Of a stretch of 64,000 nt of DNA, positions 1-64,000 are shown one piece after another. This DNA is from Vulcanisaeta sp. JCM 14467. Lineage in GTDB: Archaea > Thermoproteota > Thermoprotei > Thermoproteales > Thermocladiaceae. Within the stretch, counting starts at the first letter, position 1, and every line of letters starts with the position of its first letter. Location: NCBI RefSeq assembly GCF_001316245.1, contig NZ_BBDM01000004.1:62001-126000 (forward strand), written 5' to 3'. The translations under genes and the position numbers were made by a program. The notes beneath the pieces were generated by a model. The model worked only from the letters and a program-made list of their open reading frames with translations, was not told the DNA's origin and did not search any database.

Positions 1-72
1 GCGGTAATTACACTAATGATAATTGCGATATACAGAATAGTCAGGGCCAAGCGGTATAAATCATCCATGTAA
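1..72 (+). CDS. C-terminal end of a membrane protein (partial)
   Basis: The window opens inside a reading frame that runs from base 1 to a TAA at 70-72. The 23 residues start with a hydrophobic stretch (AVITLMIIAIY) and end in a basic tail (RIVRAKRYKSSM). This is the usual end of a last transmembrane helix followed by a positively charged cytoplasmic tail. Nothing more can be said about the family because the rest lies outside the window. Bases 73-291 downstream hold no gene; a run of seven T at about 136-142 could serve as a U-rich terminator. Confidence 0.5.
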   Translation, partial: AVITLMIIAIYRIVRAKRYKSSM

Positions 73-291
73 TAATTAATTATACCATCCATCATTTATT
101 ATGAAATGCCAAATTAATTCATCCTTTTGATTTTTTTATGGCGTCATGGTTTCAATTAAGGATTGTTTCATCAGTCCTTTTTAGGTATACGTTTTATTTC
201 CATTATGTTGATTTATCGCTGGCGAATAATTTAACATTCTTAGTCCAAATACTGGTTAAGTCTAGAACAGGAATGCTATTGAATAGGAGTA

Positions 292-1787
292 CTATGTTGT
301 GCCGCTCAGCCTTTTAGGGATTTCGTACGGCCTCGTACCCTTCCAGAATTCCTCCTCGACTTCGCTTGGTAGGTCGTACTCCACGGGGTCCCTGACACCG
401 TTTATCCTAAATGCCCACCTCCTCATATAGCAGGGCCCACACCTACCGCAGTGCTTCTCACCATTGTCGTAGCAACTCCAGGTTAGGTGAAGTGGTGCTC
501 CAACTTCGAGACCGAGCTTCACAATCTCATGCTTAACCAGGTGCCCCACAGGCATTATCAACTCCACATGCTTATTAGGACCAACGGCGTAGGGCATAAC
601 CCTGTTAAGGAGCCTAATGAACTCCATCTCATTATCGGGGTAAGCGCCAGCCTCCTCCAGGTTAATCCCGGTGGCTATGTAATCAAAGCCGTAAGCCTCA
701 GCGATGGCCGTGGCAAGGGCTATGAATACGAAGTTCCTAGCTGGAACCCACTCATGGGCAAACTCGGCACCCTCCCTACCCTCATCAACACGGTTAATCT
801 CCCCATCACCCAGAAGTGGCGAGTGCCTAACGATCTTGAAGAAGTCCATGTTGACCTCAAGTAGTGGGACGCCGAGGAACTCGGCAATCCTCTTAATAGC
901 CCTATCCTCCTGGGTCTCGGCCCTATGTCCGTAGTTAAAGTGAAGGAGCGTTACCTCATAGCCCTGCCTAAGCAGGTACGTGGCTGCCGTGGTTGAGTCA
1001 AGACCGCCGCTGGCTATTACGAGGACCCTCTTCCTCCTACCCTGCTCCTCATTCCTCAACGATACTGTGGACCAGGTACCGTCAATCCCAATTTCCACTA
1101 CGGTGTAGGGCTCGACGCGCCTAATCACTGGCGTGTCCCAAATGGGTTTGTTAGAGTCGTCAATTAAGTAGTCATCTAGGCTTGCGAAGAATAGGGCCTT
1201 TAAGTCGCTATACCAGGCCATGTACAGTGGCTTAAAGTTCGTGGCGAGCCAAACCCTGCCAGGCCTGTGCGTATCCATTATTGCCAATGCATAGCTACCG
1301 ACAACGTGGTTAACCAACACGTCCCTAAGCCCATTCAGTGATCCGTCCCATAGTCTTTCGAGTAGTGGCGGTAGTATTGCGGTGTCAATCCTGGACTTAC
1401 GGGTCAGATTGAACTTAGTCTCTAACTCCTTGTCATTGGCTATTGTGCCGTTATGCGCCACAACCACGTGCTCACCAATCATTGGCTGTATATCGTCCTC
1501 AATCTTAACCCTCACATACTCCGTGGTCGGCTCAGCCTATTGTTGAATATCACAGCCACGGTATCCTCACCAATGATACTGGGTATCCTATTCACGGCGA
1601 TGCTCGGCCTCTCCCTGCTCTTGAATACATTCAATTCACCATCTCTACTCAGGGCAACAATGCCAAAGCTGTCACGACCCCTCTCCTCACCCTTAACAAT
1701 GACCATCCTCAAAACCTCCTCAATCCTCCTGGCCCTATCTACGTCCAACCTATCACCAAATATTAATACTCCACCAATCGTGCACAT
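292..1787 (-). CDS. queC: GAT-QueC: glutamine amidotransferase fused to 7-cyano-7-deazaguanine synthase (one frameshift)
   Basis: The N-terminal domain is a class II glutamine amidotransferase: Cys2 after Met (MCTIGG), RGRDSFG, NNR and AHNGTIAN. The C-terminal half is QueC, with the PP-loop SGGLDSTT and a four-cysteine zinc site near the C-terminus (SCYDNGEKHCGRCGPC). QueC makes preQ0. GAT-QueC fusions are known in Crenarchaeota, where they are tied to archaeosine formation in tRNA in species lacking ArcS. One base is missing near 1537: the upstream frame ends NNRLSRPRSM-stop, whereas adding one G gives NNRAEPTTEYVRVKI, which joins the two halves exactly. The ATG at 1787 lies about 26 bases after a TATA box, so the transcript is probably leaderless. 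QueE follows the same strand upstream. Confidence 0.93.
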
Positions 1788-1808
1788 CCTGACCCAGGCG
1801 TTACCTGA

Positions 1809-1817
1809 ATATTTAAG
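1809..1817 (-). promoter_or_regulatory. TATA box of GAT-QueC
   Basis: Read on the minus strand this is CTTAAATAT, centred about 26 bases before the ATG at 1787. That spacing puts the transcription start at or next to the start codon. Confidence 0.5.
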
Positions 1818-1820
1818 TCT

Positions 1821-2474
1821 TTATTTAAACCCCATAAGGATATGAAGCCTCGGTGTGTAATTAACACCGAGTTTTACAGCCATCGGCTTCGTAATGGTCT
1901 CATCCTTAGCAACGCACTCTTCACGTGTTGTGCACTGGCTCATTAAGTATACCCTATCGTGTGGTATATTGAATTTGTTCATGAACCAAAGAACCTCATT
2001 AGCATCCTCAGGTTTATCAATTACGAACTTAAATACGGCCTTACCACTAGTCACGAAGTCCCTAATAACCAATTCATTAATCCTAAGCCTAGCAGGAATC
2101 CTTGAATTAGATAGTTTAGGGGATACGTTGAACTCATCGACATATTTAATGAGCTCACCGGGCCTCAATGTGCCATTTGTTTCCACCTCAATGAAGAAGC
2201 CCTGAGAATGCAAGAGACTCAATAATGGGATTAACTCACGAAGCCACAGGAGTGGCTCACCACCAGTCACAACCAGGTGCCTCACGTCACCGCCAACCCT
2301 CATTATCGCGCTATAAACCTCATTAATGCTCATATTTATCCCACCAAACCATGAGTACTTCGTGTCGCACCACGAGCACCTTAAATTGCAATAAGCAGTC
2401 CTTAGGAAGACGGCTTCCTTACCCGCGTTTGGTCCCTCACCCTGCTTGGACCTAAATATTTCAATAATCCTCAC
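1821..2474 (-). CDS. queE: 7-carboxy-7-deazaguanine synthase QueE (radical SAM)
   Basis: The 217-residue protein begins with the QueE signature SKQGEGPNAGKEAVFLR followed by the radical-SAM cluster motif CNLRCSWC (CxxxCxxC). GGEPLLW follows, which is the SAM-binding GGE motif. QueE rearranges 6-carboxytetrahydropterin to 7-carboxy-7-deazaguanine, the step before QueC in preQ0 synthesis. The GTG start at 2474 sits about 27 bases after a TATA-like TTTTAAAT. The gene is on the same strand as GAT-QueC with 33 bases between them, although GAT-QueC also has its own TATA box. The frame is intact. Confidence 0.95.
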   Translation of the reverse strand: MRIIEIFRSKQGEGPNAGKEAVFLRTAYCNLRCSWCDTKYSWFGGINMSINEVYSAIMRVGGDVRHLVVTGGEPLLWLRELIPLLSLLHSQGFFIEVETNGTLRPGELIKYVDEFNVSPKLSNSRIPARLRINELVIRDFVTSGKAVFKFVIDKPEDANEVLWFMNKFNIPHDRVYLMSQCTTREECVAKDETITKPMAVKLGVNYTPRLHILMGFK

Positions 2475-2498
2475 GATTGACCGTAATGTCTAATTCCC

Positions 2499-2507
2499 AT
2501 TTAAAAG
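2499..2507 (-). promoter_or_regulatory. TATA box of queE
   Basis: The minus strand reads CTTTTAAAT, about 28 bases before the GTG start of queE. Confidence 0.45.
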
Positions 2508-2647
2508 GGTTTATTATTACTTTAAAACGGTAAAATAAATCGAATCCAATGATCATAAATTTACAATCCTTCGCTATCAGGGTTCCTGTGTAATTACTAT
2601 TAAACGTTTAACTAAACATATTAACTGGTCCAGGGTAAGGCTTGTCA

Positions 2648-3798
2648 ATGTTTGTGACGGATACGTTAATAGCTACGCCGGGGCCTACGGAAATACCCCA
2701 CAGGATATTACTAGCATGGTGAGGCGAACTACAAACCCGGACCTGGACCCAGAGTTCTTTAGGCGTTATGATGAGGTTAGGTCAATGATTGCGGAGATGC
2801 TCGGTGCCAGGAAGGGTAATGTTATTGTGTGGGTTGGCGAGGCAATGAGTGGTCTCGAGGCTGCAGTGGCCAATCTGGTCAGGAATGGCGATAAGGTTGC
2901 AGTTTTAAGTAATGGCGTCTTTGGTGACGCTTCGCAGACTTAGTGAGGGCTTACGGTGGTGTCCCCATTATTCATAGGGTTGAGTATACGAAGATACTCG
3001 ATCCTGACAAGGTGGTTCAATTCCTTAAGAGTGAGGCTAGGGATGCTAGGGTCGTTACCATGGTTCATTGCGAGACGCCTAGTGGAACGCTGAATAACCT
3101 CAGGGAGTTGGCCAGGGTGGTTAAGTCTGAGGGTAAGCTCCTCATTGTTGATGCCGTATCATCAATAGGCGGTGTGGAGATTGACGTTAAATGGGGCGTG
3201 GACATACTCATTGGCGGTAGTCAGAAAGTACTCAACCTACCATCTGGCTTGACAATACTCGCCGTGAGTGACGAGGCCTGGGAGGCCATGGAGAGGGTCG
3301 ATTACAGGGGCTTCTACCTAAACATTAGGTTGTGGAGGGACGTGGTTGAGAAGATGGAGTTCCCATACACCCACAGCGAGCCATTAATCAATGGCTTGCT
3401 TGAATCTCTGAGGATGATTCATGAGGAGGGACTCGACAACGTCTATAGGAGACATAAGGCAGTGGCCAGGGGGTGTCATTAGGGCTGTGGAGGCCATGAA
3501 CTTGAGGTTAGTCCCTGAGTCAGAGAGCTTCTCAAGCCCGACAGTCACTGCGTTCTACGTACAATGGGTTAAGTGACGTTAAGGTTATTGAGACGGCAAG
3601 GGGTTACGGCGCTTCATAGCGGGTTCATGGGGTCCATTGAGGGGTAAGGTGCTTAGGATTGGGCACATGGGCTATACCGCATCCATAAACGCAATGACTA
3701 ACGCCATAGTTGCCCTGGCCAAGGCCCTAAATGACCTTGGATACCACGTCAAAATTGGTGACGCCATAGAGGCCTTCCTAGGCGGTGTTGGGGCATGA
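2648..3798 (+). CDS. Class V PLP-dependent aminotransferase (alanine-glyoxylate/serine-pyruvate type), several frameshifts
   Basis: Six frame pieces together give a full class V aminotransferase of about 380 residues. The N-terminus is TPGPTEIPHRIL, then SGLEAAVANLV, then the PLP lysine region VDAVSSIGGVEIDV...GGSQKVLNLPSGL. The C-terminus reads GHMGYTASINAMTNAIVALAKAL, typical of the family. Breaks lie near 2712, 2934, 3473 (extra G in a G run), 3562 and 3618, and each is repaired by one base. The family transfers amino groups between alanine, serine or glycine and 2-oxo acids; the substrate is not fixed by sequence. Its TGA overlaps the ATG of the permease (ATGA), so the two form an operon. 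Five indels in 1.15 kb is dense, so a real pseudogene cannot be excluded, but the same error type occurs in essential genes nearby. Confidence 0.75.
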
Positions 3799-5308
3799 GG
3801 ATCTTCGTTAGGGAGAGCACAGGCCTTGTGAGGGAGGTTGGCCCATTCAGGCTATTACTAATGAGCATGGGATATAACGGTTTTCTCATAATACCATTTG
3901 TTTACCTAGCTGGGCTTTACCTATATGGTGCAGGATCCATAGTATACGCGGCTTTGTTCATTTCATGGTTAGTATTCATACCAGGGGCGCTAATATGGTA
4001 CTACATAACTAGGCAGTACCCAAGGACTGCTGGTGACTACGTATACTTTTCACGACTTAACCCACCCATTGGCTTCGCGGCTTGGTTCAATTTTACTATA
4101 GGTGAGATGCTCTATGACGCCGTTCTCGTGTACTTCGCAATAGCCCAACTGGGCACGGTAATGCAGGCGTTGAATAACCCCTTGGCGAGTGTCGTGCTTA
4201 ACCCAAGGAATGAGTTCATATTAGCCGTAGTACTAATAACCGTGTTAATCCTGATTAACATAGTCTCCGCCAGGGCCGGGCTTACCATGTTCGCCGTAGT
4301 GTCTCTAGCGGCCTTAGCCACCTTCATCGCCTCGGCCATCTATGTACTAGCGCTACCGCACGGCATCATTGAGACTTCGCTCGGTACTGAGTACTTGAGG
4401 GCTGTGAATGAGGCTGGCAGGGTCTCGGTGACTGGTGGGCTGTATGGGTTGTTTGGCATGGTTGCCTTCACCACGGCGGTTTGGGCGTATGTGAATTACC
4501 CGGTGACTATAGGTGGTGAGATTAGGAGGGATAGGTTAACGGCAATACTCGGTGTCCTCGGTATGTTTGTCCTCGGTGGCTTATTCTTCGCAATATTCGT
4601 TATCGCATTTCTCAGGGGTTTTGGGTTAAGGTTCTTCATAGGGGCTAGTTACATGAATGCTAATGGGATTGATAATGGTTACATGCTTGTTAACCCCGGC
4701 GCTGACCTTGCCCTAATACACACGCCGATAGCCATCGCCTTAGCATACTCATCAGTCCTCTGGTACATAGCGCCCGTGACCGGAGTCATTATTCAAGTAT
4801 CTAGATACTTACTCGCCTTCTCCATGGATAGGGCACTTCCGAGGGCCATATCTACGTGAGCCTGAGGACCCACTCTCCGGTAGCGGCTCACCTGGTTGAT
4901 TTAGTCATCACCATAGTCCTAGTATACGTATTAATCCTAACGCCGCTAAGCTCCACACTACTCTATGCAATAGACCTAGACGCGCTGGTACTCCTAGTCT
5001 TCACGTTCATCGCATCGATGTTGTTGGCGTTGGTAATGCATGTTAGGGGCGTTACAAAGCTCGAAGTAAGTAGGAAAATCCTAGTCACGCTGGACCTTAT
5101 ATACTTAGTAGTCCTATTAATCTTCGCCTATTACTGGTTAACCCAACCGCAGTATTACTTATCGATTACAGGCAACCCACTACAGTTGTTAGCTGAGTCA
5201 TCAATAATATTCGTAGTGGGCCTGGTCGTATTCGCAATCGCATCATATATTAGGAGTAAGGAGGGGATACCGTTAGCCTTGACGTATACTGAAATACCGC
5301 CTGAGTAA
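3795..5308 (+). CDS. APC-family amino acid permease (one frameshift)
   Basis: This is a polytopic membrane protein of about 504 residues with roughly twelve hydrophobic segments. The N-terminal region has the APC-type pattern (VGPFRLLLMSMGYN..., later YPRTAGDYVYFSRL, which matches the consensus PxSGGxYxY region). The breakpoint is near 4855: adding one T turns AIST-stop into AISYVSLRTHSP and the second piece continues with three to four more helices. Members import amino acids or related compounds with protons or sodium. The ATGA overlap with the aminotransferase suggests uptake of that enzyme's substrate (inference). Bases 5309-5546 downstream hold no gene that I can see. Confidence 0.8.
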
Positions 5309-5546
5309 TAGGTTTCATGGAATTGAAAATAACGAATATCAAGAATTAAACCTTAATTTCTTCCTCCCCTAGTTACGATATCTCTTACATGCATTGATTA
5401 TTGAATTAATACTCAGTGCGGTGCAATAGAAAGTTATTGTGCCCATTGCAAATTCTAGTATTGATGCAACGAGGTAAGCCGTTGTTGAGATTCTTAATTA
5501 TCCTATTAATCCCTGACGATGTGGTTATGTTTTGGTAAATAATTAT

Positions 5547-6364
5547 TTAGGTAAGGCCCAGCTTTCCCTCCCTTCTTAGTCGTTTGTCGAATATCCTTAC
5601 TAGTATTGCCGTGGCAATGAGTAAGGACACAACGGTGATTACTGAGTAAAGTACCTGGTAAGTAATTGGTATGGGGAGTTCTGGGTAACCCAGGGCTGCC
5701 TCACGCATTATTATGAATGGGTAGGCTATTGGTGAGTGCTCGTTAATTATCATTACGTACCTACTCGCCTCACTGGGTATTAACCCACCCAGGCTGGCAT
5801 TAGGAATTGCATTATGTCTGTGATAACCCAGTTAGACCTGAGTCTAATCACGAGCATTGCGTATATAGTCGATATAAGCAATAACTGCAGCGAAGCAAGT
5901 ATTATGGATAGTATGAGGAGTAGGGGATCCCTAACCTCAATGGTTATGCCGAAAACCACGTAGAAACTTAGCGCAAGTGCTGCAAGGTCGAGTAAGGTGT
6001 ATATTGAGTATGCAATGCCCCACCCAATTATGTGAATGAATACGTTGTTTACCGCGGACATTACATTCTCGAGAATGTCCTCATAACCCTCCTCAATAAT
6101 TCCACCACCAAAACCCCACAACCAACTTGAGTATAGTGCGAAGGCATATGCCGCCCAGAGGAATAGCTGAAGTATAAGTTTCCCCAGGGTGAGCACGCCG
6201 AAGCCCCTAAGTGTTAGTATGAAGAATGCGAGCCATAGTGGTGCGGTTATTATATTTATCATTATCGCCGATGGTTTAGAGAATAGTACGCGTAAACCCC
6301 TCCATACCTCAGTACTCAATTCCCTAAATACCTCGGCTCCTAAACCCTCTCTCGAGCCTGGCAT
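5547..6364 (-). CDS. ABC-2 type exporter permease, distal subunit (one frameshift)
   Basis: About 272 residues with six hydrophobic segments. The frame breaks near 5787: the long piece ends LMPAWVG-stop and the other frame continues LIPSEASRYVMIINEHSPIAYPF and ends in a basic tail (FDKRLRREGK). A 41-base overlap with the upstream permease follows if the ATG at 6364 is used; a TTG at 6319, just after the neighbour's stop, would give a more normal junction. It belongs with the next permease and ATPase in one three-gene unit. Two different permeases with one ATPase suggest a heterodimeric export channel. Substrate unknown. Confidence 0.7.
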
Positions 6365-7103
6365 ATGAGGTCATGCCAAGTAGTAAGTAGATGACTGCCG
6401 AGGTTATTAAGTAAATAATGATGGTTGGTTCCTCATGACCTGTACTCTCCAAGTACATGGAGTAGAAGGTTATGTACATGGGCAGTGCATAGATTAATTC
6501 CTTAATCCACCAGGGCAGTACGTACACCGGGTATGTGGTGCCGGATAGTATTGTCAGTATTGGCGTTAATACATTGGTCACGGAATCGGCATCATTAAGT
6601 CTCATAACAAGACCAGCTATCAGTAATCCGATGCCGTAGAGGGGGAGAAGCCCTATGAATAGTAATAGGAGTGCCAACGCCAGTCTGAGGGCTCCGATTA
6701 ATCCATACTCCACGTAGAATAGTGGTAGGGAGGCTATCGTGAAGGCGCCCACGTTGACCAGTATCATAACCAGTGACGTGCCAAGCAATATTACGTACAT
6801 GCTTATCGGTGAAGCGAGTAAAAACTCGAGCCTACCACCCCTCTTCTCCTCCCATAGAAACCTAGCCCCAGTCTGCATCATGATCATGGATAGCATGAGG
6901 ACCTCAAATCCAATGAACTGCCTAATGAATACCCCACTCGTCACCTTAACGAAGAATGATGCTATGAAGGCCATACCACCGGCGATGAAGTATGGAAGAA
7001 TAATTAGCAATGCCAAACCACCCGGCTCCCTACTTATTATCTTCAACTCATTAACCATAACGGCAAATAATGCGTCTAAACTGCTTGACCTATTTACCTT
7101 CAT
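6324..7103 (-). CDS. ABC-2 type exporter permease, proximal subunit
   Basis: The protein has about 259 residues from the ATG at 7103 (MKVNRSSSLDALFAVMVNELKII). Six hydrophobic segments and the element RFLWEEKRGGRLEFLLASPIS are typical of ABC-2 permeases, in which a cytoplasmic loop with a conserved Glu couples to the ATPase. The frame is open further upstream (to 7145), but ATG 7103 overlaps the ATPase stop by 14 bases, the normal arrangement for translational coupling. It follows the ATPase and precedes the second permease. Confidence 0.75.
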   Translation of the reverse strand: MKVNRSSSLDALFAVMVNELKIISREPGGLALLIILPYFIAGGMAFIASFFVKVTSGVFIRQFIGFEVLMLSMIMMQTGARFLWEEKRGGRLEFLLASPISMYVILLGTSLVMILVNVGAFTIASLPLFYVEYGLIGALRLALALLLLFIGLLPLYGIGLLIAGLVMRLNDADSVTNVLTPILTILSGTTYPVYVLPWWIKELIYALPMYITFYSMYLESTGHEEPTIIIYLITSAVIYLLLGMTSYARLERGFRSRGI

Positions 7104-8010
7104 TACCGACCACCCTGATGAACGCTTCCTCCAGGGAAGGCTCATTAATCCTAATCCTACTTATCCTAAAACCCCTTGTCTCAAAATCACTTATCACCCT
7201 ACGAAGAGTCTCCACGGGGTTCGTGGTCTCCTCGCGTATGGTCTCCGCCAGACCATTAAGTTGAACCTCAACCTCAATAACGTACTTCAGTCCAAGCATG
7301 TCCTTAATATCCCTGGGCGACCCCTCGATAATCATCCTACCATTACTTATTATACCAACCCTATCACAAACCTCCTCAACCTCCCAAAGGTTATGACTCG
7401 TGAACAGGATCGCCTTACCCTCCCTCCTTAGTCTCCTTACCAAGTCCCTTACCTCCCTAGCCGATATTGGGTCGAGGCCTATTGTTGGCTCGTCAAGGAA
7501 TATTACTGGTGGGTCGTGAATCAACGCCCTGGCTATTGCAAGCCTAGCCCTCATACCAAGTGAGTACTCCTCATACGGCCTATTCATGGCGTCCTCAAGA
7601 CCAACGAGTCTCATTAACTCCCTAGCCTTACCTCAGCCACTGACTTGCTCAATCCGTAAAGCCTGCCGAAGTAGACGAGGTTTTCATACCCACTAAGCCT
7701 TGAGTAAAACCCCTTATCTGTATAGGACTAAGCCTATGATCCTCCTAACCATGCTCGCCTCCTTAACGACATCATGCCCATCAATCGCGGCATAACCATC
7801 ATCAGGTATTAATAGGGTTGCGAGTATCTTAACCGTTGTTGTCTTACCAGCACCATTCGGGCCCAGTAATCCATACACCTCACTCCACCTAACCCTGAAG
7901 GATACTCCTCTTAGCGCTTCGACTATGATCTTCCTCCTCCTTATGAAGCCAATACGTTCATAACTAATGAACCTCTTCCTAAGGTTCGAAGCCACTATTG
8001 CGTCGTTCAC
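7090..8010 (-). CDS. ABC exporter ATPase (daunorubicin-resistance type), two frameshifts
   Basis: Walker A is GPNGAGKTTT, the signature is YSLGMRARLAIARALIHDP, Walker B is VIFLDEPTIGLDP, and the H-loop is FTSHNLWEVEEVCDRVGII. Length of about 307 residues and the C-terminal domain match ATPases of ABC-2 exporters. Two single-base errors break the frame: near 7715 (GLVLYR-stop should be GLVLSDKGFYSRLSGYENLVYFGRLYGLS) and near 7632 in an AEV(K/R)ARELMRL region. The start is GTG at 8010. It powers export together with the two permeases downstream. Confidence 0.85.
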
Positions 8011-8134
8011 ACAGCCCCCAATACAGTAGCCTAGGTAATAAGGTTTTGCCGAGTATTGCCTTGATGAGGACTTAACAATTTCCGTTATTCAAAGGCATAA
8101 GGTTTATTAAGCCTAGTACTTTTATGGCCGTCGA

Positions 8135-8647
8135 ATGAAGATTCCATTTTGCACGTTCTGCGTTAAGACAAGGGTGTTCTGCAATAAGTGCCAGTCGCTG
8201 CTTGATAGTGGGGAGTATTCAATGCTTGATGTTGATGTTAGTGATGCCCTGCTCAACATAGCCACTGGCAAGATGGAGGAGGTACTAAAGAATGTGGAGT
8301 ATGTTAAGTCTTACGAGGTTGGTGACTTGGTCATAGTGGTGCTTAGGGGTATAAAGGCCATTCCACGGGTGATAGTTCAGCAGATTGAGCATGACCTGGA
8401 GAGGGCGTTGGGTAAGAGGGTTAGGGTTGTTGAGAAGGGCGTTAATGTTAATGAACTTGCCACTCAATTAGCGTCACCCGCCAGGATACTCACTGTATCC
8501 ACGTCATGGTTGCCGGATGGCACGACGGAGACTGTTGTCAGGATAACAAGGAGTGAGCTTAAGAGGTTGCCATTTAGGCCGAGTGAGTTGGCTAAGGTTC
8601 TTAGTCAAATTAGTGGTACAAACATTAGGGTTGAGGTTACTAAGTAA
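8135..8647 (+). CDS. Zinc-ribbon and KH-domain RNA-binding protein (archaeal NusA-like)
   Basis: The 170-residue protein starts with a small cysteine cluster (CTFC...CNKC, residues 6-19), a likely zinc knuckle. The rest resembles the archaeal NusA-like KH fold: DLVIVVLRGIKAIPRVIVQQIEHDLERALGKRVRVVEKG, then a second alpha/beta unit ending in IRVEVTK. It lies 30-36 bases ahead of AspRS on the same strand. Proteins of this kind are thought to bind nucleic acid during transcription or translation; no specific role is shown here. A TATA-like TTTATTA lies about 30 bases upstream of the ATG. Confidence 0.6.
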   Translation: MKIPFCTFCVKTRVFCNKCQSLLDSGEYSMLDVDVSDALLNIATGKMEEVLKNVEYVKSYEVGDLVIVVLRGIKAIPRVIVQQIEHDLERALGKRVRVVEKGVNVNELATQLASPARILTVSTSWLPDGTTETVVRITRSELKRLPFRPSELAKVLSQISGTNIRVEVTK

Positions 8648-8676
8648 TTACTATTTTTAAATCCCCAAAATACCAA

Positions 8677-9983
8677 GTGGTCGTGAGTTTTCCAAGGAAG
8701 ACCCACTGGACGAGGAACGTAACACCTGACTTGGATGGTAAGGAGGTTGTCCTGACAGGTTGGGTTTGGGATGTCAGGGACCTGGGCAATATAAAGTTCG
8801 TACTGCTTAGGGATAGGGAGGGCATTATACAATTAACGATAAAGAAAGACGTAGCCCCAGAGAGTGTTTGGTCATTAACCCAGTCGTTGGGTAAGGAGGA
8901 TGCGATTGTGGTCAAGGGAATTGTTAAGGCGAGTAAAATAGCCAGGGCCGGCGTTGAGGTTTTTCCGAGCGAGATTCACGTCGTGGCCAAGTCAAAAGCA
9001 TTGCCAATAGACATATGGGGCTCGGTGGAGACTGACCTAGATACTAGATTGAAGTATAGGTCCATCGACCTTAAGAGACCCATCAACTCACTGATCTTTA
9101 GGGTAGAGAGTGAGACTGTCCGTGCAATCCGCGAGGTGCTTTATAGCCGAGGATTCATTGAGGTATTTACGCCGAAGATCATTGTTACGAGTACGGAGGG
9201 TGGTGCCGAATTATTCGCAGTTCAGTACTTCGAGAGGGTTGCCTACCTGGCGCAGAGCCACAGTTGTATAAGGAGGAGTTAACGGCTAGTCTCGAGAGGA
9301 TCTTTGAGATAGCACCCGCCTATAGGGCCGAGAAGCATAACACGAACTACCACTTGAATGAGTTCATATCCGTGGATATTGAGGAGGCCTTCGCTAACTA
9401 TATAGATGTCATGGACGTGCTTGAGGACGTGATAATCAACGTCTATGACAAAATTAACAGGGCATTTAGTAGTGAATTGGCTAAGTACGGTATAGAGGTT
9501 AAGGTTCCGAAGAAGCCGTTTAGGAGAATTACGTATGATGAGGCATTGGATATACTGGGTAAGAGGGGTTTGAAGATTAATTGGGGTGATGACGTACCGA
9601 AGAATGGCTTAGAGGTACTAAGCGAGGAGTTTGGTGAGCCATTCTTCATAATACACTTCCCAACGGACCTAAGGGCATTCTACACAAAGCCGCTTGACTC
9701 AGATCCAAGGATCAGTGAGTCCTTCGACCTAGTGATTGGTGGTTTAGAAATAGCATCTGGCAGCAGTAGAATTCACGTTAAGGAGCAGTTAATAGAGGCT
9801 TTGAGGAAGAGGGGACTTAACCCTGAGAACTTCGAGAGCCACCTAATGGTTTATGACTATGGAATGCCGCCACACGCGGGTTGGGGCATGGGCCTGTACA
9901 GACTGCTTATGGTGATCATGAGGAGGGATAATATTCGTGAGGTCGTTCTATACCCAAGGGATAGGTTTAGGCTTGAACCATAG
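8677..9983 (+). CDS. aspS: Aspartyl-tRNA synthetase, archaeal type (one frameshift)
   Basis: About 435 residues: an N-terminal OB-fold anticodon-binding domain (GWVWDVRDLGNIKFVLLRDREG) and a class II catalytic domain. Motif 2 region is FEIAPAYRAEKHNTNYHLNEF and motif 3 is GMPPHAGWGMGLYRLLM. One C is missing near 9264: the frame reads LAQSHSCIRRS-stop, whereas LAQSPQLYKEELTASLERIFEIAP is the conserved sequence. Starts at GTG 8677 or GTG 8683; the TATA-like TTTTTAAAT at about 8652-8660 is best placed for 8683 and a leaderless transcript. Whether the enzyme is discriminating or also charges tRNA-Asn cannot be read here; no AsnRS or amidotransferase lies nearby. Confidence 0.93.
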
Positions 9984-10292
9984 CCATATCACATTTCCTC
10001 ACTAATAATAAGTACTTTATTAATTATAATTAATTATAATACGCGGGTCAATAAATTCCACCTGAGGTTCTGCATTTAACGATGAATCTACGGTAGTTAC
10101 TACAATACGTTTTTATTTTCCTTACCACGTTTGTCGCGGGTGTAAAGTAGTATACCGTATTTTTACCCCTTAATGCATCAGTGAGTTTTTAGCTATATCC
10201 TCAGTTGTCAAGAATTAGAATTAATTAGAATATTAAGTAGAAGATTTCTCATGAACAAAGCTTAAATATGCCAAATATTACGTAATTGCGAT
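9984..10292 (+). other. 309-base non-coding stretch
   Basis: No reading frame of substance on either strand. It holds a perfect 18-base palindrome (10023-10040) close to the aspS stop, and at its right end a TATA-like CTTAAATAT (about 10260-10268), 27 bases before the next ATG. I looked for a tRNA or box C/D RNA and saw none. Confidence 0.5.
10023..10040. repeat. Perfect 18-base A/T palindrome after aspS
   Basis: The sequence ATTATAATTAATTATAAT equals its own reverse complement and sits inside a tandem copy of TAATTATAAT (10021-10040). It could be a weak terminator for aspS or simply A/T-rich spacer. Confidence 0.5.
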
Positions 10293-11137
10293 ATGAGACT
10301 TGCCCTATCAGTAATCGTGTTCATTATTGTTATTGCGACGATTGCGATTACGGTCATTGCGTTAAAATCGTTAATGGGCGTCACACCGATGATTTATGTC
10401 GATAAGCTGAGAGGTTTGTTGATTAATGGGTCATTCACGGCGGTCTATAATGAGAGCTCTACGGGCTTTTCCAGCGAGAACGGGTCTAGCCATGGATTTG
10501 TATGTAGCGAGACGTATTGGTACAGTGTTGGTTTTGTTAATGGCACTAGGGCTATAATTACCATGAATAATGGCTCATGCGTACCAACTACATGACTCCG
10601 CCATCGCAGGAGATGATTAGGTGGGTGAATGGCACGAGTTTCTGCTTCGCTATTCACGTAATGCTTAATAAACGCAGTGCTAAGACCGCCGAGTGCCTAC
10701 CGCCCGGTACAGGTAAGTTAATTAACTTGGCTGTGCCGTTTAGTGAGTTGCTGGGTAACGTCACGATCAACTTAACGGCCGAGGATTACAGCATTAATTA
10801 CTCCATGATAACCCACATACACTACGTAAACACCACTAAGTGGCGTGGGCAAACCACATACTGCTTCCAGGTAACTAGCGAGTTAAACAGCAACACTTTC
10901 TACGGTATGGAGCCTAATGCAGCCCTACGTAGGGTGATTGATGAGTATAACGTGACGGAGTTCCTATGCCTATTACCCAATGGGTTACCAGCTATCATAA
11001 TCTTTAACGAGACGATAACCACGAAGATACCACTGGCGCACATAACATCACACACGAGCGAGCATGGCGTACAGGAGCTCGTGAGTTATGAATTGAATTA
11101 CTTCAACGTAACGGCATTCAACGAAGCTGTATCATAA
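10293..11137 (+). CDS. Signal-anchored, sequon-rich surface protein of unknown function (one frameshift)
   Basis: I do not recognise the family. Residues 4-30 form one strongly hydrophobic helix (SVIVFIIVIATIAITVIALK), a signal anchor, and the rest is extracytoplasmic in character. The two frame pieces join near 10590 and give about 280 residues. I count about 13 N-x-S/T sites (for example YNESS, VNGT, INLTAE, FNETIT), which suggests heavy N-glycosylation on the cell surface. Several cysteines (FVCSETYW, FCFAI, ECLPPG, YCFQV, FLCLLP) could form disulfides. A TATA-like CTTAAATAT lies 27 bases upstream of the ATG. Confidence 0.55.
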
Positions 11138-11367
11138 ACGGAAAACCAGCATGGTGGCTAAAGTCCCTGAGACTGTGAGTTAAGTACGCCGTCTAGTTCA
11201 ATCATAAAATAGTCGTAATTACCAATCATGAAGTTAGGAAAAGTAAGCTGCACTGAACATTATTCTCCTAACGTGAATTTGAGCTCTTAGCCCATAACGT
11301 AGTTAACGGTTATGCAATAAGCACTATGGCGACTTGAAGGTACCACTTGATTAGTGTTGAACCGTAG

Positions 11368-12345
11368 CTATATTACCTTCCTCCTACCGAAGAACCTAAC
11401 CGTGAATACCGCAACAAATGGATTAATGAATCCCAGGTCCTGGAATTCCGCATTTAATGATTGGGCCATTCCGCGGATAAGCACGCCCTCACGATGATCC
11501 ATCACCCATGGCGCATCCCTCGCTGGGATGTTCCTACTGATTTGGGCGTTAAGTGATAATATTGATACCGCCAGCAGGGCCCAGGCCACCGGGTTCGTTG
11601 GCAGGGGCTGTATTGGTATTGAAGCTATCAATGAGCTTATTGTCTCTATGGAGGACGTTAATGAAGTCTCCACGGGGCCTATCCGCTTAATAGCCTCTGC
11701 ATATAGTAAGTAGGGCACCACATTACCAATTATTGCCAATGCCAATGGATAATAGTAGGCATTAAGGATTAGGATTGGCACTGTGAGATTCCGCATCACT
11801 ATGTATGAAATTAGGAGTGTACCAAGTGATTGGCCAAATATGAAATTGATAATATCAGCATCAGTAACCCTCACAAGGGCCATCGTGTACACTAGGTTCA
11901 TTACCATAAGTATTAACGCAATGTACATGGAATCACCATAACCCTGGAACAACAGGTATAGAGCTCCAAGTAAGGTTACTGCCGATATTACATACCTCGC
12001 GTTAACACACTTATTATTGACATACTCAATGATTATTAACGGCACTATATAGCTCGAGCTTAATAACGCTGTTAATCCACCAACACCGCCGGATAACTTG
12101 GTGTATAAGTAAACAAGTACGTAATTAACCGGTGATATTAAGAGACCCTTAATTATTGACTTCTCATCATAACCACGTAGTAGCAACACTATGAGGAGTA
12201 ATGATACTGAGAATAGGTAGCTTGAGGCAATGAGTTCATTGATACTAAATAGCCTAAGGGCTAGGTAGGTGAGTGGGTACGAGACTCCCCACAGGGCCGA
12301 GGCGAGCATCGCCAGTACTAGGTACCGCTTGGCCATAGGACTCAC
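11368..12345 (-). CDS. DMT-superfamily (EamA-like) transporter
   Basis: The 325-residue protein has about ten hydrophobic segments (from RYLVLAMLASALWGVSYPLTYLAL to WALLAVSILSLNAQI). It shows the EamA feature near the end, GPVETSLTSSIETISSLIASI, equivalent to the conserved second-repeat motif. Drug/metabolite transporters of this fold export small metabolites; the substrate is unknown. The last 50 or so residues after SLNAQISRN are not membrane-like (DAPWVMDHREGVLIRG...) and exceed the usual length, so the true end may be earlier and the tail could come from a frameshift. The start is GTG at 12345 or ATG at 12336. Bases 11138-11367 hold no gene. Confidence 0.7.
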   Translation of the reverse strand: MSPMAKRYLVLAMLASALWGVSYPLTYLALRLFSINELIASSYLFSVSLLLIVLLLRGYDEKSIIKGLLISPVNYVLVYLYTKLSGGVGGLTALLSSSYIVPLIIIEYVNNKCVNARYVISAVTLLGALYLLFQGYGDSMYIALILMVMNLVYTMALVRVTDADIINFIFGQSLGTLLISYIVMRNLTVPILILNAYYYPLALAIIGNVVPYLLYAEAIKRIGPVETSLTSSIETISSLIASIPIQPLPTNPVAWALLAVSILSLNAQISRNIPARDAPWVMDHREGVLIRGMAQSLNAEFQDLGFINPFVAVFTVRFFGRRKVI

Positions 12346-12406
12346 CGGAGGTTTACGAAACTAAGAAGATAGGCAAAACTTTTGCTGTTCTTGATTATTA
12401 AAAATC

Positions 12407-12430
12407 TTTCTAAATCAATTTTTTTAGAAA
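12407..12430 (-). terminator. Hairpin between the MFS and DMT genes
   Basis: TTTCTAAA (12407-12414) and TTTAGAAA (12423-12430) are perfect inverted repeats with an 8-base loop. On the minus strand the hairpin lies about 90 bases after the MFS stop and is followed by a T-rich tract (GATTTTTAATAATC). It could terminate the MFS transcript or mark the promoter of the DMT gene. Confidence 0.4.
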
Positions 12431-12519
12431 TTAGGTAAGAGTAACGATAAATCACTCACGGGTATCATCAGTAATATTTAACATTGAGTAATGAGAAATA
12501 AGTTTGAGTTTTTAGACAA

Positions 12520-13904
12520 TCACTTACTCGCTGCTTGGTCAAGCGCATGTACAGGCAACCCCCTGGTTTCAACACCAAATATGAACCACGCGAGTGCCGC
12601 AGAGAAGCCGATTACATAGAGTACCAGGTTAGCAAGTAAGTACGTTAGGGTGCTGGCTGAGGCGAGTAGGTAATAAATGAGCACTACGTACATCACCCAT
12701 GCGGCGAGTCTGACAATGCCAACCCAGGTGGCCCTAACCCTCGTTGGGTATAATTCGGGCTCTAGGAGCACTCTAACGGCCCACCCGAACTCACTGAATA
12801 CCATGTTTAGGAATAGTAGTACATAGAATATTACTAGTGATGAGGCCAAGGCACTATGACTCATTAGGCCGTATATTACGAATATAGGTATCATTGTGAG
12901 TAAACCGCCTAGGAAGGAAATTAGGGTGAAGGTCTTCCTACTCAACCTATCAATTACTAATCCAATTAATCCAGCCACTGAGGCACCAACATTAGCCCAC
13001 AGCAGTACCTGCGTGGCCAGTACCTCATTGTTTGAGAAGGGTAGTGAGGTAGGTAGATGATGTAGTATGCCATTAATCCATACGTGGCTAATTGGGATAT
13101 GCCGAGTAAGGTCAGAACCAAGGTCCTGAACCACAGTGGTGGGAACCTAATACCCTGGATATCTTGTGGCTGACTTCCCGTTAAGGCGTAGGATAGTCCA
13201 TACTCATTGGCGACCCTTTCAGCTTCACCAATCCTACCTCTAACGAGGAGCCACCTGACGGACTCAGGCGTTATTAACCTAATGATTATCGCCACTATTA
13301 GGACTATTATGGCCGAACTAATCATGGTCCAAGTAGCAGATAACTGAGTACTATTCATTAACGCTATCAGTAATATTGCAGCTGCTATGGCTGCGCCAAT
13401 ATTATCGAAGTTCGTTATTAAGACGAGCATAGCACCCCTATAATTATACGGCATTAACTCCGTGGTAGCCGCAAGCGCCGGTGGCTCCTCACCGCCAACA
13501 CCAATCTCAGCCAATATGTAGGATACCATGAATGGTATAAACGCCTCCGATGCTGGGATGATTTTTGATAAAAGTATTGATATGCCCATGCCTACTAAGC
13601 CGATGGTGTAGAGGGTCATTGTGTAGGCGTATATGCCTCTCCTACCGACAATGTCAGCTAGCCTACCCATAACCACATTACCAATCATTAAGGAGATAGG
13701 TCCAAGAGCCGCGGCAATGGGCACTAGGAACTTAGGTATATACTTAGAAAAGTACTGAATTGACATTACACCACTCGTAGTTATGAATCCCCATATTAAA
13801 AACGTAAGTGAATAACTCGTAAACATGGCATAATGAATCCCTGACAACTTTATGTCTCTGGCTGTCTCCATATCAATCACTCTGTTATTATTAATCAATA
13901 ACAT
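12520..13904 (-). CDS. MFS transporter, sugar-porter/metabolite-H+ symporter type (one frameshift)
   Basis: About 12 hydrophobic segments. Motif A is GRLADIVGRRGIY between helices 2 and 3, and TPESVRWLLVRGRIGEAE matches the loop after helix 6 of sugar-porter-type MFS proteins. The breakpoint is near 13100: one piece ends in non-membrane sequence, while the other picks up TLPFSNNEVLATQVLLWANVGASVAGLIGLVIDRLSRKT. The ORF opens at 13904, but a TATA-like CTTTAAAAATA at about 13909-13919 lies only about ten bases upstream. The starts GTG 13880 or ATG 13871 (METARDIKLSG) therefore fit better. Substrate unknown; sugars or organic acids are typical. Confidence 0.82.
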
Positions 13905-14030
13905 AGTTATTTTTAAAGATTACTCGAAAATACTAACTATTTACCTAAACGTAGAACGATTATTAATCAGCGGTACATCGTTAAGGAAGAGAATGCTTAT
14001 TAAATGGGAATGAATGATTAAGTGATTACC

Positions 14031-14660
14031 TTACTCTTCCTCAGCCTCCTGAGGTATTTCTATGTTCATTTTCTTGAACCAACCCATGTAGTAACTCTTG
14101 ATCTTGTCCCTAACCTCATCAAAGTGCTTCGGCAACTCAACAGGGTCCAGACCCTTGGCTAAATACTGCGAGAAGCGGGCCTTATACAATGTCTCATTCT
14201 CACCCTTAAGCTTCTCCGCATACTCCGCTATGTGCTTACCGCCTATCCTATCCTCATCAGGGAGTATCTCCTCACCATGCGGAACCTCCAAGCCTGCATC
14301 AAGGGCTCCCTTAAGGACTGCAAATATGCGGGCACCCTTGATTGGCCTGTGCAGGCCAATATCGAGTATCGCCTTCTTAACGCCCTTAAGCAATGCCTTA
14401 TAACCAATTATTAAACCCACGAGATACGCACTTGAGGTATTCTTCAAACCACCCTTCCAGCCAAAGTCGACTAACTCCTTAGACGTGGCACTTACGACAA
14501 CCTCATCACCCATGACCTTGGGCACAACGACCTGGGCAATTATGTACCTATTAGTCCTCCTAACCACCAGTCTAGGCAAGCCACTCTTAATCATCTCCCT
14601 ACGCCTGTAATAATTCGTCTTACCCTCCCTCCTTCGTCTGAACTTGACTTTATATCTCAT
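14031..14660 (-). CDS. rpl18: 50S ribosomal protein uL18
   Basis: The start is taken as ATG 14660 ([21 protein letters not shown]), the conserved N-terminus of archaeal L18; the longer frame to 14678 adds only MPTWIL. About 209 residues. The regions [70 protein letters not shown] are diagnostic of the archaeal/eukaryotic form (L5e family). It binds 5S rRNA. It stands alone here, outside the usual S5-L18 cluster neighbours, and the frame is intact. Confidence 0.95.
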
Positions 14661-14754
14661 TAAAATCCACGTAGGCAATATGATGTTTTTAAATTTTGTG
14701 CAGTGCTTGCCGTGGCCACCCTCTCTGTGAGTGTTAATCGCTTGAGGTGCTTGT

Positions 14755-15714
14755 TTATGATTTGTCTCTTCTTTTCATCTTTCGTTCTCTCGTATTTTCG
14801 GCAGAGTACTTCCACAACCTGCGCCCTAATGTCTTCGTATTTTCAAACACGTACATGGGTATTGTGACAGCTAGGTATTTACCACTCTTATTAACGTAGC
14901 TATAAAACTCATTGCTGTATTTAGCATTTAAAGCATCAATAACTTTGTCGGCCTCAACCTCATCTCTTCGCCACCTAATCTCCATATTAGCAATCCTCTT
15001 TAGCCCTGCCCATTTCTCGAAGCCCAACGCATCAAGTACATCCCTTAGTATGGGCGGTAAGATGGTAATCATCGCCCTGGCAAGGTCAATGGCATAGCCG
15101 CTTAAAAAAATTGTCATGTAAATAACATTAGCATTAGGATCATTGGGGGTATTTATGCCACCTAAACCTGTCCTGCAGCTTTTCAAGAATGGGCTCCCAC
15201 TTATCGAGTTCCTCACCCGACATCACTATACTAATTATAGCTTCATTATAGGCATGGCCATTAACCGTGGTCTTCGTAACACCCGCATCCTCATTGCCAA
15301 GAACCGCGGTGAACACGAATGTCAAAAGCCCCTCCTCACTAAGTTTGCCAATATCACTGAGGATTTTTACCCTTAATTGATTTATGACTGGACTTTAGGT
15401 GCCACTTGATCGTTACATCATTCTCATTAACATTAACGACGTTTACATGTATGTAATTTACACCTGGATAAAGAAGTGCCCAAACAATGACCTGCCAAGC
15501 CTGCGTTGTGCCATAGCGGCCTTACCCTTCTCAGCAAACCCATCAGCTTCCTAATCTCGTTGCCGGCCTCGTACCAGTAGTTTATGAACTTCTCAACAAT
15601 CCTTAGCAGGTCATTTATGACCTCATCGCTGTACCTGCCCCTCAGCCGTTGCTCCAGCCTGTCACGCTTCACCAGTCTCTCATCCATTGTCTCATCAACC
15701 CACCACGTTTCCAA
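14755..15714 (-). pseudogene. Broken gene for an unrecognised, possibly repeat-family, crenarchaeal protein
   Basis: Several frame pieces read on in order on the minus strand and look like one damaged gene of about 320 codons. They are MDERLVKRDRLEQRLRGRYSDEV..., GFAEKGKAAMAQRRLGRSLFGHFF, GVNYIHVNVVNVNENDVTIKWHLKSSHK, VKILSDIGKLSEEGLLTFVFTAVLG, and YMTIFLSGYAIDLARAMITILPPILRDVL up to a lysine-rich end. Frame changes fall near 15555, 15465, 15372 and 15140. I do not recognise the domain; the style is that of multi-copy Thermoproteales families such as PaREP2, but this is a guess. Its 5' end lies directly against the truncated DapA-family gene, so it may have come in by insertion. Confidence 0.4.
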
Positions 15715-15746
15715 ACCATCCTAATGGCTTCGCTCAACAACTTAAT

Positions 15747-16358
15747 GGCCTTATTTACGGCGTTTTTAAGAGGGCTGTTGAGATTGTTAGGGAGGTTAGA
15801 AGGATTGGTGTTGATGTATTGACGATATCACAGCCATACCCACAACCATTCGATGAGAGAGGTGTTCTGGACTACGTATGCGCATTGTCAAGGGAGTTTG
15901 GCGGTGATGTCATGCTTTATAATGAGTCTGCCGTTGGTAATCCCCTGAGCCCATCAATGGTCATTAAGATCCTGGACAAATGCCCAAACATTAAGTACCT
16001 TAAGGATAGCCCCCACGATATGATCGGCCTACATAATATTGTCGGTATACCCAGAGTTGAGGGTTATGGCCGGTAGCGATGGCTTGATATACGGCATAAT
16101 GCTTGCCGGCAGCGTGGACATTGTGCCCCTGCGATAACCCCATTCCCCGAGTTGATCATTAAGATCGTTAATGAGTTAAGGAGTGGTAATTATGTGGAGA
16201 CGAGGAGACTCCAGGATTTCATAATTAGGGTCAGGAGTGTGTTAAAGGCGGGCAGCCTGAGTGGTGATTATGGGTATGCCATGTCCCTTGTTGGGGTTGA
16301 CATTGATAAGCCAAGACCACCCTATGAGGATCCTGATGAAAGACGAAGGAATTCATAA
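15747..16358 (+). pseudogene. 5'-truncated DapA-family aldolase (dihydrodipicolinate synthase/KDG aldolase type)
   Basis: The frame from about 15765 matches the second part of the DapA fold: AVEIVREVRRIGVDVLTISQPYPQPFDERGVLDYV, then DVMLYNESAVGNPLS, then PNIKYLKDSPHD with the Schiff-base lysine context (Y-L-K-D-S). It then frameshifts near 16060 into AGSDGLIYGIMLAGSVD and again near 16125 into PFPELIIKIVNELRSGNYVE. The first 90-odd residues of the family, including the GTTGE motif, are absent; upstream sequence belongs to the oppositely oriented broken gene. So this is a truncated remnant and not merely a frameshifted gene. It lies tail to tail with GAPOR, and a former role in an Entner-Doudoroff-type sugar pathway is plausible. 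Confidence 0.7.
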
Positions 16359-16396
16359 GGAATTCGTTAATTTCACTTGGTCTCATTAAGCAATGA

Positions 16397-18271
16397 TTAG
16401 TGAGTTAGCCCAAGACCTGAGTTAATGGTCTCCTTAAACCTCCTCCACCAATTAATATAGTCCTCGTAATCCTCGAACCTCCACTCCTTAGAGCCTACCT
16501 CCCTTGCTATCGTCGAGACCACGTCCCTAGTCCTCTCGCCCTCCCAAGGTCTTGGCTCCGCACCAGCCTTTATCGAGTACTTAGCAACCTCCTTATAGAC
16601 ATCCTTATTAGGCGCCATCCCGGTTATCTCAAGGTATAACTTATCGAGAACGGGTTCAGCCAGCCCCTATGGAACCTACAAAGCCCTGCGTCATCGATTA
16701 AGGCCTCAGTAATGGCCCTACTGAGTGATGACTTTGCGAAGTCCTCGGGGCCCATGAACGTTGGTGTGTAATTAGTCCAGTACCTGCCAGTACGTACATT
16801 GGCGCAACCATTCCGGGCGCCAGTAGAGGTTTGGCGTCATGTAACCATCATTCCCATAGGCCACATAAACTACCAAGTCCCTGAAGGACTTACCAACTCA
16901 GGCTCTATCATGGAATATCTCATCAAGCTTTCTCGCAGCAACCCTAATCCCATTCTCGGCAATTAACCTAAGTACCTCGCTGGACTTCTCAATGAAGCCA
17001 CTAATTACCTCCTTAGCCAACCTGGCGTTCTTGTGGGAATCAACCTCCGGGTTGAATTTCATTGGGTCGAAAATGGGCTTATCACTTATCCCAACCTCCT
17101 CAGGCCTCAACAAGCCGTGCTCAATAGTGTCAAAGACCCAGGCAACCACATGCCCCATCTCAATTGCATCCAGCCCATACTGATCAATTAAGTCCACGAG
17201 TGGTACCGCCTCCTCGAATATGTAGTTACCAATGAATGGACCCATAGCATGGAATGGCTCGTAATCCACCTTCTTACCGCGCCAAACCTTCTTACAAACA
17301 ACCGAACAACCAAAATCTCCACAATTATACCAGCTCTTGCTCTTTACGAAGACCTCGTCATTAAAGGGCTTCCAGAAGAGCCTGAGTATGGCTTCAACAT
17401 GCTGTATCCTAACCTCCCTGGGCAGGTATATGGATTTATAGCCAAAAAGCGGTAATAACTCGCGGTAATGAGGATAGTTAACGCCGAAGGTTCCTCCAGT
17501 GCCCATGCTTGGGTCAAACCTATACTTAACGGTTTTCTCATCCATAACCTGCCTAAAGGGCTTCTTGAAGGACTCAATCATGACCTTATTGATGAAGTCC
17601 ATGTCAGTGACTTTGGCATACCTAGCCCTGTACGTGCCGCCGGCCACAATACCAACCACGTTATGGCCCATGGCAAGGGCAGTGCCAGGACCACCCCTCG
17701 CCGCGAAATCCTCAGCCCCAGGCCTAAACTCACCCTTAGCTGGGTTAACGTCTATGGACACCAACGCACCGTTGTACGTGCTGAGCGCCTGGGCCCACAA
17801 CCACGGCCCTTGCATTATACTTAACGAAGAAGTCCCTGTACGTGTCGAGGAGGTACTTCGTGAAGGCATAGGCGCGTGGTAACCACCATACTCAAAGACA
17901 GGGTCTGTGTCCTTCAGCTCGATCCCGTCGCTTGACATGAAGACTACCACGGGCTTCCTAGCCCTACCCGTTATCACCACCGCATCAATGCCAGCCCCCA
18001 TGAATTTATATGCGGCACCGCCCAGGGCAGCCACATGGAGCGTCCTCGTCATTGGGCTCTTGAAAACAGCTATTAACCTGTGGAAGCCTGGCATTTTGCC
18101 GCCGATGAAGGGCCCCATGCCGAGTATAAACGGTGCGCTTGGGTCGAGTGGGTCTAGGTTCCAGGTCTTTGCCTCATTATGTATCCTGACACCCAACGTC
18201 ACTGGTCCCTGGGCTGCCGTATCCTCAATTTTCCAGGAATTGGAGTTAAGGTCAAGTCTCAGTACCCTCAC
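16397..18271 (-). CDS. gor: Glyceraldehyde-3-phosphate:ferredoxin oxidoreductase (GAPOR), tungsten enzyme, several frameshifts
   Basis: The protein of about 620 residues belongs to the AOR family. It matches the GAPOR branch (Pyrococcus GOR pattern): RIHNEAKTWNLDPLDP, GPFIGGKMPGFHRLIAVFKSP, AARGGPGTALAMGHNVVGI, TGGTFGVNYPHYRELLPLF, CGDFGCSVVCKK for the 4Fe-4S cluster, and GLCRFHRGW near the end. GAPOR oxidises glyceraldehyde-3-phosphate to 3-phosphoglycerate in glycolysis with ferredoxin as acceptor. Frame breaks occur near 17883 and 17790 (between them the real frame reads YAFTKYLLDTYRDFFVKYNARAVVVGP), near 16815, 16780 and 16625. An in-frame TGA stands at 16898 between HDRA and VGKSFRDLVVY. 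The start is GTG 18271. Confidence 0.85.
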
Positions 18272-18322
18272 AAGCGTTGCCTAGCCAAACCCAATAATAG
18301 GCTTTCTTGAGTAATCTGTGAA

Positions 18323-18335
18323 TAGGTAATACCTA
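18323..18335. promoter_or_regulatory. Palindrome between GAPOR and the CBS gene
   Basis: TAGGTA-A-TACCTA is a perfect inverted repeat with one central base. It lies between the divergent start regions of GAPOR (18271) and the CBS-domain gene (18403), so a regulator bound here could act on both. Confidence 0.35.
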
Positions 18336-18402
18336 CTTAGTATGGGTGTTTAGAGAAATACTTATTAACCCATTACACCCAGTTATACTCAGTAGACCCA
18401 GC

Positions 18403-18789
18403 ATGAGGATCAAGGAATTAATTAGGGATGGTGTCATATCCTGTAAATCCGCCGACCCAATAACCTGTGCCGTTGCTAAAATGTACATGAATAATGTCGG
18501 TAGTGTTCTCATTATTGATGAGGATGAGAAACCCGTTGGAATATTCACCGAGAGGGACCTGGTCAGGGTTGTGGCTGAGGGTATTAGCCTTGACACGCCA
18601 CTGATGAAGGTTATGAGTAGGAAATTAATAACCGCGAACACCGCAGAGTCCGTGATCTCAGCCGCGATGAAGATGATTGAGAATAACATAAGGCACTTAC
18701 CAGTTGTTGAGGAGGGTAAGGCAGTCGGCATGGTCAGCATTAGGGACTTGGTAAGGGCGTTAATGGCACAGGAACTTGCTTATCCATAG
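18403..18789 (+). CDS. Tandem CBS-domain protein
   Basis: From ATG 18403 the protein has 128 residues and consists of two CBS repeats: SCKSADPITCAVAKMYMNNVGSVLIIDEDEKPVGIFTERDLVRVV and NTAESVISAAMKMIENNIRHLPVVEEGKAVGMVSIRDLVRAL. Such stand-alone proteins bind adenine nucleotides (AMP, ATP, SAM) and regulate partners. The open frame extends to a GTG at 18346, but the family starts at MRIKELI and a TATA-like TTATTAAC near 18361-18368 supports the shorter form. It is transcribed divergently from GAPOR; a regulatory link is possible but unproven. Confidence 0.85.
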   Translation: MRIKELIRDGVISCKSADPITCAVAKMYMNNVGSVLIIDEDEKPVGIFTERDLVRVVAEGISLDTPLMKVMSRKLITANTAESVISAAMKMIENNIRHLPVVEEGKAVGMVSIRDLVRALMAQELAYP

Positions 18790-18907
18790 GGCAATTGTAA
18801 AATAATCGCCCAGGTCAATAATAATCACTTTTTAATTGGAGGGTCATTAAGGGAAAGGCAATTTTAAGTTTTAATAATGGAGGTAAAAATTTAACAAATG
18901 CACTGTA

Positions 18908-19093
18908 TCACGCAGCCTTATACTTACCATCAGTCTTTACTACCTTCCCATCCTTTATCAATCTCGTAAGCTGCGCCTTAACAACATTAACCCTCTCCTC
19001 ACCAACAGCCTTCGCAATCTCCTCAGCCGTGAATTCCTTACCCTTATTGCTCGTTAGATAGTCAAGTATCTTCTTCTTGATCCCCTCAACCAT
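18908..19093 (-). CDS. Small winged-helix DNA-binding protein (61 residues)
   Basis: The whole protein is one winged helix-turn-helix: KKKILDYLTSNKGKEFTAEEIAKAVGEERVNVVKAQLTRLIKDGKVVKTDGKYKAA. The second and third helices (AEEIAKAVG, RVNVVKAQLTRLIKDG) and the wing (KVVKTDGKYK) are clear. It ends at its wing, so it has no sensor domain. A perfect 21-base inverted repeat overlaps its TATA box (19122-19142), which suggests self-repression. Small proteins of this kind in crenarchaea may also act as chromatin proteins. Confidence 0.75.
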   Translation of the reverse strand: MVEGIKKKILDYLTSNKGKEFTAEEIAKAVGEERVNVVKAQLTRLIKDGKVVKTDGKYKAA

Positions 19094-19121
19094 ACAAAGT
19101 AAAAAAATTATTCCTTTAGGT

Positions 19122-19142
19122 TATAAAGGTATTGCCTTTATA
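19122..19142. promoter_or_regulatory. Perfect inverted repeat over the promoter of the small wHTH gene
   Basis: TATAAAGG (19122-19129) and CCTTTATA (19135-19142) form 8-base arms around a 5-base spacer. On the minus strand the left arm is the TATA box (CTTTATAA) about 30 bases before the wHTH start codon. The right arm offers a TATA box for the plus strand. Bases 19143-19382 hold no gene that I can see. Confidence 0.5.
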
Positions 19143-19382
19143 TTTGTGAAGTATCAACCGTAATTTGCCGGGTTAATCAATGATATAAATAAATACACGG
19201 ACATACCCAATACTTGTCCCATCCCCTGAGAAAATTTCTTAGCTTATCATAATTAAGGCAATTAATTTATTGATAATTTTAAGGTGAATATACCATTATT
19301 CACGCGTAGAAAGAGATTTCAAAGTCATACTACCGTAGGCAACAACCTATTATACTGGTTTTTTATGGCTCATTAATTAGTA

Positions 19383-20327
19383 ATGAGTAGATTTAGGGCG
19401 TATTACGATTACGGAATTGTTATTGAGTATGGGAATAAACGTTTCATAATTGACCCATTGAGGAAACCCGGTGTCTCCTTTAACGCCGTATTAATAACCC
19501 ATGGGCACAGGGATCACGTTAATCCGAGAGCCCTTCACAGGGCTTCGCCAATAATAATGAGTAAGGAGACCGCAGCCATAATTAGGGCGCGTGACGGTGA
19601 TTACCTCAGGCATATTGCGGTTGGCCCAGGGTCTAGGCTCTTCATTAATGATGTATTGATTGAATCCTTCAATGCCGGTCACGTCATTGGTAGTTTATCC
19701 TACGTACTAGACTTTGGGGATTTAAGGGTGGGTGTTACCGGCGATTTTAATGTGGAGCCATCAATAATACTTGATGGCGCCAAGGGCCTTGATGTTGACG
19801 TGCTAATAATGGAGGCCACTTATGGTGACCCAGACTACGTATTTCCGAGGAGGCATGAACTATATAATGAGTTGAGGGCTGTTGTCGAGGATGGGGTTAA
19901 AGACGGCATTGCCGTATTCATGGGTCAACCACTTGGTCGCGGTCAGGAACTCACCGTGTTGCTTAGGGATTACCCAATTTACGTTGAGCCTAGCATTAAG
20001 GCGATTAATAATATCCTGGGCTTGAGATACGGCATGGTGGCTGACAAGCCACCGCCAGCGGGCTCCGTACTGATTACCGGCATTCCCAAGGACATTACGT
20101 GGTTCGTTAAAGTCCTGAGGAGTAGGTATGGTAAGGTTAGGATTACCGCATTGAGCGGCATGTATGCAAAGCAGTCTAGGGTTACCCGATTAAGGCAATT
20201 CGGCGTGGATGCAATACCCCTCAGTAGTCATTCCGACTTCCCAGGGCTTGTGGACTTCGTCCTGAGTAGTGGGGCTAAGCTCGTGTACACTGTTTATGCA
20301 ACGCCACAAAATTCGCGAGGTACTTAA
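19383..20327 (+). CDS. Metallo-beta-lactamase-fold nuclease-like protein (frameshifted C-terminus)
   Basis: The metal-binding motif THGHRDH (HxHxDH), FNAGHVIGS, TGDFN and the late SSHSDFPGLVDFV (SxHSD) match archaeal proteins related to CPSF/RNase J exonucleases of the MBL fold, without a full beta-CASP domain. About 320 residues. The frame ends TVYATPQNSRGT-stop, but adding one G gives VYGNATKFARYLRNELNI, the expected ending. After that correction no stop comes before the SAM-hydrolase gene downstream, so the exact end is uncertain. Probably an RNA- or DNA-processing hydrolase. A TATA-like TTTTTTA lies about 20-25 bases ahead of ATG 19383. Confidence 0.7.
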   Translation: MSRFRAYYDYGIVIEYGNKRFIIDPLRKPGVSFNAVLITHGHRDHVNPRALHRASPIIMSKETAAIIRARDGDYLRHIAVGPGSRLFINDVLIESFNAGHVIGSLSYVLDFGDLRVGVTGDFNVEPSIILDGAKGLDVDVLIMEATYGDPDYVFPRRHELYNELRAVVEDGVKDGIAVFMGQPLGRGQELTVLLRDYPIYVEPSIKAINNILGLRYGMVADKPPPAGSVLITGIPKDITWFVKVLRSRYGKVRITALSGMYAKQSRVTRLRQFGVDAIPLSSHSDFPGLVDFVLSSGAKLVYTVYATPQNSRGT

Positions 20328-20437
20328 GGAATGAGCTTAATATCATGCTAGGCCATTACCTGGCGTGGCCAATTAACCATGGACTACTTCCTGTGATGGA
20401 TAGAATGCTTAAATTAGGGGATGGCATAAACGCACCG

Positions 20438-21242
20438 ATGAGACCAATAATAACATTACTTACGGATTTTGGCTATGACTCATACTTCGTACCATCAATG
20501 AAGGGCGTGATACTAAGCCTAAACCCAGACGCGGTTATAATTGACATAACGCATGCCATACCCCCATTCAACATCTACAAGGCAGCATTCACACTATGGG
20601 CATCGTACAAGTACTTCCCCAGGGGCACAGTGCACGTGGTTGTTATCGATCCAGGCGTTGGGACATCGAGAAGGGCCATAGCTATTAAGACGAGGAATTA
20701 CTACTTCGTTGGCCCCGACAATGGCGTGTTAATGATGGCTGCCGAGGATGACGGCATAATTGAGGTTAGGGCTATTGAGAGTAGGGAATTCATGAGGCCG
20801 GTTATTTCGAGTACATTCCATGGCCGTGACATATTCGCTCCAGTTGCGGCGTACCTAAGCCTTGGGCTGGACATATCAATGCTTGGGCCTAGGGTTACGG
20901 ACCCTGTTAAGTTACCTGGTATTTCAAGTAAGGTCTCAAGGGGTGTTGCTGATTCGAGGATAATATACATTGATCACTTCGGTAATGCCTACACGGGTGT
21001 TAGGGAGGGTGACCTTGGGACTAGGCCTTGAGTATGGTGATGAGTTGAGGGTTGTTATACCGAGGAGGGGTGCGGACATTAGGGTCAGGTTCCTGAGGAG
21101 TTATGGCTATGCCAATGAGGGTGAGACTTTGGCGTTGATTAATAGTGAGGGTTTCCTGGAGCTTTCCGTGAATAGGGGTAGTTTTGCCCAGAGGTTTGGT
21201 GTTGAGGAGGGTGATGAGGTTACTATTTCAATCCTTAAATAA
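20438..21242 (+). CDS. SAM hydrolase (S-adenosyl-L-methionine hydroxide adenosyltransferase, DUF62), one frameshift
   Basis: The start is ATG 20438 (MRPIITLLTDFGYDSYFVPSMKG), about 25 bases after CTTAAATTA. Family motifs are LTDFG, VIDPGVGTSRRAI, VGPDNGVL, FHGRDIFAPVAA and the C-terminal IYIDHFGNAYT domain. The frame breaks near 21010; the second piece continues LGLEYGDELRVVIPRRG to TISILK. The enzyme splits SAM to adenosine and methionine using water. Full length is about 268 residues, normal for the family. Its 3' end overlaps the convergent ogt gene by 8 bases. Confidence 0.88.
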
Positions 21243-21786
21243 TCATGTTGTGGGTTGCGTAGCCTAGGAGTTCTCTGAAGTTTCTCGTTAGTGTCACATC
21301 ATCAACCAGGTAGTGCTTGGGTACCTTACCATTAACAATCCTCACGCCCTCCATCTCCAGTAATCTCATTTTAACCTCAACATCACCCGAGGAGTAGCCG
21401 CCTAGGGAGCCGTCACTCTTAATGACTCTGTGGCACGGTACAACAACCGGCAGCCTATTGGCGCTTGCCAGCTTACCGACTGCTCTGGGGCTCGTGTTCA
21501 ACAGTCTAGCCAATTGCGCATAGGTCGCCACCCTGCCCCTTGGTATTGCAAGCATGGCCAACTGGGCAAGCCCAAGCAAACCCGGGCTGAGTTCGAGGTG
21601 GTCAATTATCTCTTGAGGCCCTATTAAGCCCATTATGTACTTCATTAATGCGTCGCCAATTGGGTTTATGGCATTATCTCTAACACCATCAACACCAACT
21701 CTAATCCTGATCTCCCGAATCCTATTGCCGTGAATACACGTCTCCAGGGCGCCAATGCCCTTAAGTATCAATGTTATGCAATGCAT
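21235..21786 (-). CDS. ogt: Methylated-DNA--protein-cysteine methyltransferase
   Basis: The catalytic motif VVPCHRVI is present, followed by GSLGGYSSGDVEVKMRLLEMEG. Before it lies the DNA-binding wHTH: IPRGRVATYAQLARLLNTSPRAVGKLASANRLP, with the arginine finger after the recognition helix. The N-terminal domain is short, and total length is 183 residues. It transfers the alkyl group from O6-alkylguanine to its own Cys in a suicide reaction. It is divergent from moaD with only 49 bases between start codons. Confidence 0.95.
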   Translation of the reverse strand: MHCITLILKGIGALETCIHGNRIREIRIRVGVDGVRDNAINPIGDALMKYIMGLIGPQEIIDHLELSPGLLGLAQLAMLAIPRGRVATYAQLARLLNTSPRAVGKLASANRLPVVVPCHRVIKSDGSLGGYSSGDVEVKMRLLEMEGVRIVNGKVPKHYLVDDVTLTRNFRELLGYATHNMII

Positions 21787-21835
21787 TTAATTCAATCACT
21801 TAGGAGGACTTAAAAACCTGTTCCGAGCGCACACT

Positions 21836-22117
21836 GTGGTTGTTAGGGTTAGGCTTGTGGGCGTGTTGAAGGCGCTTACCCTGGGTAGGGATTACGTGGA
21901 GCTTAACGAGGTCTCAACCGTGAGAGATGTTATCAACGGCCTTAAGTCAATAAATGAGAAGTTGTTCAAGAGAGTCTTCGACCATGCGAGGGGTGAATTA
22001 GCCCCTGACATATACGTCGCGGTTAATGACATCGACATTAGGCTTCTCAAGGGTCTTGACACGCCCATTAGGGATGGTGATGAAGTTTTAATACTTGCCT
22101 ACATCCACGGTGGTTAA
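21836..22117 (+). CDS. moaD: MoaD/ThiS-family ubiquitin-like sulfur carrier
   Basis: The 93-residue beta-grasp protein ends in the diagnostic Gly-Gly (LILAYIHGG), which is adenylated and thiocarboxylated by an E1-like enzyme. GDEVLILAYI is typical of MoaD. The likely role is sulfur delivery for the pyranopterin of molybdenum/tungsten cofactor, which the two AOR-family enzymes in this window need; archaeal SAMP-like roles in tRNA thiolation or protein tagging are alternatives. GTG start at 21836. The next gene starts 6 bases after its stop. Confidence 0.85.
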   Translation: MVVRVRLVGVLKALTLGRDYVELNEVSTVRDVINGLKSINEKLFKRVFDHARGELAPDIYVAVNDIDIRLLKGLDTPIRDGDEVLILAYIHGG

Positions 22118-22122
22118 CAGCA

Positions 22123-22644
22123 ATGAGCTACCTGATAAGGTTGGGCAGCGACATTGGTGAATTGAAAATTTGGTTTGCGACAGTGGTATTAACGAAGCCC
22201 ATCAATGATGAAGTAATAATTAGGGTTAAGTCCATAGTGGGTGAGTGCCCAAACTCACTAATAACCATTGTACCTGCCAGGAAGGTTCTGAACCCATGGC
22301 ACATGATATATCCCGCGTACCTAAGCCTTAGGGACTACCTAAGGGGTTTATCGAGGTTTAAGGATCCGGGGCTTGGCGCACTGACCTATATGGCAGGCAC
22401 GTCGCAGTTAAAGAAGGGATTAAGTATTATGAGCCCCATTGGTGATTATCAACTATCAATCATCATAATGAGCATAAGTGACTGTGTACGTGATGTAGTG
22501 GGTAGGGTTATTGACGTATTTAGGAGTATGATGGAGGATTTAGTGATTGGTGTTGGTTGTCATAGGGCTTATGATGGCTTGTTTAAATCCATTGATGATT
22601 TTATGAACGCATTAATCAGTAGTTATATTAGTGAGTTCACGTGA
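22123..22644 (+). CDS. Probable KEOPS subunit Cgi121
   Basis: The 173-residue protein is soluble, with a central stretch LGALTYMAGTSQLKKGLSIMSPIGDYQLSIIIMS. This resembles the Cgi121/TPRKB core, where a sequence of the type xxxYLAGxxQIxxAI is followed by a strand. KEOPS makes the t6A modification in tRNA; Cgi121 recruits the tRNA. The match is by pattern only and the other KEOPS genes are not in the window. It is probably cotranscribed with moaD (6-base gap). Confidence 0.5.
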   Translation: MSYLIRLGSDIGELKIWFATVVLTKPINDEVIIRVKSIVGECPNSLITIVPARKVLNPWHMIYPAYLSLRDYLRGLSRFKDPGLGALTYMAGTSQLKKGLSIMSPIGDYQLSIIIMSISDCVRDVVGRVIDVFRSMMEDLVIGVGCHRAYDGLFKSIDDFMNALISSYISEFT

Positions 22645-22701
22645 GCTGCGGCAATTCTTGCAGTTAATAATTTATAATTCCAGTGTGGTTTCGGGAAGCC
22701 A

Positions 22702-23906
22702 ATGGATAGGCTATTTTACACGGCTAGAGATGAGGAGATAATTAATGGTGAGGCAACGGACATATACTTCCTAAGAACGGTCGACGTGCTTAAGGCCGCC
22801 GGTCTCGATAAGGTTAGGGTTAGGGCTGAGTTCCACGTGGTTAATTTACCGAGGAATTACAAGTGGGCGGTATTTGCTGGGTTGAAGGAGGTAATAAACC
22901 TCACGGTAGCCAAGGAGTTGCCAATAACGATATATGCAATGCCCGAGGGCACGTTATTTAAGGCTAATGAGCCATAATGGTCATTGAGGGTAATTACACC
23001 GACTTCGCCGTTTACGAAACAACATTCCTGGGCATACTTAGACACTACAGTTCAGTGGCTAGTAAGGCTGCAAGGATTAAGAAGCTAACCGGTGATAAGT
23101 CTTGCATATTCTTTGGGGCCAGGGTTGTTCACCCAGCCATACAGCCCATGGTTGATAGGGCAGCCTACATAGGTGGTTGTGAGGGCGTTGCCGGCGTGAT
23201 TGGGGCTAGATTACTGGGCATTAAGCCAAGCGGTACGATGCCTCATGCATTAATGATAGTGTTTAGGCACGCCACTGGCAATCACACGCTTGCCTGGGCC
23301 TGGTTTGACAAGGTGATGCCCAGCGACGTGCCGAGGATCGTACTCGTCGATACGTTCTTTGACGAGCGTGAGGAGGCAATGATGGCGGCTAAATTACTTA
23401 ATGAGAAGCTCTACGGCGTTAGGCTTGACACACCAAGCAGTAGGCGCGGTAACATGGAGGCCATTGCACGTGAAGTTAGGTGGACCCTTGACCTTGCTGG
23501 CTATAAGAATGTGAAGATACTGATCAGTGGTGGTGTTGATGAGGATGACGTGGTTAAGCTCAAAGACGTGGCTGACATGTTCGGTGTCGGCACATCAATA
23601 GCCTTCCCACCGAGTGTTGATATTAGTATGGACATTGTGGAGGCTTATGACGAGAAGAGTGGGCGTTGGGTACCAATAACGAAGCGCGGCAAGTTACCTG
23701 GCTTCAAGCAGGTATATAGGTGCGCAGGGACCCTTAATGACCAAGTGATTCCGTGGGGTACAGAGCCGGCGCCGTGCCCTGACGGTTCTAAGCCAGTGCC
23801 ACTGCTTAGGAAGTTTGTTGATAATGGTAGGGCTGTTGAGCCGATACCTAGTGATCAGGAGATTAGGGGTTATGTGCTTGAGCAGTTGAAGTATGCCGAA
23901 ATGTGA
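22702..23906 (+). CDS. Nicotinate phosphoribosyltransferase, archaeal type (one frameshift)
   Basis: About 401 residues. The N-terminal piece ([27 protein letters not shown]) and the C-terminal piece join near 22972; one base turns NEP-stop into [27 protein letters not shown]. The core has [50 protein letters not shown] and [13 protein letters not shown], matching the Thermoplasma-type NAPRTase. Near the end a cluster of cysteines (YRCAGTL...[10 protein letters not shown]) resembles the metal knuckle of that group. The enzyme joins nicotinate and PRPP in NAD salvage. A TATA box (ATTTATAAT) lies about 28 bases before the ATG. Confidence 0.92.
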
Positions 23907-23984
23907 TTGTTCATAGGTGTTTGGTGATTGAAAAATAGGTCAATATCAAGTTTTTCTCCAGGTGGGTTTTGGGTTAAAGAAGAT

Positions 23985-24012
23985 GTTATTTTCTATTTTT
24001 AAGGAAAATAAC
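23985..24012. terminator. Bidirectional hairpin terminator between NAPRTase and the acidic micro-ORF
   Basis: GTTATTTTC (23985-23993) and GAAAATAAC (24004-24012) form perfect 9-base arms around a 10-base loop rich in T. It lies 79 bases after the NAPRTase stop and 9 bases after the stop of the micro-ORF on the other strand. Both strands present T-rich tracts, as archaeal terminators require. Confidence 0.5.
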
Positions 24013-24020
24013 TATTAAGC

Positions 24021-24113
24021 TCACAGCTCCTCTTCCCACTCCTCCTCGAACTCTTCCCACTCCTCTTCCTCCTCACCTTCCCATTCCTCCTCTTCCATAA
24101 CTAGGTTGTTCAT
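24021..24113 (-). CDS. Acidic tryptophan-containing micropeptide (30 residues)
   Basis: A complete ORF from ATG 24113 to TGA 24021. It begins MNNLVMEEEEWEGEEEEEW and ends EEFEEEWEEEL. Two thirds of the residues are Glu, with Trp at 11, 19 and 26 and Phe at 22. W19, F22 and W26 are spaced to fall on one face of a helix. A TATA-like CTTTTTAATA on the minus strand (24141-24150) is correctly placed for a nearly leaderless transcript. A terminator-like hairpin follows. I know no named family; it could bind a basic partner such as an RNA-binding or ribosomal protein. A low-complexity artefact is possible, but promoter, start, stop and terminator agree. Confidence 0.5.
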   Translation of the reverse strand: MNNLVMEEEEWEGEEEEEWEEFEEEWEEEL

Positions 24114-24248
24114 GCTCGATCAATGGTGACTTAAAAGAATTATTAAAAAGCATTACCTACCTGACTTGATTATATACACTATGGTCCTAACCACATCCTA
24201 ATTAACCGGGCTTAACGAGCACTGGCGCGGTCATGAGGTAGGTGTGGT

Positions 24249-24256
24249 TTATAAAA
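24249..24256 (+). promoter_or_regulatory. TATA box of the THUMP-domain gene
   Basis: TTTATAAA lies about 22-25 bases before the GTG at 24274. Confidence 0.45.
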
Positions 24257-24273
24257 GGTTGAGGTAGAATATA

Positions 24274-24825
24274 GTGGGGGTTGATGTGGATTTCAACCTA
24301 GTCGTGTCCACAGGGAGGAGATTAGAGGGTAGGTGTGCGGATGAGCTTAGGTACATCGGTGATTTAATCGGCATGAGGATTGCCCAGACATCCTTCACGG
24401 GCTTTGACGGGTTGATAACGGGCTACGTTGATGGGGATCCTGTGGAGTTCACCAGGAGGTTGAGGGAACTGGTTAGTAGTGGTCGTTATGTGCCGCGTTT
24501 TGTGCTTAAGGTTGTGCCGGTAATGAGGACTGTTAAGACGGATATTGAGGAGATTAGTAAGGCTGCCGTTGAGTTGGCGGGTAGGTACTTGGGCCCTAAT
24601 GAGACTTATAAGGTTGAGGTTAGGAAGAGGGGTGTTGATTTGGGTAGGATGGATATTATTAATTCCATTGCCTCGAAGATAGGTAATAAGGTTAGGCTTG
24701 AGAATCCGGATAAGGTTATTCAGGTTGAGATTTTCCCGTCAAGGACTGGGGTAAGCGTCATTAGGGAGGACGACATCTTCTCCCTGATGAAGGTAAGCGT
24801 TAATACTCAACAGGACAGTGGGTAA
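24274..24825 (+). CDS. THUMP-domain RNA-binding protein (Tan1-like)
   Basis: The 183-residue protein has an N-terminal strand region (NLVVSTGRRLEGRCADELRYIGDLIG) and a THUMP domain (YKVEVRKRGVDLGRMDIINSIASKIGNKVRLENPDKVIQVEIF). It has no catalytic domain. Stand-alone THUMP proteins of this kind resemble yeast Tan1, which helps the acetyltransferase make ac4C in tRNA. That role is inferred. The GTG start is at 24274; a TATA box lies just upstream. Confidence 0.82.
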   Translation: MGVDVDFNLVVSTGRRLEGRCADELRYIGDLIGMRIAQTSFTGFDGLITGYVDGDPVEFTRRLRELVSSGRYVPRFVLKVVPVMRTVKTDIEEISKAAVELAGRYLGPNETYKVEVRKRGVDLGRMDIINSIASKIGNKVRLENPDKVIQVEIFPSRTGVSVIREDDIFSLMKVSVNTQQDSG

Positions 24826-24878
24826 TTCATTAATCAATTAACCATAATCTTTTAATTACTTCATTAAACCCTACCTCA

Positions 24879-25706
24879 ATGGAGGTCACAGTCATTGGAA
24901 CGGGTAGGATGGGTAGCGCATTAGTTAGGAGGTTAGCTAAGCAGGGCTTTGACGTGTATGCATGGAATAGGACTAAGGAGAGACTAAGGGATTTACCCGC
25001 CAAGGCTATTGATGACATCTCACAGGCCAGGGGAGTTACCATCATATTCGTCTCTGACGATGAGGCATTAAATGCGGTTAAGGGTGTTGGTGGTGACATA
25101 ATCGTGTTATCCGGAACCTACAGTGTGAGCGCCGTTACGGCATTTAATGCTAGGTTTACGAGCATGGGTAGGGGATTACTCGCGGCACCCGTGGTTGGCG
25201 GGCCTGCTGATGTGGAGAATGGGACGGCCATATACCTGGTCGGTGGTCCCGAAGCCACCTATCAAAGGGTTAGGGAGGTGTTTGATAGGTTAGGTTTCGT
25301 GATTAGGCTTCCAACGGCTGAGTCCGCAATGGCGCTTAAGCTTGCCTATAACGCATTTTTGATAGGGTCTATGGCATTGCTTGGTGAGTACGTAGTGCTC
25401 GGTAGGACCTACGGGGTTGATGATGATACGCTAAAGTCATTATTGAGTAGGACCGTGTTTAAGGACGTGGCTGAGAAGTACCTTGATAGGATGCTCAAGC
25501 CCAAGTCACCACCATCATTCACGCTAGCCCTGGCAGCCAAGGACGTGCACTACGCGGTTAAGTCGGCCGGTGATGCTAAGACGCCTCTCGTAGTTTCATC
25601 GGCGGTTAAGTCCCTGTACGAGTTGCTAGCTGTTTTGGGCTTTGGTAATGAGGATTATGTTAGGGCAGGCCTACTCGAGCTTATTGGCGGTTTGAGGGAA
25701 AAATAA
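24879..25706 (+). CDS. NAD(P)-dependent 3-hydroxyisobutyrate dehydrogenase-family oxidoreductase
   Basis: The N-terminal Rossmann motif is GTGRMGSALVRRLAKQGFDVYAWNRT; the Asn-Arg-Thr after the second strand favours NADP. The substrate loop is LAAPVVGGPADVENGTAIYLVGG, and the catalytic lysine lies in LKLAYNAFLIG. Length is 275 residues. The family reduces or oxidises beta-hydroxyacids (3-hydroxyisobutyrate, tartronate semialdehyde, succinic semialdehyde); the substrate is not fixed. A TATA-like CTTTTAATT lies about 27 bases before ATG 24879. Confidence 0.85.
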   Translation: MEVTVIGTGRMGSALVRRLAKQGFDVYAWNRTKERLRDLPAKAIDDISQARGVTIIFVSDDEALNAVKGVGGDIIVLSGTYSVSAVTAFNARFTSMGRGLLAAPVVGGPADVENGTAIYLVGGPEATYQRVREVFDRLGFVIRLPTAESAMALKLAYNAFLIGSMALLGEYVVLGRTYGVDDDTLKSLLSRTVFKDVAEKYLDRMLKPKSPPSFTLALAAKDVHYAVKSAGDAKTPLVVSSAVKSLYELLAVLGFGNEDYVRAGLLELIGGLREK

Positions 25707-25735
25707 TGCTTATTAAGTCCGCAGTTTAACCGTGC

Positions 25736-26059
25736 ATGATGAGCGAGGGCGCCAAGGTTGAGGTTGAGAGGGTTTACGTGATTAACCTAAGGAGGACCAG
25801 GGAGGTTTCAAGGACTAAGAGGTCTCCATACGCTGTTAGGTTGATTAGGAGGTTCGTGGCAAGGCACATGAGGGTTGAGCCTGAGAAGGTTAGGATTGAC
25901 AATAGTGTCAATGAGTATGTTTGGTCCAGGGGCATTGAGAAGCCTCCGAGGAGGATTGAGGTAAAGGTTACTAAGTACGGTGATGGAACCGTTAAGGTCA
26001 CTTTGAACGTGCCAGAGAAGACCGAGGAGAGGGCTGAGACTAAGGCGGAGTCAAAGTGA
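25736..26059 (+). CDS. rpl31e: 50S ribosomal protein eL31
   Basis: The 107-residue protein has the L31e core: [66 protein letters not shown]. The C-terminal tail ([15 protein letters not shown]) is charged and longer than usual. A TATA-like CTTATTAA lies about 28 bases upstream of the two adjacent ATG codons (25736, 25739). In many archaea eL31 sits with L39e, aIF6 and L18ae; here it stands alone, 27 kb from L18ae. Confidence 0.95.
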
Positions 26060-26122
26060 TCATCTGGTTTATGATTTTGAATTATCCAATCTTTTTATAA
26101 GGGCTCTTTATCTTTCAATAAC

Positions 26123-28768
26123 GTGGTTAGTAATAGGACGTTGCAATTAATGTCTAGGTTGTTCACGGCAGTTCTTTACTTTGCAATTTCCCTAATAGCA
26201 TTCATGCTCGATTTCCCATTCTACCCAGCCCCAGTTGCACTACTCATTGTTGTAGTGACTACGGCGCTGGCATACTCAGGGCATGTTAAGCTTGGCTTTG
26301 CAATAATGACGATACTCCTAATACCAGCGCTACTCTATGTCTATAAATACGCAGCACTTGGCGCCTTACTACTCATACTAATCCTCTTAATCCTGATCAG
26401 GGTCTTTGACTGGCTGGGTGTTGGTGTTGGAATGCTTGCCTGGGAGTTCTCAATAATGCCGAACCAGCTCTACGTCCTTTCAGTGCCCCTAATACTGACC
26501 TCGCCAAGCCTCACGATAGGGGTTACCAGGAGGGTGACGCCGCTTAAGTCCCTAATAACATTCCTAATACTTTACATACCAACACTATTACTGCTCAATG
26601 CCAATAACGCCATTATTCCCTGGTTTGGCTATGTGAGTATGAATCTAGCGCCGTTGCAATCACTTACCGTTAATTCAATAACGAGTGCGTTAGGAGGCAT
26701 GGACGTGGGGTTATACGGCCTTTCCCAGGCGATTGGTAGGGTCTTTACCTGGACCAGCACCTATGTGCTACCGCCAATAATGGCATTGACGGCGTACATT
26801 GCGTACGCCGTATCAAGTAGGTTGAGGTCACATGATAATAGGGTGGTTAGATTCCTCGCACCTGCCATTGGCACGATGACCGCCTACGCATTAATGACAT
26901 ACCTATTATTTTACATGAATCCATACTTCGGGCTTTACCAGGGTATTGACGTTAACACGTTGATGCGTGGGTTATTACCTGCCTCATCATTAGCCTCGCC
27001 ATACTACCACTAATAATGCACTTCAGGCTTGTCGAGATTAGGTTTGAACAGGAGGAGAAGCAATCAATGGTTGCGCTTGAGCGTGGATACCAACTAATCC
27101 TGAATAAGGATGAGCTAAAGTCCCTCGCAAATGAGTGGGATAATGTGGTTGGACTTGACGATATTAAAAATGAGATAGAGACCTCGGTCATAACGCCGCT
27201 TAGGGACGTTAAGTTATCCCAGAAATACGGCTTAATGCCAATACATGGAGTTCTCCTATTCGGTCCCCCCGGCGTGGGTAAGACAATGCTCGCGAGGGCA
27301 ATTGCAGGTAGGTTGGGTTGGACCACAATAATCATGAACCTAGGCGAACTGCTCAGTAAGTACTACGGCGAGAGCGAGAATAGGTTAACCGAGCTCTTCA
27401 AGGTTGCTAGGAACTATGCGCCGTCAGTAATAATAATTGATGAGTTCGACGCCATTGGTAAGGCAAGGACCAGGTATGTAAGCGATGATGTAACACCAAG
27501 GCTACTAAACATACTGCTCAGTGAGATGGATGGAATAACCAAGAGTAATGAGAATATCCTAGTAATCGGGACAACAAACCAGCCAGACCTCCTAGACCCG
27601 GCCCTGCTCAGGCCTGGCAGGTTCGACAAGGTAATCTACGTACCACCACCCAATGAGGAGACCAGGGCCAGAATGTTTGAGACAATGCTGAGGGGTAAAC
27701 CTGTCCAGGGGCCAATTGATTACGTGAAACTTGCCAAGATGACTGATAGGTTCACCGGCGCTGACATAATGAATGTGATTAGGACGGCAGTTCTCGAGTC
27801 ATTGAGGGATGGCGAGCCAATAACCCAGGGCAAGCTTGAGGAGATAATCAATAGGTATAAACCCAGCCTAACCTATGACCTCCTTGAGAGGTACGAGGCC
27901 TTCAGGCTTCAGTATAGTAGGTTGAGGACCTACGGCAAGGCGCAGGTGGGTATTCCGGAGGTTACCTGGAATGATGTTGGTGATCTTGAGGAGGTTAAGG
28001 AGGTCATTAATAAGTACGTAATAGCCACAATGCAGAGGAGGGATATACTCGAGAAGTTGGGTATTGAGCCAATACACGGCATACTACTCTTCGGTCCACC
28101 GGGTGTTGGTAAGACACTTGTTGCCAAGGCAACGGCAAATATGCTCAAGGCAAACTTCATAGAACTCAATGGAGCAGAGCTCGCCAGGGTTGGTCCTGAG
28201 AGGGCGGCCGCCGTTGTTAAGGACGTGTTCAACATGGCTCGTGATAATGCTCCAGCCATAATATTCATTGACGAAATAGACTCAGTAGCGCCGCCTAGGG
28301 ATTCACCGATAGGTGGTGTTTGGTCCAACGTAATTGCCCAGCTATTGACTGAGATGGATGGGTTAAGGGGGCTCAATAACGTAATAGTTATAGCGGCTAC
28401 GAATAGGCCCTGGTTCATTGATCCAGCCCTGCTTAGGCCTGGTAGATTTGACAAGGTTATCTACATACCACCACCGAATAAGGATGCTAGGCGTGAAATC
28501 ATTAAGATACACATGAGGAATGCGGAGGTTGAGGAGGGCGTAATTGACTGGGTTGCTGAGGTCACCGAGGCTATAGCGGCGCTGACCTGGCTGCCTGGTT
28601 AGGGAAGCTAAGATGAGGGCCCTTGACAGGGTTTTGAGTGGTGATAATAAGGTTAGGATTACCAGGGAGGACTTCGAGTACGCACTTAATAAGGTTCGCC
28701 CATCATTGAATAGGGAGTTGCTTAGTCAGTATGAGGACTTCGTAAGGAGGATTAATTTGATTGTTTGA
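26123..28768 (+). CDS. Membrane-bound tandem AAA ATPase (three frameshifts)
   Basis: The first 296 residues carry about eight hydrophobic helices. One base near 26968 links them to VITCLIISLAILPLIMHFRLVEIRF, a last helix followed by two AAA modules. D1 has GPPGVGKTMLARA, IIIDEFDAIG and LLRPGRFDK; D2 has GPPGVGKTLVAKA, IIFIDEIDSVAPP and LLRPGRFDK. The end is also broken: bases missing near 28573 and 28592 restore YSGADLAALVREAKMRALDRVLSG, and the protein ends at TGA 28768 (about 880 residues). Membrane-bound AAA proteins are known from Sulfolobus; they may unfold membrane or surface substrates and feed the proteasome. The TATA box TTTTTATAA lies about 27 bases before GTG 26123. The two Cas4-like genes follow. 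Confidence 0.85.
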
Positions 28769-28822
28769 TCATGGTGCTTTTATCCAGTGGTATGGTATAG
28801 CTTCAGGAGTTATCGTAGGCTT

Positions 28823-28831
28823 AGTAATTTA
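28823..28831 (+). promoter_or_regulatory. TATA box of the Cas4-like nuclease gene
   Basis: AGTAATTTAAAGGG contains ATTTAAAG about 28 bases before ATG 28856. This suggests that the two Cas4-like genes are transcribed from their own promoter and favours this start over the longer frame from 28787. Confidence 0.45.
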
Positions 28832-28855
28832 AAGGGTTCCTTTCACAGTTTCGTC

Positions 28856-29686
28856 ATGAGTCAAAAACCTGAAGCATTGAAGAATGTAATTGAGGAAGTG
28901 ACGAAATTGGTAAAGGAGGGGTATTCCCTAACGAGTATTGTTAAGGAGGTTACCGAGGCGATTAATAGGGATATTGGTTTGAGCAAGGTGATATTTAATG
29001 AGATAAAGGAGTCTATGGTTAAGATAAGCCCGGGCAATGTACCTGTCGGCCTATTCACACAATGCGCATTAATACCCAGTTACTACCTGACGGGTAAGAC
29101 ACCAAGCATTGATTGGGGTGACGTAACAATGCACCTACTGGGTAAGATGATACATAGTCTGGCGATCGTGGAGATCAAGAATAGGCTTGGGAATAGGTGT
29201 GTTGAGGGTGTTGAGGTCATGTACACGTATAACGCCTGGACTATGAGGGGTAAGCCAGACCTTGACTGCGGTAATTACTACCTGGAGTTTAAGACCATAA
29301 TGGGTAGGGTCACTAAGGCGAGGTTGTTCCATGACATGATACAGGCAGGCTTCTACTCAGCTGCTGGTAATAAGAATACGTACATACTCTACCTAATACT
29401 CAGCGACGGCGTATTGCGCAATATAGTGCCTGTCGAGATCATACCCGAGGTTGGCTATCCAGTCATATACGCCTTCAAGCTATGGGTCAAGGCTGTGGAG
29501 GGCGGCGACATTGGGGCCCTAGTCGCTAAGACGACTTCATGCAAGGTTTGTAGGTTTAGGAATATATGCATAATGAGGACTAAGAACCCGCACGAGGTCT
29601 TCCTACCAGGTAAGGAGTTGCTCGATAATTACCTCGACTATATAAAGAGTGAAGTCTCTAAGGCTGGGGTTAAGGTGGTCGGCTGA
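28856..29686 (+). CDS. Cas4/RecB-like PD-(D/E)xK nuclease with four-cysteine Fe-S site
   Basis: The 276-residue protein has every element of the Cas4 fold in order: Cys70 (FTQCALIPSYY), GKMIH with His100, RGKPD with Asp135, LEFK with Glu144 and Lys146, QAGFY with Gln163 and Tyr167, and the C-terminal CKVCRFRNIC (Cys229, 232, 238). The four cysteines would hold a 4Fe-4S cluster. Residues 1-60 are a helical extension not typical of Cas4. No cas gene or repeat array is in the window, so a CRISPR adaptation role is not supported. More likely it acts on DNA ends in repair or replication, or in an unknown complex. Its TGA overlaps the ATG of the next gene (TGATG). Confidence 0.8.
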   Translation: MSQKPEALKNVIEEVTKLVKEGYSLTSIVKEVTEAINRDIGLSKVIFNEIKESMVKISPGNVPVGLFTQCALIPSYYLTGKTPSIDWGDVTMHLLGKMIHSLAIVEIKNRLGNRCVEGVEVMYTYNAWTMRGKPDLDCGNYYLEFKTIMGRVTKARLFHDMIQAGFYSAAGNKNTYILYLILSDGVLRNIVPVEIIPEVGYPVIYAFKLWVKAVEGGDIGALVAKTTSCKVCRFRNICIMRTKNPHEVFLPGKELLDNYLDYIKSEVSKAGVKVVG

Positions 29687-30612
29687 TGAGTCTCGAGGAA
29701 ATAACAGACCTGGCAAATTACCTACTAAATAGGTTGCAGGTTAGGGATACCCACTTCATAACATCAATTGCCAAGTGCTCATTACTGTCCCAGAGGAGGG
29801 ATGTGAGTATAATGGATGAGGCATACGGTGAGTACTTACCGAGGGTTTTAACGGTGTGCGCCACAGAGAAGCACGTGGTTAGGGTTGAGGATTTAGTGAT
29901 TGAATTACCAAGGCTTCTCAGGTGCGGTGACTCATTAATACTGCCAAAGCTCATGCTACTCAAGGATAATGCTAAGTCCCACATTGTCGAGGCACTACTC
30001 GTAGCCGCACTACTCAATACCGAGGTTCAACTTCATTACCTATCTAAAAATATAAGTGGTGATATTGAGGAGGGCTTATCAATAACGATAAAGCCCGAGT
30101 GGGGTAGGGAATTACTCAATGAGGTAATTAAGTCCTTAAAGAGTAGGGAGGTTGGCGTTAAGACAATAAGTTGTGCCATATGCCCATTGAAGGATGTATG
30201 CCCATTTAGTAAGCTAGGCGATAAGACGGTATTACCTAGCGAGACCGAGAAAATAATTGATGAGCTTTATAGTAAGTTGATTACCGAGCTCACGAGTACG
30301 AGGGAGGAGCGTGGCACGGAGGTTTTAACACCACCTAGTACGCTGGATAAGGAGGGCGTTAGGAATTACCTGAGACAAGTGGCTGATTGGGCGCGTTCCC
30401 ACGGTAGGACGTGGGTCAGTGTTGCGGTTGGTAGGTGTCCGGTATGTGGTAGGGAGGGTACGTTGGTTATTAGGATCACCAGCGGCGGTGAGAGGGTCCT
30501 CTATAGGCATGGTTCCTCAACATGCACGATAGGCACCATAGACGAGTCCATTGATAAAATAAGCATTGATAGGTTCCTAGAGATCGAGAGTACCGAGACG
30601 GGGACTAAGTGA
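29686..30612 (+). CDS. Catalytically degenerate Cas4-like protein with C-terminal zinc finger
   Basis: This 308-residue protein has the cysteine frame of a Cas4-type Fe-S nuclease: Cys31 (IAKCSLLSQRR) and CAICPLKDVCPF (Cys163, 166, 172). Between them the alignment by eye puts VVRVEDLVIELPRLLRCGDSLILPKLMLLKDNAKSHIVEALLVAALL over the nuclease core, without a convincing Asp and ExK pair. A separate C-terminal region holds CPVCGREG and a later HGSSTC, a likely zinc finger. Translational overlap with the intact nuclease suggests a heteromer in which one subunit cuts and the other binds DNA through the cluster and zinc finger. I know no named family with this layout. Confidence 0.65.
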   Translation: MSLEEITDLANYLLNRLQVRDTHFITSIAKCSLLSQRRDVSIMDEAYGEYLPRVLTVCATEKHVVRVEDLVIELPRLLRCGDSLILPKLMLLKDNAKSHIVEALLVAALLNTEVQLHYLSKNISGDIEEGLSITIKPEWGRELLNEVIKSLKSREVGVKTISCAICPLKDVCPFSKLGDKTVLPSETEKIIDELYSKLITELTSTREERGTEVLTPPSTLDKEGVRNYLRQVADWARSHGRTWVSVAVGRCPVCGREGTLVIRITSGGERVLYRHGSSTCTIGTIDESIDKISIDRFLEIESTETGTK

Positions 30613-30664
30613 TTAATTACCGTATACATTAATTGTTATAAGGCTGCTATTTAGGTCTAAATTA

Positions 30665-31126
30665 ATGACGTTGAGGATCGGCATCATCGATACCACCTTC
30701 GCCAGGGTTGACATGGCTAAATATGCGATTGAGGAACTTAGGAATAATGAGCCGTCTGTAGTAATAGAAAGAATGACAGTGCCTGGCTTTAAGAACACTC
30801 CCTGGGCAGCCAAGCAATTAATCAATAGGGGTGTTGATGCGGTCATGGTGTTTGGCTGGATTGGGCCAAGCCTGACGGATAAAATAACCTACGCCGTGGC
30901 CTCCATGGGCCTCATAATGCTTCAGATCGAGTATGATAAGCCGATAATAGATGTGACGGTTCATGAAGACGAGGCGCGCGATGAGAAGGAATTATTCGAC
31001 ATAGCCGTTGATAGGTCTAGGAAGCATGCACGTAACCTCATATTAATGCTCAGGGGTGAATTAACCAAGTGGGCCGGCATGGGGCTTAGGCAGGGTCGAC
31101 CAGACGTGGGCCCAATTATCAAGTAA
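30665..31126 (+). CDS. ribC: Archaeal riboflavin synthase
   Basis: The 153-residue protein is of the archaeal RibC type, which is related to lumazine synthase and not to bacterial riboflavin synthase: RIGIIDTTFARVDMAKYAIEEL, VPGFKNTPWAAKQLI, GVDAVMVFGWIGPSLTDKITYAVASMGLIMLQIEYDKPIIDVTVHEDEA. It dismutates two 6,7-dimethyl-8-ribityllumazines to riboflavin. The C-terminus is RQGRPDVGPIIK. The frame is intact. No other rib gene is adjacent. Confidence 0.93.
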   Translation: MTLRIGIIDTTFARVDMAKYAIEELRNNEPSVVIERMTVPGFKNTPWAAKQLINRGVDAVMVFGWIGPSLTDKITYAVASMGLIMLQIEYDKPIIDVTVHEDEARDEKELFDIAVDRSRKHARNLILMLRGELTKWAGMGLRQGRPDVGPIIK

Positions 31127-31161
31127 AAACCTTTATTAGTATCATGTAGTTTGTCCTCGCT

Positions 31162-31707
31162 GTGAGTACATCTGTTGAGCATACGAGGAAGATCCTTAAT
31201 GAGTTAATAATGAACAATTTACTAATTAGTGTTAAGGAGAGACAGAACCCACTGGTTTCTGAGTACGTCATTAGGTATGGAGATAAATGCCCTAGTATTA
31301 TTAGTATTGATGAGGATGTGGGTATGGATAGGGAATTGACTTGGTACCAAGTATTGACCATGGGCATTGGTTTAAAACTTAGCATAAATAGGATTGGACT
31401 AAGTCTTGGTCTTGAGGATAATTCCATAAGGGTTCTACTCAGGTTGATGAATGGTGATAGGTTAAAATCATCTGAGGAATTCATAATGGCTTGTGGCGAG
31501 GTTAAGGACTCAATCTATGGTAAGTCAGTGATTGACCTTCTCATTAACCTTGACGTTATCTCCAGGGTTTTCAATACCGTGAAGGAGAGGAGGAAGTTGG
31601 GTGATGGCTACATTGATGAGATTATGAAGTTCCTAAGTAATGCCAAGTCGAGGGTTGAGCAGGACGTGAGGAGGTTAGTCAGTGCCTATCAATGGTTTGA
31701 GGAGTGA
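31162..31707 (+). CDS. Unrecognised soluble protein upstream of GH57 amylase
   Basis: The 181-residue protein is not recognised. It starts at GTG 31162, about 27 bases after CTTTATTAG. The N-terminal 40 residues (HTRKILNELIMNNLLISVKERQNPLVSEYVIRY) and the middle (TMGIGLKLSINRIGLSLGLEDNSIRVLLRLM) are helical; the second stretch resembles a helix-turn-helix. The C-terminus (FLSNAKSRVEQDVRRLVSAYQWFEE) looks like a coiled coil. Only 6 bases separate it from the GH57 gene, so the two are cotranscribed and may be functionally linked. Confidence 0.6.
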   Translation: MSTSVEHTRKILNELIMNNLLISVKERQNPLVSEYVIRYGDKCPSIISIDEDVGMDRELTWYQVLTMGIGLKLSINRIGLSLGLEDNSIRVLLRLMNGDRLKSSEEFIMACGEVKDSIYGKSVIDLLINLDVISRVFNTVKERRKLGDGYIDEIMKFLSNAKSRVEQDVRRLVSAYQWFEE

Positions 31708-31713
31708 TGGCTC

Positions 31714-32933
31714 ATGGTTAGGAAGTTAATACTATTTCTCGAGATGCATCAACCAAGGAGGTTGAGGTATGGCGTTCTTGATAAGCTATGTGATTTAAGG
31801 GGTAATGAGATTAATGAGTCGGTAATAAACTCGATAATATTTAATGATGAGGTGAATAGGGAAATACTAAATAGGGTTGCTGATAAGTCATACATACCGA
31901 CTCTCGAGTTAATGAGGGACCTGGGCAATGAGGGTTTCAAGGCATCGATCTCGATATCCGGCTCATTAATTGATCAATTACTAATGTGGAGGCCTGAGGT
32001 CATTGACTTGTTAAAGGAATTGGTGAGGAAGGGAGTCATTGAGCTAGTGACTGAGCCATATCATCACTCCCTGGCTTCACTCATTAGTGGGGATTTATTT
32101 CTTGAGGAGTTGAGGGATCATGTTGAGGCGTATAAGTCATTATTTGGGCAGGTACCCATTGTCTTTGAGAATACGGAATTCCTCTATAGGAATGATTGGG
32201 GCATTTTGATGGAGAGGCTGGTGCGTCGTTGGTTCTCACTGAGGGTGTTGATTGGGTGCTTGGTTGGAGAAGCCCGACATACCTATACGGAGCGCCTAAT
32301 TCGAGAGTTAAGCTATTATTGAGGCATTACAGGTTATCCGATGACATAGGCTTCAGGTTTAGTAATAAGTCCTGGGATCAATGGCCGTTAACGGCTGATA
32401 AGTACATGGCCTGGGTCAGGGCGACACCTGGTGATTTCGTGCTGATTGGCTTAGACTTCGAGACATTTGGCGAGCATCATTGGCGTGAGAGTGGGATCTT
32501 TGACTTCCTCGCGTGGCTTCCTAAGGAAGCTAGGAGGGCTGATGTTGGGTTCATACATCCATCATCACTGGCAAGTGAGGAGCCCATTGACTACCTAGAC
32601 ATACCATCAGTAATTTCCTGGGCTGATGTTGAGAAGGATGACAGTGCATGGCAGGGCAATGACCTTCAAAGGATTGCGCTCAATCACGTAGCTTCCATAG
32701 GCGATTTAATGAGGTTCCACGGCCTTGAGAAGACCTGGAGGTACCTATTAACGAGTGATCATTATTATTACATGTCCATGAAGCATGGATCGAGTGGTGA
32801 GGTTCATAGTTATTTCAACCCCTATAACTCAGCATTTACGGCATTTAAAACTGTCGAGGACGTCGTTTTAGGTATTACATGCGCCCTCGCTAGCACAGGA
32901 TTAAATAGGATTAGGTCTCGTATTGCTAGGTAA
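31714..32933 (+). CDS. GH57-family alpha-amylase-like glycosidase (one frameshift)
   Basis: About 406 residues. GH57 motif 1 is LFLEMHQPRRLRYG, motif 2 is ELVTEPYHHSLASL, motif 3 is VFENTEFLYRND (catalytic nucleophile Glu region), and motif 4 is LIGLDFETFGEHHW (acid/base Asp region). SWADVEKDDSAWQGNDLQRIAL is the common fifth element. The frame breaks near 32207; the join is LMERLG(.)DGEAGASLVLTEGVDWVLGWRSPTYLYG. No signal peptide is present, so it should act inside the cell on glycogen or maltodextrins. It could be an alpha-amylase or a glucanotransferase. Confidence 0.88.
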
Positions 32934-32941
32934 GTTATTGT

Positions 32942-33443
32942 ATGATTAGTATGGTTCATAAGGTATTAATTACCGTTAAGTCATCCTTCGAGCACAGCGT
33001 AAGGCGGGATATTAAGGACTACCTATTCTTTTTTTGATAGAGATGTGGATGTTAAAGCCACGGAATTTAGGGGAGTCCTCATCGTGGAAACCAATAGAGA
33101 TCCCAAGTACATGGCCCAACAACTCATTAACGCACCAATACCCGAAGGCGTACTTACCTCCATAGTACCAATCATTTACGAGGGAAGTTATAACTCAATT
33201 AATGATTTCATAGGCATTATTCGTAAGCATGTTGGTAGTGATTGTAGGGACTACATTGTTAGGTGTAGGTTACGTGGATCATCAATCGGCGATAATGATT
33301 GTGAGAATGCGATAATCAATTTATTAAGGAGTCTTGGATTCCGTGCATTACATAGGGGAGACACTGGCTGTGCCGTTATCATTGAGGGCTTGGGTAATTG
33401 GTTCGGGATTTATGTTGGGCCCCGGTCATTTACGAGGGTTTAG
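32942..33443 (+). CDS. Short THUMP-domain protein (one frameshift)
   Basis: From ATG 32942 the sequence reads MISMVHKVLITVKSSFEHSVRRDIKDYLFFF and stops in a run of seven T near 33031. Removing one T continues with DRDVDVKATEFRGVLIVETN and the rest of the frame, about 166 residues. The C-terminal part (DYIVRCRLRGSSIGDNDCENAIINLLRSLGFRALHRGDTGCAVIIEGLGNWFGIYVGP) is a THUMP domain. It has no catalytic domain. A role in tRNA modification or RNA binding is likely from the domain. It lies just after the amylase on the same strand. Confidence 0.7.
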
Positions 33444-33455
33444 TGAAAGTTTCAA

Positions 33456-33470
33456 TTAACCCTAGGTTAA
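33456..33470. promoter_or_regulatory. Inverted repeat upstream of orc1/cdc6
   Basis: TTAACC (33456-33461) and GGTTAA (33465-33470) flank CTA. The repeat ends 2 bases before the TATA box CTTATATAG (33473-33481) of the orc1/cdc6 gene, over the BRE position. It could be an autoregulatory Orc1 site or part of an origin. Confidence 0.4.
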
Positions 33471-33525
33471 GGCTTATATAGTAACCAAAAACTATTTTTT
33501 TACCTCTCCACTAAAGAAATAGTAA

Positions 33526-34701
33526 ATGCCTAGGATTTTTAAAAACGAGGCTGCATTAACGCCGGAGTACGTACCGGGTAAGTTACCGCATAGGGAGGAG
33601 CAATTGAAGCAGCTTGAGACGTACTTCAGAGGTTTCCTGGAGAATCCGGGCTCCATGTATCCAAAGGTAATTCTTATTGGCAGACCTGGCAGTGGTAAGA
33701 CAGTCACAAGTAGGAAGTTTGGGAACTATGTAGTCAGGTCAAGCGAGAGGGTTAAGTATGTCCATGTGTCTTGCTTTCTCAATAGAACACTTAGTTCGGT
33801 GCTAAAGGACATTGGCGTTCAACTAAACATTGCAATACCCAAGAGGGGATTCTCAACGGAGGAGTTGCTTAAGATGCTCCTGGACATGGTTAGGGAGAAG
33901 GACATATACGCAATAGTGGTTCTGGACGACGTATTCCACCTCGTTAATAATAGTGGTCCACATGCCCTGGGCACGCTGATTAGGCTTGGTGAGGAGTACG
34001 TTAGTAGGGGTGATAAGTATAGGTTTGGTTTAATCCTAATTAGTCAAGACCTCACCTTTAAGGACCAGCTCGATAGGAGTTCTCAGAGCGCCCTTGGTAA
34101 TGCCGTGATTAAGTTTGAGCCTTACACGAAGGACCAGATATTCGAGATACTCCTGGCAAGGGCTCAGGAGGCGCTGGTTGATGGTGTGTATGATGAGGAA
34201 ATACTCGAGATGATAGCCGATGTTGCCGGCGTTGACGAGAGGTCGATGGATGAGCATAGGGGTGATGCTAGGTACGCCATTGACATACTATGGAGGGCGT
34301 CGAAACTGGCTGAGATGAGGAGTTCTGATAGAATATTGCCTGAACATGTTAGGGAGGCGATTAAGAATACACTCAGGGGTATTAGGAGTGATGAATTGAG
34401 GATGCTCCCACTGCACGAGAAGATATTCCTTCTAGCCATCGTTAGGAGTTTGATGAAGAATCCAAACTCGCCATACATACCCTTTGGGACTGCCGAGGAT
34501 GAATATCAAATGCTATGTGAGCAGTATGGTGAGGAGCCGAGGAAGCACACGCAGTTGTGGGAGTACCTTAAGGACTTGAACATGAAGGGCTTTGTTGAGA
34601 CTAGGACGTCCAGCAAGGGTATGAGGGGTAGGACAACACTAATCTCAATACCATCGGAGCCCCTAGCCACGTTGGAGGAGGAGTTGGAAAAAAATAGTTA
34701 A
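33526..34701 (+). CDS. cdc6: Orc1/Cdc6-type replication initiator
   Basis: The 391-residue protein starts YVPGKLPHREEQLKQLETYFRGFLENPG, the usual Cdc6 opening. Walker A is GRPGSGKTVTSRKF, Walker B is IVVLDDVFHL, sensor 1 is LILISQDLTF, and sensor 2 follows HRGDARYAIDILWRASKLAE. The C-terminal winged helix (LPLHEKIFLLAIVRSL to GMRGRTTLISI) binds origin DNA. Such genes are often beside an origin, so 33444-33525 and nearby spacers are candidates. The TATA box CTTATATAG is 45 bases before the ATG, giving a leader of about 20 bases, unlike most genes here. The next gene starts 15 bases after the stop. Confidence 0.95.
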   Translation: MPRIFKNEAALTPEYVPGKLPHREEQLKQLETYFRGFLENPGSMYPKVILIGRPGSGKTVTSRKFGNYVVRSSERVKYVHVSCFLNRTLSSVLKDIGVQLNIAIPKRGFSTEELLKMLLDMVREKDIYAIVVLDDVFHLVNNSGPHALGTLIRLGEEYVSRGDKYRFGLILISQDLTFKDQLDRSSQSALGNAVIKFEPYTKDQIFEILLARAQEALVDGVYDEEILEMIADVAGVDERSMDEHRGDARYAIDILWRASKLAEMRSSDRILPEHVREAIKNTLRGIRSDELRMLPLHEKIFLLAIVRSLMKNPNSPYIPFGTAEDEYQMLCEQYGEEPRKHTQLWEYLKDLNMKGFVETRTSSKGMRGRTTLISIPSEPLATLEEELEKNS

Positions 34702-34716
34702 GGGTGAGTTGGGTAC

Positions 34717-35028
34717 GTGAGCACCGACTTCATAGAGAATCTATTCTCATCGAGGATTAGGGTTAGAGTGCTTAGGGCCCTGATTAAGTATAGGGAGGTT
34801 AACATAACGAAGCTCTCCAGGGACTTGGGCGTTAATTACAAGGTCATAGAGTACCACATAGAGGCACTTAAGAGGCTTGGTATTGCTGAGGAGAAGAGGT
34901 TTGGTAGGATAAGGATTATCAGGCTTAGTGAGAATGATCCCCGTGTTTTAGCAATTGAACGCTTCTTCACAGAACTCGAACAGGCAATCACTGACCAGTC
35001 TGATTCGCAAAATCGAGAATCCTCTTAG
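34717..35028 (+). CDS. ArsR-like winged-helix regulator
   Basis: The 103-residue protein has a clear wHTH (SSRIRVRVLRALIKYREVNITKLSRDLGVNYKVIEYHIEALKRLGIAEEKRFGRIRIIRL) and a short helical C-terminus (LAIERFFTELEQAI). GTG start. It follows orc1/cdc6 by 15 bases, so it is probably cotranscribed; a link with replication control or only with the operon is not shown. Its last 41 bases overlap the 3' end of the convergent CitE-like gene. Confidence 0.75.
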   Translation: MSTDFIENLFSSRIRVRVLRALIKYREVNITKLSRDLGVNYKVIEYHIEALKRLGIAEEKRFGRIRIIRLSENDPRVLAIERFFTELEQAITDQSDSQNRESS

Positions 35029-35814
35029 CCAGCTTATAATGCACGTAATCCACTAATTGACCCTCAAGGCTTATGGCACCCCGACCCTCCCTAACAGCCT
35101 TCTCATAGGCATCAACGACCTTCCTAGCCCAATTAATCTCCTCCTCACTTGGTGAAAAGATCTCATTAGCCACGGGTATCTGGCTTGGGTGAATGACCTG
35201 CTTACCGATGAATCCCATGGACTTAGCCTCAAGGCACTCCCTCCTAAAGCCCTCGACATCCTTAATATCAAAGAACACCTTATCAATTGGGTCAACGCCA
35301 TAAGCCCTGGCAGCAGAGACTACGATGGTCTTAAGGACTTGGTTCTGTTCGTAAGTCCTCACCACACCACCGACCGATAGCGCAAAATCCGCTGCACCAT
35401 AGGACATCGCTGTAACGCCCTCACTCCTCACCACATCTTCAATCCTAAGTAACCCCCTGGCCGTCTCAATTAATGGCTCAATTTCCCTACCGTGGCCTTA
35501 TAAACGAAGCTAAGGTCCATCTCTGCCTTTGGAATAACTATACACTTAACAACATCGATCCTACTCACGGTGTCGATGTCGGCATAGAAGAAGGGTGTCT
35601 TTGGGTCATTAACTCTAACACAAACCTCCTTACCTCTCCAATCAAGTTGTGGGAGTAATTCCCTTATCAATTTACGTGCGGATTCCTTGTCGTCTATGGG
35701 CACGGCATCCTCAAGGTCAATAATCACGGAGTCAGGCCTTAATTCAAGGGCGGCCTTCCTAATCATGTGCTCATTATTACCTGGAACAAATAACTGAGAC
35801 CTCCTCAGAACCAC
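34988..35814 (-). CDS. HpcH/HpaI-CitE family lyase (one frameshift)
   Basis: About 275 residues. The opening RRSQLFVPGNNEHMIRKAALELRPDSVIIDLEDAVP is the CitE/malyl-CoA lyase signature, with the metal-binding acidic pair in IDLEDAV. VCVRVNDPKTPFFYADID and IPKAEMD follow. The frame breaks near 35490, and the other frame continues PLIETARGLLRIEDVVRSEGVTAMSYGAADFALSVG (E for metal, GAADFA) and GKQVIHPSQIPVANEIFSPS. The family cleaves citramalyl-, malyl- or citryl-CoA. The start is GTG 35814 with a TATA-like CTAATTAAT about 26 bases upstream. Confidence 0.85.
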
Positions 35815-35855
35815 GAATATGCACTAAGTCGAATTAATTAATTAGTTTTACTCAT

Positions 35856-36811
35856 TTAGAACACAAGTACTGCCCTACCCAAAACCCTCTGATTTATCAG
35901 ATCATTATACGCTTGATTAACATCCTTAAAATGATACGTCCTATGGACCGGCTTAATAACGCCCCTATGGAGGAGATTCACTGCTTCAAGAACCTCCTTC
36001 CTAGTATATGCGGCAGACCCAATTATCCTGTGCTCCCTCATTACCGTTAATGCAGGCCTCATCAACCTAATTTCCTCACCCTCAGTATTCCCTATAAGGA
36101 CCAGAATTCCCTCACGCTTCAACGCCCTAAGGCTCTCGTTAATCGATGCAGCACCCACAATCTCCAGGACAACATCCACATCCCTAACCTTCCTTGAAAA
36201 CTCCCTATCGGTAATAACCTCGTCTGAATACCTCGCCACGAAGTCTGCCTTACCAGGTGACGTTATTGATATTACATAGGCATCAAGGCTCTTCAGGTAC
36301 TGTATCGTATGCACGCCAACACCACCACCAGCCCCAGTGACGAGAACCCTAGTGCCTGGACCAACATTGCCTAATTTACTCGCGTGTATTGCTGTCGCTA
36401 ATGGGCACACTGCCGCGGCATACTTAACATAGTCACTATCTGGTAATTCAAATACGTTATTGCTCGGTGCAATAACGGCCTCGGCATAACCACCAGGCCT
36501 ATTTTCGCCAAAGAATTGAAGGTTTAAGCATAGATTATCCTTACCAGCCCTACAGTACGGGCATGTACCATCGGTAATAGCCCCAAATACGCCGACAGCT
36601 TCCCATTAACCTCCCCAAATATTTCATGACCAAGGATTAATGGCGGCTTTAGATTCTTAAACCCACCCCTCCAAATGACCAGGTCACGACCGCATATACC
36701 TGCTGCCTTAACCCTCACAACAACGTCATTAGGCCCAGGATCGCCTATGTCGTACTCCTCAATACTGAAGGGTTTATTGAACTCCCTTAATACTGCCGCC
36801 AATACCCGCAT
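35856..36811 (-). CDS. Zinc-dependent alcohol dehydrogenase, MDR family (frameshifted)
   Basis: The N-terminal piece has the catalytic zinc ligands CGRD and GHEIFGEV. The middle is broken in two places (near 36595 and 36500). The alternative frames supply GTCPYCRAGKDNLCLNLQFFGENRPGGYAE, the structural zinc region, and VIAPSNNVFELPDSDYVKYAAAV. The C-terminal piece has VLVTGAGGGVGVHTIQYLKSL, the nucleotide-binding motif. Total about 318 residues. It oxidises alcohols or polyols, or reduces aldehydes. ATG 36811 lies about 27 bases after TTTAATAATT. It is on the same strand as the CitE-like gene, 42 bases upstream. Confidence 0.82.
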
Positions 36812-36933
36812 TGACGCTTAGGAGGTAGATTCAATTATTAAATTAACCTATACATATTTTATTTAGGACAATACTAACACAAAACAACTCCCACCAAGGT
36901 AATACTTATTTTCCTTAAGATTTATTGAATTAC

Positions 36934-37995
36934 GTGGATACATGCATTGTATTGCCTACCATAAACGAGGCCGATAACCTAAGGATATTGCTACCCATGT
37001 TGAGGGACTACCTGGCTGGTTATGATTGGTTCATTGTGGTTGTTGATGATGGTAGTACGGATGGGACTCCCGACGTTGTTTTGGGATTCGCCAAGGCGAC
37101 CGGGAGGGCTGAACTGATCGAGAGAGGCGCCAGGCTTGGCCTGGGTAGCGCGATTAAGACTGGCATGAGGGCTTGCCTTGAGAGGGGTGCTAAGTCCATA
37201 GTTGTTATGGATGCAGACCTCCAGCATCCACCTGATGTTGTTCCTAATCTTGTTAATGCCGTACTTAAGGGCGGCGTGGATTTAGTAATAGCCAGTAGGT
37301 ATGTTAGGGGTGGTGGTGTTACCGGTTGGTCACTTAGGAGGTACTTAGTTAGTAAAGGGGCTACGTATATGGCAAGGTTATTAATGCCCTGGACACGCAG
37401 CATCAAGGACCCAATAAGCGGTTTCTTCGCAGCGAATGCGGATAGGTTGAGGGGTATAATTGACATGCTCAGTGATTCATCAGGCTATAAATTAATCCTT
37501 GAATTACTAACATTAATGCATGCCAAATATGGTGGCTCATTTAGGGTTGTCGAGGTGCCGTATGTATTTAGGAATAGGATGTATGGCATAAGTAAGTTGA
37601 GTACTCGTGAATTGATCAACTACGTACAACTCGTGTTAAGGCTGAGCAATTACTCAGTGCCTAAGTACCTGGTATCCCTAGTCATTGGTTCCATCATTAG
37701 TTACCTGTTTTTCAATGCATTATCAGGTATGAACCCAATAGCCAGTAACCTAGTATCCATAGAATTCTCGCTAATCACCGTAATTACCATGTACCAAGTC
37801 TTGATGGGAATGAAGCCGCAACTGCAGTACTACGTTAAGTACCACTTGATTAAGTATGTGGCAGTTGCAATAAAACTGGTCCTGTATATGGTATCGGTAC
37901 CCACGGTAATCGCGCTTATGATTTCGGGCATGATCCAGCTATTAATGACCCTCCGAATAATAACGATTAACCCGGCGATAATGCACGTACTTTAA
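36934..37995 (+). CDS. GT2 polyprenyl-phosphate glycosyltransferase with C-terminal membrane domain
   Basis: The GT2 domain (residues 1-235) has VLPTINEADNLRILLPML, VVDDGSTDGTPDVV, the nucleotide-metal motif MDADLQHPP, and VIASRYVRGGGVTGW...DPISGFF, as in dolichol-phosphate mannosyltransferases. The last 120 residues form about four membrane helices of GtrA type. The enzyme probably moves a sugar from a nucleotide donor to dolichol phosphate for protein N-glycosylation, in line with the sequon-rich surface proteins in this window. GTG 36934 is preferred over TTG 36925 because CTTATTTT lies about 27 bases upstream. Confidence 0.88.
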   Translation: MDTCIVLPTINEADNLRILLPMLRDYLAGYDWFIVVVDDGSTDGTPDVVLGFAKATGRAELIERGARLGLGSAIKTGMRACLERGAKSIVVMDADLQHPPDVVPNLVNAVLKGGVDLVIASRYVRGGGVTGWSLRRYLVSKGATYMARLLMPWTRSIKDPISGFFAANADRLRGIIDMLSDSSGYKLILELLTLMHAKYGGSFRVVEVPYVFRNRMYGISKLSTRELINYVQLVLRLSNYSVPKYLVSLVIGSIISYLFFNALSGMNPIASNLVSIEFSLITVITMYQVLMGMKPQLQYYVKYHLIKYVAVAIKLVLYMVSVPTVIALMISGMIQLLMTLRIITINPAIMHVL

Positions 37996-38038
37996 TCACG
38001 AAAGATCTTTAACTCCATCATGCAGTCAGCATTGATGA

Positions 38039-39090
38039 ATGAGGATCTTACTAACAACAGTGCCGGGTATTGAGGACATCGTAATTGATGAAGTTAGGGA
38101 ATTATTTGGGAATAGGGTAATTACGGCTGAAGTATTTGGCTCATCGAATGTCACGGGTAAGGTGCTAGTGAATATCGATGGTGTGGATATTAAGAAATTC
38201 AGGGCGTTAAGTACTGTTGAGCACGTAATCGATGTCCTCGACATAAAGGGTGTTGGTAAGAGTATGGAAAGTCTGAGGAGCTGCATTTGGCAGTTAAACC
38301 TAGAAGGACTTCTCAATTACTACACTCCAAATACCACAATTGGCGTATTAGCTGATAGGTCAGGAGATCATGAGTTCCGAAGCCTGATGCAGCAGCCCTA
38401 CTTGGCGAGAGGATCATTGAGTACCTATCGTCCAGGGGCATTAAACCACTCTTTAACTTAGATAACCCTGATCTCACGCTGAGGCTCATTATTGATCAGG
38501 ACAAGTGCGTGTTGGGTTTATCGATAACGCGTAAGCCGCTTAGGAATAGGCCGTATAGGAGGTTTAATCACCCAGCGGCGATAAATCCCATACTGGCTAA
38601 TGCCATGTTCAGGATATTGGGACCAAAACCATTATCGAGGGTTTGCGACATTACCTGCGGTAGTGGCACAATAGTCATTGAGGGTGCATTGATGAGGAGG
38701 GATCTTACCTTCCTATGTGCGGATATTGATTATGGATACGTTAAGGGGGCATTAATGAATGCTAGGGAGGCCCGTGTGGATTATTTAGTGGATTTCGTTG
38801 TTATGGACTCAACAAGACCCGCAATTAGGAGTGGCGCATGTTGGCATTGCATATTCAATCCACCATTTGGAATACGCATAGAACCACTTAGTGGGATATC
38901 CACGTTCTACGACTCATTATTTAGAGCGCTTGGGGAAATTCTTAGGAGTGGTTCAAGTGCGGTATTTATAACGGTTAGGAAGTCCCTGGCAAGGAAAATG
39001 CTTGCTAAGTATGGCTTTAGGGTGGTGGGTGAGAGGGTTGTTGAGCAGGGTGGTATTTGGAGTACGATTTTTAAGGTTGTTAAGGAATAG
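38039..39090 (+). CDS. tRNA guanine-N2 methyltransferase, Trm14/Trm11-like, THUMP plus MTase (one frameshift)
   Basis: The N-terminal THUMP region (LLTTVPGIEDIVIDEVRELFG... FRALSTVEHVIDVLDI) is followed by a Rossmann methyltransferase. LSRVCDITCGSGTIVIEGAL is the SAM motif, and the catalytic motif is FNPPFGIR (NPPFG). The frame breaks near 38385; the correct frame reads AAALLGERIIEYLSSRGIKPLFNLDNPDLTLRLIIDQDKCVLGLSITRKPL. Total about 350 residues. Members methylate N2 of guanosine at position 6 or 10 of tRNA; which one is not decided here. Starts ATG 38039. Confidence 0.85.
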
Positions 39091-39109
39091 TTTGTTCTAT
39101 TTTAAATGC

Positions 39110-39884
39110 TTACTGAGCCTTTGGTATAAATGACCTCTGGTCTTCGTTTGGGAACAACCTATCAAGTACCTTTCTAGGCACCTTATACACCCTGAGGGCT
39201 ATCTCCCTAATCAACTTATCGTGGGGTGCGCACTTGGTCAGGTTAAGCCTTAGGCAGTGCGTGTACTTCATTATCTTCTTCTCCTCAACCTTCTTTATAT
39301 TGCCCAGCGCTATGTCCTCAGCAACCCTGAACGCCACGTAAAACCTCACATACCTCATGAACCTACCAGCCAAGTCTGGATATGCCGCGCTCAACGCCCT
39401 ATAGGTGCCTATGAAGTCCTCCTCAGGGAAGAACCTCATTATCGTGCCAGTGAACACATACCTCAACAGCCTAAACCCTCTCTCCTCGGTCCTTGGTCCT
39501 AACACCTCGTTATCAACCATCTTCCTGAGCTGCTCGGTATCGTTATTATCATTTAATTGGAAGTTCCTCGCCTTTAGGAAGTTGTATATCTCATCGCATG
39601 TTATCTCCACGTTGAATATGTTCTTGAACGCGTTCGTTAACTCCCCATCGAGTAGTCCAAGTCCGTACTTACCAACTATGAATATGGTGGCTATCTCCTT
39701 ATCATAAATCCTAACCTTACTCAAGCCCCTGAAGTTCAATACCCTTTTGTTTATAGACAATGTAGACTAACTCCTCAAGCTGGTTCCTAGTGCTTACTTC
39801 ATTCCTCATTATCTTGCTCCATATCTCCGTCGCAGCCTCAATACGGCCTTTATACAACTGCCTAGCGTCTAAGCCACTACTCAT
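39110..39884 (-). CDS. DUF2192-family crenarchaeal protein (one frameshift)
   Basis: From ATG 39884 the frame reads MSSGLDARQLYKGRIEAATEIW, then SKIMRNEVSTRNQLEELVYIVYKQKGIE, and shifts near 39747 into NFRGLSKVRIYDKEIATIFIVGKYGLGLLDGEL. Total about 257 residues. RIYDKE..IFIVGKYGLGL is what I associate with DUF2192, a family confined to Crenarchaeota and of unknown function. The protein is soluble and mainly helical, with a conserved-looking FFPEEDFIGTYRALSAAYPDL. It is downstream of L10e on the same strand with a 70-base gap. Confidence 0.65.
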
Positions 39885-39954
39885 ACTAGCGATTCACCAC
39901 TCCACTCAACCGAAAAACTAGCGCCTTATAATCCTTGTGCTCCAGGGCCTATGA

Positions 39955-40494
39955 CTAGGCAGTCTTAACCTGCTGCGCCTGCCTTGGGTAAATGACGATC
40001 CTCATTGGCAATGGTAACTTAGACGCAGCCCTCCTAAGAGCCTCCTTCGCATGGGCCAGGTTCTTACCCTCGATCTCCAGGTGCATGATTACAGTGCCAG
40101 GTCTTAGAATCCTCGCAGCCCTGCCCGAAGGAACTCCAAAGGCTAGCCTCATACCCTGCTGTAGACGGTCAGCACCAGCCATGGCGAGCATCTTATTCTC
40201 CCTAATCACGTGGAATGGGTAGACATTAATCTTTAGGTAGAAGTTAGGGTCACCAACGTACTTGGACAGGTACTTATACGCCATCTGCCTAGCGGCCTCA
40301 AGGGCGTTAGCCCTAATCTGCCCAGTCTCCTCAGCCACAAGCTCAGCCACGTAATCAAACCTAGCCCTTTCCCTGGGCTTGGTATTACCAAGCTCAAACC
40401 TTGGTATCTGCACATATGGAGCACCCGCAATATACTCAGTCCTAGTATACGGCCTCTTCAACCTCCTATAGCAACGACCAGGCCTGAGTGGCAT
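39955..40494 (-). CDS. rpl10e: 50S ribosomal protein uL16 (archaeal L10e)
   Basis: The 179-residue protein is diagnostic: MPLRPGRCYRRLKRPYTRTEYI, YVQIPRFELGNTKPRERARFDYVAELVAEE, KINVYPFHVIRENKMLAMAGADRLQQGMRLAFGVPSGRAARILRPGTVIMHLEIEGKNLAHAKEALRRAASKLPLP. The protein is part of the peptidyl-transferase region. The TATA-like GTTTAAATA on the minus strand (about 40529-40538) is some 40 bases upstream, leaving a short leader. Confidence 0.96.
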   Translation of the reverse strand: MPLRPGRCYRRLKRPYTRTEYIAGAPYVQIPRFELGNTKPRERARFDYVAELVAEETGQIRANALEAARQMAYKYLSKYVGDPNFYLKINVYPFHVIRENKMLAMAGADRLQQGMRLAFGVPSGRAARILRPGTVIMHLEIEGKNLAHAKEALRRAASKLPLPMRIVIYPRQAQQVKTA

Positions 40495-40543
40495 AGTAAC
40501 GTCGAGTTATGGGGTAGGCATGGGTATTTAAACACTACGCCCA

Positions 40544-40822
40544 TTAAATCCTGTTAATCCTCAACGAACCAACATACCTCTTAATCCATGAAACTAACTC
40601 CTCATAAGTCCTCTCACCATCCCTAGTCAACCTGACAAGGCCATCACCATCAACCACAACCAAGCTCCTACTAACCATCCAGTCAAGGTACCTCTCAAAC
40701 TTATCATAGGACAAGCCGCAGGCGGTTGCCAACCTAGTCCTCCTCATGGGTCCATTATTGACAAGGGCCTCTATGATTCGAGCTAACACGTAAAGGTCAG
40801 GCCTGAATTCCCTGGAGCTCAT
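40544..40822 (-). CDS. Winged-helix protein (HTH_45-like)
   Basis: The 92-residue protein reads LYVLARIIEALVNNGPMRRTRLATACGLSYDKFERYLDWMVSRSLVVVDGDGLVRLTRDGERTYEELVSWIKRYVG. This is the pattern of small archaeal wHTH proteins in which a long C-terminal helix mediates dimerisation. Its start lies within the 3' end of the membrane-protein gene (26-base overlap), so it is translated from the same message. It may regulate the small operon to which it belongs. Confidence 0.72.
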   Translation of the reverse strand: MSSREFRPDLYVLARIIEALVNNGPMRRTRLATACGLSYDKFERYLDWMVSRSLVVVDGDGLVRLTRDGERTYEELVSWIKRYVGSLRINRI

Positions 40823-41470
40823 GGTAAAGCCACCTAAGCTCTATGACTAGCCCATTTAATGTCCATAATTTTCTAACATCACCGGTGATGCTATCCCACT
40901 CAAGCGCAAGCGTGATCGTCATGTCCAGGATTACGGCCATGACTATCACGTACCAATTCAACTGGGTATAGCCTAGGAAACTGAGTAATAGTAGGGTTAG
41001 TCCGTAGATTAGTATGGCAAGGAGTATTGATAGAGCCAGCAACTTGACAATGATCAACAAGGCATAACCAACCCTAGCCCTATTGATCTTATACTCAATA
41101 CTATCAAAATCCAGCGTTGACAGTATCTCGAGAATTCCAGAAATACCTGACTGAAGTTTCTCGGTCCAGTAATTATACGTACTTACTTCCTTCATCAACT
41201 TATCAATACGCGTATATACATAGTATGGTACTACAATTAATAATGCGATTGCGATGATTACACCCCAGCCCTGTAGTTGTGTTACCAATGAGTATGGGGT
41301 CACCACGTATATAATAATGTATACGATACACCCACCCAACACCGCAGCTATTATACCCAACACGGTAATGAGCAACCTCGGCAATTCATCTAGGGCCTAT
41401 TAATGCCTTCAATGCGGTTTAATACATCCTTAAGAGCCATGAGTTTAGTCCTGGCCTCCTCAATACTCAT
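40797..41470 (-). CDS. Membrane protein with four predicted helices (one frameshift)
   Basis: From ATG 41470 the frame opens MSIEEARTKLMALKDVLNRIEGINR and shifts near 41397 into ALDELPRLLITVLGIIAAVLGGCIV; the total is about 224 residues. Two helices form a first hairpin, then a cytoplasmic coiled-coil region (IDKLMKEVSTYNYWTEKLQSGISGILEILSTL), then two more helices and a helical tail. No family recognised. The ATG overlaps the stop of the upstream gene (ATGA), which supports this start over the TTG at 41384. Confidence 0.6.
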
Positions 41471-42063
41471 ATCACTATCACCAACTTACTCACTATAACC
41501 ATGACTGTTACATCTCCAGCGTTACTGCTGGCGGTCGTTATCAGTAAGTAGGTACCTGATGCAGCACAGTTTTGCTTAATCTGCATGAGTAACGCAGGTG
41601 TTATCTGGCGTAATAGTTCAAGGCTAGTTACGTTTTCATAAATCACGATAGGATTAACCATACTATTCAATAAGAAAGATACCAATATCGTTGAGGCATT
41701 CGGTGCGCCAAGCCCAAACCCCTCGGCACATACTGGGTATGCATAGTAACTGCTTGGTGTGAATAAGTATATCAACTTAATGGTACTGCTCGGCCCCAGT
41801 GTAATGATCGTTCCATTGCTTAGATGAATTAGTAGTACCTCGTTAGATGGGTTTTCTATGGTGATTACCACCTTAGCATACGCATTATGGGTAACCAGCG
41901 TTAACAGCAGGAAGCCTGTAGTTGAGTTTATCGTGAAGGACCCAACTGTGTATACATTGATCATGTTATGCCAATTGATCAGCAGGAAGGCTACCTCAGC
42001 AAGTACAACGATCAGTAGTAATATAATGAGTACCCTCCTTATTGCCTTAGGAACCTTCATCAA
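41467..42063 (-). CDS. Signal-anchored extracytoplasmic protein of unknown function
   Basis: The 198-residue protein has one N-terminal helix (VLIILLLIVVLAEVAFLLI) and an outside domain rich in beta-branched residues with four N-x-S/T sites (INSTTG, SNGTII, PNASTI, ENVTSL) and two cysteines (VCAEG, NCAAS). No family recognised. It is first in a three-gene operon with the four-helix membrane protein and the wHTH protein, linked by ATGA and a 26-base overlap. Confidence 0.6.
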   Translation of the reverse strand: MMKVPKAIRRVLIILLLIVVLAEVAFLLINWHNMINVYTVGSFTINSTTGFLLLTLVTHNAYAKVVITIENPSNEVLLIHLSNGTIITLGPSSTIKLIYLFTPSSYYAYPVCAEGFGLGAPNASTILVSFLLNSMVNPIVIYENVTSLELLRQITPALLMQIKQNCAASGTYLLITTASSNAGDVTVMVIVSKLVIVI

Positions 42064-42120
42064 TAGTCGTGGATTCTATTAACTAATAAACTGAACTCCC
42101 TCAGGGAGAGTAGTCATTGC

Positions 42121-42573
42121 TTAGCGCCCCTTTTGGCTCTGTATCCTGACTATCGCCTCTGCGATATCCCCATTTGTCTCCCTCAACGCCTTAATCGCCT
42201 CCTCCCTCGTGCACCCAGTCTCCTCCATGACGAGTTTAATATCATCCTCACTAGGCTCATACCGCTTAGCTGTTTCTATAACGGGTGTTGACGTGGCTTG
42301 TTGCTGTGGTTGCTGTATTATTAGTGATGGCCTTGGTTGTGGCAGTGTTGGTTGCGGCTTCACAACCCTAATGTCAGAATCACTGGCCTGTACCTGGTAT
42401 ATCGACAGCCCCTGAATCCTCATCCTAGCAACCACGGGCTTATTAATCTCTATGGTTGACCCATCGCCTAGGTAAATAATAACCTTTGTTACGTTGCTCA
42501 CTTCCTCAAGGTTTAAGTCCTGAATACCAAGTCGCTTAAGCAGTTTCCTGACCTCCCTTGGGTTTATACCCAC
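42121..42573 (-). CDS. nac: Nascent polypeptide-associated complex protein (NAC alpha)
   Basis: The 150-residue protein has the NAC domain (NPREVRKLLKRLGIQDLNLEEVSNVTKVIIYLGDGSTIEINKPVVARMRIQGLSIYQVQ) and a C-terminal UBA domain (PSEDDIKLVMEETGCTREEAIKALRETNGDIAEAIVRI). A Pro/Gln-rich linker of about 35 residues joins them, longer than in many archaea. Archaeal NAC is a homodimer that binds nascent chains at the ribosome. Confidence 0.95.
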   Translation of the reverse strand: MGINPREVRKLLKRLGIQDLNLEEVSNVTKVIIYLGDGSTIEINKPVVARMRIQGLSIYQVQASDSDIRVVKPQPTLPQPRPSLIIQQPQQQATSTPVIETAKRYEPSEDDIKLVMEETGCTREEAIKALRETNGDIAEAIVRIQSQKGR

Positions 42574-42623
42574 GAAACCTTAGTACAATGGGTGTATTTA
42601 AGCAATTTTTGCAGCGCTCCTCA

Positions 42624-43508
42624 TCAGCCTTGGCATATTGGTCCTAGCATTGGTGCTATTGTTGGTGATGAACATCCGTAGCCAAGTACGTGGGTTGGGA
42701 AGTACTGAATCACGTAATAAACATAACCACTGCCTATCATTGCCTCAAGCGACTTGCCATACATTACCTGGAATACGGCGCAGTACGGGCATTCAGGGTC
42801 GAGGAACTCAATAACCGTTATATTGGCGCTCGGATTACCAATTCCTAAACCGGAGGTAATGAGTTCATGTATGAAGGATACCTGAGTTGAGTTCGCCCTG
42901 AACCCATAACCAAGTTCCTGACCCTGGTAGGTAAGCATCGTTATATTACCCCTCAATGTGTAATTAATGGCGTTAAAAACGTACGGCGATGCACCGGCTA
43001 GTACATAGGTCACGTTATTCACCTTATCATAGACTATGAATAATGGCGTACCAAGTAGGTTACCTGGTATATTGAGTGTATAGGCCATGGTGTTTACGCC
43101 ATTTAATGCGCCCATGACGGTATTGACCAAGTCCTGGTCACTCTTACTTACCGTGCAACCTGGGTAATGACTCGTCAAGTACTGGTACTGGGCTATCGGA
43201 TACATTATTAGGTATGTTGTGTTGTCTGTCTCCTCATAGTTATATAAATAATCATACGCTATTGTGTATATGCTATTCACGGCACTTAATGCGGCATTTC
43301 CACCATACTTATTATAAATGCATTCAATACCAAGCCAATTCTCAACGCCTCTCTCAAACGCTAGTGTGATTGGGGATACCTTAGCCGAATTCGCCGGTGG
43401 TTTGAGCACGAGGAAGTAAACTAACACGCCAGCAAGTGCTGCCGCAAGTACTATGACGGCTATTAAGAGTATCCTATTTATGTTTGTATTGCTCGACATA
43501 ATCCTCAA
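42624..43508 (-). CDS. Membrane-anchored DsbA-like thiol oxidoreductase with apparently permuted fold
   Basis: One N-terminal helix (residues 14-34) is followed by an extracytoplasmic thioredoxin-like domain. The order of elements is unusual: the cis-proline strand GTPLFIVYD is at 153-161, while the redox motif CPYC is at 240-243 (TVIEFLDPECPYCAVFQ), only 52 residues before the end. In normal DsbA the CxxC comes first. Other cysteines are C63, C118, C279 (LGYGCSS) and C292. The next gene starts 50 bases away, leaving no room for a lost C-terminal half. Residues are numbered from TTG 43508; ATG 43499 is the likelier start. Probably an oxidative-folding or redox protein outside the membrane. 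Confidence 0.65.
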   Translation of the reverse strand: MRIMSSNTNINRILLIAVIVLAAALAGVLVYFLVLKPPANSAKVSPITLAFERGVENWLGIECIYNKYGGNAALSAVNSIYTIAYDYLYNYEETDNTTYLIMYPIAQYQYLTSHYPGCTVSKSDQDLVNTVMGALNGVNTMAYTLNIPGNLLGTPLFIVYDKVNNVTYVLAGASPYVFNAINYTLRGNITMLTYQGQELGYGFRANSTQVSFIHELITSGLGIGNPSANITVIEFLDPECPYCAVFQVMYGKSLEAMIGSGYVYYVIQYFPTHVLGYGCSSPTIAPMLGPICQG

Positions 43509-43597
43509 TTCATGATTGAATTAGGTTAAAAACCTTACTAACATTCCATAGACTCCGTAAGAAAGGCATTAATAATAATTAAAAGTACTATACTGCA

Positions 43598-44016
43598 ATG
43601 GCTATTCGATTACGGGTTAAGTTATCATCAATAATGGGTAGGACAACGGTGACAAAGGCTTTGGTGACAACGGGTTATGAAACCCAGGAGCCCGAGATCC
43701 TCATCCCAAGGAGTATTGCCGAGGACCTAAACCTACTACCTAACTACCCAGTGGTTCTGAAGTTAAGAATTACATATTGGCTGACGGGACTGTCACAAGG
43801 CTGATACTAATCCCCAATGCGGTTCAGGTGTGGGTTCTCGAGAATGATAGGGAGGTTGGTGGAGTCACGGCTCACGTTGCTGTGAGTGAGCGTGCGGATG
43901 AGACATTACTTAGTGATAAATTGGTTAGTAGGTTGGGGATTGTCCTGCTAGATATTGGTGAGGGTATTTGGTGCTTCAGGGATGAGATTGGGAAAACAGT
44001 CAGGAGGAGCCTATAG
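43598..44016 (+). CDS. Retropepsin-like (clan AA) aspartic protease-fold protein (one frameshift)
   Basis: The two pieces join near 43768: the frame should read LVLKNYILADGTVTRLILIPNAVQVWVLEN. Total about 139 residues. The N-terminus (VTKALVTTGYETQEPEILIPRSIAEDLNLL) has TTG where retropepsins carry DTG, so the catalytic Asp is absent. The later VSERADETLLSDKLVSRLGIVLLDIGEGIW has the psi-loop pattern and the final LGI. Small proteins like this are widespread in Thermoproteales; they may be non-catalytic. Its end overlaps the convergent alaS by 17 bases. Confidence 0.55.
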
Positions 44017-46753
44017 ATCCTAAAAATGCTTTGATGATGTTTATAAACGTGTCAATCGGCGGTCTTCCTTGGGTAAATCCCTGCCCATAGGTTGTTGATC
44101 CGCCACCCTTACCATTAACGCTAGTATTGAGCTTAGTCATTAAGTCCCTAATACTAATGCGCTTAGCCATTTCGGGACTTATGTAGACCATGTACTCAGT
44201 CCCATTGCCAACCCTATTAACTATCAGTAATACCGTATTGGGTCTAGTGCTTAAATACTCCTTGGCGAATTCCTGCATGTAGCCCCTATCCTCACCCTCG
44301 TACTCCATGTACGTGAAGCCCACGCCATTTATAGTAACCTCCCTACATGGCCTCGGCAATGTCACCCTTAACAGCCTTTTTCGTTAATGCCTTAATCCTA
44401 CCCTCCATCTTACTCACATCATTGAGCAGTTCCTTAACGCCCTTAACCATGTCCTCCCTACCCTTACCAATTAGTTCCGAAACCTCACCAATAGAGTCCT
44501 CAAGCGACTCGGCATAGTTAAGTGCGTGCCTACCCGTGGTGAATATGAACCTAACAACACCCTCCTGAATCTTCTCAACCCTAACAATCTTAATCATACC
44601 AATCTCACCGGTACTACTCACATGCATGCCTCCGCATGCCTCTACATCGTATGGATTTTCGTCCGGGCCCACCTGGACAATCCTCAACTTAGCCCCTGGT
44701 ACTGCGCCTCCCTGGTATATGTATACACCGAATTTCGACTCCGCCTCAGTCCTGCCCAGCCACCTAATGATCACTGGGTAATTGGCCAGGACCATTTGAT
44801 TTGCGAGCTCCTCAATCTTCCTAATCTCGTCTCTACTCGGTAATTTATAATGCGTCACATCGAGTCTACTGAAGGGCACGTTCTTCTCAGCGCCTGCCTG
44901 CCAAACGTGCCTACCGAGGACGCGCCTAATACTCTGGAGTAGTATGTGCGTTGCGGTGTGCATTCTCATTAGGTCAAGTCTACGGATTGCATCCACGATA
45001 CCCTCCACGGTCTCACCCTCCATTGGTGGTTCACCCTCAATAACATGTACGATAACCGGCCCAACCCTCTGGACATCCACAACCCTCGCCTCACCCCTAC
45101 TGTGCTTGATCACGCCATGGTCAGCCACCTGCCCACCACCCTCTGGGTAAAACGCTGTTTGGTCAAGGACCACGTACTTATTCTTAATGACCCTAAGCAC
45201 CTTGGCATTGAATTGGAACAGCCTCATGTTTTCATAGAATAGTTCTCTCGTCTGCGGTAGGTCCTGAACCTCCACAGGATTTATATCGACCTTGGGCTTC
45301 TCCTCACCAACCTGTCTCTGGTACCTAGCCGCTAGCCTTGAATAGAAGTCATCAGGCACCGTAATACTTAATCCAAGCCTTGTTGACGCAACCTCACGCA
45401 CTACCTCAGGCGGTAATCCCTGTGAGTCGTAGAGCATCATCAAGTCATCAACGGTGAGCTCCCTCTTACCGGTCCTCCTCTCCCTATCCCTAACGACCCT
45501 ATCAATAATGCTTGGCGCTTGCCTGAGCAATTCCTTAAACTTCTTCTCTTCTAGATCAACCAGCTCAAGTATTGTCTGTCTCTCTTCATAAACCTCTGGG
45601 TAGTCATCCCTTAGGAACTCAAGCTCTATGTTCATTATCTCCGTAAGCGGCATCTCAATACCGGCTACATACATACTCCTGAGCATCCTCCTAAGCAGAA
45701 GTCTACCCAGGTAACCAACGCCTGAGTTGCTCGGTATGACACCATCAGCCATCATCCAGGATAGCGTCCTACCGTGGTCGCTAAGTATGTACAGGGTCTC
45801 CTGAGCCTTTAGTATATTCCTAACCTCATTAACGTCCATGCCAACCTTGCCCGCTATGTACTCATAGGCCTTCTCAATACTCGTAACTTCAGGGTCAAGC
45901 TGCCCGAAGTAAGTCGCCATATGCATTAGCATTTCGTTGCTTGGCTTAGGAAGACCTAACCTGCTCCTTAACTTCTCGATGAATGGCCCAAAGACAGCAT
46001 CATAAACGGTGGGCTTACCCGTGAGTAGCCAATAAATCCTTTCAAGGCCGTAACCCGTGTCCACGATCTTCATGGGCATCTCGACATACTTACCATTAAC
46101 CGTCCTATAATGCATGAAGACAAGTGTTGCTATTTCCAAGCCGCCCACGAGAACCTCAAGGCACTCACCAGCATTACCACCACCCTCCCAGATATTCTCC
46201 TTATACGTAATCTCATCATCCCTGAGGCCCAACTCCTTCGTGAAGATTCGTGGGCGTACTCCACAGTCTCATCAATCCAATAAACATGCTTATCAGGGTA
46301 ATTGAATGCATGGTGGGCCATCATCTCAAAGCCCGTTAAGTGCCTACCGCTGCGACCAACCTTATCAATATCAGTAAACCTAATGCTTGGTTGTGAGAGG
46401 GTTAACGGATTTGCAGGTGGTGGTACAATGCCCTCCGTAACCCATGGCTGGAAGTCATATATCGATGCGCCGACCAGGTAAACATCACTCCTCCAACGCG
46501 CAACCACTGGGTATCTCTTAATCCTAACGTGCCCATGCCTCTCAAAGAAGCTCAGGAACCTCTCCCTAACATCCCTAATCGACTCGGGCCTGAACTTACC
46601 AGGTGGATTGCCTATGAACAGGTATGGCGTGCACGGTTGGTCACCGCAAGTTTCTTGATCCTTATTCAAGGTCCAGAAGTAATGCTTACAATATGGACAT
46701 TGCCTCCTGTAGAATTTCATCCCCTCAAATAACCTCGTCCTTAATTCCTCCAT
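44000..46753 (-). CDS. alaS: Alanyl-tRNA synthetase, archaeal type (two frameshifts)
   Basis: About 917 residues. The catalytic domain opens with the archaeal N-terminal extension ([23 protein letters not shown]), then [35 protein letters not shown] and [12 protein letters not shown]. The editing domain has [19 protein letters not shown] (HxxxH) and [18 protein letters not shown] (CxxxH). The C-terminal domain (DHHA1 type) ends in [14 protein letters not shown]. Breaks: near 46240 one T is missing ([18 protein letters not shown]) and near 44350 (AEAM-stop continues as [20 protein letters not shown]). Both are single-base and this gene is essential, so they are sequence errors. ATG 46753, with TATA-like TTTTATTTA about 20 bases upstream. 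Confidence 0.95.
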
Positions 46754-46817
46754 AACTTAACGATAAATAAAAACGGGATTCTTTTTATATTTTGTTCCTG
46801 TTTAGAACAAAAATTCA

Positions 46818-47728
46818 CTATTTACGCTTTGTCTCAAGATCACGGAAATACTTATACAAGCCATCGACAGCCATTCCAAATAAGTGGTAATGCGCCTCAT
46901 GTTCCTAAGCCTGCCATAAACCCTCCTAAGGTCCTGATCCCTCTCCACAAGTATCCTCTCAAGGTCACTAACGTTCAATCCCTCCCTAACAGCCTCCTCG
47001 GCAGTCCTGCCCCAAATATCCAACTGCCTAAGGTGTCTATTCAGCAAATCGGTGGCGTTGGGAACGAGTAAGTGATGTGTATAGGCTATGTACTTTGGAT
47101 TCTTGGCAATTAACTTCTTGACACTATCAACATACATATCAAATCTAAGGGGTTCCATCGTCGTCGGTATTATGTAGTCGAGATCCTTAACGTAGATACC
47201 AGCCGCATCGCCAACAATAAGTATATTCCAGGGCTCAACGATGAAGGACTGATGATGACTTGCGTGACCCGGCGTGTGTATTACCTCCACGGTGACGTCG
47301 CCGATAGTCACTCTATCACCATCCCCAGTCTCCCTCGCATTTTTACTAGGCACCTCCAGTGGTCTACCGTATAATTCACCAAGCCAACCCATGGCATCCC
47401 TAGCCGGTACCCAAATAATGTCTGGGTTGGGTAGAACCTTTGAACCCCTTGGATGAACATAAACCTCAATGTTGGGATTAAGCTCAGTTAATGCGCCAGT
47501 GCCTCCATAATGATCAATGTGTACATGCGTAATAAATGCATGGGTAACATTACCCGCTAAACTCCTTAATGAGTTCTTTAAGTCATTACTTGATACTGCA
47601 GGTCCACCCTCAAACACTATTATGCCCTTACCCGTATTTATTGCGTATACCGAGACTAGATTACTAAACCCACCTGGTTCTAAGTCTATTTGGTACACGT
47701 TTTTCATTACCTCAATTAACCGCACCAT
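46818..47728 (-). CDS. MBL-fold hydrolase, glyoxalase II-like (one frameshift at the end)
   Basis: About 303 residues. The metal motif is THVHIDHYGG (HxHxDH), followed by HTPGHASHHQSF, VGDAAG and a late TTYTHHLL-type His (IAYTHHLLVP). The reading frame shifts near 46890; the correct end is MRHYHLFGMAVDGLYKYFRDLETKRK with TAG at 46818-46820. ATG 47728 (MVRLIEVMKNVYQIDLEPGG) is preferred over the GTG at 47749 because CTTATTAAG sits about 27 bases before it. Substrate unknown; thioesters or lactones are usual. Confidence 0.8.
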
Positions 47729-47749
47729 AATTAAACATGGGTATTCCAC

Positions 47750-47770
47750 TTAATAAGTTATATCATGATA
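47750..47770 (-). promoter_or_regulatory. TATA box with adjacent palindrome upstream of the MBL hydrolase gene
   Basis: CTTATTAAG on the minus strand (47752-47760) is followed, moving upstream, by the perfect 10-base palindrome TATCATGATA (47761-47770). A second palindrome, ACTATATAGT, lies at 47776-47785. The first is well placed for an activator or repressor at the BRE edge. Confidence 0.35.
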
Positions 47771-47787
47771 ATTATACTATATAGTTT

Positions 47788-48848
47788 TTACGACCCAAAT
47801 AAACTAGAAAGTCCGGCTGCGATCTCCTCCTCGCTCGGGCCCTCCTTCTTCTCCTCACCGGTCTCTTCCTTCTTTTCCTCAGCCTTCTTCTCCTCCGCCT
47901 TAGTCTCCTCGGTCTTTACCTGCTGTGGCTGCTGGGTAACCTGTAGCCCGAGTTCAGGGGCCTTTGGCGCTATCACCGCGGCTAATGCATTAGCCTCGGC
48001 AACCGCCTTAGCCAATATGTATTGAGCAGTCTCTGGAGTCATGTACCTGGCATTGACGGCTAGGTTGATGGCCTCCATGTGCGCCTTGGCAAGAGATACC
48101 CTGAGGACCTCAGGTGTTGGGTATGCCGTGTTAACCGCTAGGTTAAATGCATACTTCACGGCGTCTTCAATCATCGACCTATACGCACCTATGTCAAGTC
48201 TCAGATTATCAACTGGTATTACATACTTACCCCTCAGTATCGCCGCCTTTATTTTCAAGGTCTCGAATATAGGCTTTATATTTAGTTTCTTCAGGATTTC
48301 AGCCGCATCCTCATTAATCTTATCGCCCTTCTTAACAACTACGGTATCCTTAACGATCCAGATCTTACCATCCTGAACCTTAATTGGTATCTTCAACTTA
48401 CCGAACTTGCTCATTATTGGACCTGGCTCATGTTAGTATTACCGGCAGGCGCCACTAAGTCAAATGGCGCTATATCGCCGGGCATTGCCTCCCTCCTAAC
48501 GCCAGTACCCCAAATCCACTTAGCCAGTTCGAATGGGTTCTCGTTAGAGAATATGAGTAGGTTTTCTCCTGCGAATAACTTCTCGATGTCCTCACCGACA
48601 CTACCCATTAATTGCCTAAGCGCTATTAATGTGAGGGTGTTCTTAGCCTTAATCATCCTGGCACCCCTCCTCCTAAGCCAGAACCTATACTCCTGAAGGA
48701 CCCTATTTGATGTTCCATGAATGTCTATGACGAATACGGTGTCGTACTTACTGAATAACTCCTTCAACTCATTAACGATCCTAACCTTCTTCTCTGGATA
48801 GGGCTTCGTCCTAACGTATGTACGCTTAAACACTGGTTGTGAAGCCAT
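47788..48848 (-). CDS. rplP0: 50S ribosomal protein uL10 (P0, one frameshift)
   Basis: About 353 residues. The N-terminal domain (FSKYDTVFVIDIHGTSNRVLQEYRFWLRRRGARMIKAKNTLTLIAL) and the rest join near 48418. One missing C turns GNTNMSQVQ-stop into [34 protein letters not shown], the conserved P0 sequence. The C-terminus has helices that bind L12 dimers, a Glu/Lys-rich hinge (EEKKAEEKKEETGEEKKEG) and the P-stalk end GLSSLFGS. The L12/P1 gene, which usually follows, is not here. The gene is last in the uL11-uL1-uL10 group. Confidence 0.95.
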
Positions 48849-48953
48849 ATCAGCAAGAACCGCTCAAGTAATGACTTAATTAATTTTTCTTCCGACGAAA
48901 TAATGCATTATGCAGAATTAAGAACAAAATGATTCCCTAGTGTTCCTGCTTAG

Positions 48954-49613
48954 TTATTTAGATGTTAATGGTGAAAACGTGACGGGAGGACCCATGGTGA
49001 GCTTTACACTAACATCGCCCAGTTGCTCGGGCCTAACTTTCTTCAGTATTTCTTCAAGTACGGTCATTATGTTCTCTGCGACCTGCTTTGGATCCATATC
49101 CTCAGTGCCTACCCTGCACATGACCTGTGGCTGGTCCTTAACCCTGATCCTAACACTCCTCTTAAGCCTATCAATCACGGCCTTAATATCGGCATTGGGC
49201 TGGACAACCTCAGGTATTTTATTCCTAGGACCTAGTATTTGGCCCATGACCCTACCAATGAGTACCATCAGGTCTGGCGTCGCCACGAAGTAGTCATACG
49301 AATTAGCTAGCTTCCTAATTTCCTTCTTATTACCGGCAAGCTTCTCAATATCCTCCCTAGTGAGTATGGCATCTGCCCTCGCCTCCTTAGCCGCAAGTAC
49401 CATGGCTCCCGTGGCCATTACACAGACCTTCGGCTCCTTACCCTGCAGTGGGTGCGGTAGCGCAACGGTTATATTAAACCTATTGTTCTGGTTCTTAACG
49501 TCGAAGTCTCTAAACCTAACTATTAACTCATACGTTTGCTTAAACCTCCTCTTCTTAGCCCTTGCCTTGGCCTCCGTGACTGCCTTAATTATTGCGTCGA
49601 GGTTTAGGCTCAT
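48954..49613 (-). CDS. rpl1: 50S ribosomal protein uL1
   Basis: The 219-residue protein has KKRRFKQTYELIVRFRDFDVKNQNNRFNITVALPHPLQG, VMATGAMVLAAKEARADAILTREDIEKL, and DLMVLIGRVMGQILGPRNKIPEVVQPNADI. These are the L1 stalk protein features; archaeal L1 also represses its own operon in some species. The frame is intact. It lies between uL11 and uL10 on the minus strand, with about 75- and 105-base gaps that hold no other gene. Confidence 0.95.
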   Translation of the reverse strand: MSLNLDAIIKAVTEAKARAKKRRFKQTYELIVRFRDFDVKNQNNRFNITVALPHPLQGKEPKVCVMATGAMVLAAKEARADAILTREDIEKLAGNKKEIRKLANSYDYFVATPDLMVLIGRVMGQILGPRNKIPEVVQPNADIKAVIDRLKRSVRIRVKDQPQVMCRVGTEDMDPKQVAENIMTVLEEILKKVRPEQLGDVSVKLTMGPPVTFSPLTSK

Positions 49614-49687
49614 AATCGTGTATTGTGGGAGAAACCCCTTATTAAAGCATTTTTCCTACTAAAGTGCGTATTTTAAGCCAATCGAAC

Positions 49688-50206
49688 CTACAACCTACCC
49701 TCCTGCTTTAATAACTCCTCATACTTAGATATTACGTTATCGTAAGAGCCAGCATCAATCTCCTTAAGCACTTGCTTCGGGTCCTTACCGCCGATGGTTA
49801 CGCCAATACTCCTGCAAGCGCTCACTACCTGCTTTAGGGCGTTCCTGAAGTTCCTACTCCTTAATTCCTCCCACTTTATGTAGGCTATCTCGGCAAGTCT
49901 CTCAATGCTTATATCCCCAATCAACTCCTTAACCGCCTGGTGACTACCCGTGTCCTTACCAATGGCCTTCATTATTAAGTCAGCAATTGGTGGCAGCTCG
50001 GGCTTCACGTCGAAGCTCTTTGTATCCTCGTCAATCTCTATCTCAACAAACACGTTATTAATGCCGTAATTAGCCAGTATCTTAGTCTTTTTATTAATCT
50101 CCTCAGTGACCTTACCCACGTCAATGCCGTACTGACTTAATTGCTGGACTGCCGGTCCACCTGCCTTACCCGGCGCAACCGCTATCTTTACTACCCTCTT
50201 TGCCAT
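49688..50206 (-). CDS. rpl11: 50S ribosomal protein uL11
   Basis: The 172-residue protein begins KRVVKIAVAPGKAGGPAVQQLSQYGIDVGKVTEEINKKT and contains FDVKPELPPIADLIMKAIG and QVVSACRSIGVTIGGKDPKQVLKEID. These match archaeal L11, which binds the GTPase centre of 23S rRNA. The alanine- and proline-rich start (VAPGKAGGPA) replaces the bacterial PAGKANPAPP. Intact frame; next to spt5 by 42 bases. Confidence 0.95.
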   Translation of the reverse strand: MAKRVVKIAVAPGKAGGPAVQQLSQYGIDVGKVTEEINKKTKILANYGINNVFVEIEIDEDTKSFDVKPELPPIADLIMKAIGKDTGSHQAVKELIGDISIERLAEIAYIKWEELRSRNFRNALKQVVSACRSIGVTIGGKDPKQVLKEIDAGSYDNVISKYEELLKQEGRL

Positions 50207-50248
50207 ATCGTGGGTTTCGCCTAATGTAGGTATTTAACGTTTTTGCTA

Positions 50249-50717
50249 TTATTGCTTGCCCTCTATTTTCCTAACACCCCTAATATTCACGATTATAGGC
50301 ATCGTACTCGATGAATCAAGCAATTCCAGGTAAACCTGCCCCCTCTGCTTGTCAATATCCACAACCCTACCCTTATAGCCCTTAAACGGTTCAACTATTA
50401 TCTCAACCACATCACCCACATTAATCTCCACAGGCTTCGCCAGGCTATTAACAATCTCATCAACACTCATTACACCCCTAACCATGCCCCTGTAATGCTT
50501 AATGTTTGTGGCTAAATCCTGGATCTCGTAGGGCATCGAACCTTCGACAAACACAAACCCCTTGAGTGCCGGTAATACTACGATGGCCGTAATTTTAACT
50601 TTGTCAAGGCCCTTATGCTCAGCCTGGCCTTGAGCATGAACGCAACGTTGTATTCCTGATTACCCACAGCCCTAAGTGCATAGACCTACAACTCAATGCC
50701 TGGTCAGTACCACTCAT
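50249..50717 (-). CDS. spt5: Transcription elongation factor Spt5 (frameshifted in the NGN domain)
   Basis: The C-terminal piece covers the end of the NGN domain (LKGFVFVEGSMPYEIQDLATNIKHYRGMVRG) and the KOW domain (VNVGDVVEIIVEPFKGYKGRVVDIDKQRGQVYLELL). Upstream the other frames supply VYALRAVGNQEYNVAFMLKARLSIRA and KITAIVVLPA, the start of the NGN fold, so the real gene begins near ATG 50717. Single-base breaks lie near 50690 and 50595. About 155 residues. Spt5 with Spt4 clamps RNA polymerase. The order secE-spt5-uL11-uL1-uL10 is the conserved archaeal cluster. Confidence 0.88.
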
Positions 50718-50772
50718 CGCCTCTCCACTAACTTAATGAGTTAATAAAACTTGCCCAACTGGGATTAGGTCC

Positions 50773-51078
50773 TTACCTACGTCCGAGACTCCTAGTGCTG
50801 AGTAAAACTAGTATGAGTATAATGGCCAGTATTATCACTACTGTAAGCACGACAATGAGGTTTAGTGGGTATGGTAGGCTGAAGTTGGCACTACTCGTGA
50901 GGTATTGTTGGGCTACGCTGAATAGGAATGAGTAAACACCGAGTATAGCCACTATTAATGCGCCGAGCTTAAGTATTATCATGTAATTACTCCTGGTGGG
51001 CTTTTTGGCAACCTTAAATATCCAGGCGAGTGTGCTGAACCAATTCGCTATCTTCTTACCCAAACCCTCACTACTCAT
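50773..51078 (-). CDS. secE: Preprotein translocase subunit SecE with an extra C-terminal helix
   Basis: The conserved SecE core is WIFKVAKKPTRSNYMIILKLGALIVAILGVYSFLFSVAQQYL: an amphipathic helix and the main membrane helix. Archaeal SecE is usually about 60 residues, but this one has 101 because a second hydrophobic helix follows (LNLIVVLTVVIILAIILILVLLS) and ends in basic residues (RSLGRR). It lies between ftsY and spt5 in the usual order. A real extension is likely because the frame is intact. Confidence 0.88.
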   Translation of the reverse strand: MSSEGLGKKIANWFSTLAWIFKVAKKPTRSNYMIILKLGALIVAILGVYSFLFSVAQQYLTSSANFSLPYPLNLIVVLTVVIILAIILILVLLSTRSLGRR

Positions 51079-51134
51079 TGCATGTGATGGGTTGATTTAG
51101 TGATTATAAAATTTTCTAACCATCTCGTTACTCA

Positions 51135-52052
51135 CTAAAGGATCAACTGCCTAAAAAATTCAAGCTTATTAAATGGTCTCAAGTCATCATAGCCCTGCCC
51201 AACACCGAGGAAGTAAATGGGCTTCTTCAACTCATATAGGAAGGTCAGTATGGCACCACCCTTCGGGTATGCATCGACCTTCGTAACTACTAAGCCATCA
51301 ATCCTCACGTACTTACTGTAATACTTGGCGATGTCCAGCGCCTCATTACCGAGTAATGCATCGGCTATGAATATGGAGAGGTCAGGCTTACTAACCCTCT
51401 GTATCTTACTCAGTTCATTCATTAGGTTGGCATCTGTGTGCATCCTACCCGCCGTATCAATCATTACATAATCAATGCTCCTAACCCTGGCGTGGTTCAC
51501 CGCGTCGTAGGCGACGGCGGCTGGGTCGGAGCCATAGCTATGCTTAATAACTCTAACGCCAAGCTTCGCCGCATGACCCTCCAACTGCTCAATAGCCCCA
51601 GCCCTGTACGTGTCCGCAGCCGCCCAAACCGTGGTGTAGCCCCTCTTCATTAGCTGGTGAGTTATCTTTGCTATTGTCGTTGTCTTACCATAACCATTGG
51701 GGCCCAGGAATAGGAGAACCACCGGCTTCTTTGTCTGGAGGATCCTAGTGACCTCGCCCATGAAGTCGACATCAGGTACGTCGCTGAACAACTTATTCAT
51801 CACATCGATAATCCCATTCTTAATCACGGACTCCTTATCACCAAACCTGGGCACCTTAATACCCCTCAGGTAATTAACCATGGCGTTGCATATTGCGTCA
51901 GCCACGTCGACGGCCACGTCGGACTCCACCAACTGCATGAACAATTCGTCGCGGATCTCATTGAGCTTATCCTCGCTTAGCTCAGTCGTTGTTATTGAGT
52001 TGACTATCGTATTCGTGAATGACTTAAAGGCGTTCTTTAACCTATCAAACAT
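51135..52052 (-). CDS. ftsY: Signal recognition particle receptor FtsY
   Basis: The 305-residue protein has the helical N domain and the SRP-type G domain: G1 GPNGYGKTTTIAKI, G2 DTYRAGAIEQLEGHA, G3 DTAGRMHTDANLMNEL, G4 TKVD, and the C-terminal FLGVGQGYDDLRPFNKLEFFRQL. Note Tyr for the usual Ser or Val after NG in G1. It lacks a long acidic A domain, as is usual for archaea. It brings ribosome-SRP complexes to the translocon. Next to pfdA (11-base gap) and secE. Confidence 0.96.
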   Translation of the reverse strand: MFDRLKNAFKSFTNTIVNSITTTELSEDKLNEIRDELFMQLVESDVAVDVADAICNAMVNYLRGIKVPRFGDKESVIKNGIIDVMNKLFSDVPDVDFMGEVTRILQTKKPVVLLFLGPNGYGKTTTIAKITHQLMKRGYTTVWAAADTYRAGAIEQLEGHAAKLGVRVIKHSYGSDPAAVAYDAVNHARVRSIDYVMIDTAGRMHTDANLMNELSKIQRVSKPDLSIFIADALLGNEALDIAKYYSKYVRIDGLVVTKVDAYPKGGAILTFLYELKKPIYFLGVGQGYDDLRPFNKLEFFRQLIL

Positions 52053-52063
52053 TAAGTAACACC

Positions 52064-52530
52064 TTACTGCCCAGCCTGCTGTTGCTGCCTAATGGCGGCG
52101 CTTATGTATAGAAGGAAATTATCAATATCTGTTATCCTCTTCGCTATGTCCGCGGATTGGGCATCGAGTTTTGACCTTAAATCCTCAAACTCCTTAATTC
52201 TCTCATCAATGTAGTTTATGGCGTATGAAACATCCATCTCGACCACGAAATTGGCGCCAACACTCACCAGAACCTTCTCGCCCTGGGCTGGCGAAGCTTA
52301 ATGAATACGCCACCACCAACCCCTGCGTACGTGTCCTGGGCCGCGCCCTTGCTCAATAGCGTTAGCATGTCCTTGGCGTTCCTAAGTTCATTTATTGATT
52401 GCGTCACCAATGCGAGGTTCTGCCTGACGACATCGAGTAGTGCGGCTAGGGAGTTCCTCTCCTCAATTAATCTCTCGATGTCCTCTCTCGTTATTACTAT
52501 TCTCTGTGGTTGCTGGGACATCCTCACCAC
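52064..52530 (-). CDS. pfdA: Prefoldin alpha subunit (one frameshift)
   Basis: About 155 residues: two long coiled coils (ITREDIERLIEERNSLAALLDVVRQNLALVTQSINELRNAKDML and VSYAINYIDERIKEFEDLRSKLDAQSADIAKRITDIDNFLLYISAAI) flank the beta-hairpin GVGGGVFIKL...KVLVSVGANFVVEMD. The frame breaks near 52283, where one missing base turns PRAREKVLVSVGA into PRARRFW-stop. The start is GTG 52530 or ATG 52521, overlapping the end of L18ae. Prefoldin hands unfolded proteins to the thermosome. Confidence 0.92.
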
Positions 52531-52781
52531 TTAACCAGTGATTCCATGGATAGTAATTGCAGCACCTCTGTGCGTTTAACCTCATCCCTGCTTATCTCCC
52601 TAACCTCCTCAATCCTGATCATACTCCTCTTCAACTTATGCCTGCTGCCTAACCTACTATATGCCATTTCAACAGCCTCGCTAGGCTTCGTAGCCAATAG
52701 CTCCAGGGAGAACCTCTGCCACTGCATCCCAATCCTCATGCGCCCTGTGACTCTGTAAATCTTAACCGACACGTGAGGCAC
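52524..52781 (-). CDS. rplX: 50S ribosomal protein L18ae (LX)
   Basis: The 85-residue protein VKIYRVTGRMRIGMQWQRFSLELLATKPSEAVEMAYSRLGSRHKLKRSMIRIEEVREI is the archaeal LX/L18ae protein, found only in archaea and related to eukaryotic L18a. Its stop overlaps the prefoldin alpha start. LX-pfdA-ftsY is a conserved archaeal order. It is the first gene of the minus-strand cluster, which points away from mbf1. Confidence 0.92.
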   Translation of the reverse strand: MPHVSVKIYRVTGRMRIGMQWQRFSLELLATKPSEAVEMAYSRLGSRHKLKRSMIRIEEVREISRDEVKRTEVLQLLSMESLVKW

Positions 52782-52846
52782 TTAGGCATGGATTATTTAA
52801 TCTTTTCCCAATATGTTTTTAAAGGAGCATTGACAGTACTAGTCAG

Positions 52847-53392
52847 GTGATTGGCATGGTCCTCACATGCGACGTTTGCGGCGCACCAATCGAGGGTGAG
52901 CCAGTCATTGTAGAAATTGACGGTGCAGTACTGACACTATGCCAGAGGTGCGCCCGTAAGTACACTAGCGTCAAGGGTGTTAGGGTGATTAAGGGTCCAT
53001 CGCAGGTTCAGGCTGTGCAGCAGCCAATGACTGTAATTAGGCATGAATCTAGGAGGGGGGTTACGTATAGGGTTAGTAGGCCGAGGGTCAATGTTGATAG
53101 GTACGAGGTTGTTGAGAACTATGCCGAGTTGATTAAGGAGGCTAGGGAGAGCCTTGGCATGAGTAGGGACGTGCTGGCTAAGGTTATTGGTGTTAAGGAA
53201 AGCGTTCTGAGGAGGATTGAGGATGGTCAATTAATACCCGACGTCGAGCTTGCCAGGAAGCTCGAGAAAGCACTTGGTATTAGCCTGCTGAGGGAGTCTG
53301 AGGAGGTTGGTACTGAGGTTCAGAGACCCGTCAGCAAGTCATTGACGTTGGGCGACGTGGTGACCCTCCGTGAGAAGAATAAGAGTAAGTGA
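52847..53392 (+). CDS. mbf1: Multiprotein bridging factor 1 (MBF1)
   Basis: The 181-residue protein has an N-terminal zinc ribbon (LTCDVCGAPIEG...LTLCQRCARKY) and a C-terminal Cro/cI-type HTH (YAELIKEARESLGMSRDVLAKVIGVKESVLRRIEDGQLIPDVELARKLEKALGISLL). This arrangement is the archaeal MBF1. Archaeal MBF1 associates with the ribosome and may affect translation. A TATA-like TTTTTAAAG lies about 27 bases before GTG 52847; ATG 52856 is an alternative. It is divergent from the L18ae cluster. Confidence 0.95.
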   Translation: MIGMVLTCDVCGAPIEGEPVIVEIDGAVLTLCQRCARKYTSVKGVRVIKGPSQVQAVQQPMTVIRHESRRGVTYRVSRPRVNVDRYEVVENYAELIKEARESLGMSRDVLAKVIGVKESVLRRIEDGQLIPDVELARKLEKALGISLLRESEEVGTEVQRPVSKSLTLGDVVTLREKNKSK

Positions 53393-53438
53393 TGTATTGC
53401 TTAATACATTACGGCATTAGCTTTAAATAACGAGTGGA

Positions 53439-54629
53439 TTGCAGTATGTGTTAGTGAGTAATAGCAAGGCTAAGGCCCTATTACTTATTGCGGATGATGT
53501 TGGTGAGAATAGGATTAAGGAATTTCAATTACTAAGTGAGGCTGGTGGTTATGAGGTCCTGGACACGATAATACAGAGGAGGAGACCCGACACCAGGTAT
53601 TACCTGGGCATTGGTAAACTTGGTGAGGTTGAGTCCCTCGTTAAATCCCTTAGGCCTGATGCCGTGATTACCTATCATCAACTAAACCCAATACAGTACG
53701 TGAACCTCGAGCGTAGGTTGAGGGTTAGGGTCATGGATAGGATACTCCTTATCCTGGAGATATTCGAGAAGAGGGCAGGTAGTAAGGAGGCTAAGCTCCA
53801 GATCGAGTTGACCAGGCTTAGGCTTGAGATACCAAGGGTTAGGGAGTTCATCAGACTCGCCAAGATGGGCGAGCAAATAGGCTTCTACGGTGGTGGTGAG
53901 TACGCAATAGAGGCCTACTATAGGTACATGATGAGGAGGATTGCCCACATCAGGAGGGAGTTAAACGCAATCAGGAGGAGAAGGGAGATGCTCGTGGTTA
54001 GGAGGAGGGATTATGGACTACCACAGGTGGCATTGACAGGCTACACATCGGCTGGTAAAACAACCCTCTTCAATAGGTTGGCTAAGGAGAGTAAGTACGT
54101 TGATGGCAAGCCATTCGCGACACTGGACACCTACTCAAGGCTCGTTAATTTTAATGGGTTGAACGCCATATTGACGGATACGATAGGGTTCATCGACGAC
54201 TTACCACCACTTCTCATTGAGTCGTTCTACGCAACCATAGCGGAGGTTCTTAATGCGGACCTCATACTCTTTATGGTAGACGTGAGTGATGATTATCAGG
54301 AATTCTCTAGGAAGTTCATGAGTTCCATAAAAATATTCGATGATCTGGGAATACCCAGGACGAGGGTTTTACCGGTCTTAAATAAGGTTGATTTAATGGA
54401 TAGCGTTAGTATTAATGATAAGATTAGCCTCGTGAAGAGTGAATTTGGTGATTACGTGCTGATATCGGCAAAGACTGGGGTTGGCATTGATGACTTAAGG
54501 GATACTGTGAGGAGTAGATTGGAACCATTAATGGTTGGTAGGAGGTACGGTAATAGTAAGAATTTTTTTAACCCAGTAGGCTGGTCATTCATTGATGGTC
54601 GAGGACCTGGAGACATCCTTATTCCTTGA
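53439..54629 (+). CDS. hflX: HflX-family GTPase
   Basis: The HflX N-terminal domain (DTIIQRRRPDTRYYLGIGKLGEVESLVKSLRPDAVITYHQLNPIQYVNLERRLRVRVMDRILLILEIFEKRAGSKEAKLQIELTRL... ) is followed by a coiled coil and the GTPase: GYTSAGKTTLFNRL, DTIGFIDDLPPLLIESF, NKVD and ISAKTG. HflX splits or rescues stalled ribosomes. The start may be GTG 53454, about 27 bases after CTTTAAATA, instead of TTG 53439. The tail after GRRYGNSKNFF (NPVGWSFIDGRG...) overlaps tfe. An extra T in the T7 run at about 54564-54570 would give a stop right after FF, which is more plausible. Confidence 0.93.
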   Translation: MQYVLVSNSKAKALLLIADDVGENRIKEFQLLSEAGGYEVLDTIIQRRRPDTRYYLGIGKLGEVESLVKSLRPDAVITYHQLNPIQYVNLERRLRVRVMDRILLILEIFEKRAGSKEAKLQIELTRLRLEIPRVREFIRLAKMGEQIGFYGGGEYAIEAYYRYMMRRIAHIRRELNAIRRRREMLVVRRRDYGLPQVALTGYTSAGKTTLFNRLAKESKYVDGKPFATLDTYSRLVNFNGLNAILTDTIGFIDDLPPLLIESFYATIAEVLNADLILFMVDVSDDYQEFSRKFMSSIKIFDDLGIPRTRVLPVLNKVDLMDSVSINDKISLVKSEFGDYVLISAKTGVGIDDLRDTVRSRLEPLMVGRRYGNSKNFFNPVGWSFIDGRGPGDILIP

Positions 54630-55131
54630 GTATGCAAGGAGGAGGATAGCCTTTGAGTATGATAATGAGGAGATGGGTGAATTAGCCGTTAAGATCCTGA
54701 GGACGTTGAGTGAGAGGAATGAGGCCGTATCCGATGAGACCCTAGCCCTAGTCCTCGGCATAAGCGCGACTGAGATTAGGAGGATATTGCATGTAATGCA
54801 TAAGGCAGGCCTTGTTGGACTTGCCCGTGAGTCTACGGACCAGTATAGGTATGAGTATAAGTGGTTCGTTAATAAGGACTTTATCAGGAGGTTTCTAGTA
54901 CAGCATGTCAATAAAGTAACATCCAAGCTCATGCATAGGATAAATGCATTAAGCACAACTACACTTTACATATGCCCAACATGCTTCAGGAGCTACACGC
55001 TCGATGAGACTTATGAGTACGACTTTAGGTGCCCAAGGGATGATACTGAGTTGGTTCAGGCCGATGTATCCTCAGAAATAACCTTCCTAACTAACGTGAT
55101 TAAGAATCTACGTAGGGAGGAGAAGGAATAA
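54595..55131 (+). CDS. tfe: Transcription factor E alpha subunit (TFE)
   Basis: The 178-residue protein starts VEDLETSLFLEYARRRIAFEYDNEEMGELAVKILRTL, then the winged helix (DETLALVLGISATEIRRILHVMHKAGLVGLARES...YRYEYKWFVN) and the zinc ribbon (YICPTCFRSYTLDE...DFRCPRDDTELVQ). The third zinc position shows a single Cys (FRCPRDD) and not CxxC, so one ligand may be missing. TFE stabilises the open promoter complex with RNA polymerase. A TATA-like TTTTTTTAA lies about 28 bases before ATG 54595. Confidence 0.95.
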   Translation: MVEDLETSLFLEYARRRIAFEYDNEEMGELAVKILRTLSERNEAVSDETLALVLGISATEIRRILHVMHKAGLVGLARESTDQYRYEYKWFVNKDFIRRFLVQHVNKVTSKLMHRINALSTTTLYICPTCFRSYTLDETYEYDFRCPRDDTELVQADVSSEITFLTNVIKNLRREEKE

Positions 55132-55170
55132 TGTTTTTTTAGCACTCATGCATTATTCAACGAGGTCCAA

Positions 55171-56522
55171 CTAATACTTGCCCTTAGACAATACCCTAGC
55201 CGCCGTGATTAATGGGTGCCAGACGGGCGATGTTGGTGGTGAGTATGATAGGTCAGCGAAGAAGAAGTCGTCAATAGTCGCACCCTTACCTATCAATGCC
55301 GCCGCAACGTCTATGTAACCCGCGACAATCCTGTCAGGCCCAATTATCTGAACGCCAAGAATCCTACCGCTTGGTTCATCCATCATCATCTTGATATTAA
55401 TCTGAACACCACCTGGGTAGTAGTGGGCCGTAGTCCTGGTCTTAACCACCGCAGACACTGGCTTGAATCCCTCCTCCCTGGCCTGCTTTTCTGTGAGCCC
55501 GGTCCTAGCTACGTACAGGTTGAATACCTTGGTCACTGCCGTACCCAACACGCCCGGGAATTTCAGGAACCTACCCCTAACGGCGTTGGCGCCGGCGACC
55601 TGCCCCATCTTATTGGCTGGTGGTGCTAGGGCTACGTACATCCTCTTCCCAGTGATTAGGCTCCAGGTCTCAGCCACATCACCTGCTGCGTATACGTTGG
55701 GCACGGTGGTCTCCATGTACTCATTAACCCACACGGCGCCCGTCTCACCAAGCTTCGCACCAGCCTTAACGGCAAGATCCACATCTGGCTTAACGCCGAC
55801 GCCCATGATCACCTTATCAACGTTGTACTCGCCCTTCTCAGTAATCACCTTATTCACATGCCCATTAACGCCCCTGAAGCCTATAACCTTCTCGCCAAGG
55901 TGAAGCTCAATGCCGTTCCTAATGAGTTCATCGTGTATCAACTTAGCCATGTCCTCATCAAACGTTGTCGGTAGCACGTGTGGCATCATTTCGAAGAGTA
56001 AAACCTTCTTACCAAGGTTCCTAAGTGCCTCGGCAACCTCAAGGCCTATGTAGCCACCGCCAACCACGGCAACCGTACTCGCCCTCTCAACCTCCTCCCT
56101 TAGTCTTGGCGCCTCGTGAGGAAGCCTGAGCGTTAATATGCCGTTTAGGTCATGACCCTCCACGGGGAGCGTTATTGGTTTTGCCCCAGTGGCTATTATG
56201 AGTGTGTCCCACTGATACTTAACAACGTCATTACCCTCCCTGGCATACACAACCTGGTTCTTGGTATCCACGTCGAAGACCTCAGCGTTGATCTTGACCG
56301 TGATCCTCCTCTCCTTGGCAAACTCCTCAGGTGTGTATATTGCGAGTTCCTGCGCCTCCTTAACAACACCACCCAGGTAATACGGTATTCCACAGGTGCG
56401 TGGCTTATGAATAAGCCCTTATCAAGCATTACAATCTCAGCCTCCGGATCAAGTCTCCTAGCCCTGGCGGCAGCCGAAGCGCCAGCAGCTCCGCCACCAA
56501 CTATTACAATACGCTTGCCCAT
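55171..56522 (-). CDS. CoA-disulfide reductase/NADH oxidase-like flavoprotein (one to two frameshifts)
   Basis: About 450 residues. The FAD motif is VIVGGGAAGASAAARARRL and the NAD(P) motif is VAVVGGGYIGLEVAEALRNLG; ATGAKP and VNEYMETTVPNVYAAGDVAE are also present. The frame breaks near 56395. The correct frame reads APCGIPYYLGGVVKEAQELAIYTPEEFAKERRITVKINAEVFDVD, which restores the single active-site cysteine (SHAPCGIPY) typical of CoA-disulfide reductases. The C-terminal dimerisation domain is complete. The enzyme may keep CoA reduced, reduce polysulfide, or reduce oxygen. It is convergent with tfe. Confidence 0.88.
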
Positions 56523-56571
56523 ATAACTCCCAGAGCTATTACGACTTAATTAGTTTTTCCATGCATAATTA

Positions 56572-57506
56572 TCAGCAATAACCGTTAAGTCCCGCTAATA
56601 ACTCGTTGATTATTTTCCTGGCGGTTAATGCATGCCTTCTTCTGACTGGGTATTGAATCATTAATTCCGCATTATCAATCCTGCCTGCGCTGCCGTATTT
56701 AATGCACTCAGCCACGTACCTACTCACGTGGTGGGTTAATGTCCATGCTATTAACTCGTGAATAACCCCATCATCGACAACGCTGGGTATCCTCTTCGTC
56801 ATTTGCATAAACGTTGATGCAACCAGGTACTTCCTATCCAGTGTGTAGTGGAGGAATTCGTGAACTACCGTATCAATGACATTGCTTATATCGCTTATTG
56901 TGAGGTCCTCCTTAGAGATTACATCCACTAATCTGAGTATGTCCCAGATTGATAATGCGATTACCTCATTCCCGTTAATGGGTAGGATTTTACCATAGAC
57001 AGTTGGGTTATGAGTAAGTAGTATCTTCGGTAAGTCAATACTGAATATCCTACCATTATGGTTAGTGCACTCATTACTAATTGAAAGTAAGTACTCGCAC
57101 CACTCCTGGCACTACTCACCCGATTATCAATGTAGTATTCACAATAATCATCACATATTATCATCAACCCAATAGTTAATGATGGGCTCGCACCTATGGT
57201 TATTACGTATGAGCGACCATGCCGTCTCCTAATACTTTCTATGGTTACGTACCTGTCAAGGTAATAATCCCTCAGGAGCGATTCCATGGTATCCTTAGTA
57301 ATTGCATCGTACTCCTCACCACTGGGCATGAAGCTGGGATTAATAGAACCTAGTAGGTTTAGTATTAAGTCAAGGGTTGATAACGCAATCCTTAACTTAA
57401 CTCGTTGCCTATTAAATAATAGTGTTAATGAATTTACATACTTTAAATTGCTTAGGAAATCATTGTGAAGCTTTCCAGCATAACTCCATGAGAAATTAGT
57501 CAGCAT
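56572..57506 (-). CDS. Putative HEXXH metallopeptidase of unknown family (frameshifted)
   Basis: The pieces add up to about 310 residues. The C-terminal piece has SNVIDTVVHEFLHYTLDRKYLVAS, a zincin-type HEFLH helix, followed 45 residues later by VIHELIAWTLTHHVSRYVAECI, where E or H could be the third ligand. The N-terminal part (MLTNFSWSYAGKLHNDFLSNL... RRRHGRSYVITIGASPSLTIGLMIICDDYCEYYID) is unlike known peptidases. Frame changes lie near 57098 and 56960; the linking sequence is KILPINGNEVIALSIWDILRLVDVIS. No signal peptide. I know no family; a cytoplasmic minigluzincin-like protein is possible. Confidence 0.55.
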
Positions 57507-57624
57507 ATCAAATTACCACTGATGCAGCATTAATTTTAGTTACCCATAATTTAAATGATTCCTTTCAGTGCACTAGCTTATCCCCCGCGCAATGTTATTA
57601 AAAATCCCTAACAATGACTAATGA

Positions 57625-59156
57625 ATGCCCCTACCAATAACAGGCGGTGTTAAGCCTCCCTGGATCACGGAGTTGGGTGGCGTCGCCTCGGAACACCCCG
57701 TGGCGAGTAGGTTGGGCGTTGATGTACTTAACCTCGGTGGTAACGCCATTGATGCGGCAGTAACAATATCACTTGCACTAGCCTTACACAGCCACACCTT
57801 GGTGGTCTCGGTGGTGACTTCTTTGCTATGGTTTACATAGCCAGGGAGGGCAGGGTTTACTTCCTAAATGCAAGTGGGTGGGCACCACGAAGACTGAGTA
57901 AGGAGTTGCTCCTACAGAGGGGGTTGAACGCAGTACCAATTAGGGGTTCATTATCGCCTGTGGTTCCAGGACTATTGGCGGGACTCCACGCACTTTGGAG
58001 GCGGTTTGGGACTAATGAGTGGAAATCCCTTGTGAAACCGGTTGTCGAGGTTGCAAGGAAGGGCTTCCCAGCCAGTCCGAGTTTCGTCAAGGCCATAGAA
58101 TTACTTAAGAACGAGGTCGCTAATAACAATGATTTCAAGTCAGTATACCCAATAAATGCCAGGCCCTGGGATATGATAAGGATAGAGCCGTTAACAAGGA
58201 CATTCGAGTTAATAATGGAGCACGGGCCCGACATCCTCTATCGAGGGGAGGTTGGTGAGGCCCTTGTGAATTATCTTCAGTCCATTGGTGGCGTTATGGA
58301 GATGAGTGATCTAATGGAGTATGAGCCTGAGTGGCGTGATCCATTGAGCGTTGATTATAAGGGGTTGACTATTTACGAATCACCGCCCAACACCCAGGGA
58401 ATAACCACGTTAATGATATTGAGACTTCTTGAGGAGTTGAAGGTTAAGGTCGACGCATGGTCACGAAGTAGGATTGAGACATACCTAAGCATTTATAGGA
58501 TTGCCTACGAGCTTAGGGACTCGTACGTTGGCGATCCAAGGTTCGTTGAGGTACCGATCAATAAGCTCCTCGACCCAGAATTCCTATTGTCAGCATATAA
58601 ATCAGGGATTAGTAAGCAATTAAATGGCTCCGGCGATACCACGTACTTCGTGGTCGTTGATAGGGAGGGGAATATCGTAAGCGCCATCCAAAGTCTATAC
58701 CAACACTTTGGCTCATTAGTCACCGAGCCCAGGTATGGAATCACGCTCAATGATAGGGCCTCAGACTTCTCAATGGATGGGCCAAACATGCTAATGCCCA
58801 GGAAGAGACCGCTCCACACGTTGAGTACCGTAATAATAACTAAGGATGGAGAACCAAAATACGCCCTCGGGACCTCTGGAGCCCACTTCAGACCGCAGCA
58901 ACATACTCTATTCATAACCAACATTGTCGATTACGGCCTAAGCCCCGTGGAGTCCATTGATGCACCCAGGTTCCTTTGGGACAGGAAATCACTAATCATT
59001 GAGGAGGGTTACGAAGTAAACGGCCTAACAGAGCCCCACCAGGTAATTAGGTACCCAGGCCGAACAGGTGTGGCAAGTATAGCAGCATTCCTTGACAACG
59101 GCAGGAAGCTACTCTACGCCGACATACGCGGGGATGGGTTAGCCCTCGGTCAATAA
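57625..59156 (+). CDS. ggt: Gamma-glutamyltransferase family protein (one frameshift)
   Basis: About 510 residues. The N-terminus [37 protein letters not shown] is diagnostic. The pieces join near 57806: [40 protein letters not shown]. The autocatalytic cleavage site with the nucleophile Thr is [29 protein letters not shown], and the substrate [12 protein letters not shown] region (usually GSPGG) is altered. Archaeal members may act on glutathione-like or cephalosporin-like amides; the natural substrate is unknown. No clear signal peptide. A TATA-like GTTATTAAA lies about 28 bases before the ATG. Confidence 0.88.
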
Positions 59157-59196
59157 TCCAGCGTTATGAGTATGCCTGGTTGTGTGTAGGGAAGTG

Positions 59197-59221
59197 TTTA
59201 TAAATAGGATATGCATCCTAT
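59197..59221 (+). promoter_or_regulatory. Promoter and operator-like inverted repeat of the ABC importer operon
   Basis: TATA box TTTATAAAT (59197-59205) is followed at once by ATAGGAT-ATGC-ATCCTAT (59204-59221), a perfect 7-base inverted repeat with a 4-base spacer. The start codon is at 59228, so the repeat covers the promoter-start region, where a repressor would block transcription. The TAGG...CCTA form resembles metal-dependent (DtxR-type) repressor sites. Confidence 0.5.
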
Positions 59222-59227
59222 CTCCGT

Positions 59228-60297
59228 ATGTCGAGGGGCATTTCGAAGGCGTTAATCGTGGGAGTAGCCGTGGTAATCGCCGTAGTAATAATCGCAACCT
59301 ACTACGCCACACAAGCCCTTGTGCCTAAGCATGCCGTTAAGTACCCAATCACCGTGGTTGATTACCTAGCCGTAATGTCACGATTACCTCCCACCAACCA
59401 CCATAGGCACCATAAGCCCAGACTGCACGCAAATAATCTACGCCCTAGGCTTCGGCAATAGGGTTGTCCTGATAGACGTATACTCCGAGCAACTACTCAA
59501 TTACCTAAACATCACCGTACCTAACAACGTCACCACGATAAGCCAAATATTCGAATCACCACCAATAGAGCCAATAATAACCGCCCACCCATCACTACTC
59601 TGCGTAGACGCGGGCTTCCAATCGCAGTTAGCTCAAAGCCAGAGCCTTAGTACATTGAGTGCGGCTAATATTACGGTGGTGTTCATAGGTGGTACGAATA
59701 ACACAAACGTGATGGGCATTGAGAGTGATGTAATGCTAATGGCTAAGGCGCTTGGGGTTCCAGGTAGGGGTGAGGAGGTGATAAGCCATATGAACAATAT
59801 CATTAATTACATAGAGAGCAGGGTCTCGGGTGAGCCTAGGGTAGTTGTAGCCTACATATCGTGGTACAACCCAATCTATGTTGCGGGTAATTCATCATTC
59901 GTTGGCTACTACATTAACATAGCCGGTGGTTATGACCCATTCAGTGGCATGTACTACGGTTAGCCCAAGCCAATTACTCACCGTTAACCCCGACTATATA
60001 ATTGCCGATGACTTCATGGGCAACTACACAGCGACACTGCAGGCAATTCTCTCAATACCCGGGATAAACAGCACAAATGCCGCTAAGGAGAATCACATAT
60101 ACATACTTGGCAATTTCGCGGAGAGTCTTGTCGAGGAGCCAGGACCATTATCCGTTTATGGAGCTTTACTACTCGCCATGATACTACACCCAGACGCCTT
60201 CGGCCTTAACTCAACGGCAATACCACACTACATAAGCGCTCAGTGGGTTGGTCAGTACGTAAAGCCTAATCTAAACCTCACGTTGGGTAATGGGTGA
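59228..60297 (+). CDS. ABC importer substrate-binding protein, FecB/BtuF type (two frameshifts)
   Basis: The N-terminal helix (ALIVGVAVVIAVVIIATYY) is a signal anchor. The frame shifts near 59385 into NVTITSHPTTIGTISPDCTQIIYALGFGNRVVLIDVYSEQLLNYLN and near 59950 into TVSPSQLLTVNPDYIIADDFMGN. This is the two-lobe cluster A-II fold (helical backbone), with the typical ...P.i...P.l.. and NPDYIIA elements. Total about 355 residues with several N-x-S/T sites. Ligands of this class are siderophore-iron, cobalamin, haem or oxyanions; none can be chosen here. Its stop overlaps the permease start (ATGG/GTGATGG). Confidence 0.82.
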
Positions 60298-61294
60298 TGG
60301 TAACGGCCACGAATACCGTCATTAAATTCGCTTGGGTCTTCATCCCATTATTACTGATTGGTATAGTCCTAAACCTAGTCATTGGTGAAGTTCCAATACC
60401 AATAAGGGCCCTATTTGACCCAACCAATACGTATAAGATCATAATAATGGACATAAGACTACCCGAGGTAATCGCCTGCATAGTAGTTGGGGCGAACCTA
60501 GCCGTCGCCGGCGCCGTCATGCAGGCTGTTTTCAGGAACCCACTCGCTGAGCCATACGTAACCGGTACCGCGTCCGGTGCATTATTCGGTGCCCTGCTGG
60601 GTCTGCTTGTTTACGCTAGGTTCAGGACAGCGTTACTGCCCTCTATCGTGCTTATGCCACTACTCTCATTCCTAGGCGCCTTATTAGCCACAGTCATAGT
60701 GGTTGCCTTCGGTAGGGGTTATTGGCTGTCTCTGATCCTTGCGGGTATTGCAGTTTCTATACTATTTTCATCAATTGTCATGATACTGGACACGTACTTA
60801 CTAACCATAATCCCAACACTGCCAGCCGTTATTTACCTACTATTCGGCACTGTGAGCGGCATTACTTGGGGCGAGGACGTGATAATGCTCGGCGTGAGCA
60901 TCCCAATCCTAGCGTACGTGGTCATGAGTGGTCACGAGATTAACCTATTAATGATGAGCGATGAGGTTGCCCAGGCAGGTGGTGTTAATCCTAGGTTATT
61001 CAGGAACCTATTAATAGTATTGGTTGGGCTATTGACTGCCGTGACCGTGTCATTCACGGGAATAATAGGCTTCGTAGGCTCATGACACCTCACATAACCA
61101 GGTTGTTAATATCGAGTTCGGATAATTCGAGGGTTATACCGCTATCAATGATCTCGGGCCCCACGATAATGCTATACGCAAACGTGGTTAGTAAGGTCCT
61201 CATGCCTGGCGTAATCATGCCAATAACGGCAATAACCAGTCTCATAGGCGTACCAGTACTATTAATCCTGCTCAGGGGTGGTCGTAGTGAGTGA
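60294..61294 (+). CDS. FecCD/BtuC-type ABC importer permease (one frameshift)
   Basis: About 333 residues with nine to ten helices. Family motifs: IRLPEVIACIVVGANLAVAGAVMQAVFRNPLAEPYVTGTASGA (typical RLPR...GAaLavsGa..Q...rNPLa.P...G.saGA), LAGIAVSILFSSI, and FTGIIGFVG(.)VTPHITRLL...VIPLSMISGPTIMLYANVVSKVL. The frame breaks near 61083 (FVGS-stop), and the rest is in the next frame. It forms the channel for the binding protein upstream and couples to the ATPase downstream. Confidence 0.88.
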
Positions 61295-62057
61295 TTACGT
61301 GGTTAGGTTTGTGAACGCCAGGATTGGCTATGACGAGCCAGTAATTAGGGATATCGTACTGGGCATACCCAGGTCAAGCCTAACAACAATACTCGGCCCC
61401 AATGGGTCTGGGAAGACAACACTTCTCAGGGCCATAATAAGGTATGCGAGGATCTTCGGTGGTTACGTGTACATCGATGGTAAGAGTATTGACGAGGTAC
61501 CCATTAGGGATTTGCCAAGGTACATATCTTACTCACCCGCAGAGATCTACTCCCAAATGGCCCTGACTGTCCTTGACGTGGTCATGAGCTCGCGGAATGG
61601 CAATGGTTGGGTAAGTAAGGATGACGCCATTAAGGCCCTTAGGTACCTGGGCATAGATAATATTGTAAATAGGAGGTTTGATGAATTGAGCACTGGCCAG
61701 AAGAGACTCGTCCTAATTGCTAGGGCATTGGCATCAGGGGCACCGTTACTACTGATGGACGAACCAACGTCAAACCTCGACCTGGGTAATAAGTATAGGG
61801 TTATCCATGCGTTGAGGAGGATCGTTAATGATAAAGGGGTTACGGTGATTGCCGCAAGCCATGACATAGACCTTGCCTTAGCCAGTGATTGGGTTGTGGC
61901 GTTAAGGAATGGTGAGGTAATGGCCATGGGCCATCCAAGTGATGTAATTAGTGAGGGAGTCCTGAGTGAGTTGTATGGTGTTAATGTTAAGGTTATTAGC
62001 GTTGATGGGCATAGGCTTATCTACGTTCCTGAGACTCTCCAAGGCGGTTCTCCTTAG
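61287..62057 (+). CDS. FecE/BtuD-type ABC importer ATPase
   Basis: From GTG 61287 the protein has 256 residues: Walker A GPNGSGKTTLLRAI, signature LSTGQKRLVLIARALASGAPLLLMDEPTSNLDLGNK (LSTGQ replaces LSGGQ), and H-loop ASHDIDLALASDW. The last 8 bases of the permease overlap its start (GTGAGTGA). This completes the binding protein-permease-ATPase operon under the operator-like repeat at 59204. The usual FecE sensor residues are present. Confidence 0.92.
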   Translation: MSDYVVRFVNARIGYDEPVIRDIVLGIPRSSLTTILGPNGSGKTTLLRAIIRYARIFGGYVYIDGKSIDEVPIRDLPRYISYSPAEIYSQMALTVLDVVMSSRNGNGWVSKDDAIKALRYLGIDNIVNRRFDELSTGQKRLVLIARALASGAPLLLMDEPTSNLDLGNKYRVIHALRRIVNDKGVTVIAASHDIDLALASDWVVALRNGEVMAMGHPSDVISEGVLSELYGVNVKVISVDGHRLIYVPETLQGGSP

Positions 62058-62124
62058 TTCTATTTACCTTTATTTGGACTACTGAGAAAAATTTATTTAA
62101 TTCATGTTCTAGATAGTCGACGCC

Positions 62125-63962
62125 ATGTTTGGATGGGGTGGACGTATATTAAGGATTGATCTTTCAAAGAAAAAAATTCGCCATCCAATCGCTAGACCCA
62201 TCACTGGCACAGAATTACATTGGTGGTAGGGGCTTCGCCATAAAGACTCTGTGGGATGAATTACCGCCTGGCATTGACCCACTAAGCCCAATGAATAAGT
62301 TAATACTCGCCGTGGGGCCGCTCACCGCATTACCAATACCGAATAGTGGTAAATTACTCGTGGCTGCTAAGAGCCCATTAACTGGTGGCTATGGCGATGG
62401 GAACGTCGGCTCCTGGCTCGCCATTCACATGAGGAGGGCTGGCGTGGACATGATAATAATTGAGGGTAAGGCGGAGAAGCCAACCTACCTCTACATTGAG
62501 AACAGGGGCGATGAATTCAGGGTAGACTTCAACAGTGCAGAGGACCTGTGGGGCCTTGATTCCTTCACCACTGAGGATAGGTTGAAGAAGATCCACGGTA
62601 GCGACATAGGCATGGTCCTTATTGGGCCTGCCGGTGAGAATCTGGTCAGGTTCGCAACGGTAGTGGCCCAGAAGGGTCGTAGCGGCGGTAGGCCTGGCAT
62701 GGGGGCTGTCATGGGTAGTAAGAACCTCAAGGCAGTGGTCATGAGGGGTCACGGCGAGATCAAGGTCGCGGATCCAATGCTTAGGAAGATTGGCCTAGAC
62801 GCCATAGTTGCCACGAAGTCAAAGCCAGGCTACCCATTCTGGATGAGGCAGGGAACAACATCAACCGTGGAGTGGGCCCAGGAGGCCAGTGTCCTGCCTA
62901 CGTATAACTACACCGAGGTCAATTCGATGAATATGAGAAGATAGGCGGTTTCTCCGTGGAGAGGAATAAGATAATGACCAGATCATGCCCACAGTGCATC
63001 ATGGCCTGCGGCCACGTGGTTAAGGATGTGGAGGGTGAGCCCGCGGAGCTTGATTACGAGAATATCGCAATGCTCGGTAGTAACCTGGGCATTGGCGACT
63101 TAGCTAAGGTGCGCACCTAAATAGGATTGCCGACATGATGGGCATGGACACCATAAGCCTAGGCTCAACACTGGGCTTCGCAATGGAGGCAACGGAGAAG
63201 GGGATCCTTAAGGAGGGGATTGAGTGGGGCGATTACAAGAGGGCCGCCGAGGTTGCGATGGACATGGCACTGCAGAGGACGGAGTTGGGTAGGCTACTTA
63301 GTAAGGGTGTTAGGTTTGCATCAACCGAGTTGGGGCATGGATCCGAGGAGTTTGCAATGCATGTTAAGGGTCTTGAGACGAGCGCCTACGACTGCCACGC
63401 CGCGCCCGGCATGGCCCTAGCCTTCGGTACAAGCCCGATTGGCGCCCACCACAAGGACGCCTGGCTAATCAGTTGGGAGGTCCAGCACGGCAGGTTTGAC
63501 TACACGAGGGAGAAGGTTGAGAAGCTAGTTGAGATGCAGGACATTAGGGGCGGCCTATTCGAGGCAATAGTCACGTGCAGATTCCCATGGGTTGAGGTGG
63601 GCCTAGAGCTCGATTGGTACTTCCGCCTATTTAAGGCCGCCACGGGCATGGACATGAACATGGAGGTACTAAGCACCATAAACAATAGGATCTACACACT
63701 AATCAGGTCATTCTGGGTCAGGGAGTACGGCCACTGGGACAGGGCTTACGACACACCGCCAGCCAAGTGGTTCAAGAGACCATTGAGTAGGGGTCCATTA
63801 AAGGGCGCCAAGCTCGATTATGATGGATACCAGAGAATGCTCAGTTGGTACTACGAGCTCCGCGGATGGGATGAGAGGGGTATACCGAGGAAGAACACGT
63901 TAAGGCGTTTAGGGCTTGACTTCGTAATTCCACAACTTGGGTCTATCGTCAACCTCAACTGA
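62125..63962 (+). CDS. aor: Aldehyde:ferredoxin oxidoreductase, tungsten AOR family (three frameshifts)
   Basis: About 612 residues from ATG 62125 (MFGWGGRILRIDLSKKK), preceded by TTTATTTAA about 30 bases upstream. The N-terminal pterin domain is LAQNYIGGRGFAIKTLWDELPPGIDPLSPMN..., then GRSGGRPGMGAVMGSKNLKAV. The 4Fe-4S motif is RSCPQCIMACGH (CxxCxxxC), and the fourth Cys is in EAIVTCRFPWVE. Breaks: an extra A in the A7 run near 62170 (KKKFAIQSLDP), one near 62938 and one near 63113. It oxidises aldehydes from amino-acid or sugar catabolism to acids with ferredoxin. A few bases (63963-64000) remain after the stop and hold nothing. Confidence 0.9.
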
Positions 63963-64000
63963 ATGAATCAAAAATTATATAATAATTATTGAATTATATA

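Follow-up and report, generated by a model that had tools for sequence, protein, structure and literature searches.

A genus-wide pair of overlapping genes in Vulcanisaeta encodes a Cas4-like nuclease and a predicted pseudo-nuclease, apart from CRISPR

Introduction

Two overlapping genes for Cas4-like proteins lie downstream of a gene for a membrane AAA protein in a 64-kb stretch of a Vulcanisaeta genome (contig C4, positions 62001–126000; hereafter the window). What would such a pair do away from a CRISPR locus? The role of Cas4 outside CRISPR was called uncharacterised in a 2017 study (PMC5704561). An earlier note on this DNA had read the two proteins as a two-subunit nuclease for DNA end processing or defence, with adjacency as the only link to the AAA protein. 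What that note observed is partly confirmed, the gene pair being borne out and the AAA gene being in need of correction, and its interpretation is partly supported. We call the two proteins CasA and CasB; these labels were coined for this analysis and are not established names.

Results

Features of the locus are collected in Table 1. The open frame of CasA runs to 29686; the list of open reading frames has it begin at a GTG at position 28787, and starting from the ATG at 28856 reproduces the residue numbering of the earlier note. The TATA box claimed for this gene is found at about the same place upstream of all 11 Vulcanisaeta copies compared, as TTTAAA in nine and TATAAA in two, with a spacing to the ATG that fits a leaderless transcript. 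CasA and CasB genes overlap at each of the 12 Vulcanisaeta junctions compared, by TGATG or TAATG in 11 cases and by ATGA in one (L060).

Table 1. Positions of the features of the CasA-CasB locus in the window
Feature	Position	Strand	Basis
Membrane-domain and tandem CDC48-type AAA gene, split by two frameshifts	26123..28768	+	neighbour only; open reading frames, one frame in relatives
TATA-like box TTTAAA	28828..28833	+	23–28 nt 5' of ATG; upstream regions compared
CasA, Cas4/RecB-type nuclease, 276 aa	28856..29686	+	alignment, residue table, PADLOC, PHROG, Foldseek
CasA stop / CasB start overlap, TGATG	29686..29687	+	junctions compared
CasB, Cas4-like pseudo-nuclease (predicted), 308 aa	29686..30612	+	alignment, profile match to CasA, residue table
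CasB zinc-ribbon-like C-terminal domain, about residues 241–289	30406..30552	+	sub-cut-off Pfam match, invariant residues

Both genes are present in 12/12 Vulcanisaeta genomes, some draft copies being frameshifted, and occupy the same chromosomal surroundings in 11 of them; a lack of conservation as a pair, which would have refuted the earlier note, was not seen. Among 398 Thermoproteota genomes sampled, the CasB N-terminus was detected in 11, every one Vulcanisaeta, no CasB was found outside the genus, and only two distant relatives of CasA were. A match in genome G040 to CasA residues 12–81 lies inside the frame of another gene, presumably chorismate synthase, and was taken as chance. The dN/dS ratios indicate purifying selection, with values of 0.03–0.18 for CasA (comparisons with 7 of 11 relatives) and 0.07–0.25 for the faster-evolving CasB (6 of 11). 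Because the pair occurs in all 12 congeners with low dN/dS, it is more than a chance arrangement. An uncharacterised neighbour at 31162–31707 is under constraint comparable to that of CasB (0.11–0.18). Restriction to one genus is unusual for a repair enzyme and counts against a repair role. Of the order's 45 genomes, 44 have NurA, all 12 of Vulcanisaeta among them; this rules out the pair as a NurA replacement and means that a need for a further end-processing nuclease is not evident.

The complete Cas4/RecB-type residue set claimed earlier for CasA is conserved in alignment A1, which holds nine Vulcanisaeta sequences and that of genome G014 and leaves out the frameshifted copies of G016 and G020 as well as the G017 copy, whose frame is open. 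The catalytic residues H100, D135, K146, Q163 and Y167, the N-terminal cysteine C70 and the three C-terminal ones (C229, C232, C238) are identical in 10/10 sequences; E144, the first residue of the ExK motif, is identical in the nine Vulcanisaeta rows, the motif being displaced by a gap in the G014 row. By motif, D135, E144, Q163 and Y167 are the counterparts of D123, E136, Q149 and Y153 of Pcal_0546, which are described as required for activity (PMC4176176). CasA matches PHROG 1706 at 5e-6. We name it Cas4-like because it scores 15.2 bits against the curated Cas4 model TIGR00372, under the cut-off of 65, while the PADLOC Cas4 profile matches at 2.4e-6; PF01930 gave no match at the pair in any of the 12 Vulcanisaeta genomes. 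The predicted structure, a weak model (pLDDT 63.4, below 50 in the cluster region), matched a Stygiolobus rod-shaped virus protein (2.4e-7, the best in BFVD), SSO0001 (2.7e-6 by Foldseek, TM about 0.4 of the query) and chain C of RecBCD (1.6e-3), which we take to be RecC. A sequence search of the PDB with alignment A1 gave no meaningful match (best E 0.78). A sub-cut-off Pfam match to Rep_fac_C at the N-terminus (0.0087 for the longer version of the frame, 0.011 for the one that starts at the ATG) was disregarded. Judged by its residues, CasA is a Cas4-like nuclease whose predicted active site is intact and looks in working order.

CasB is also related to this nuclease. The sample searched with the CasA profile included 11 Vulcanisaeta genomes, and in 8 of them CasB was detected, with E-values between 7e-7 and 2e-4; the two profiles align with an hhalign E-value of 7.8e-7 (1.2e-5 after dropping the G014 row), most strongly in the second half of CasB; the predicted order of strands and helices is alike by eye. 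As expected from the earlier claim of an overlapping gene with the same cysteine frame, C31, C163, C166 and C172 are invariant in the nine sequences of alignment A2. The catalytic D, ExK and QxxxY are absent from these nine sequences: in the profile alignment, L77 faces D135, L86 faces E144, E102 faces Q163 and V106 faces Y167, with K88 opposite K146 as the one residue kept. CasB is consequently not a second nuclease by sequence, and what stands of the proposed nuclease unit is a conserved two-gene unit with cluster cysteines. E102 is itself invariant, so that the CasB site may have another role or a rest activity. CasB appears to be a diverged relative of CasA that has lost the active site and kept the metal-binding cysteines, and the pairing of a predicted active with a predicted dead subunit is well supported. 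In the tree, CasB is not placed as sister to CasA, at an unresolved node (support 65/97). Its poor structural model (pLDDT 62.5) retrieved no PDB fold at E <= 0.001, the match to RecBCD chain C being not significant (0.09).

The C-terminal tail of CasB carries C251, C254, H275 and C280, invariant in 9/9 sequences, and matches PF22415 (PSV_ORF131-like) at E 0.0059, below cut-off. Similar stretches occur elsewhere in the genomes of Vulcanisaeta and other Thermoproteales, and the CasB of G023 has no such tail. Alignments A2 and A3 leave out this sequence and the frameshifted CasB of G017 and G020; in A2, the G022 row ends 48 bases short of the stop and the G025 row starts at the second ATG.

Could the pair belong to CRISPR adaptation after all? 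Two Cas4-family proteins with four-cysteine cluster motifs also form Csa1-Cas4 of type I-A systems, where Csa1 (Cas4', DUF911) and Cas4 are described as one complex (PMC3466216, PMC4176176). Csa1 carries RecB motifs according to PMC4176176, whereas CasB does not. PF06023 (Csa1) gave no match at the pair. A Csa1 profile aligned by hhalign with E-values of 0.17–0.37 for CasB and 0.19–0.21 for CasA, although the same profile picks up other Cas4 groups with values around 2e-5 to 5e-5; this rules out CasB as Csa1. Membership of an already named two-subunit system, which would have refuted the earlier note, is thus not indicated for Csa1-Cas4, the one such system tested. As that note had stated, the pair lies away from CRISPR: no CRISPR-like repeats were found within the window, and the cas1 matches of this genome lie outside it (C7:1299-2024 and C4:6958-7708).

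Action in trans in adaptation, for instance in prespacer processing like the second Cas4 of Pyrococcus furiosus, has precedent for members of the Cas4 family: Csa1 and Cas4 are each reported as essential for adaptation in S. islandicus (PMC5704561), and P. furiosus Cas4-2 as controlling directional spacer integration (PMC9419969). Apart from G025, the three Vulcanisaeta genomes that are at least 90% complete have cas1 scoring over cut-off. However, G025 (99% complete) retains both genes open although it has mere remnants of cas1 (a 29-residue match below cut-off) and csa1 (a fragment), in G015 the matches to csa1, cas1 and cas4 adjoin one another at another place than the pair, and the pair is absent from the other genera of the order that Cas4 and Csa1 reach. 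We regard a role in adaptation as unlikely.

Solo-Cas4 proteins such as SSO0001 share with CasA the RecB fold, the D, ExK and Q/Y residues, the four cysteines and a non-CRISPR location. However, CasA matches the solo group at 6e-4, around the cysteines only, and a separate solo-Cas4-like gene of Vulcanisaeta matches other solo-type Cas4 of Thermoproteales at 4e-20. None of 20 neighbourhoods of other Cas4-like matches has a CasB-like gene. The pair is not CRISPR Csa1-Cas4 and does not look like ordinary solo-Cas4, and Vulcanisaeta has both of these elsewhere.

By sequence comparison, the nearest relatives of CasA appear to be Cas4-like nucleases from filamentous viruses of crenarchaea, together with the product of one chromosomal gene near a HerA-type ATPase. 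In the tree, CasA forms a group with G014 and G359 that adjoins rudivirus Cas4 and stands apart from solo and CRISPR Cas4, by a split (94/94) that is not starred and has long branches; profile comparisons point the same way. The G014 protein has an independent match at E 1.1e-12, and the best CasA profile match after it is the rudivirus nuclease (SIRV2 gp19; 6e-9), which differs in being viral, in having 25–31% identity over about 50–70% of CasA, and in that no second Cas4-like gene is annotated in the viral stretches viewed. In G014, the CasA-like gene is followed by a SWIM-like gene, whose motif was recognised by eye and had no profile hit, then by an unknown gene and the HerA-type ATPase. 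A HerA partnership is not claimed, as the same run occurs in G013 without the CasA-like gene and the Vulcanisaeta HerA-like genes viewed belong to other clusters. A CasB-profile match beside a HerA-like gene of G011 (0.0054 in a small set) has many apparent membrane segments and no cysteine frame, and was dropped.

These relatives raise the alternative of a domesticated Cas4 from a virus or mobile element, which would serve antiviral defence or bind DNA as a structural protein. Such a change of use is described for TTV1, where an inactivated Cas4 became a nucleocapsid protein (PMC4625639), and the tail of CasB is similar to a domain from Pyrobaculum spherical virus. Against this alternative, the pair keeps its chromosomal setting in 11/12 genomes under purifying selection, with the CasA active site intact; no relative was found in viral contigs, and none for CasA in plasmids; and the phage collection gave eight weak matches to CasA (best E 5e-5, the others 0.07–0.7) and none to CasB. 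This reading is improbable in our judgement.

The AAA gene had been described as one membrane-domain tandem AAA protein. It is indeed a single frame of 841–900 aa in eight relatives (among them L061, cut by a contig end), with the AAA domains seen in L050, but in the window it is not one open reading frame: it occupies frames 26123–27013 and 27016–28602, and its C-terminus is encoded in a different frame that extends to about 28768. The frame breaks in the window are assembly errors or mutations; two drafts (L058 and L059) have the gene likewise split.

A machine of three genes, in which the AAA protein would unfold or move a protein-DNA complex for the nuclease, draws on the adjacency and common orientation of AAA gene and pair in 11/12 genomes, on a membrane domain found only in Vulcanisaeta among the matches listed, and on three rudivirus records where the Cas4-like gene directly follows one whose annotation is ATPase, putative Holliday junction helicase or protease. 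Adjacency says little here, however, because gene order is conserved in both flanks too, all the way from FBA to cdc6. In G019, assembled as a single contig, about 0.8 Mb separate the AAA gene (one frame, 899 aa, at 1.60 Mb) from the pair (at 2.43 Mb); the pair has a TATA box of its own; and comparing the viral ATPase-type proteins with the window AAA protein gave nothing meaningful (best E 0.06). The suggested link is thereby weakened, AAA partnership was dropped as the main reading, and we consider such a machine very unlikely. Equally improbable is that CasA and CasB are read together and work separately, CasB being an iron-sulfur and zinc DNA-binding regulator or redox sensor, as its missing active site, extra tail and faster evolution could suggest, against the overlap at 12/12 junctions and the strict co-occurrence.

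Discussion

With moderate confidence, we propose that CasA and CasB are the catalytic and the pseudo-nuclease subunit of an iron-sulfur nuclease processing single-stranded DNA or DNA ends in chromosome upkeep. CasA, presumably loaded with an iron-sulfur cluster, would be the metal-dependent catalytic subunit with a Cas4/RecB fold. CasB would be its diverged relative, perhaps a duplicate, with the active site lost, the four-cysteine staple kept and a zinc-ribbon-like tail. The genes overlap, and the two proteins most likely form a heteromer, in which CasB may position, stabilise or gate CasA where it meets single-stranded DNA or a DNA end. In RecBCD, RecC has a degenerate nuclease domain and sits beside RecB; by analogy, CasB could act beside CasA in much the same manner. 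The task would most likely be chromosomal repair or the processing of replication intermediates, rather than CRISPR adaptation, and the pair would act without need for the AAA gene close by.

AddB carries a nuclease of the iron-staple RecB type (PMC3466216), as proposed for CasA; in contrast to AddB and RecB-RecC, CasA and CasB are small stand-alone proteins without helicase domains. Tentatively, and with more doubt than conviction, the pair may be seen as a dedicated, CRISPR-independent iron-staple nuclease of an active and a pseudo Cas4-like subunit. It would then correspond, in archaea and without helicases, to the nuclease modules of RecB-RecC or AddA-AddB, and could go back to a virus-type Cas4 that was duplicated within a single genus, one copy becoming inactive.

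Throughout the genus, Vulcanisaeta pairs a Cas4-like protein of active appearance with a second one that seems to have lost catalysis while keeping its metal sites. As two small proteins of a thermophile, they would be a test case for the steering of an active Cas4 by a pseudo-Cas4, and they let one ask whether the four-cysteine staple serves beyond catalysis.

Conservation and gene structure of the pair

As the earlier note had proposed, we checked whether CasA (Cas4/RecB-type nuclease) and CasB (Cas4-like pseudo-nuclease) are conserved as a pair. Both genes are present in all 12 Vulcanisaeta genomes, with frameshifts in draft assemblies (CasA in G016 and G020, CasB in G017 and G020). Among 398 sampled Thermoproteota genomes, CasA matches were found in 13 (11 Vulcanisaeta, G014 from the same family and, weakly, G359 at 1.1e-7) and CasB matches in 11, every one a Vulcanisaeta. 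No CasA relative was detected in the viral contigs or plasmids searched. The phage collection returned nothing for CasB and eight records for CasA; these are rudiviral genes, annotated either as Cas4-like or as hypothetical, that share 25–31% identity, and only Stygiolobus rod-shaped virus has E <1e-3. Relative to the window copy, dN/dS was 0.03–0.18 for CasA (7 comparisons) and 0.07–0.25 for CasB (6), versus 0.03–0.05 for the neighbouring ribC, 0.05–0.18 for the gene at 24879 and 0.11–0.18 for the uncharacterised gene at 31162 (5 each); both genes are therefore constrained, CasB less than CasA.

The CasA frame is open from a GTG at 28787 in the ORF listing; the start common to relatives is the ATG at 28856, from which the previously given residue numbers are correct. 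The TATA box ascribed to the nuclease gene was recovered as TTTAAA in nine and TATAAA in two of 11 Vulcanisaeta upstream regions, about 23–30 nt before the ATG, the position expected for a leaderless archaeal gene. The overlap of the two genes by TGATG was also confirmed, with TGATG or TAATG at 11 of 12 junctions and ATGA at the twelfth (L060).

Coordinates of the features discussed
Feature	Sequence	Positions	Strand
CasA, 276 aa	window	28856-29686	+
CasB, 308 aa	window	29686-30612	+
AAA gene (membrane domain, tandem CDC48-type AAA)	window	26123-28768	+
GH57-type gene	window	31714-32933	
CasB frame of G023	L060	9509-10162	
IS605-type TnpB gene of G019	L051	5944-7215	
Operon-like run of G014	L055	7172-10544	
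HerA-like ATPase run, Vulcanisaeta	L162	4656-10975	
HerA-like ATPase run, Vulcanisaeta	L169	3739-9995	
CasB-type zinc-ribbon-like domain, Vulcanisaeta	L043	1453-2316	
CasB-type zinc-ribbon-like domain, Vulcanisaeta	L039	1273-2103	
CasB-type zinc-ribbon-like domain, Vulcanisaeta	L045	1486-2001	
Rudiviral gene-nuclease run	L173	1008-2926	
Rudiviral gene-nuclease run	L174	1176-3115	
Rudiviral gene-nuclease run	L175	1038-2965	

CasA and its relatives

CasA scored 15.2 bits against the curated Cas4 model TIGR00372 (cut-off 65, not reached), and across the 12 Vulcanisaeta genomes PF01930 did not hit the pair. Four other searches concur in predicting a Cas4/RecB nuclease: PADLOC Cas4 (2.4e-6), a PHROG with the annotation CRISPR/Cas system associated (5e-6), and Foldseek matches of the CasA model to the characterised Cas4 protein SSO0001 (2.7e-6, TM 0.40 of query) and to viral proteins (Stygiolobus rod-shaped virus, 2.4e-7, TM 0.47 of query), for a model with a mean pLDDT of only 63.4 (73–89 in blocks of ten over residues 111–210, below 50 in the cluster region). 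Activity of Pcal_0546 is reported to require D123, E136, Q149 and Y153 (PMC4176176), for which CasA has conserved counterparts by motif.

PF01930 points to a solo-Cas4-like gene (frames of 247–278 aa) in 10 of 12 Vulcanisaeta genomes; the four proteins read match solo-type Cas4 of other Thermoproteales at 4e-20 (profile). The similarity of CasA to this group is confined to the region around the cysteines (6e-4). Its match to the Vulcanisaeta CRISPR Cas4 stands at 6e-4, or 9e-6 when the comparison is reversed, and the profiles nearest to CasA are G014 (3e-13) and then rudivirus Cas4 (6e-9). A tree agrees with this grouping (split 94/94, not starred, long branches); when CasB was added resolution was lost, and the tree does not place CasB as the sister of CasA. 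Vulcanisaeta is described as having a solo-Cas4 unlike the one in Pyrobaculum and Thermoproteus (PMC5704561), which may mean CasA or the 250-aa gene.

The pair lies apart from CRISPR genes, as the earlier note had stated. In G015, csa1, cas1 and cas4 matches sit together at 1.613–1.616 Mb. cas1 exceeds the cut-off in six of 12 Vulcanisaeta genomes; in G025 (99% complete) only a 29-residue cas1 match, below cut-off, and a csa1 fragment are left, and CasA and CasB are both open. The remaining five have no cas1 match, an absence which says little because they are 54–87% complete.

CasB, a diverged relative without the catalytic acids

No nuclease profile (Pfam, TIGR, PHROG, PADLOC) matched CasB. 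The CasA profile, however, detects it at 7e-7 to 2e-4 in eight of the 11 Vulcanisaeta genomes of the sample, and profile-profile comparison gave E 7.8e-7 (1.2e-5 without the G014 row). The cysteine frame claimed earlier for CasB stands, all four cysteines being kept along with the ExK lysine (K88). CasA D135, E144, Q163 and Y167 align with CasB L77, L86, E102 and V106. L77, L86 and E102 are invariant across nine of nine CasB sequences, which have V, I or A at position 106. By eye, strands and helices follow a similar order in the two predicted models, but that of CasB is poor and matches no solved fold at E <= 0.001.

The CasB C-terminal domain (C251, C254, H275, C280) resembles PF22415 at 0.0059, below cut-off. 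Other loci of Vulcanisaeta, and other Thermoproteales, carry stretches like it; the domain is dispersed in Vulcanisaeta, and in L043 and L039 apparent membrane segments follow it. The G023 frame stops at about 218 residues, before this tail, which no frame just downstream carries.

Genomic neighbourhood

A link with the AAA gene had been suggested from adjacency. The genes do adjoin in 11 of 12 Vulcanisaeta genomes, but the order of the genes on both sides, FBA to cdc6, is also kept within reach of the stretches compared, and in G019 (single contig) the AAA gene lies at 1.60 Mb and the pair at 2.43 Mb, about 0.8 Mb apart. There, none of the tested upstream neighbours precedes the pair, and a TnpB gene occupies the AAA gene's usual place directly before it. 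Compared with the copies in relatives, the window AAA gene is split by two frameshifts, and the GH57-type gene (our own reading) occupies two frames in the window against a single one in G019; indels introduced at assembly are therefore likely.

In rudiviruses, a gene annotated ATPase, helicase or protease directly precedes the Cas4-like nuclease, an order paralleling the AAA-nuclease adjacency, although the proteins lack meaningful similarity. The G014 run encodes a Cas4-like nuclease, a protein that by eye looks SWIM-like, an unknown protein, a HerA-type ATPase and a second unknown protein; the same run in G013 (L161) shows no Cas4-like gene. Vulcanisaeta HerA-like ATPase runs include proteins of ~1200, ~300 and ~170 aa.

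Possible function of the pair

Csa1 and Cas4 are a precedent for paired Cas4-family proteins (PMC3466216, PMC4176176, PMC5704561), and TTV1 TP1 for a Cas4 that lost its activity and took on another role (PMC4625639). Since the earlier note had left room for an already named two-subunit system, Csa1-Cas4 was compared: Csa1 profiles match neither CasA nor CasB, and do match other Cas4 groups. A CasB-like neighbour was absent from 20 neighbourhoods of other Cas4-like matches, a small set (best neighbour E 0.042). In the portions searched, the open literature on Vulcanisaeta Cas4, RecB or iron-sulfur nucleases and inactive Cas4 heterodimers does not describe the pair.

The analysis establishes the homologies of CasA and CasB, the state of their residues, their co-occurrence and their separation from CRISPR genes; clusters, a complex, a substrate and a pathway we infer. 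By analogy with characterised relatives such as Sso0001, reported as a 5'-3' ssDNA exonuclease (PMC3466216), CasA would most likely cut ssDNA or resect ends, and CasB would be its structural or DNA-guiding partner.
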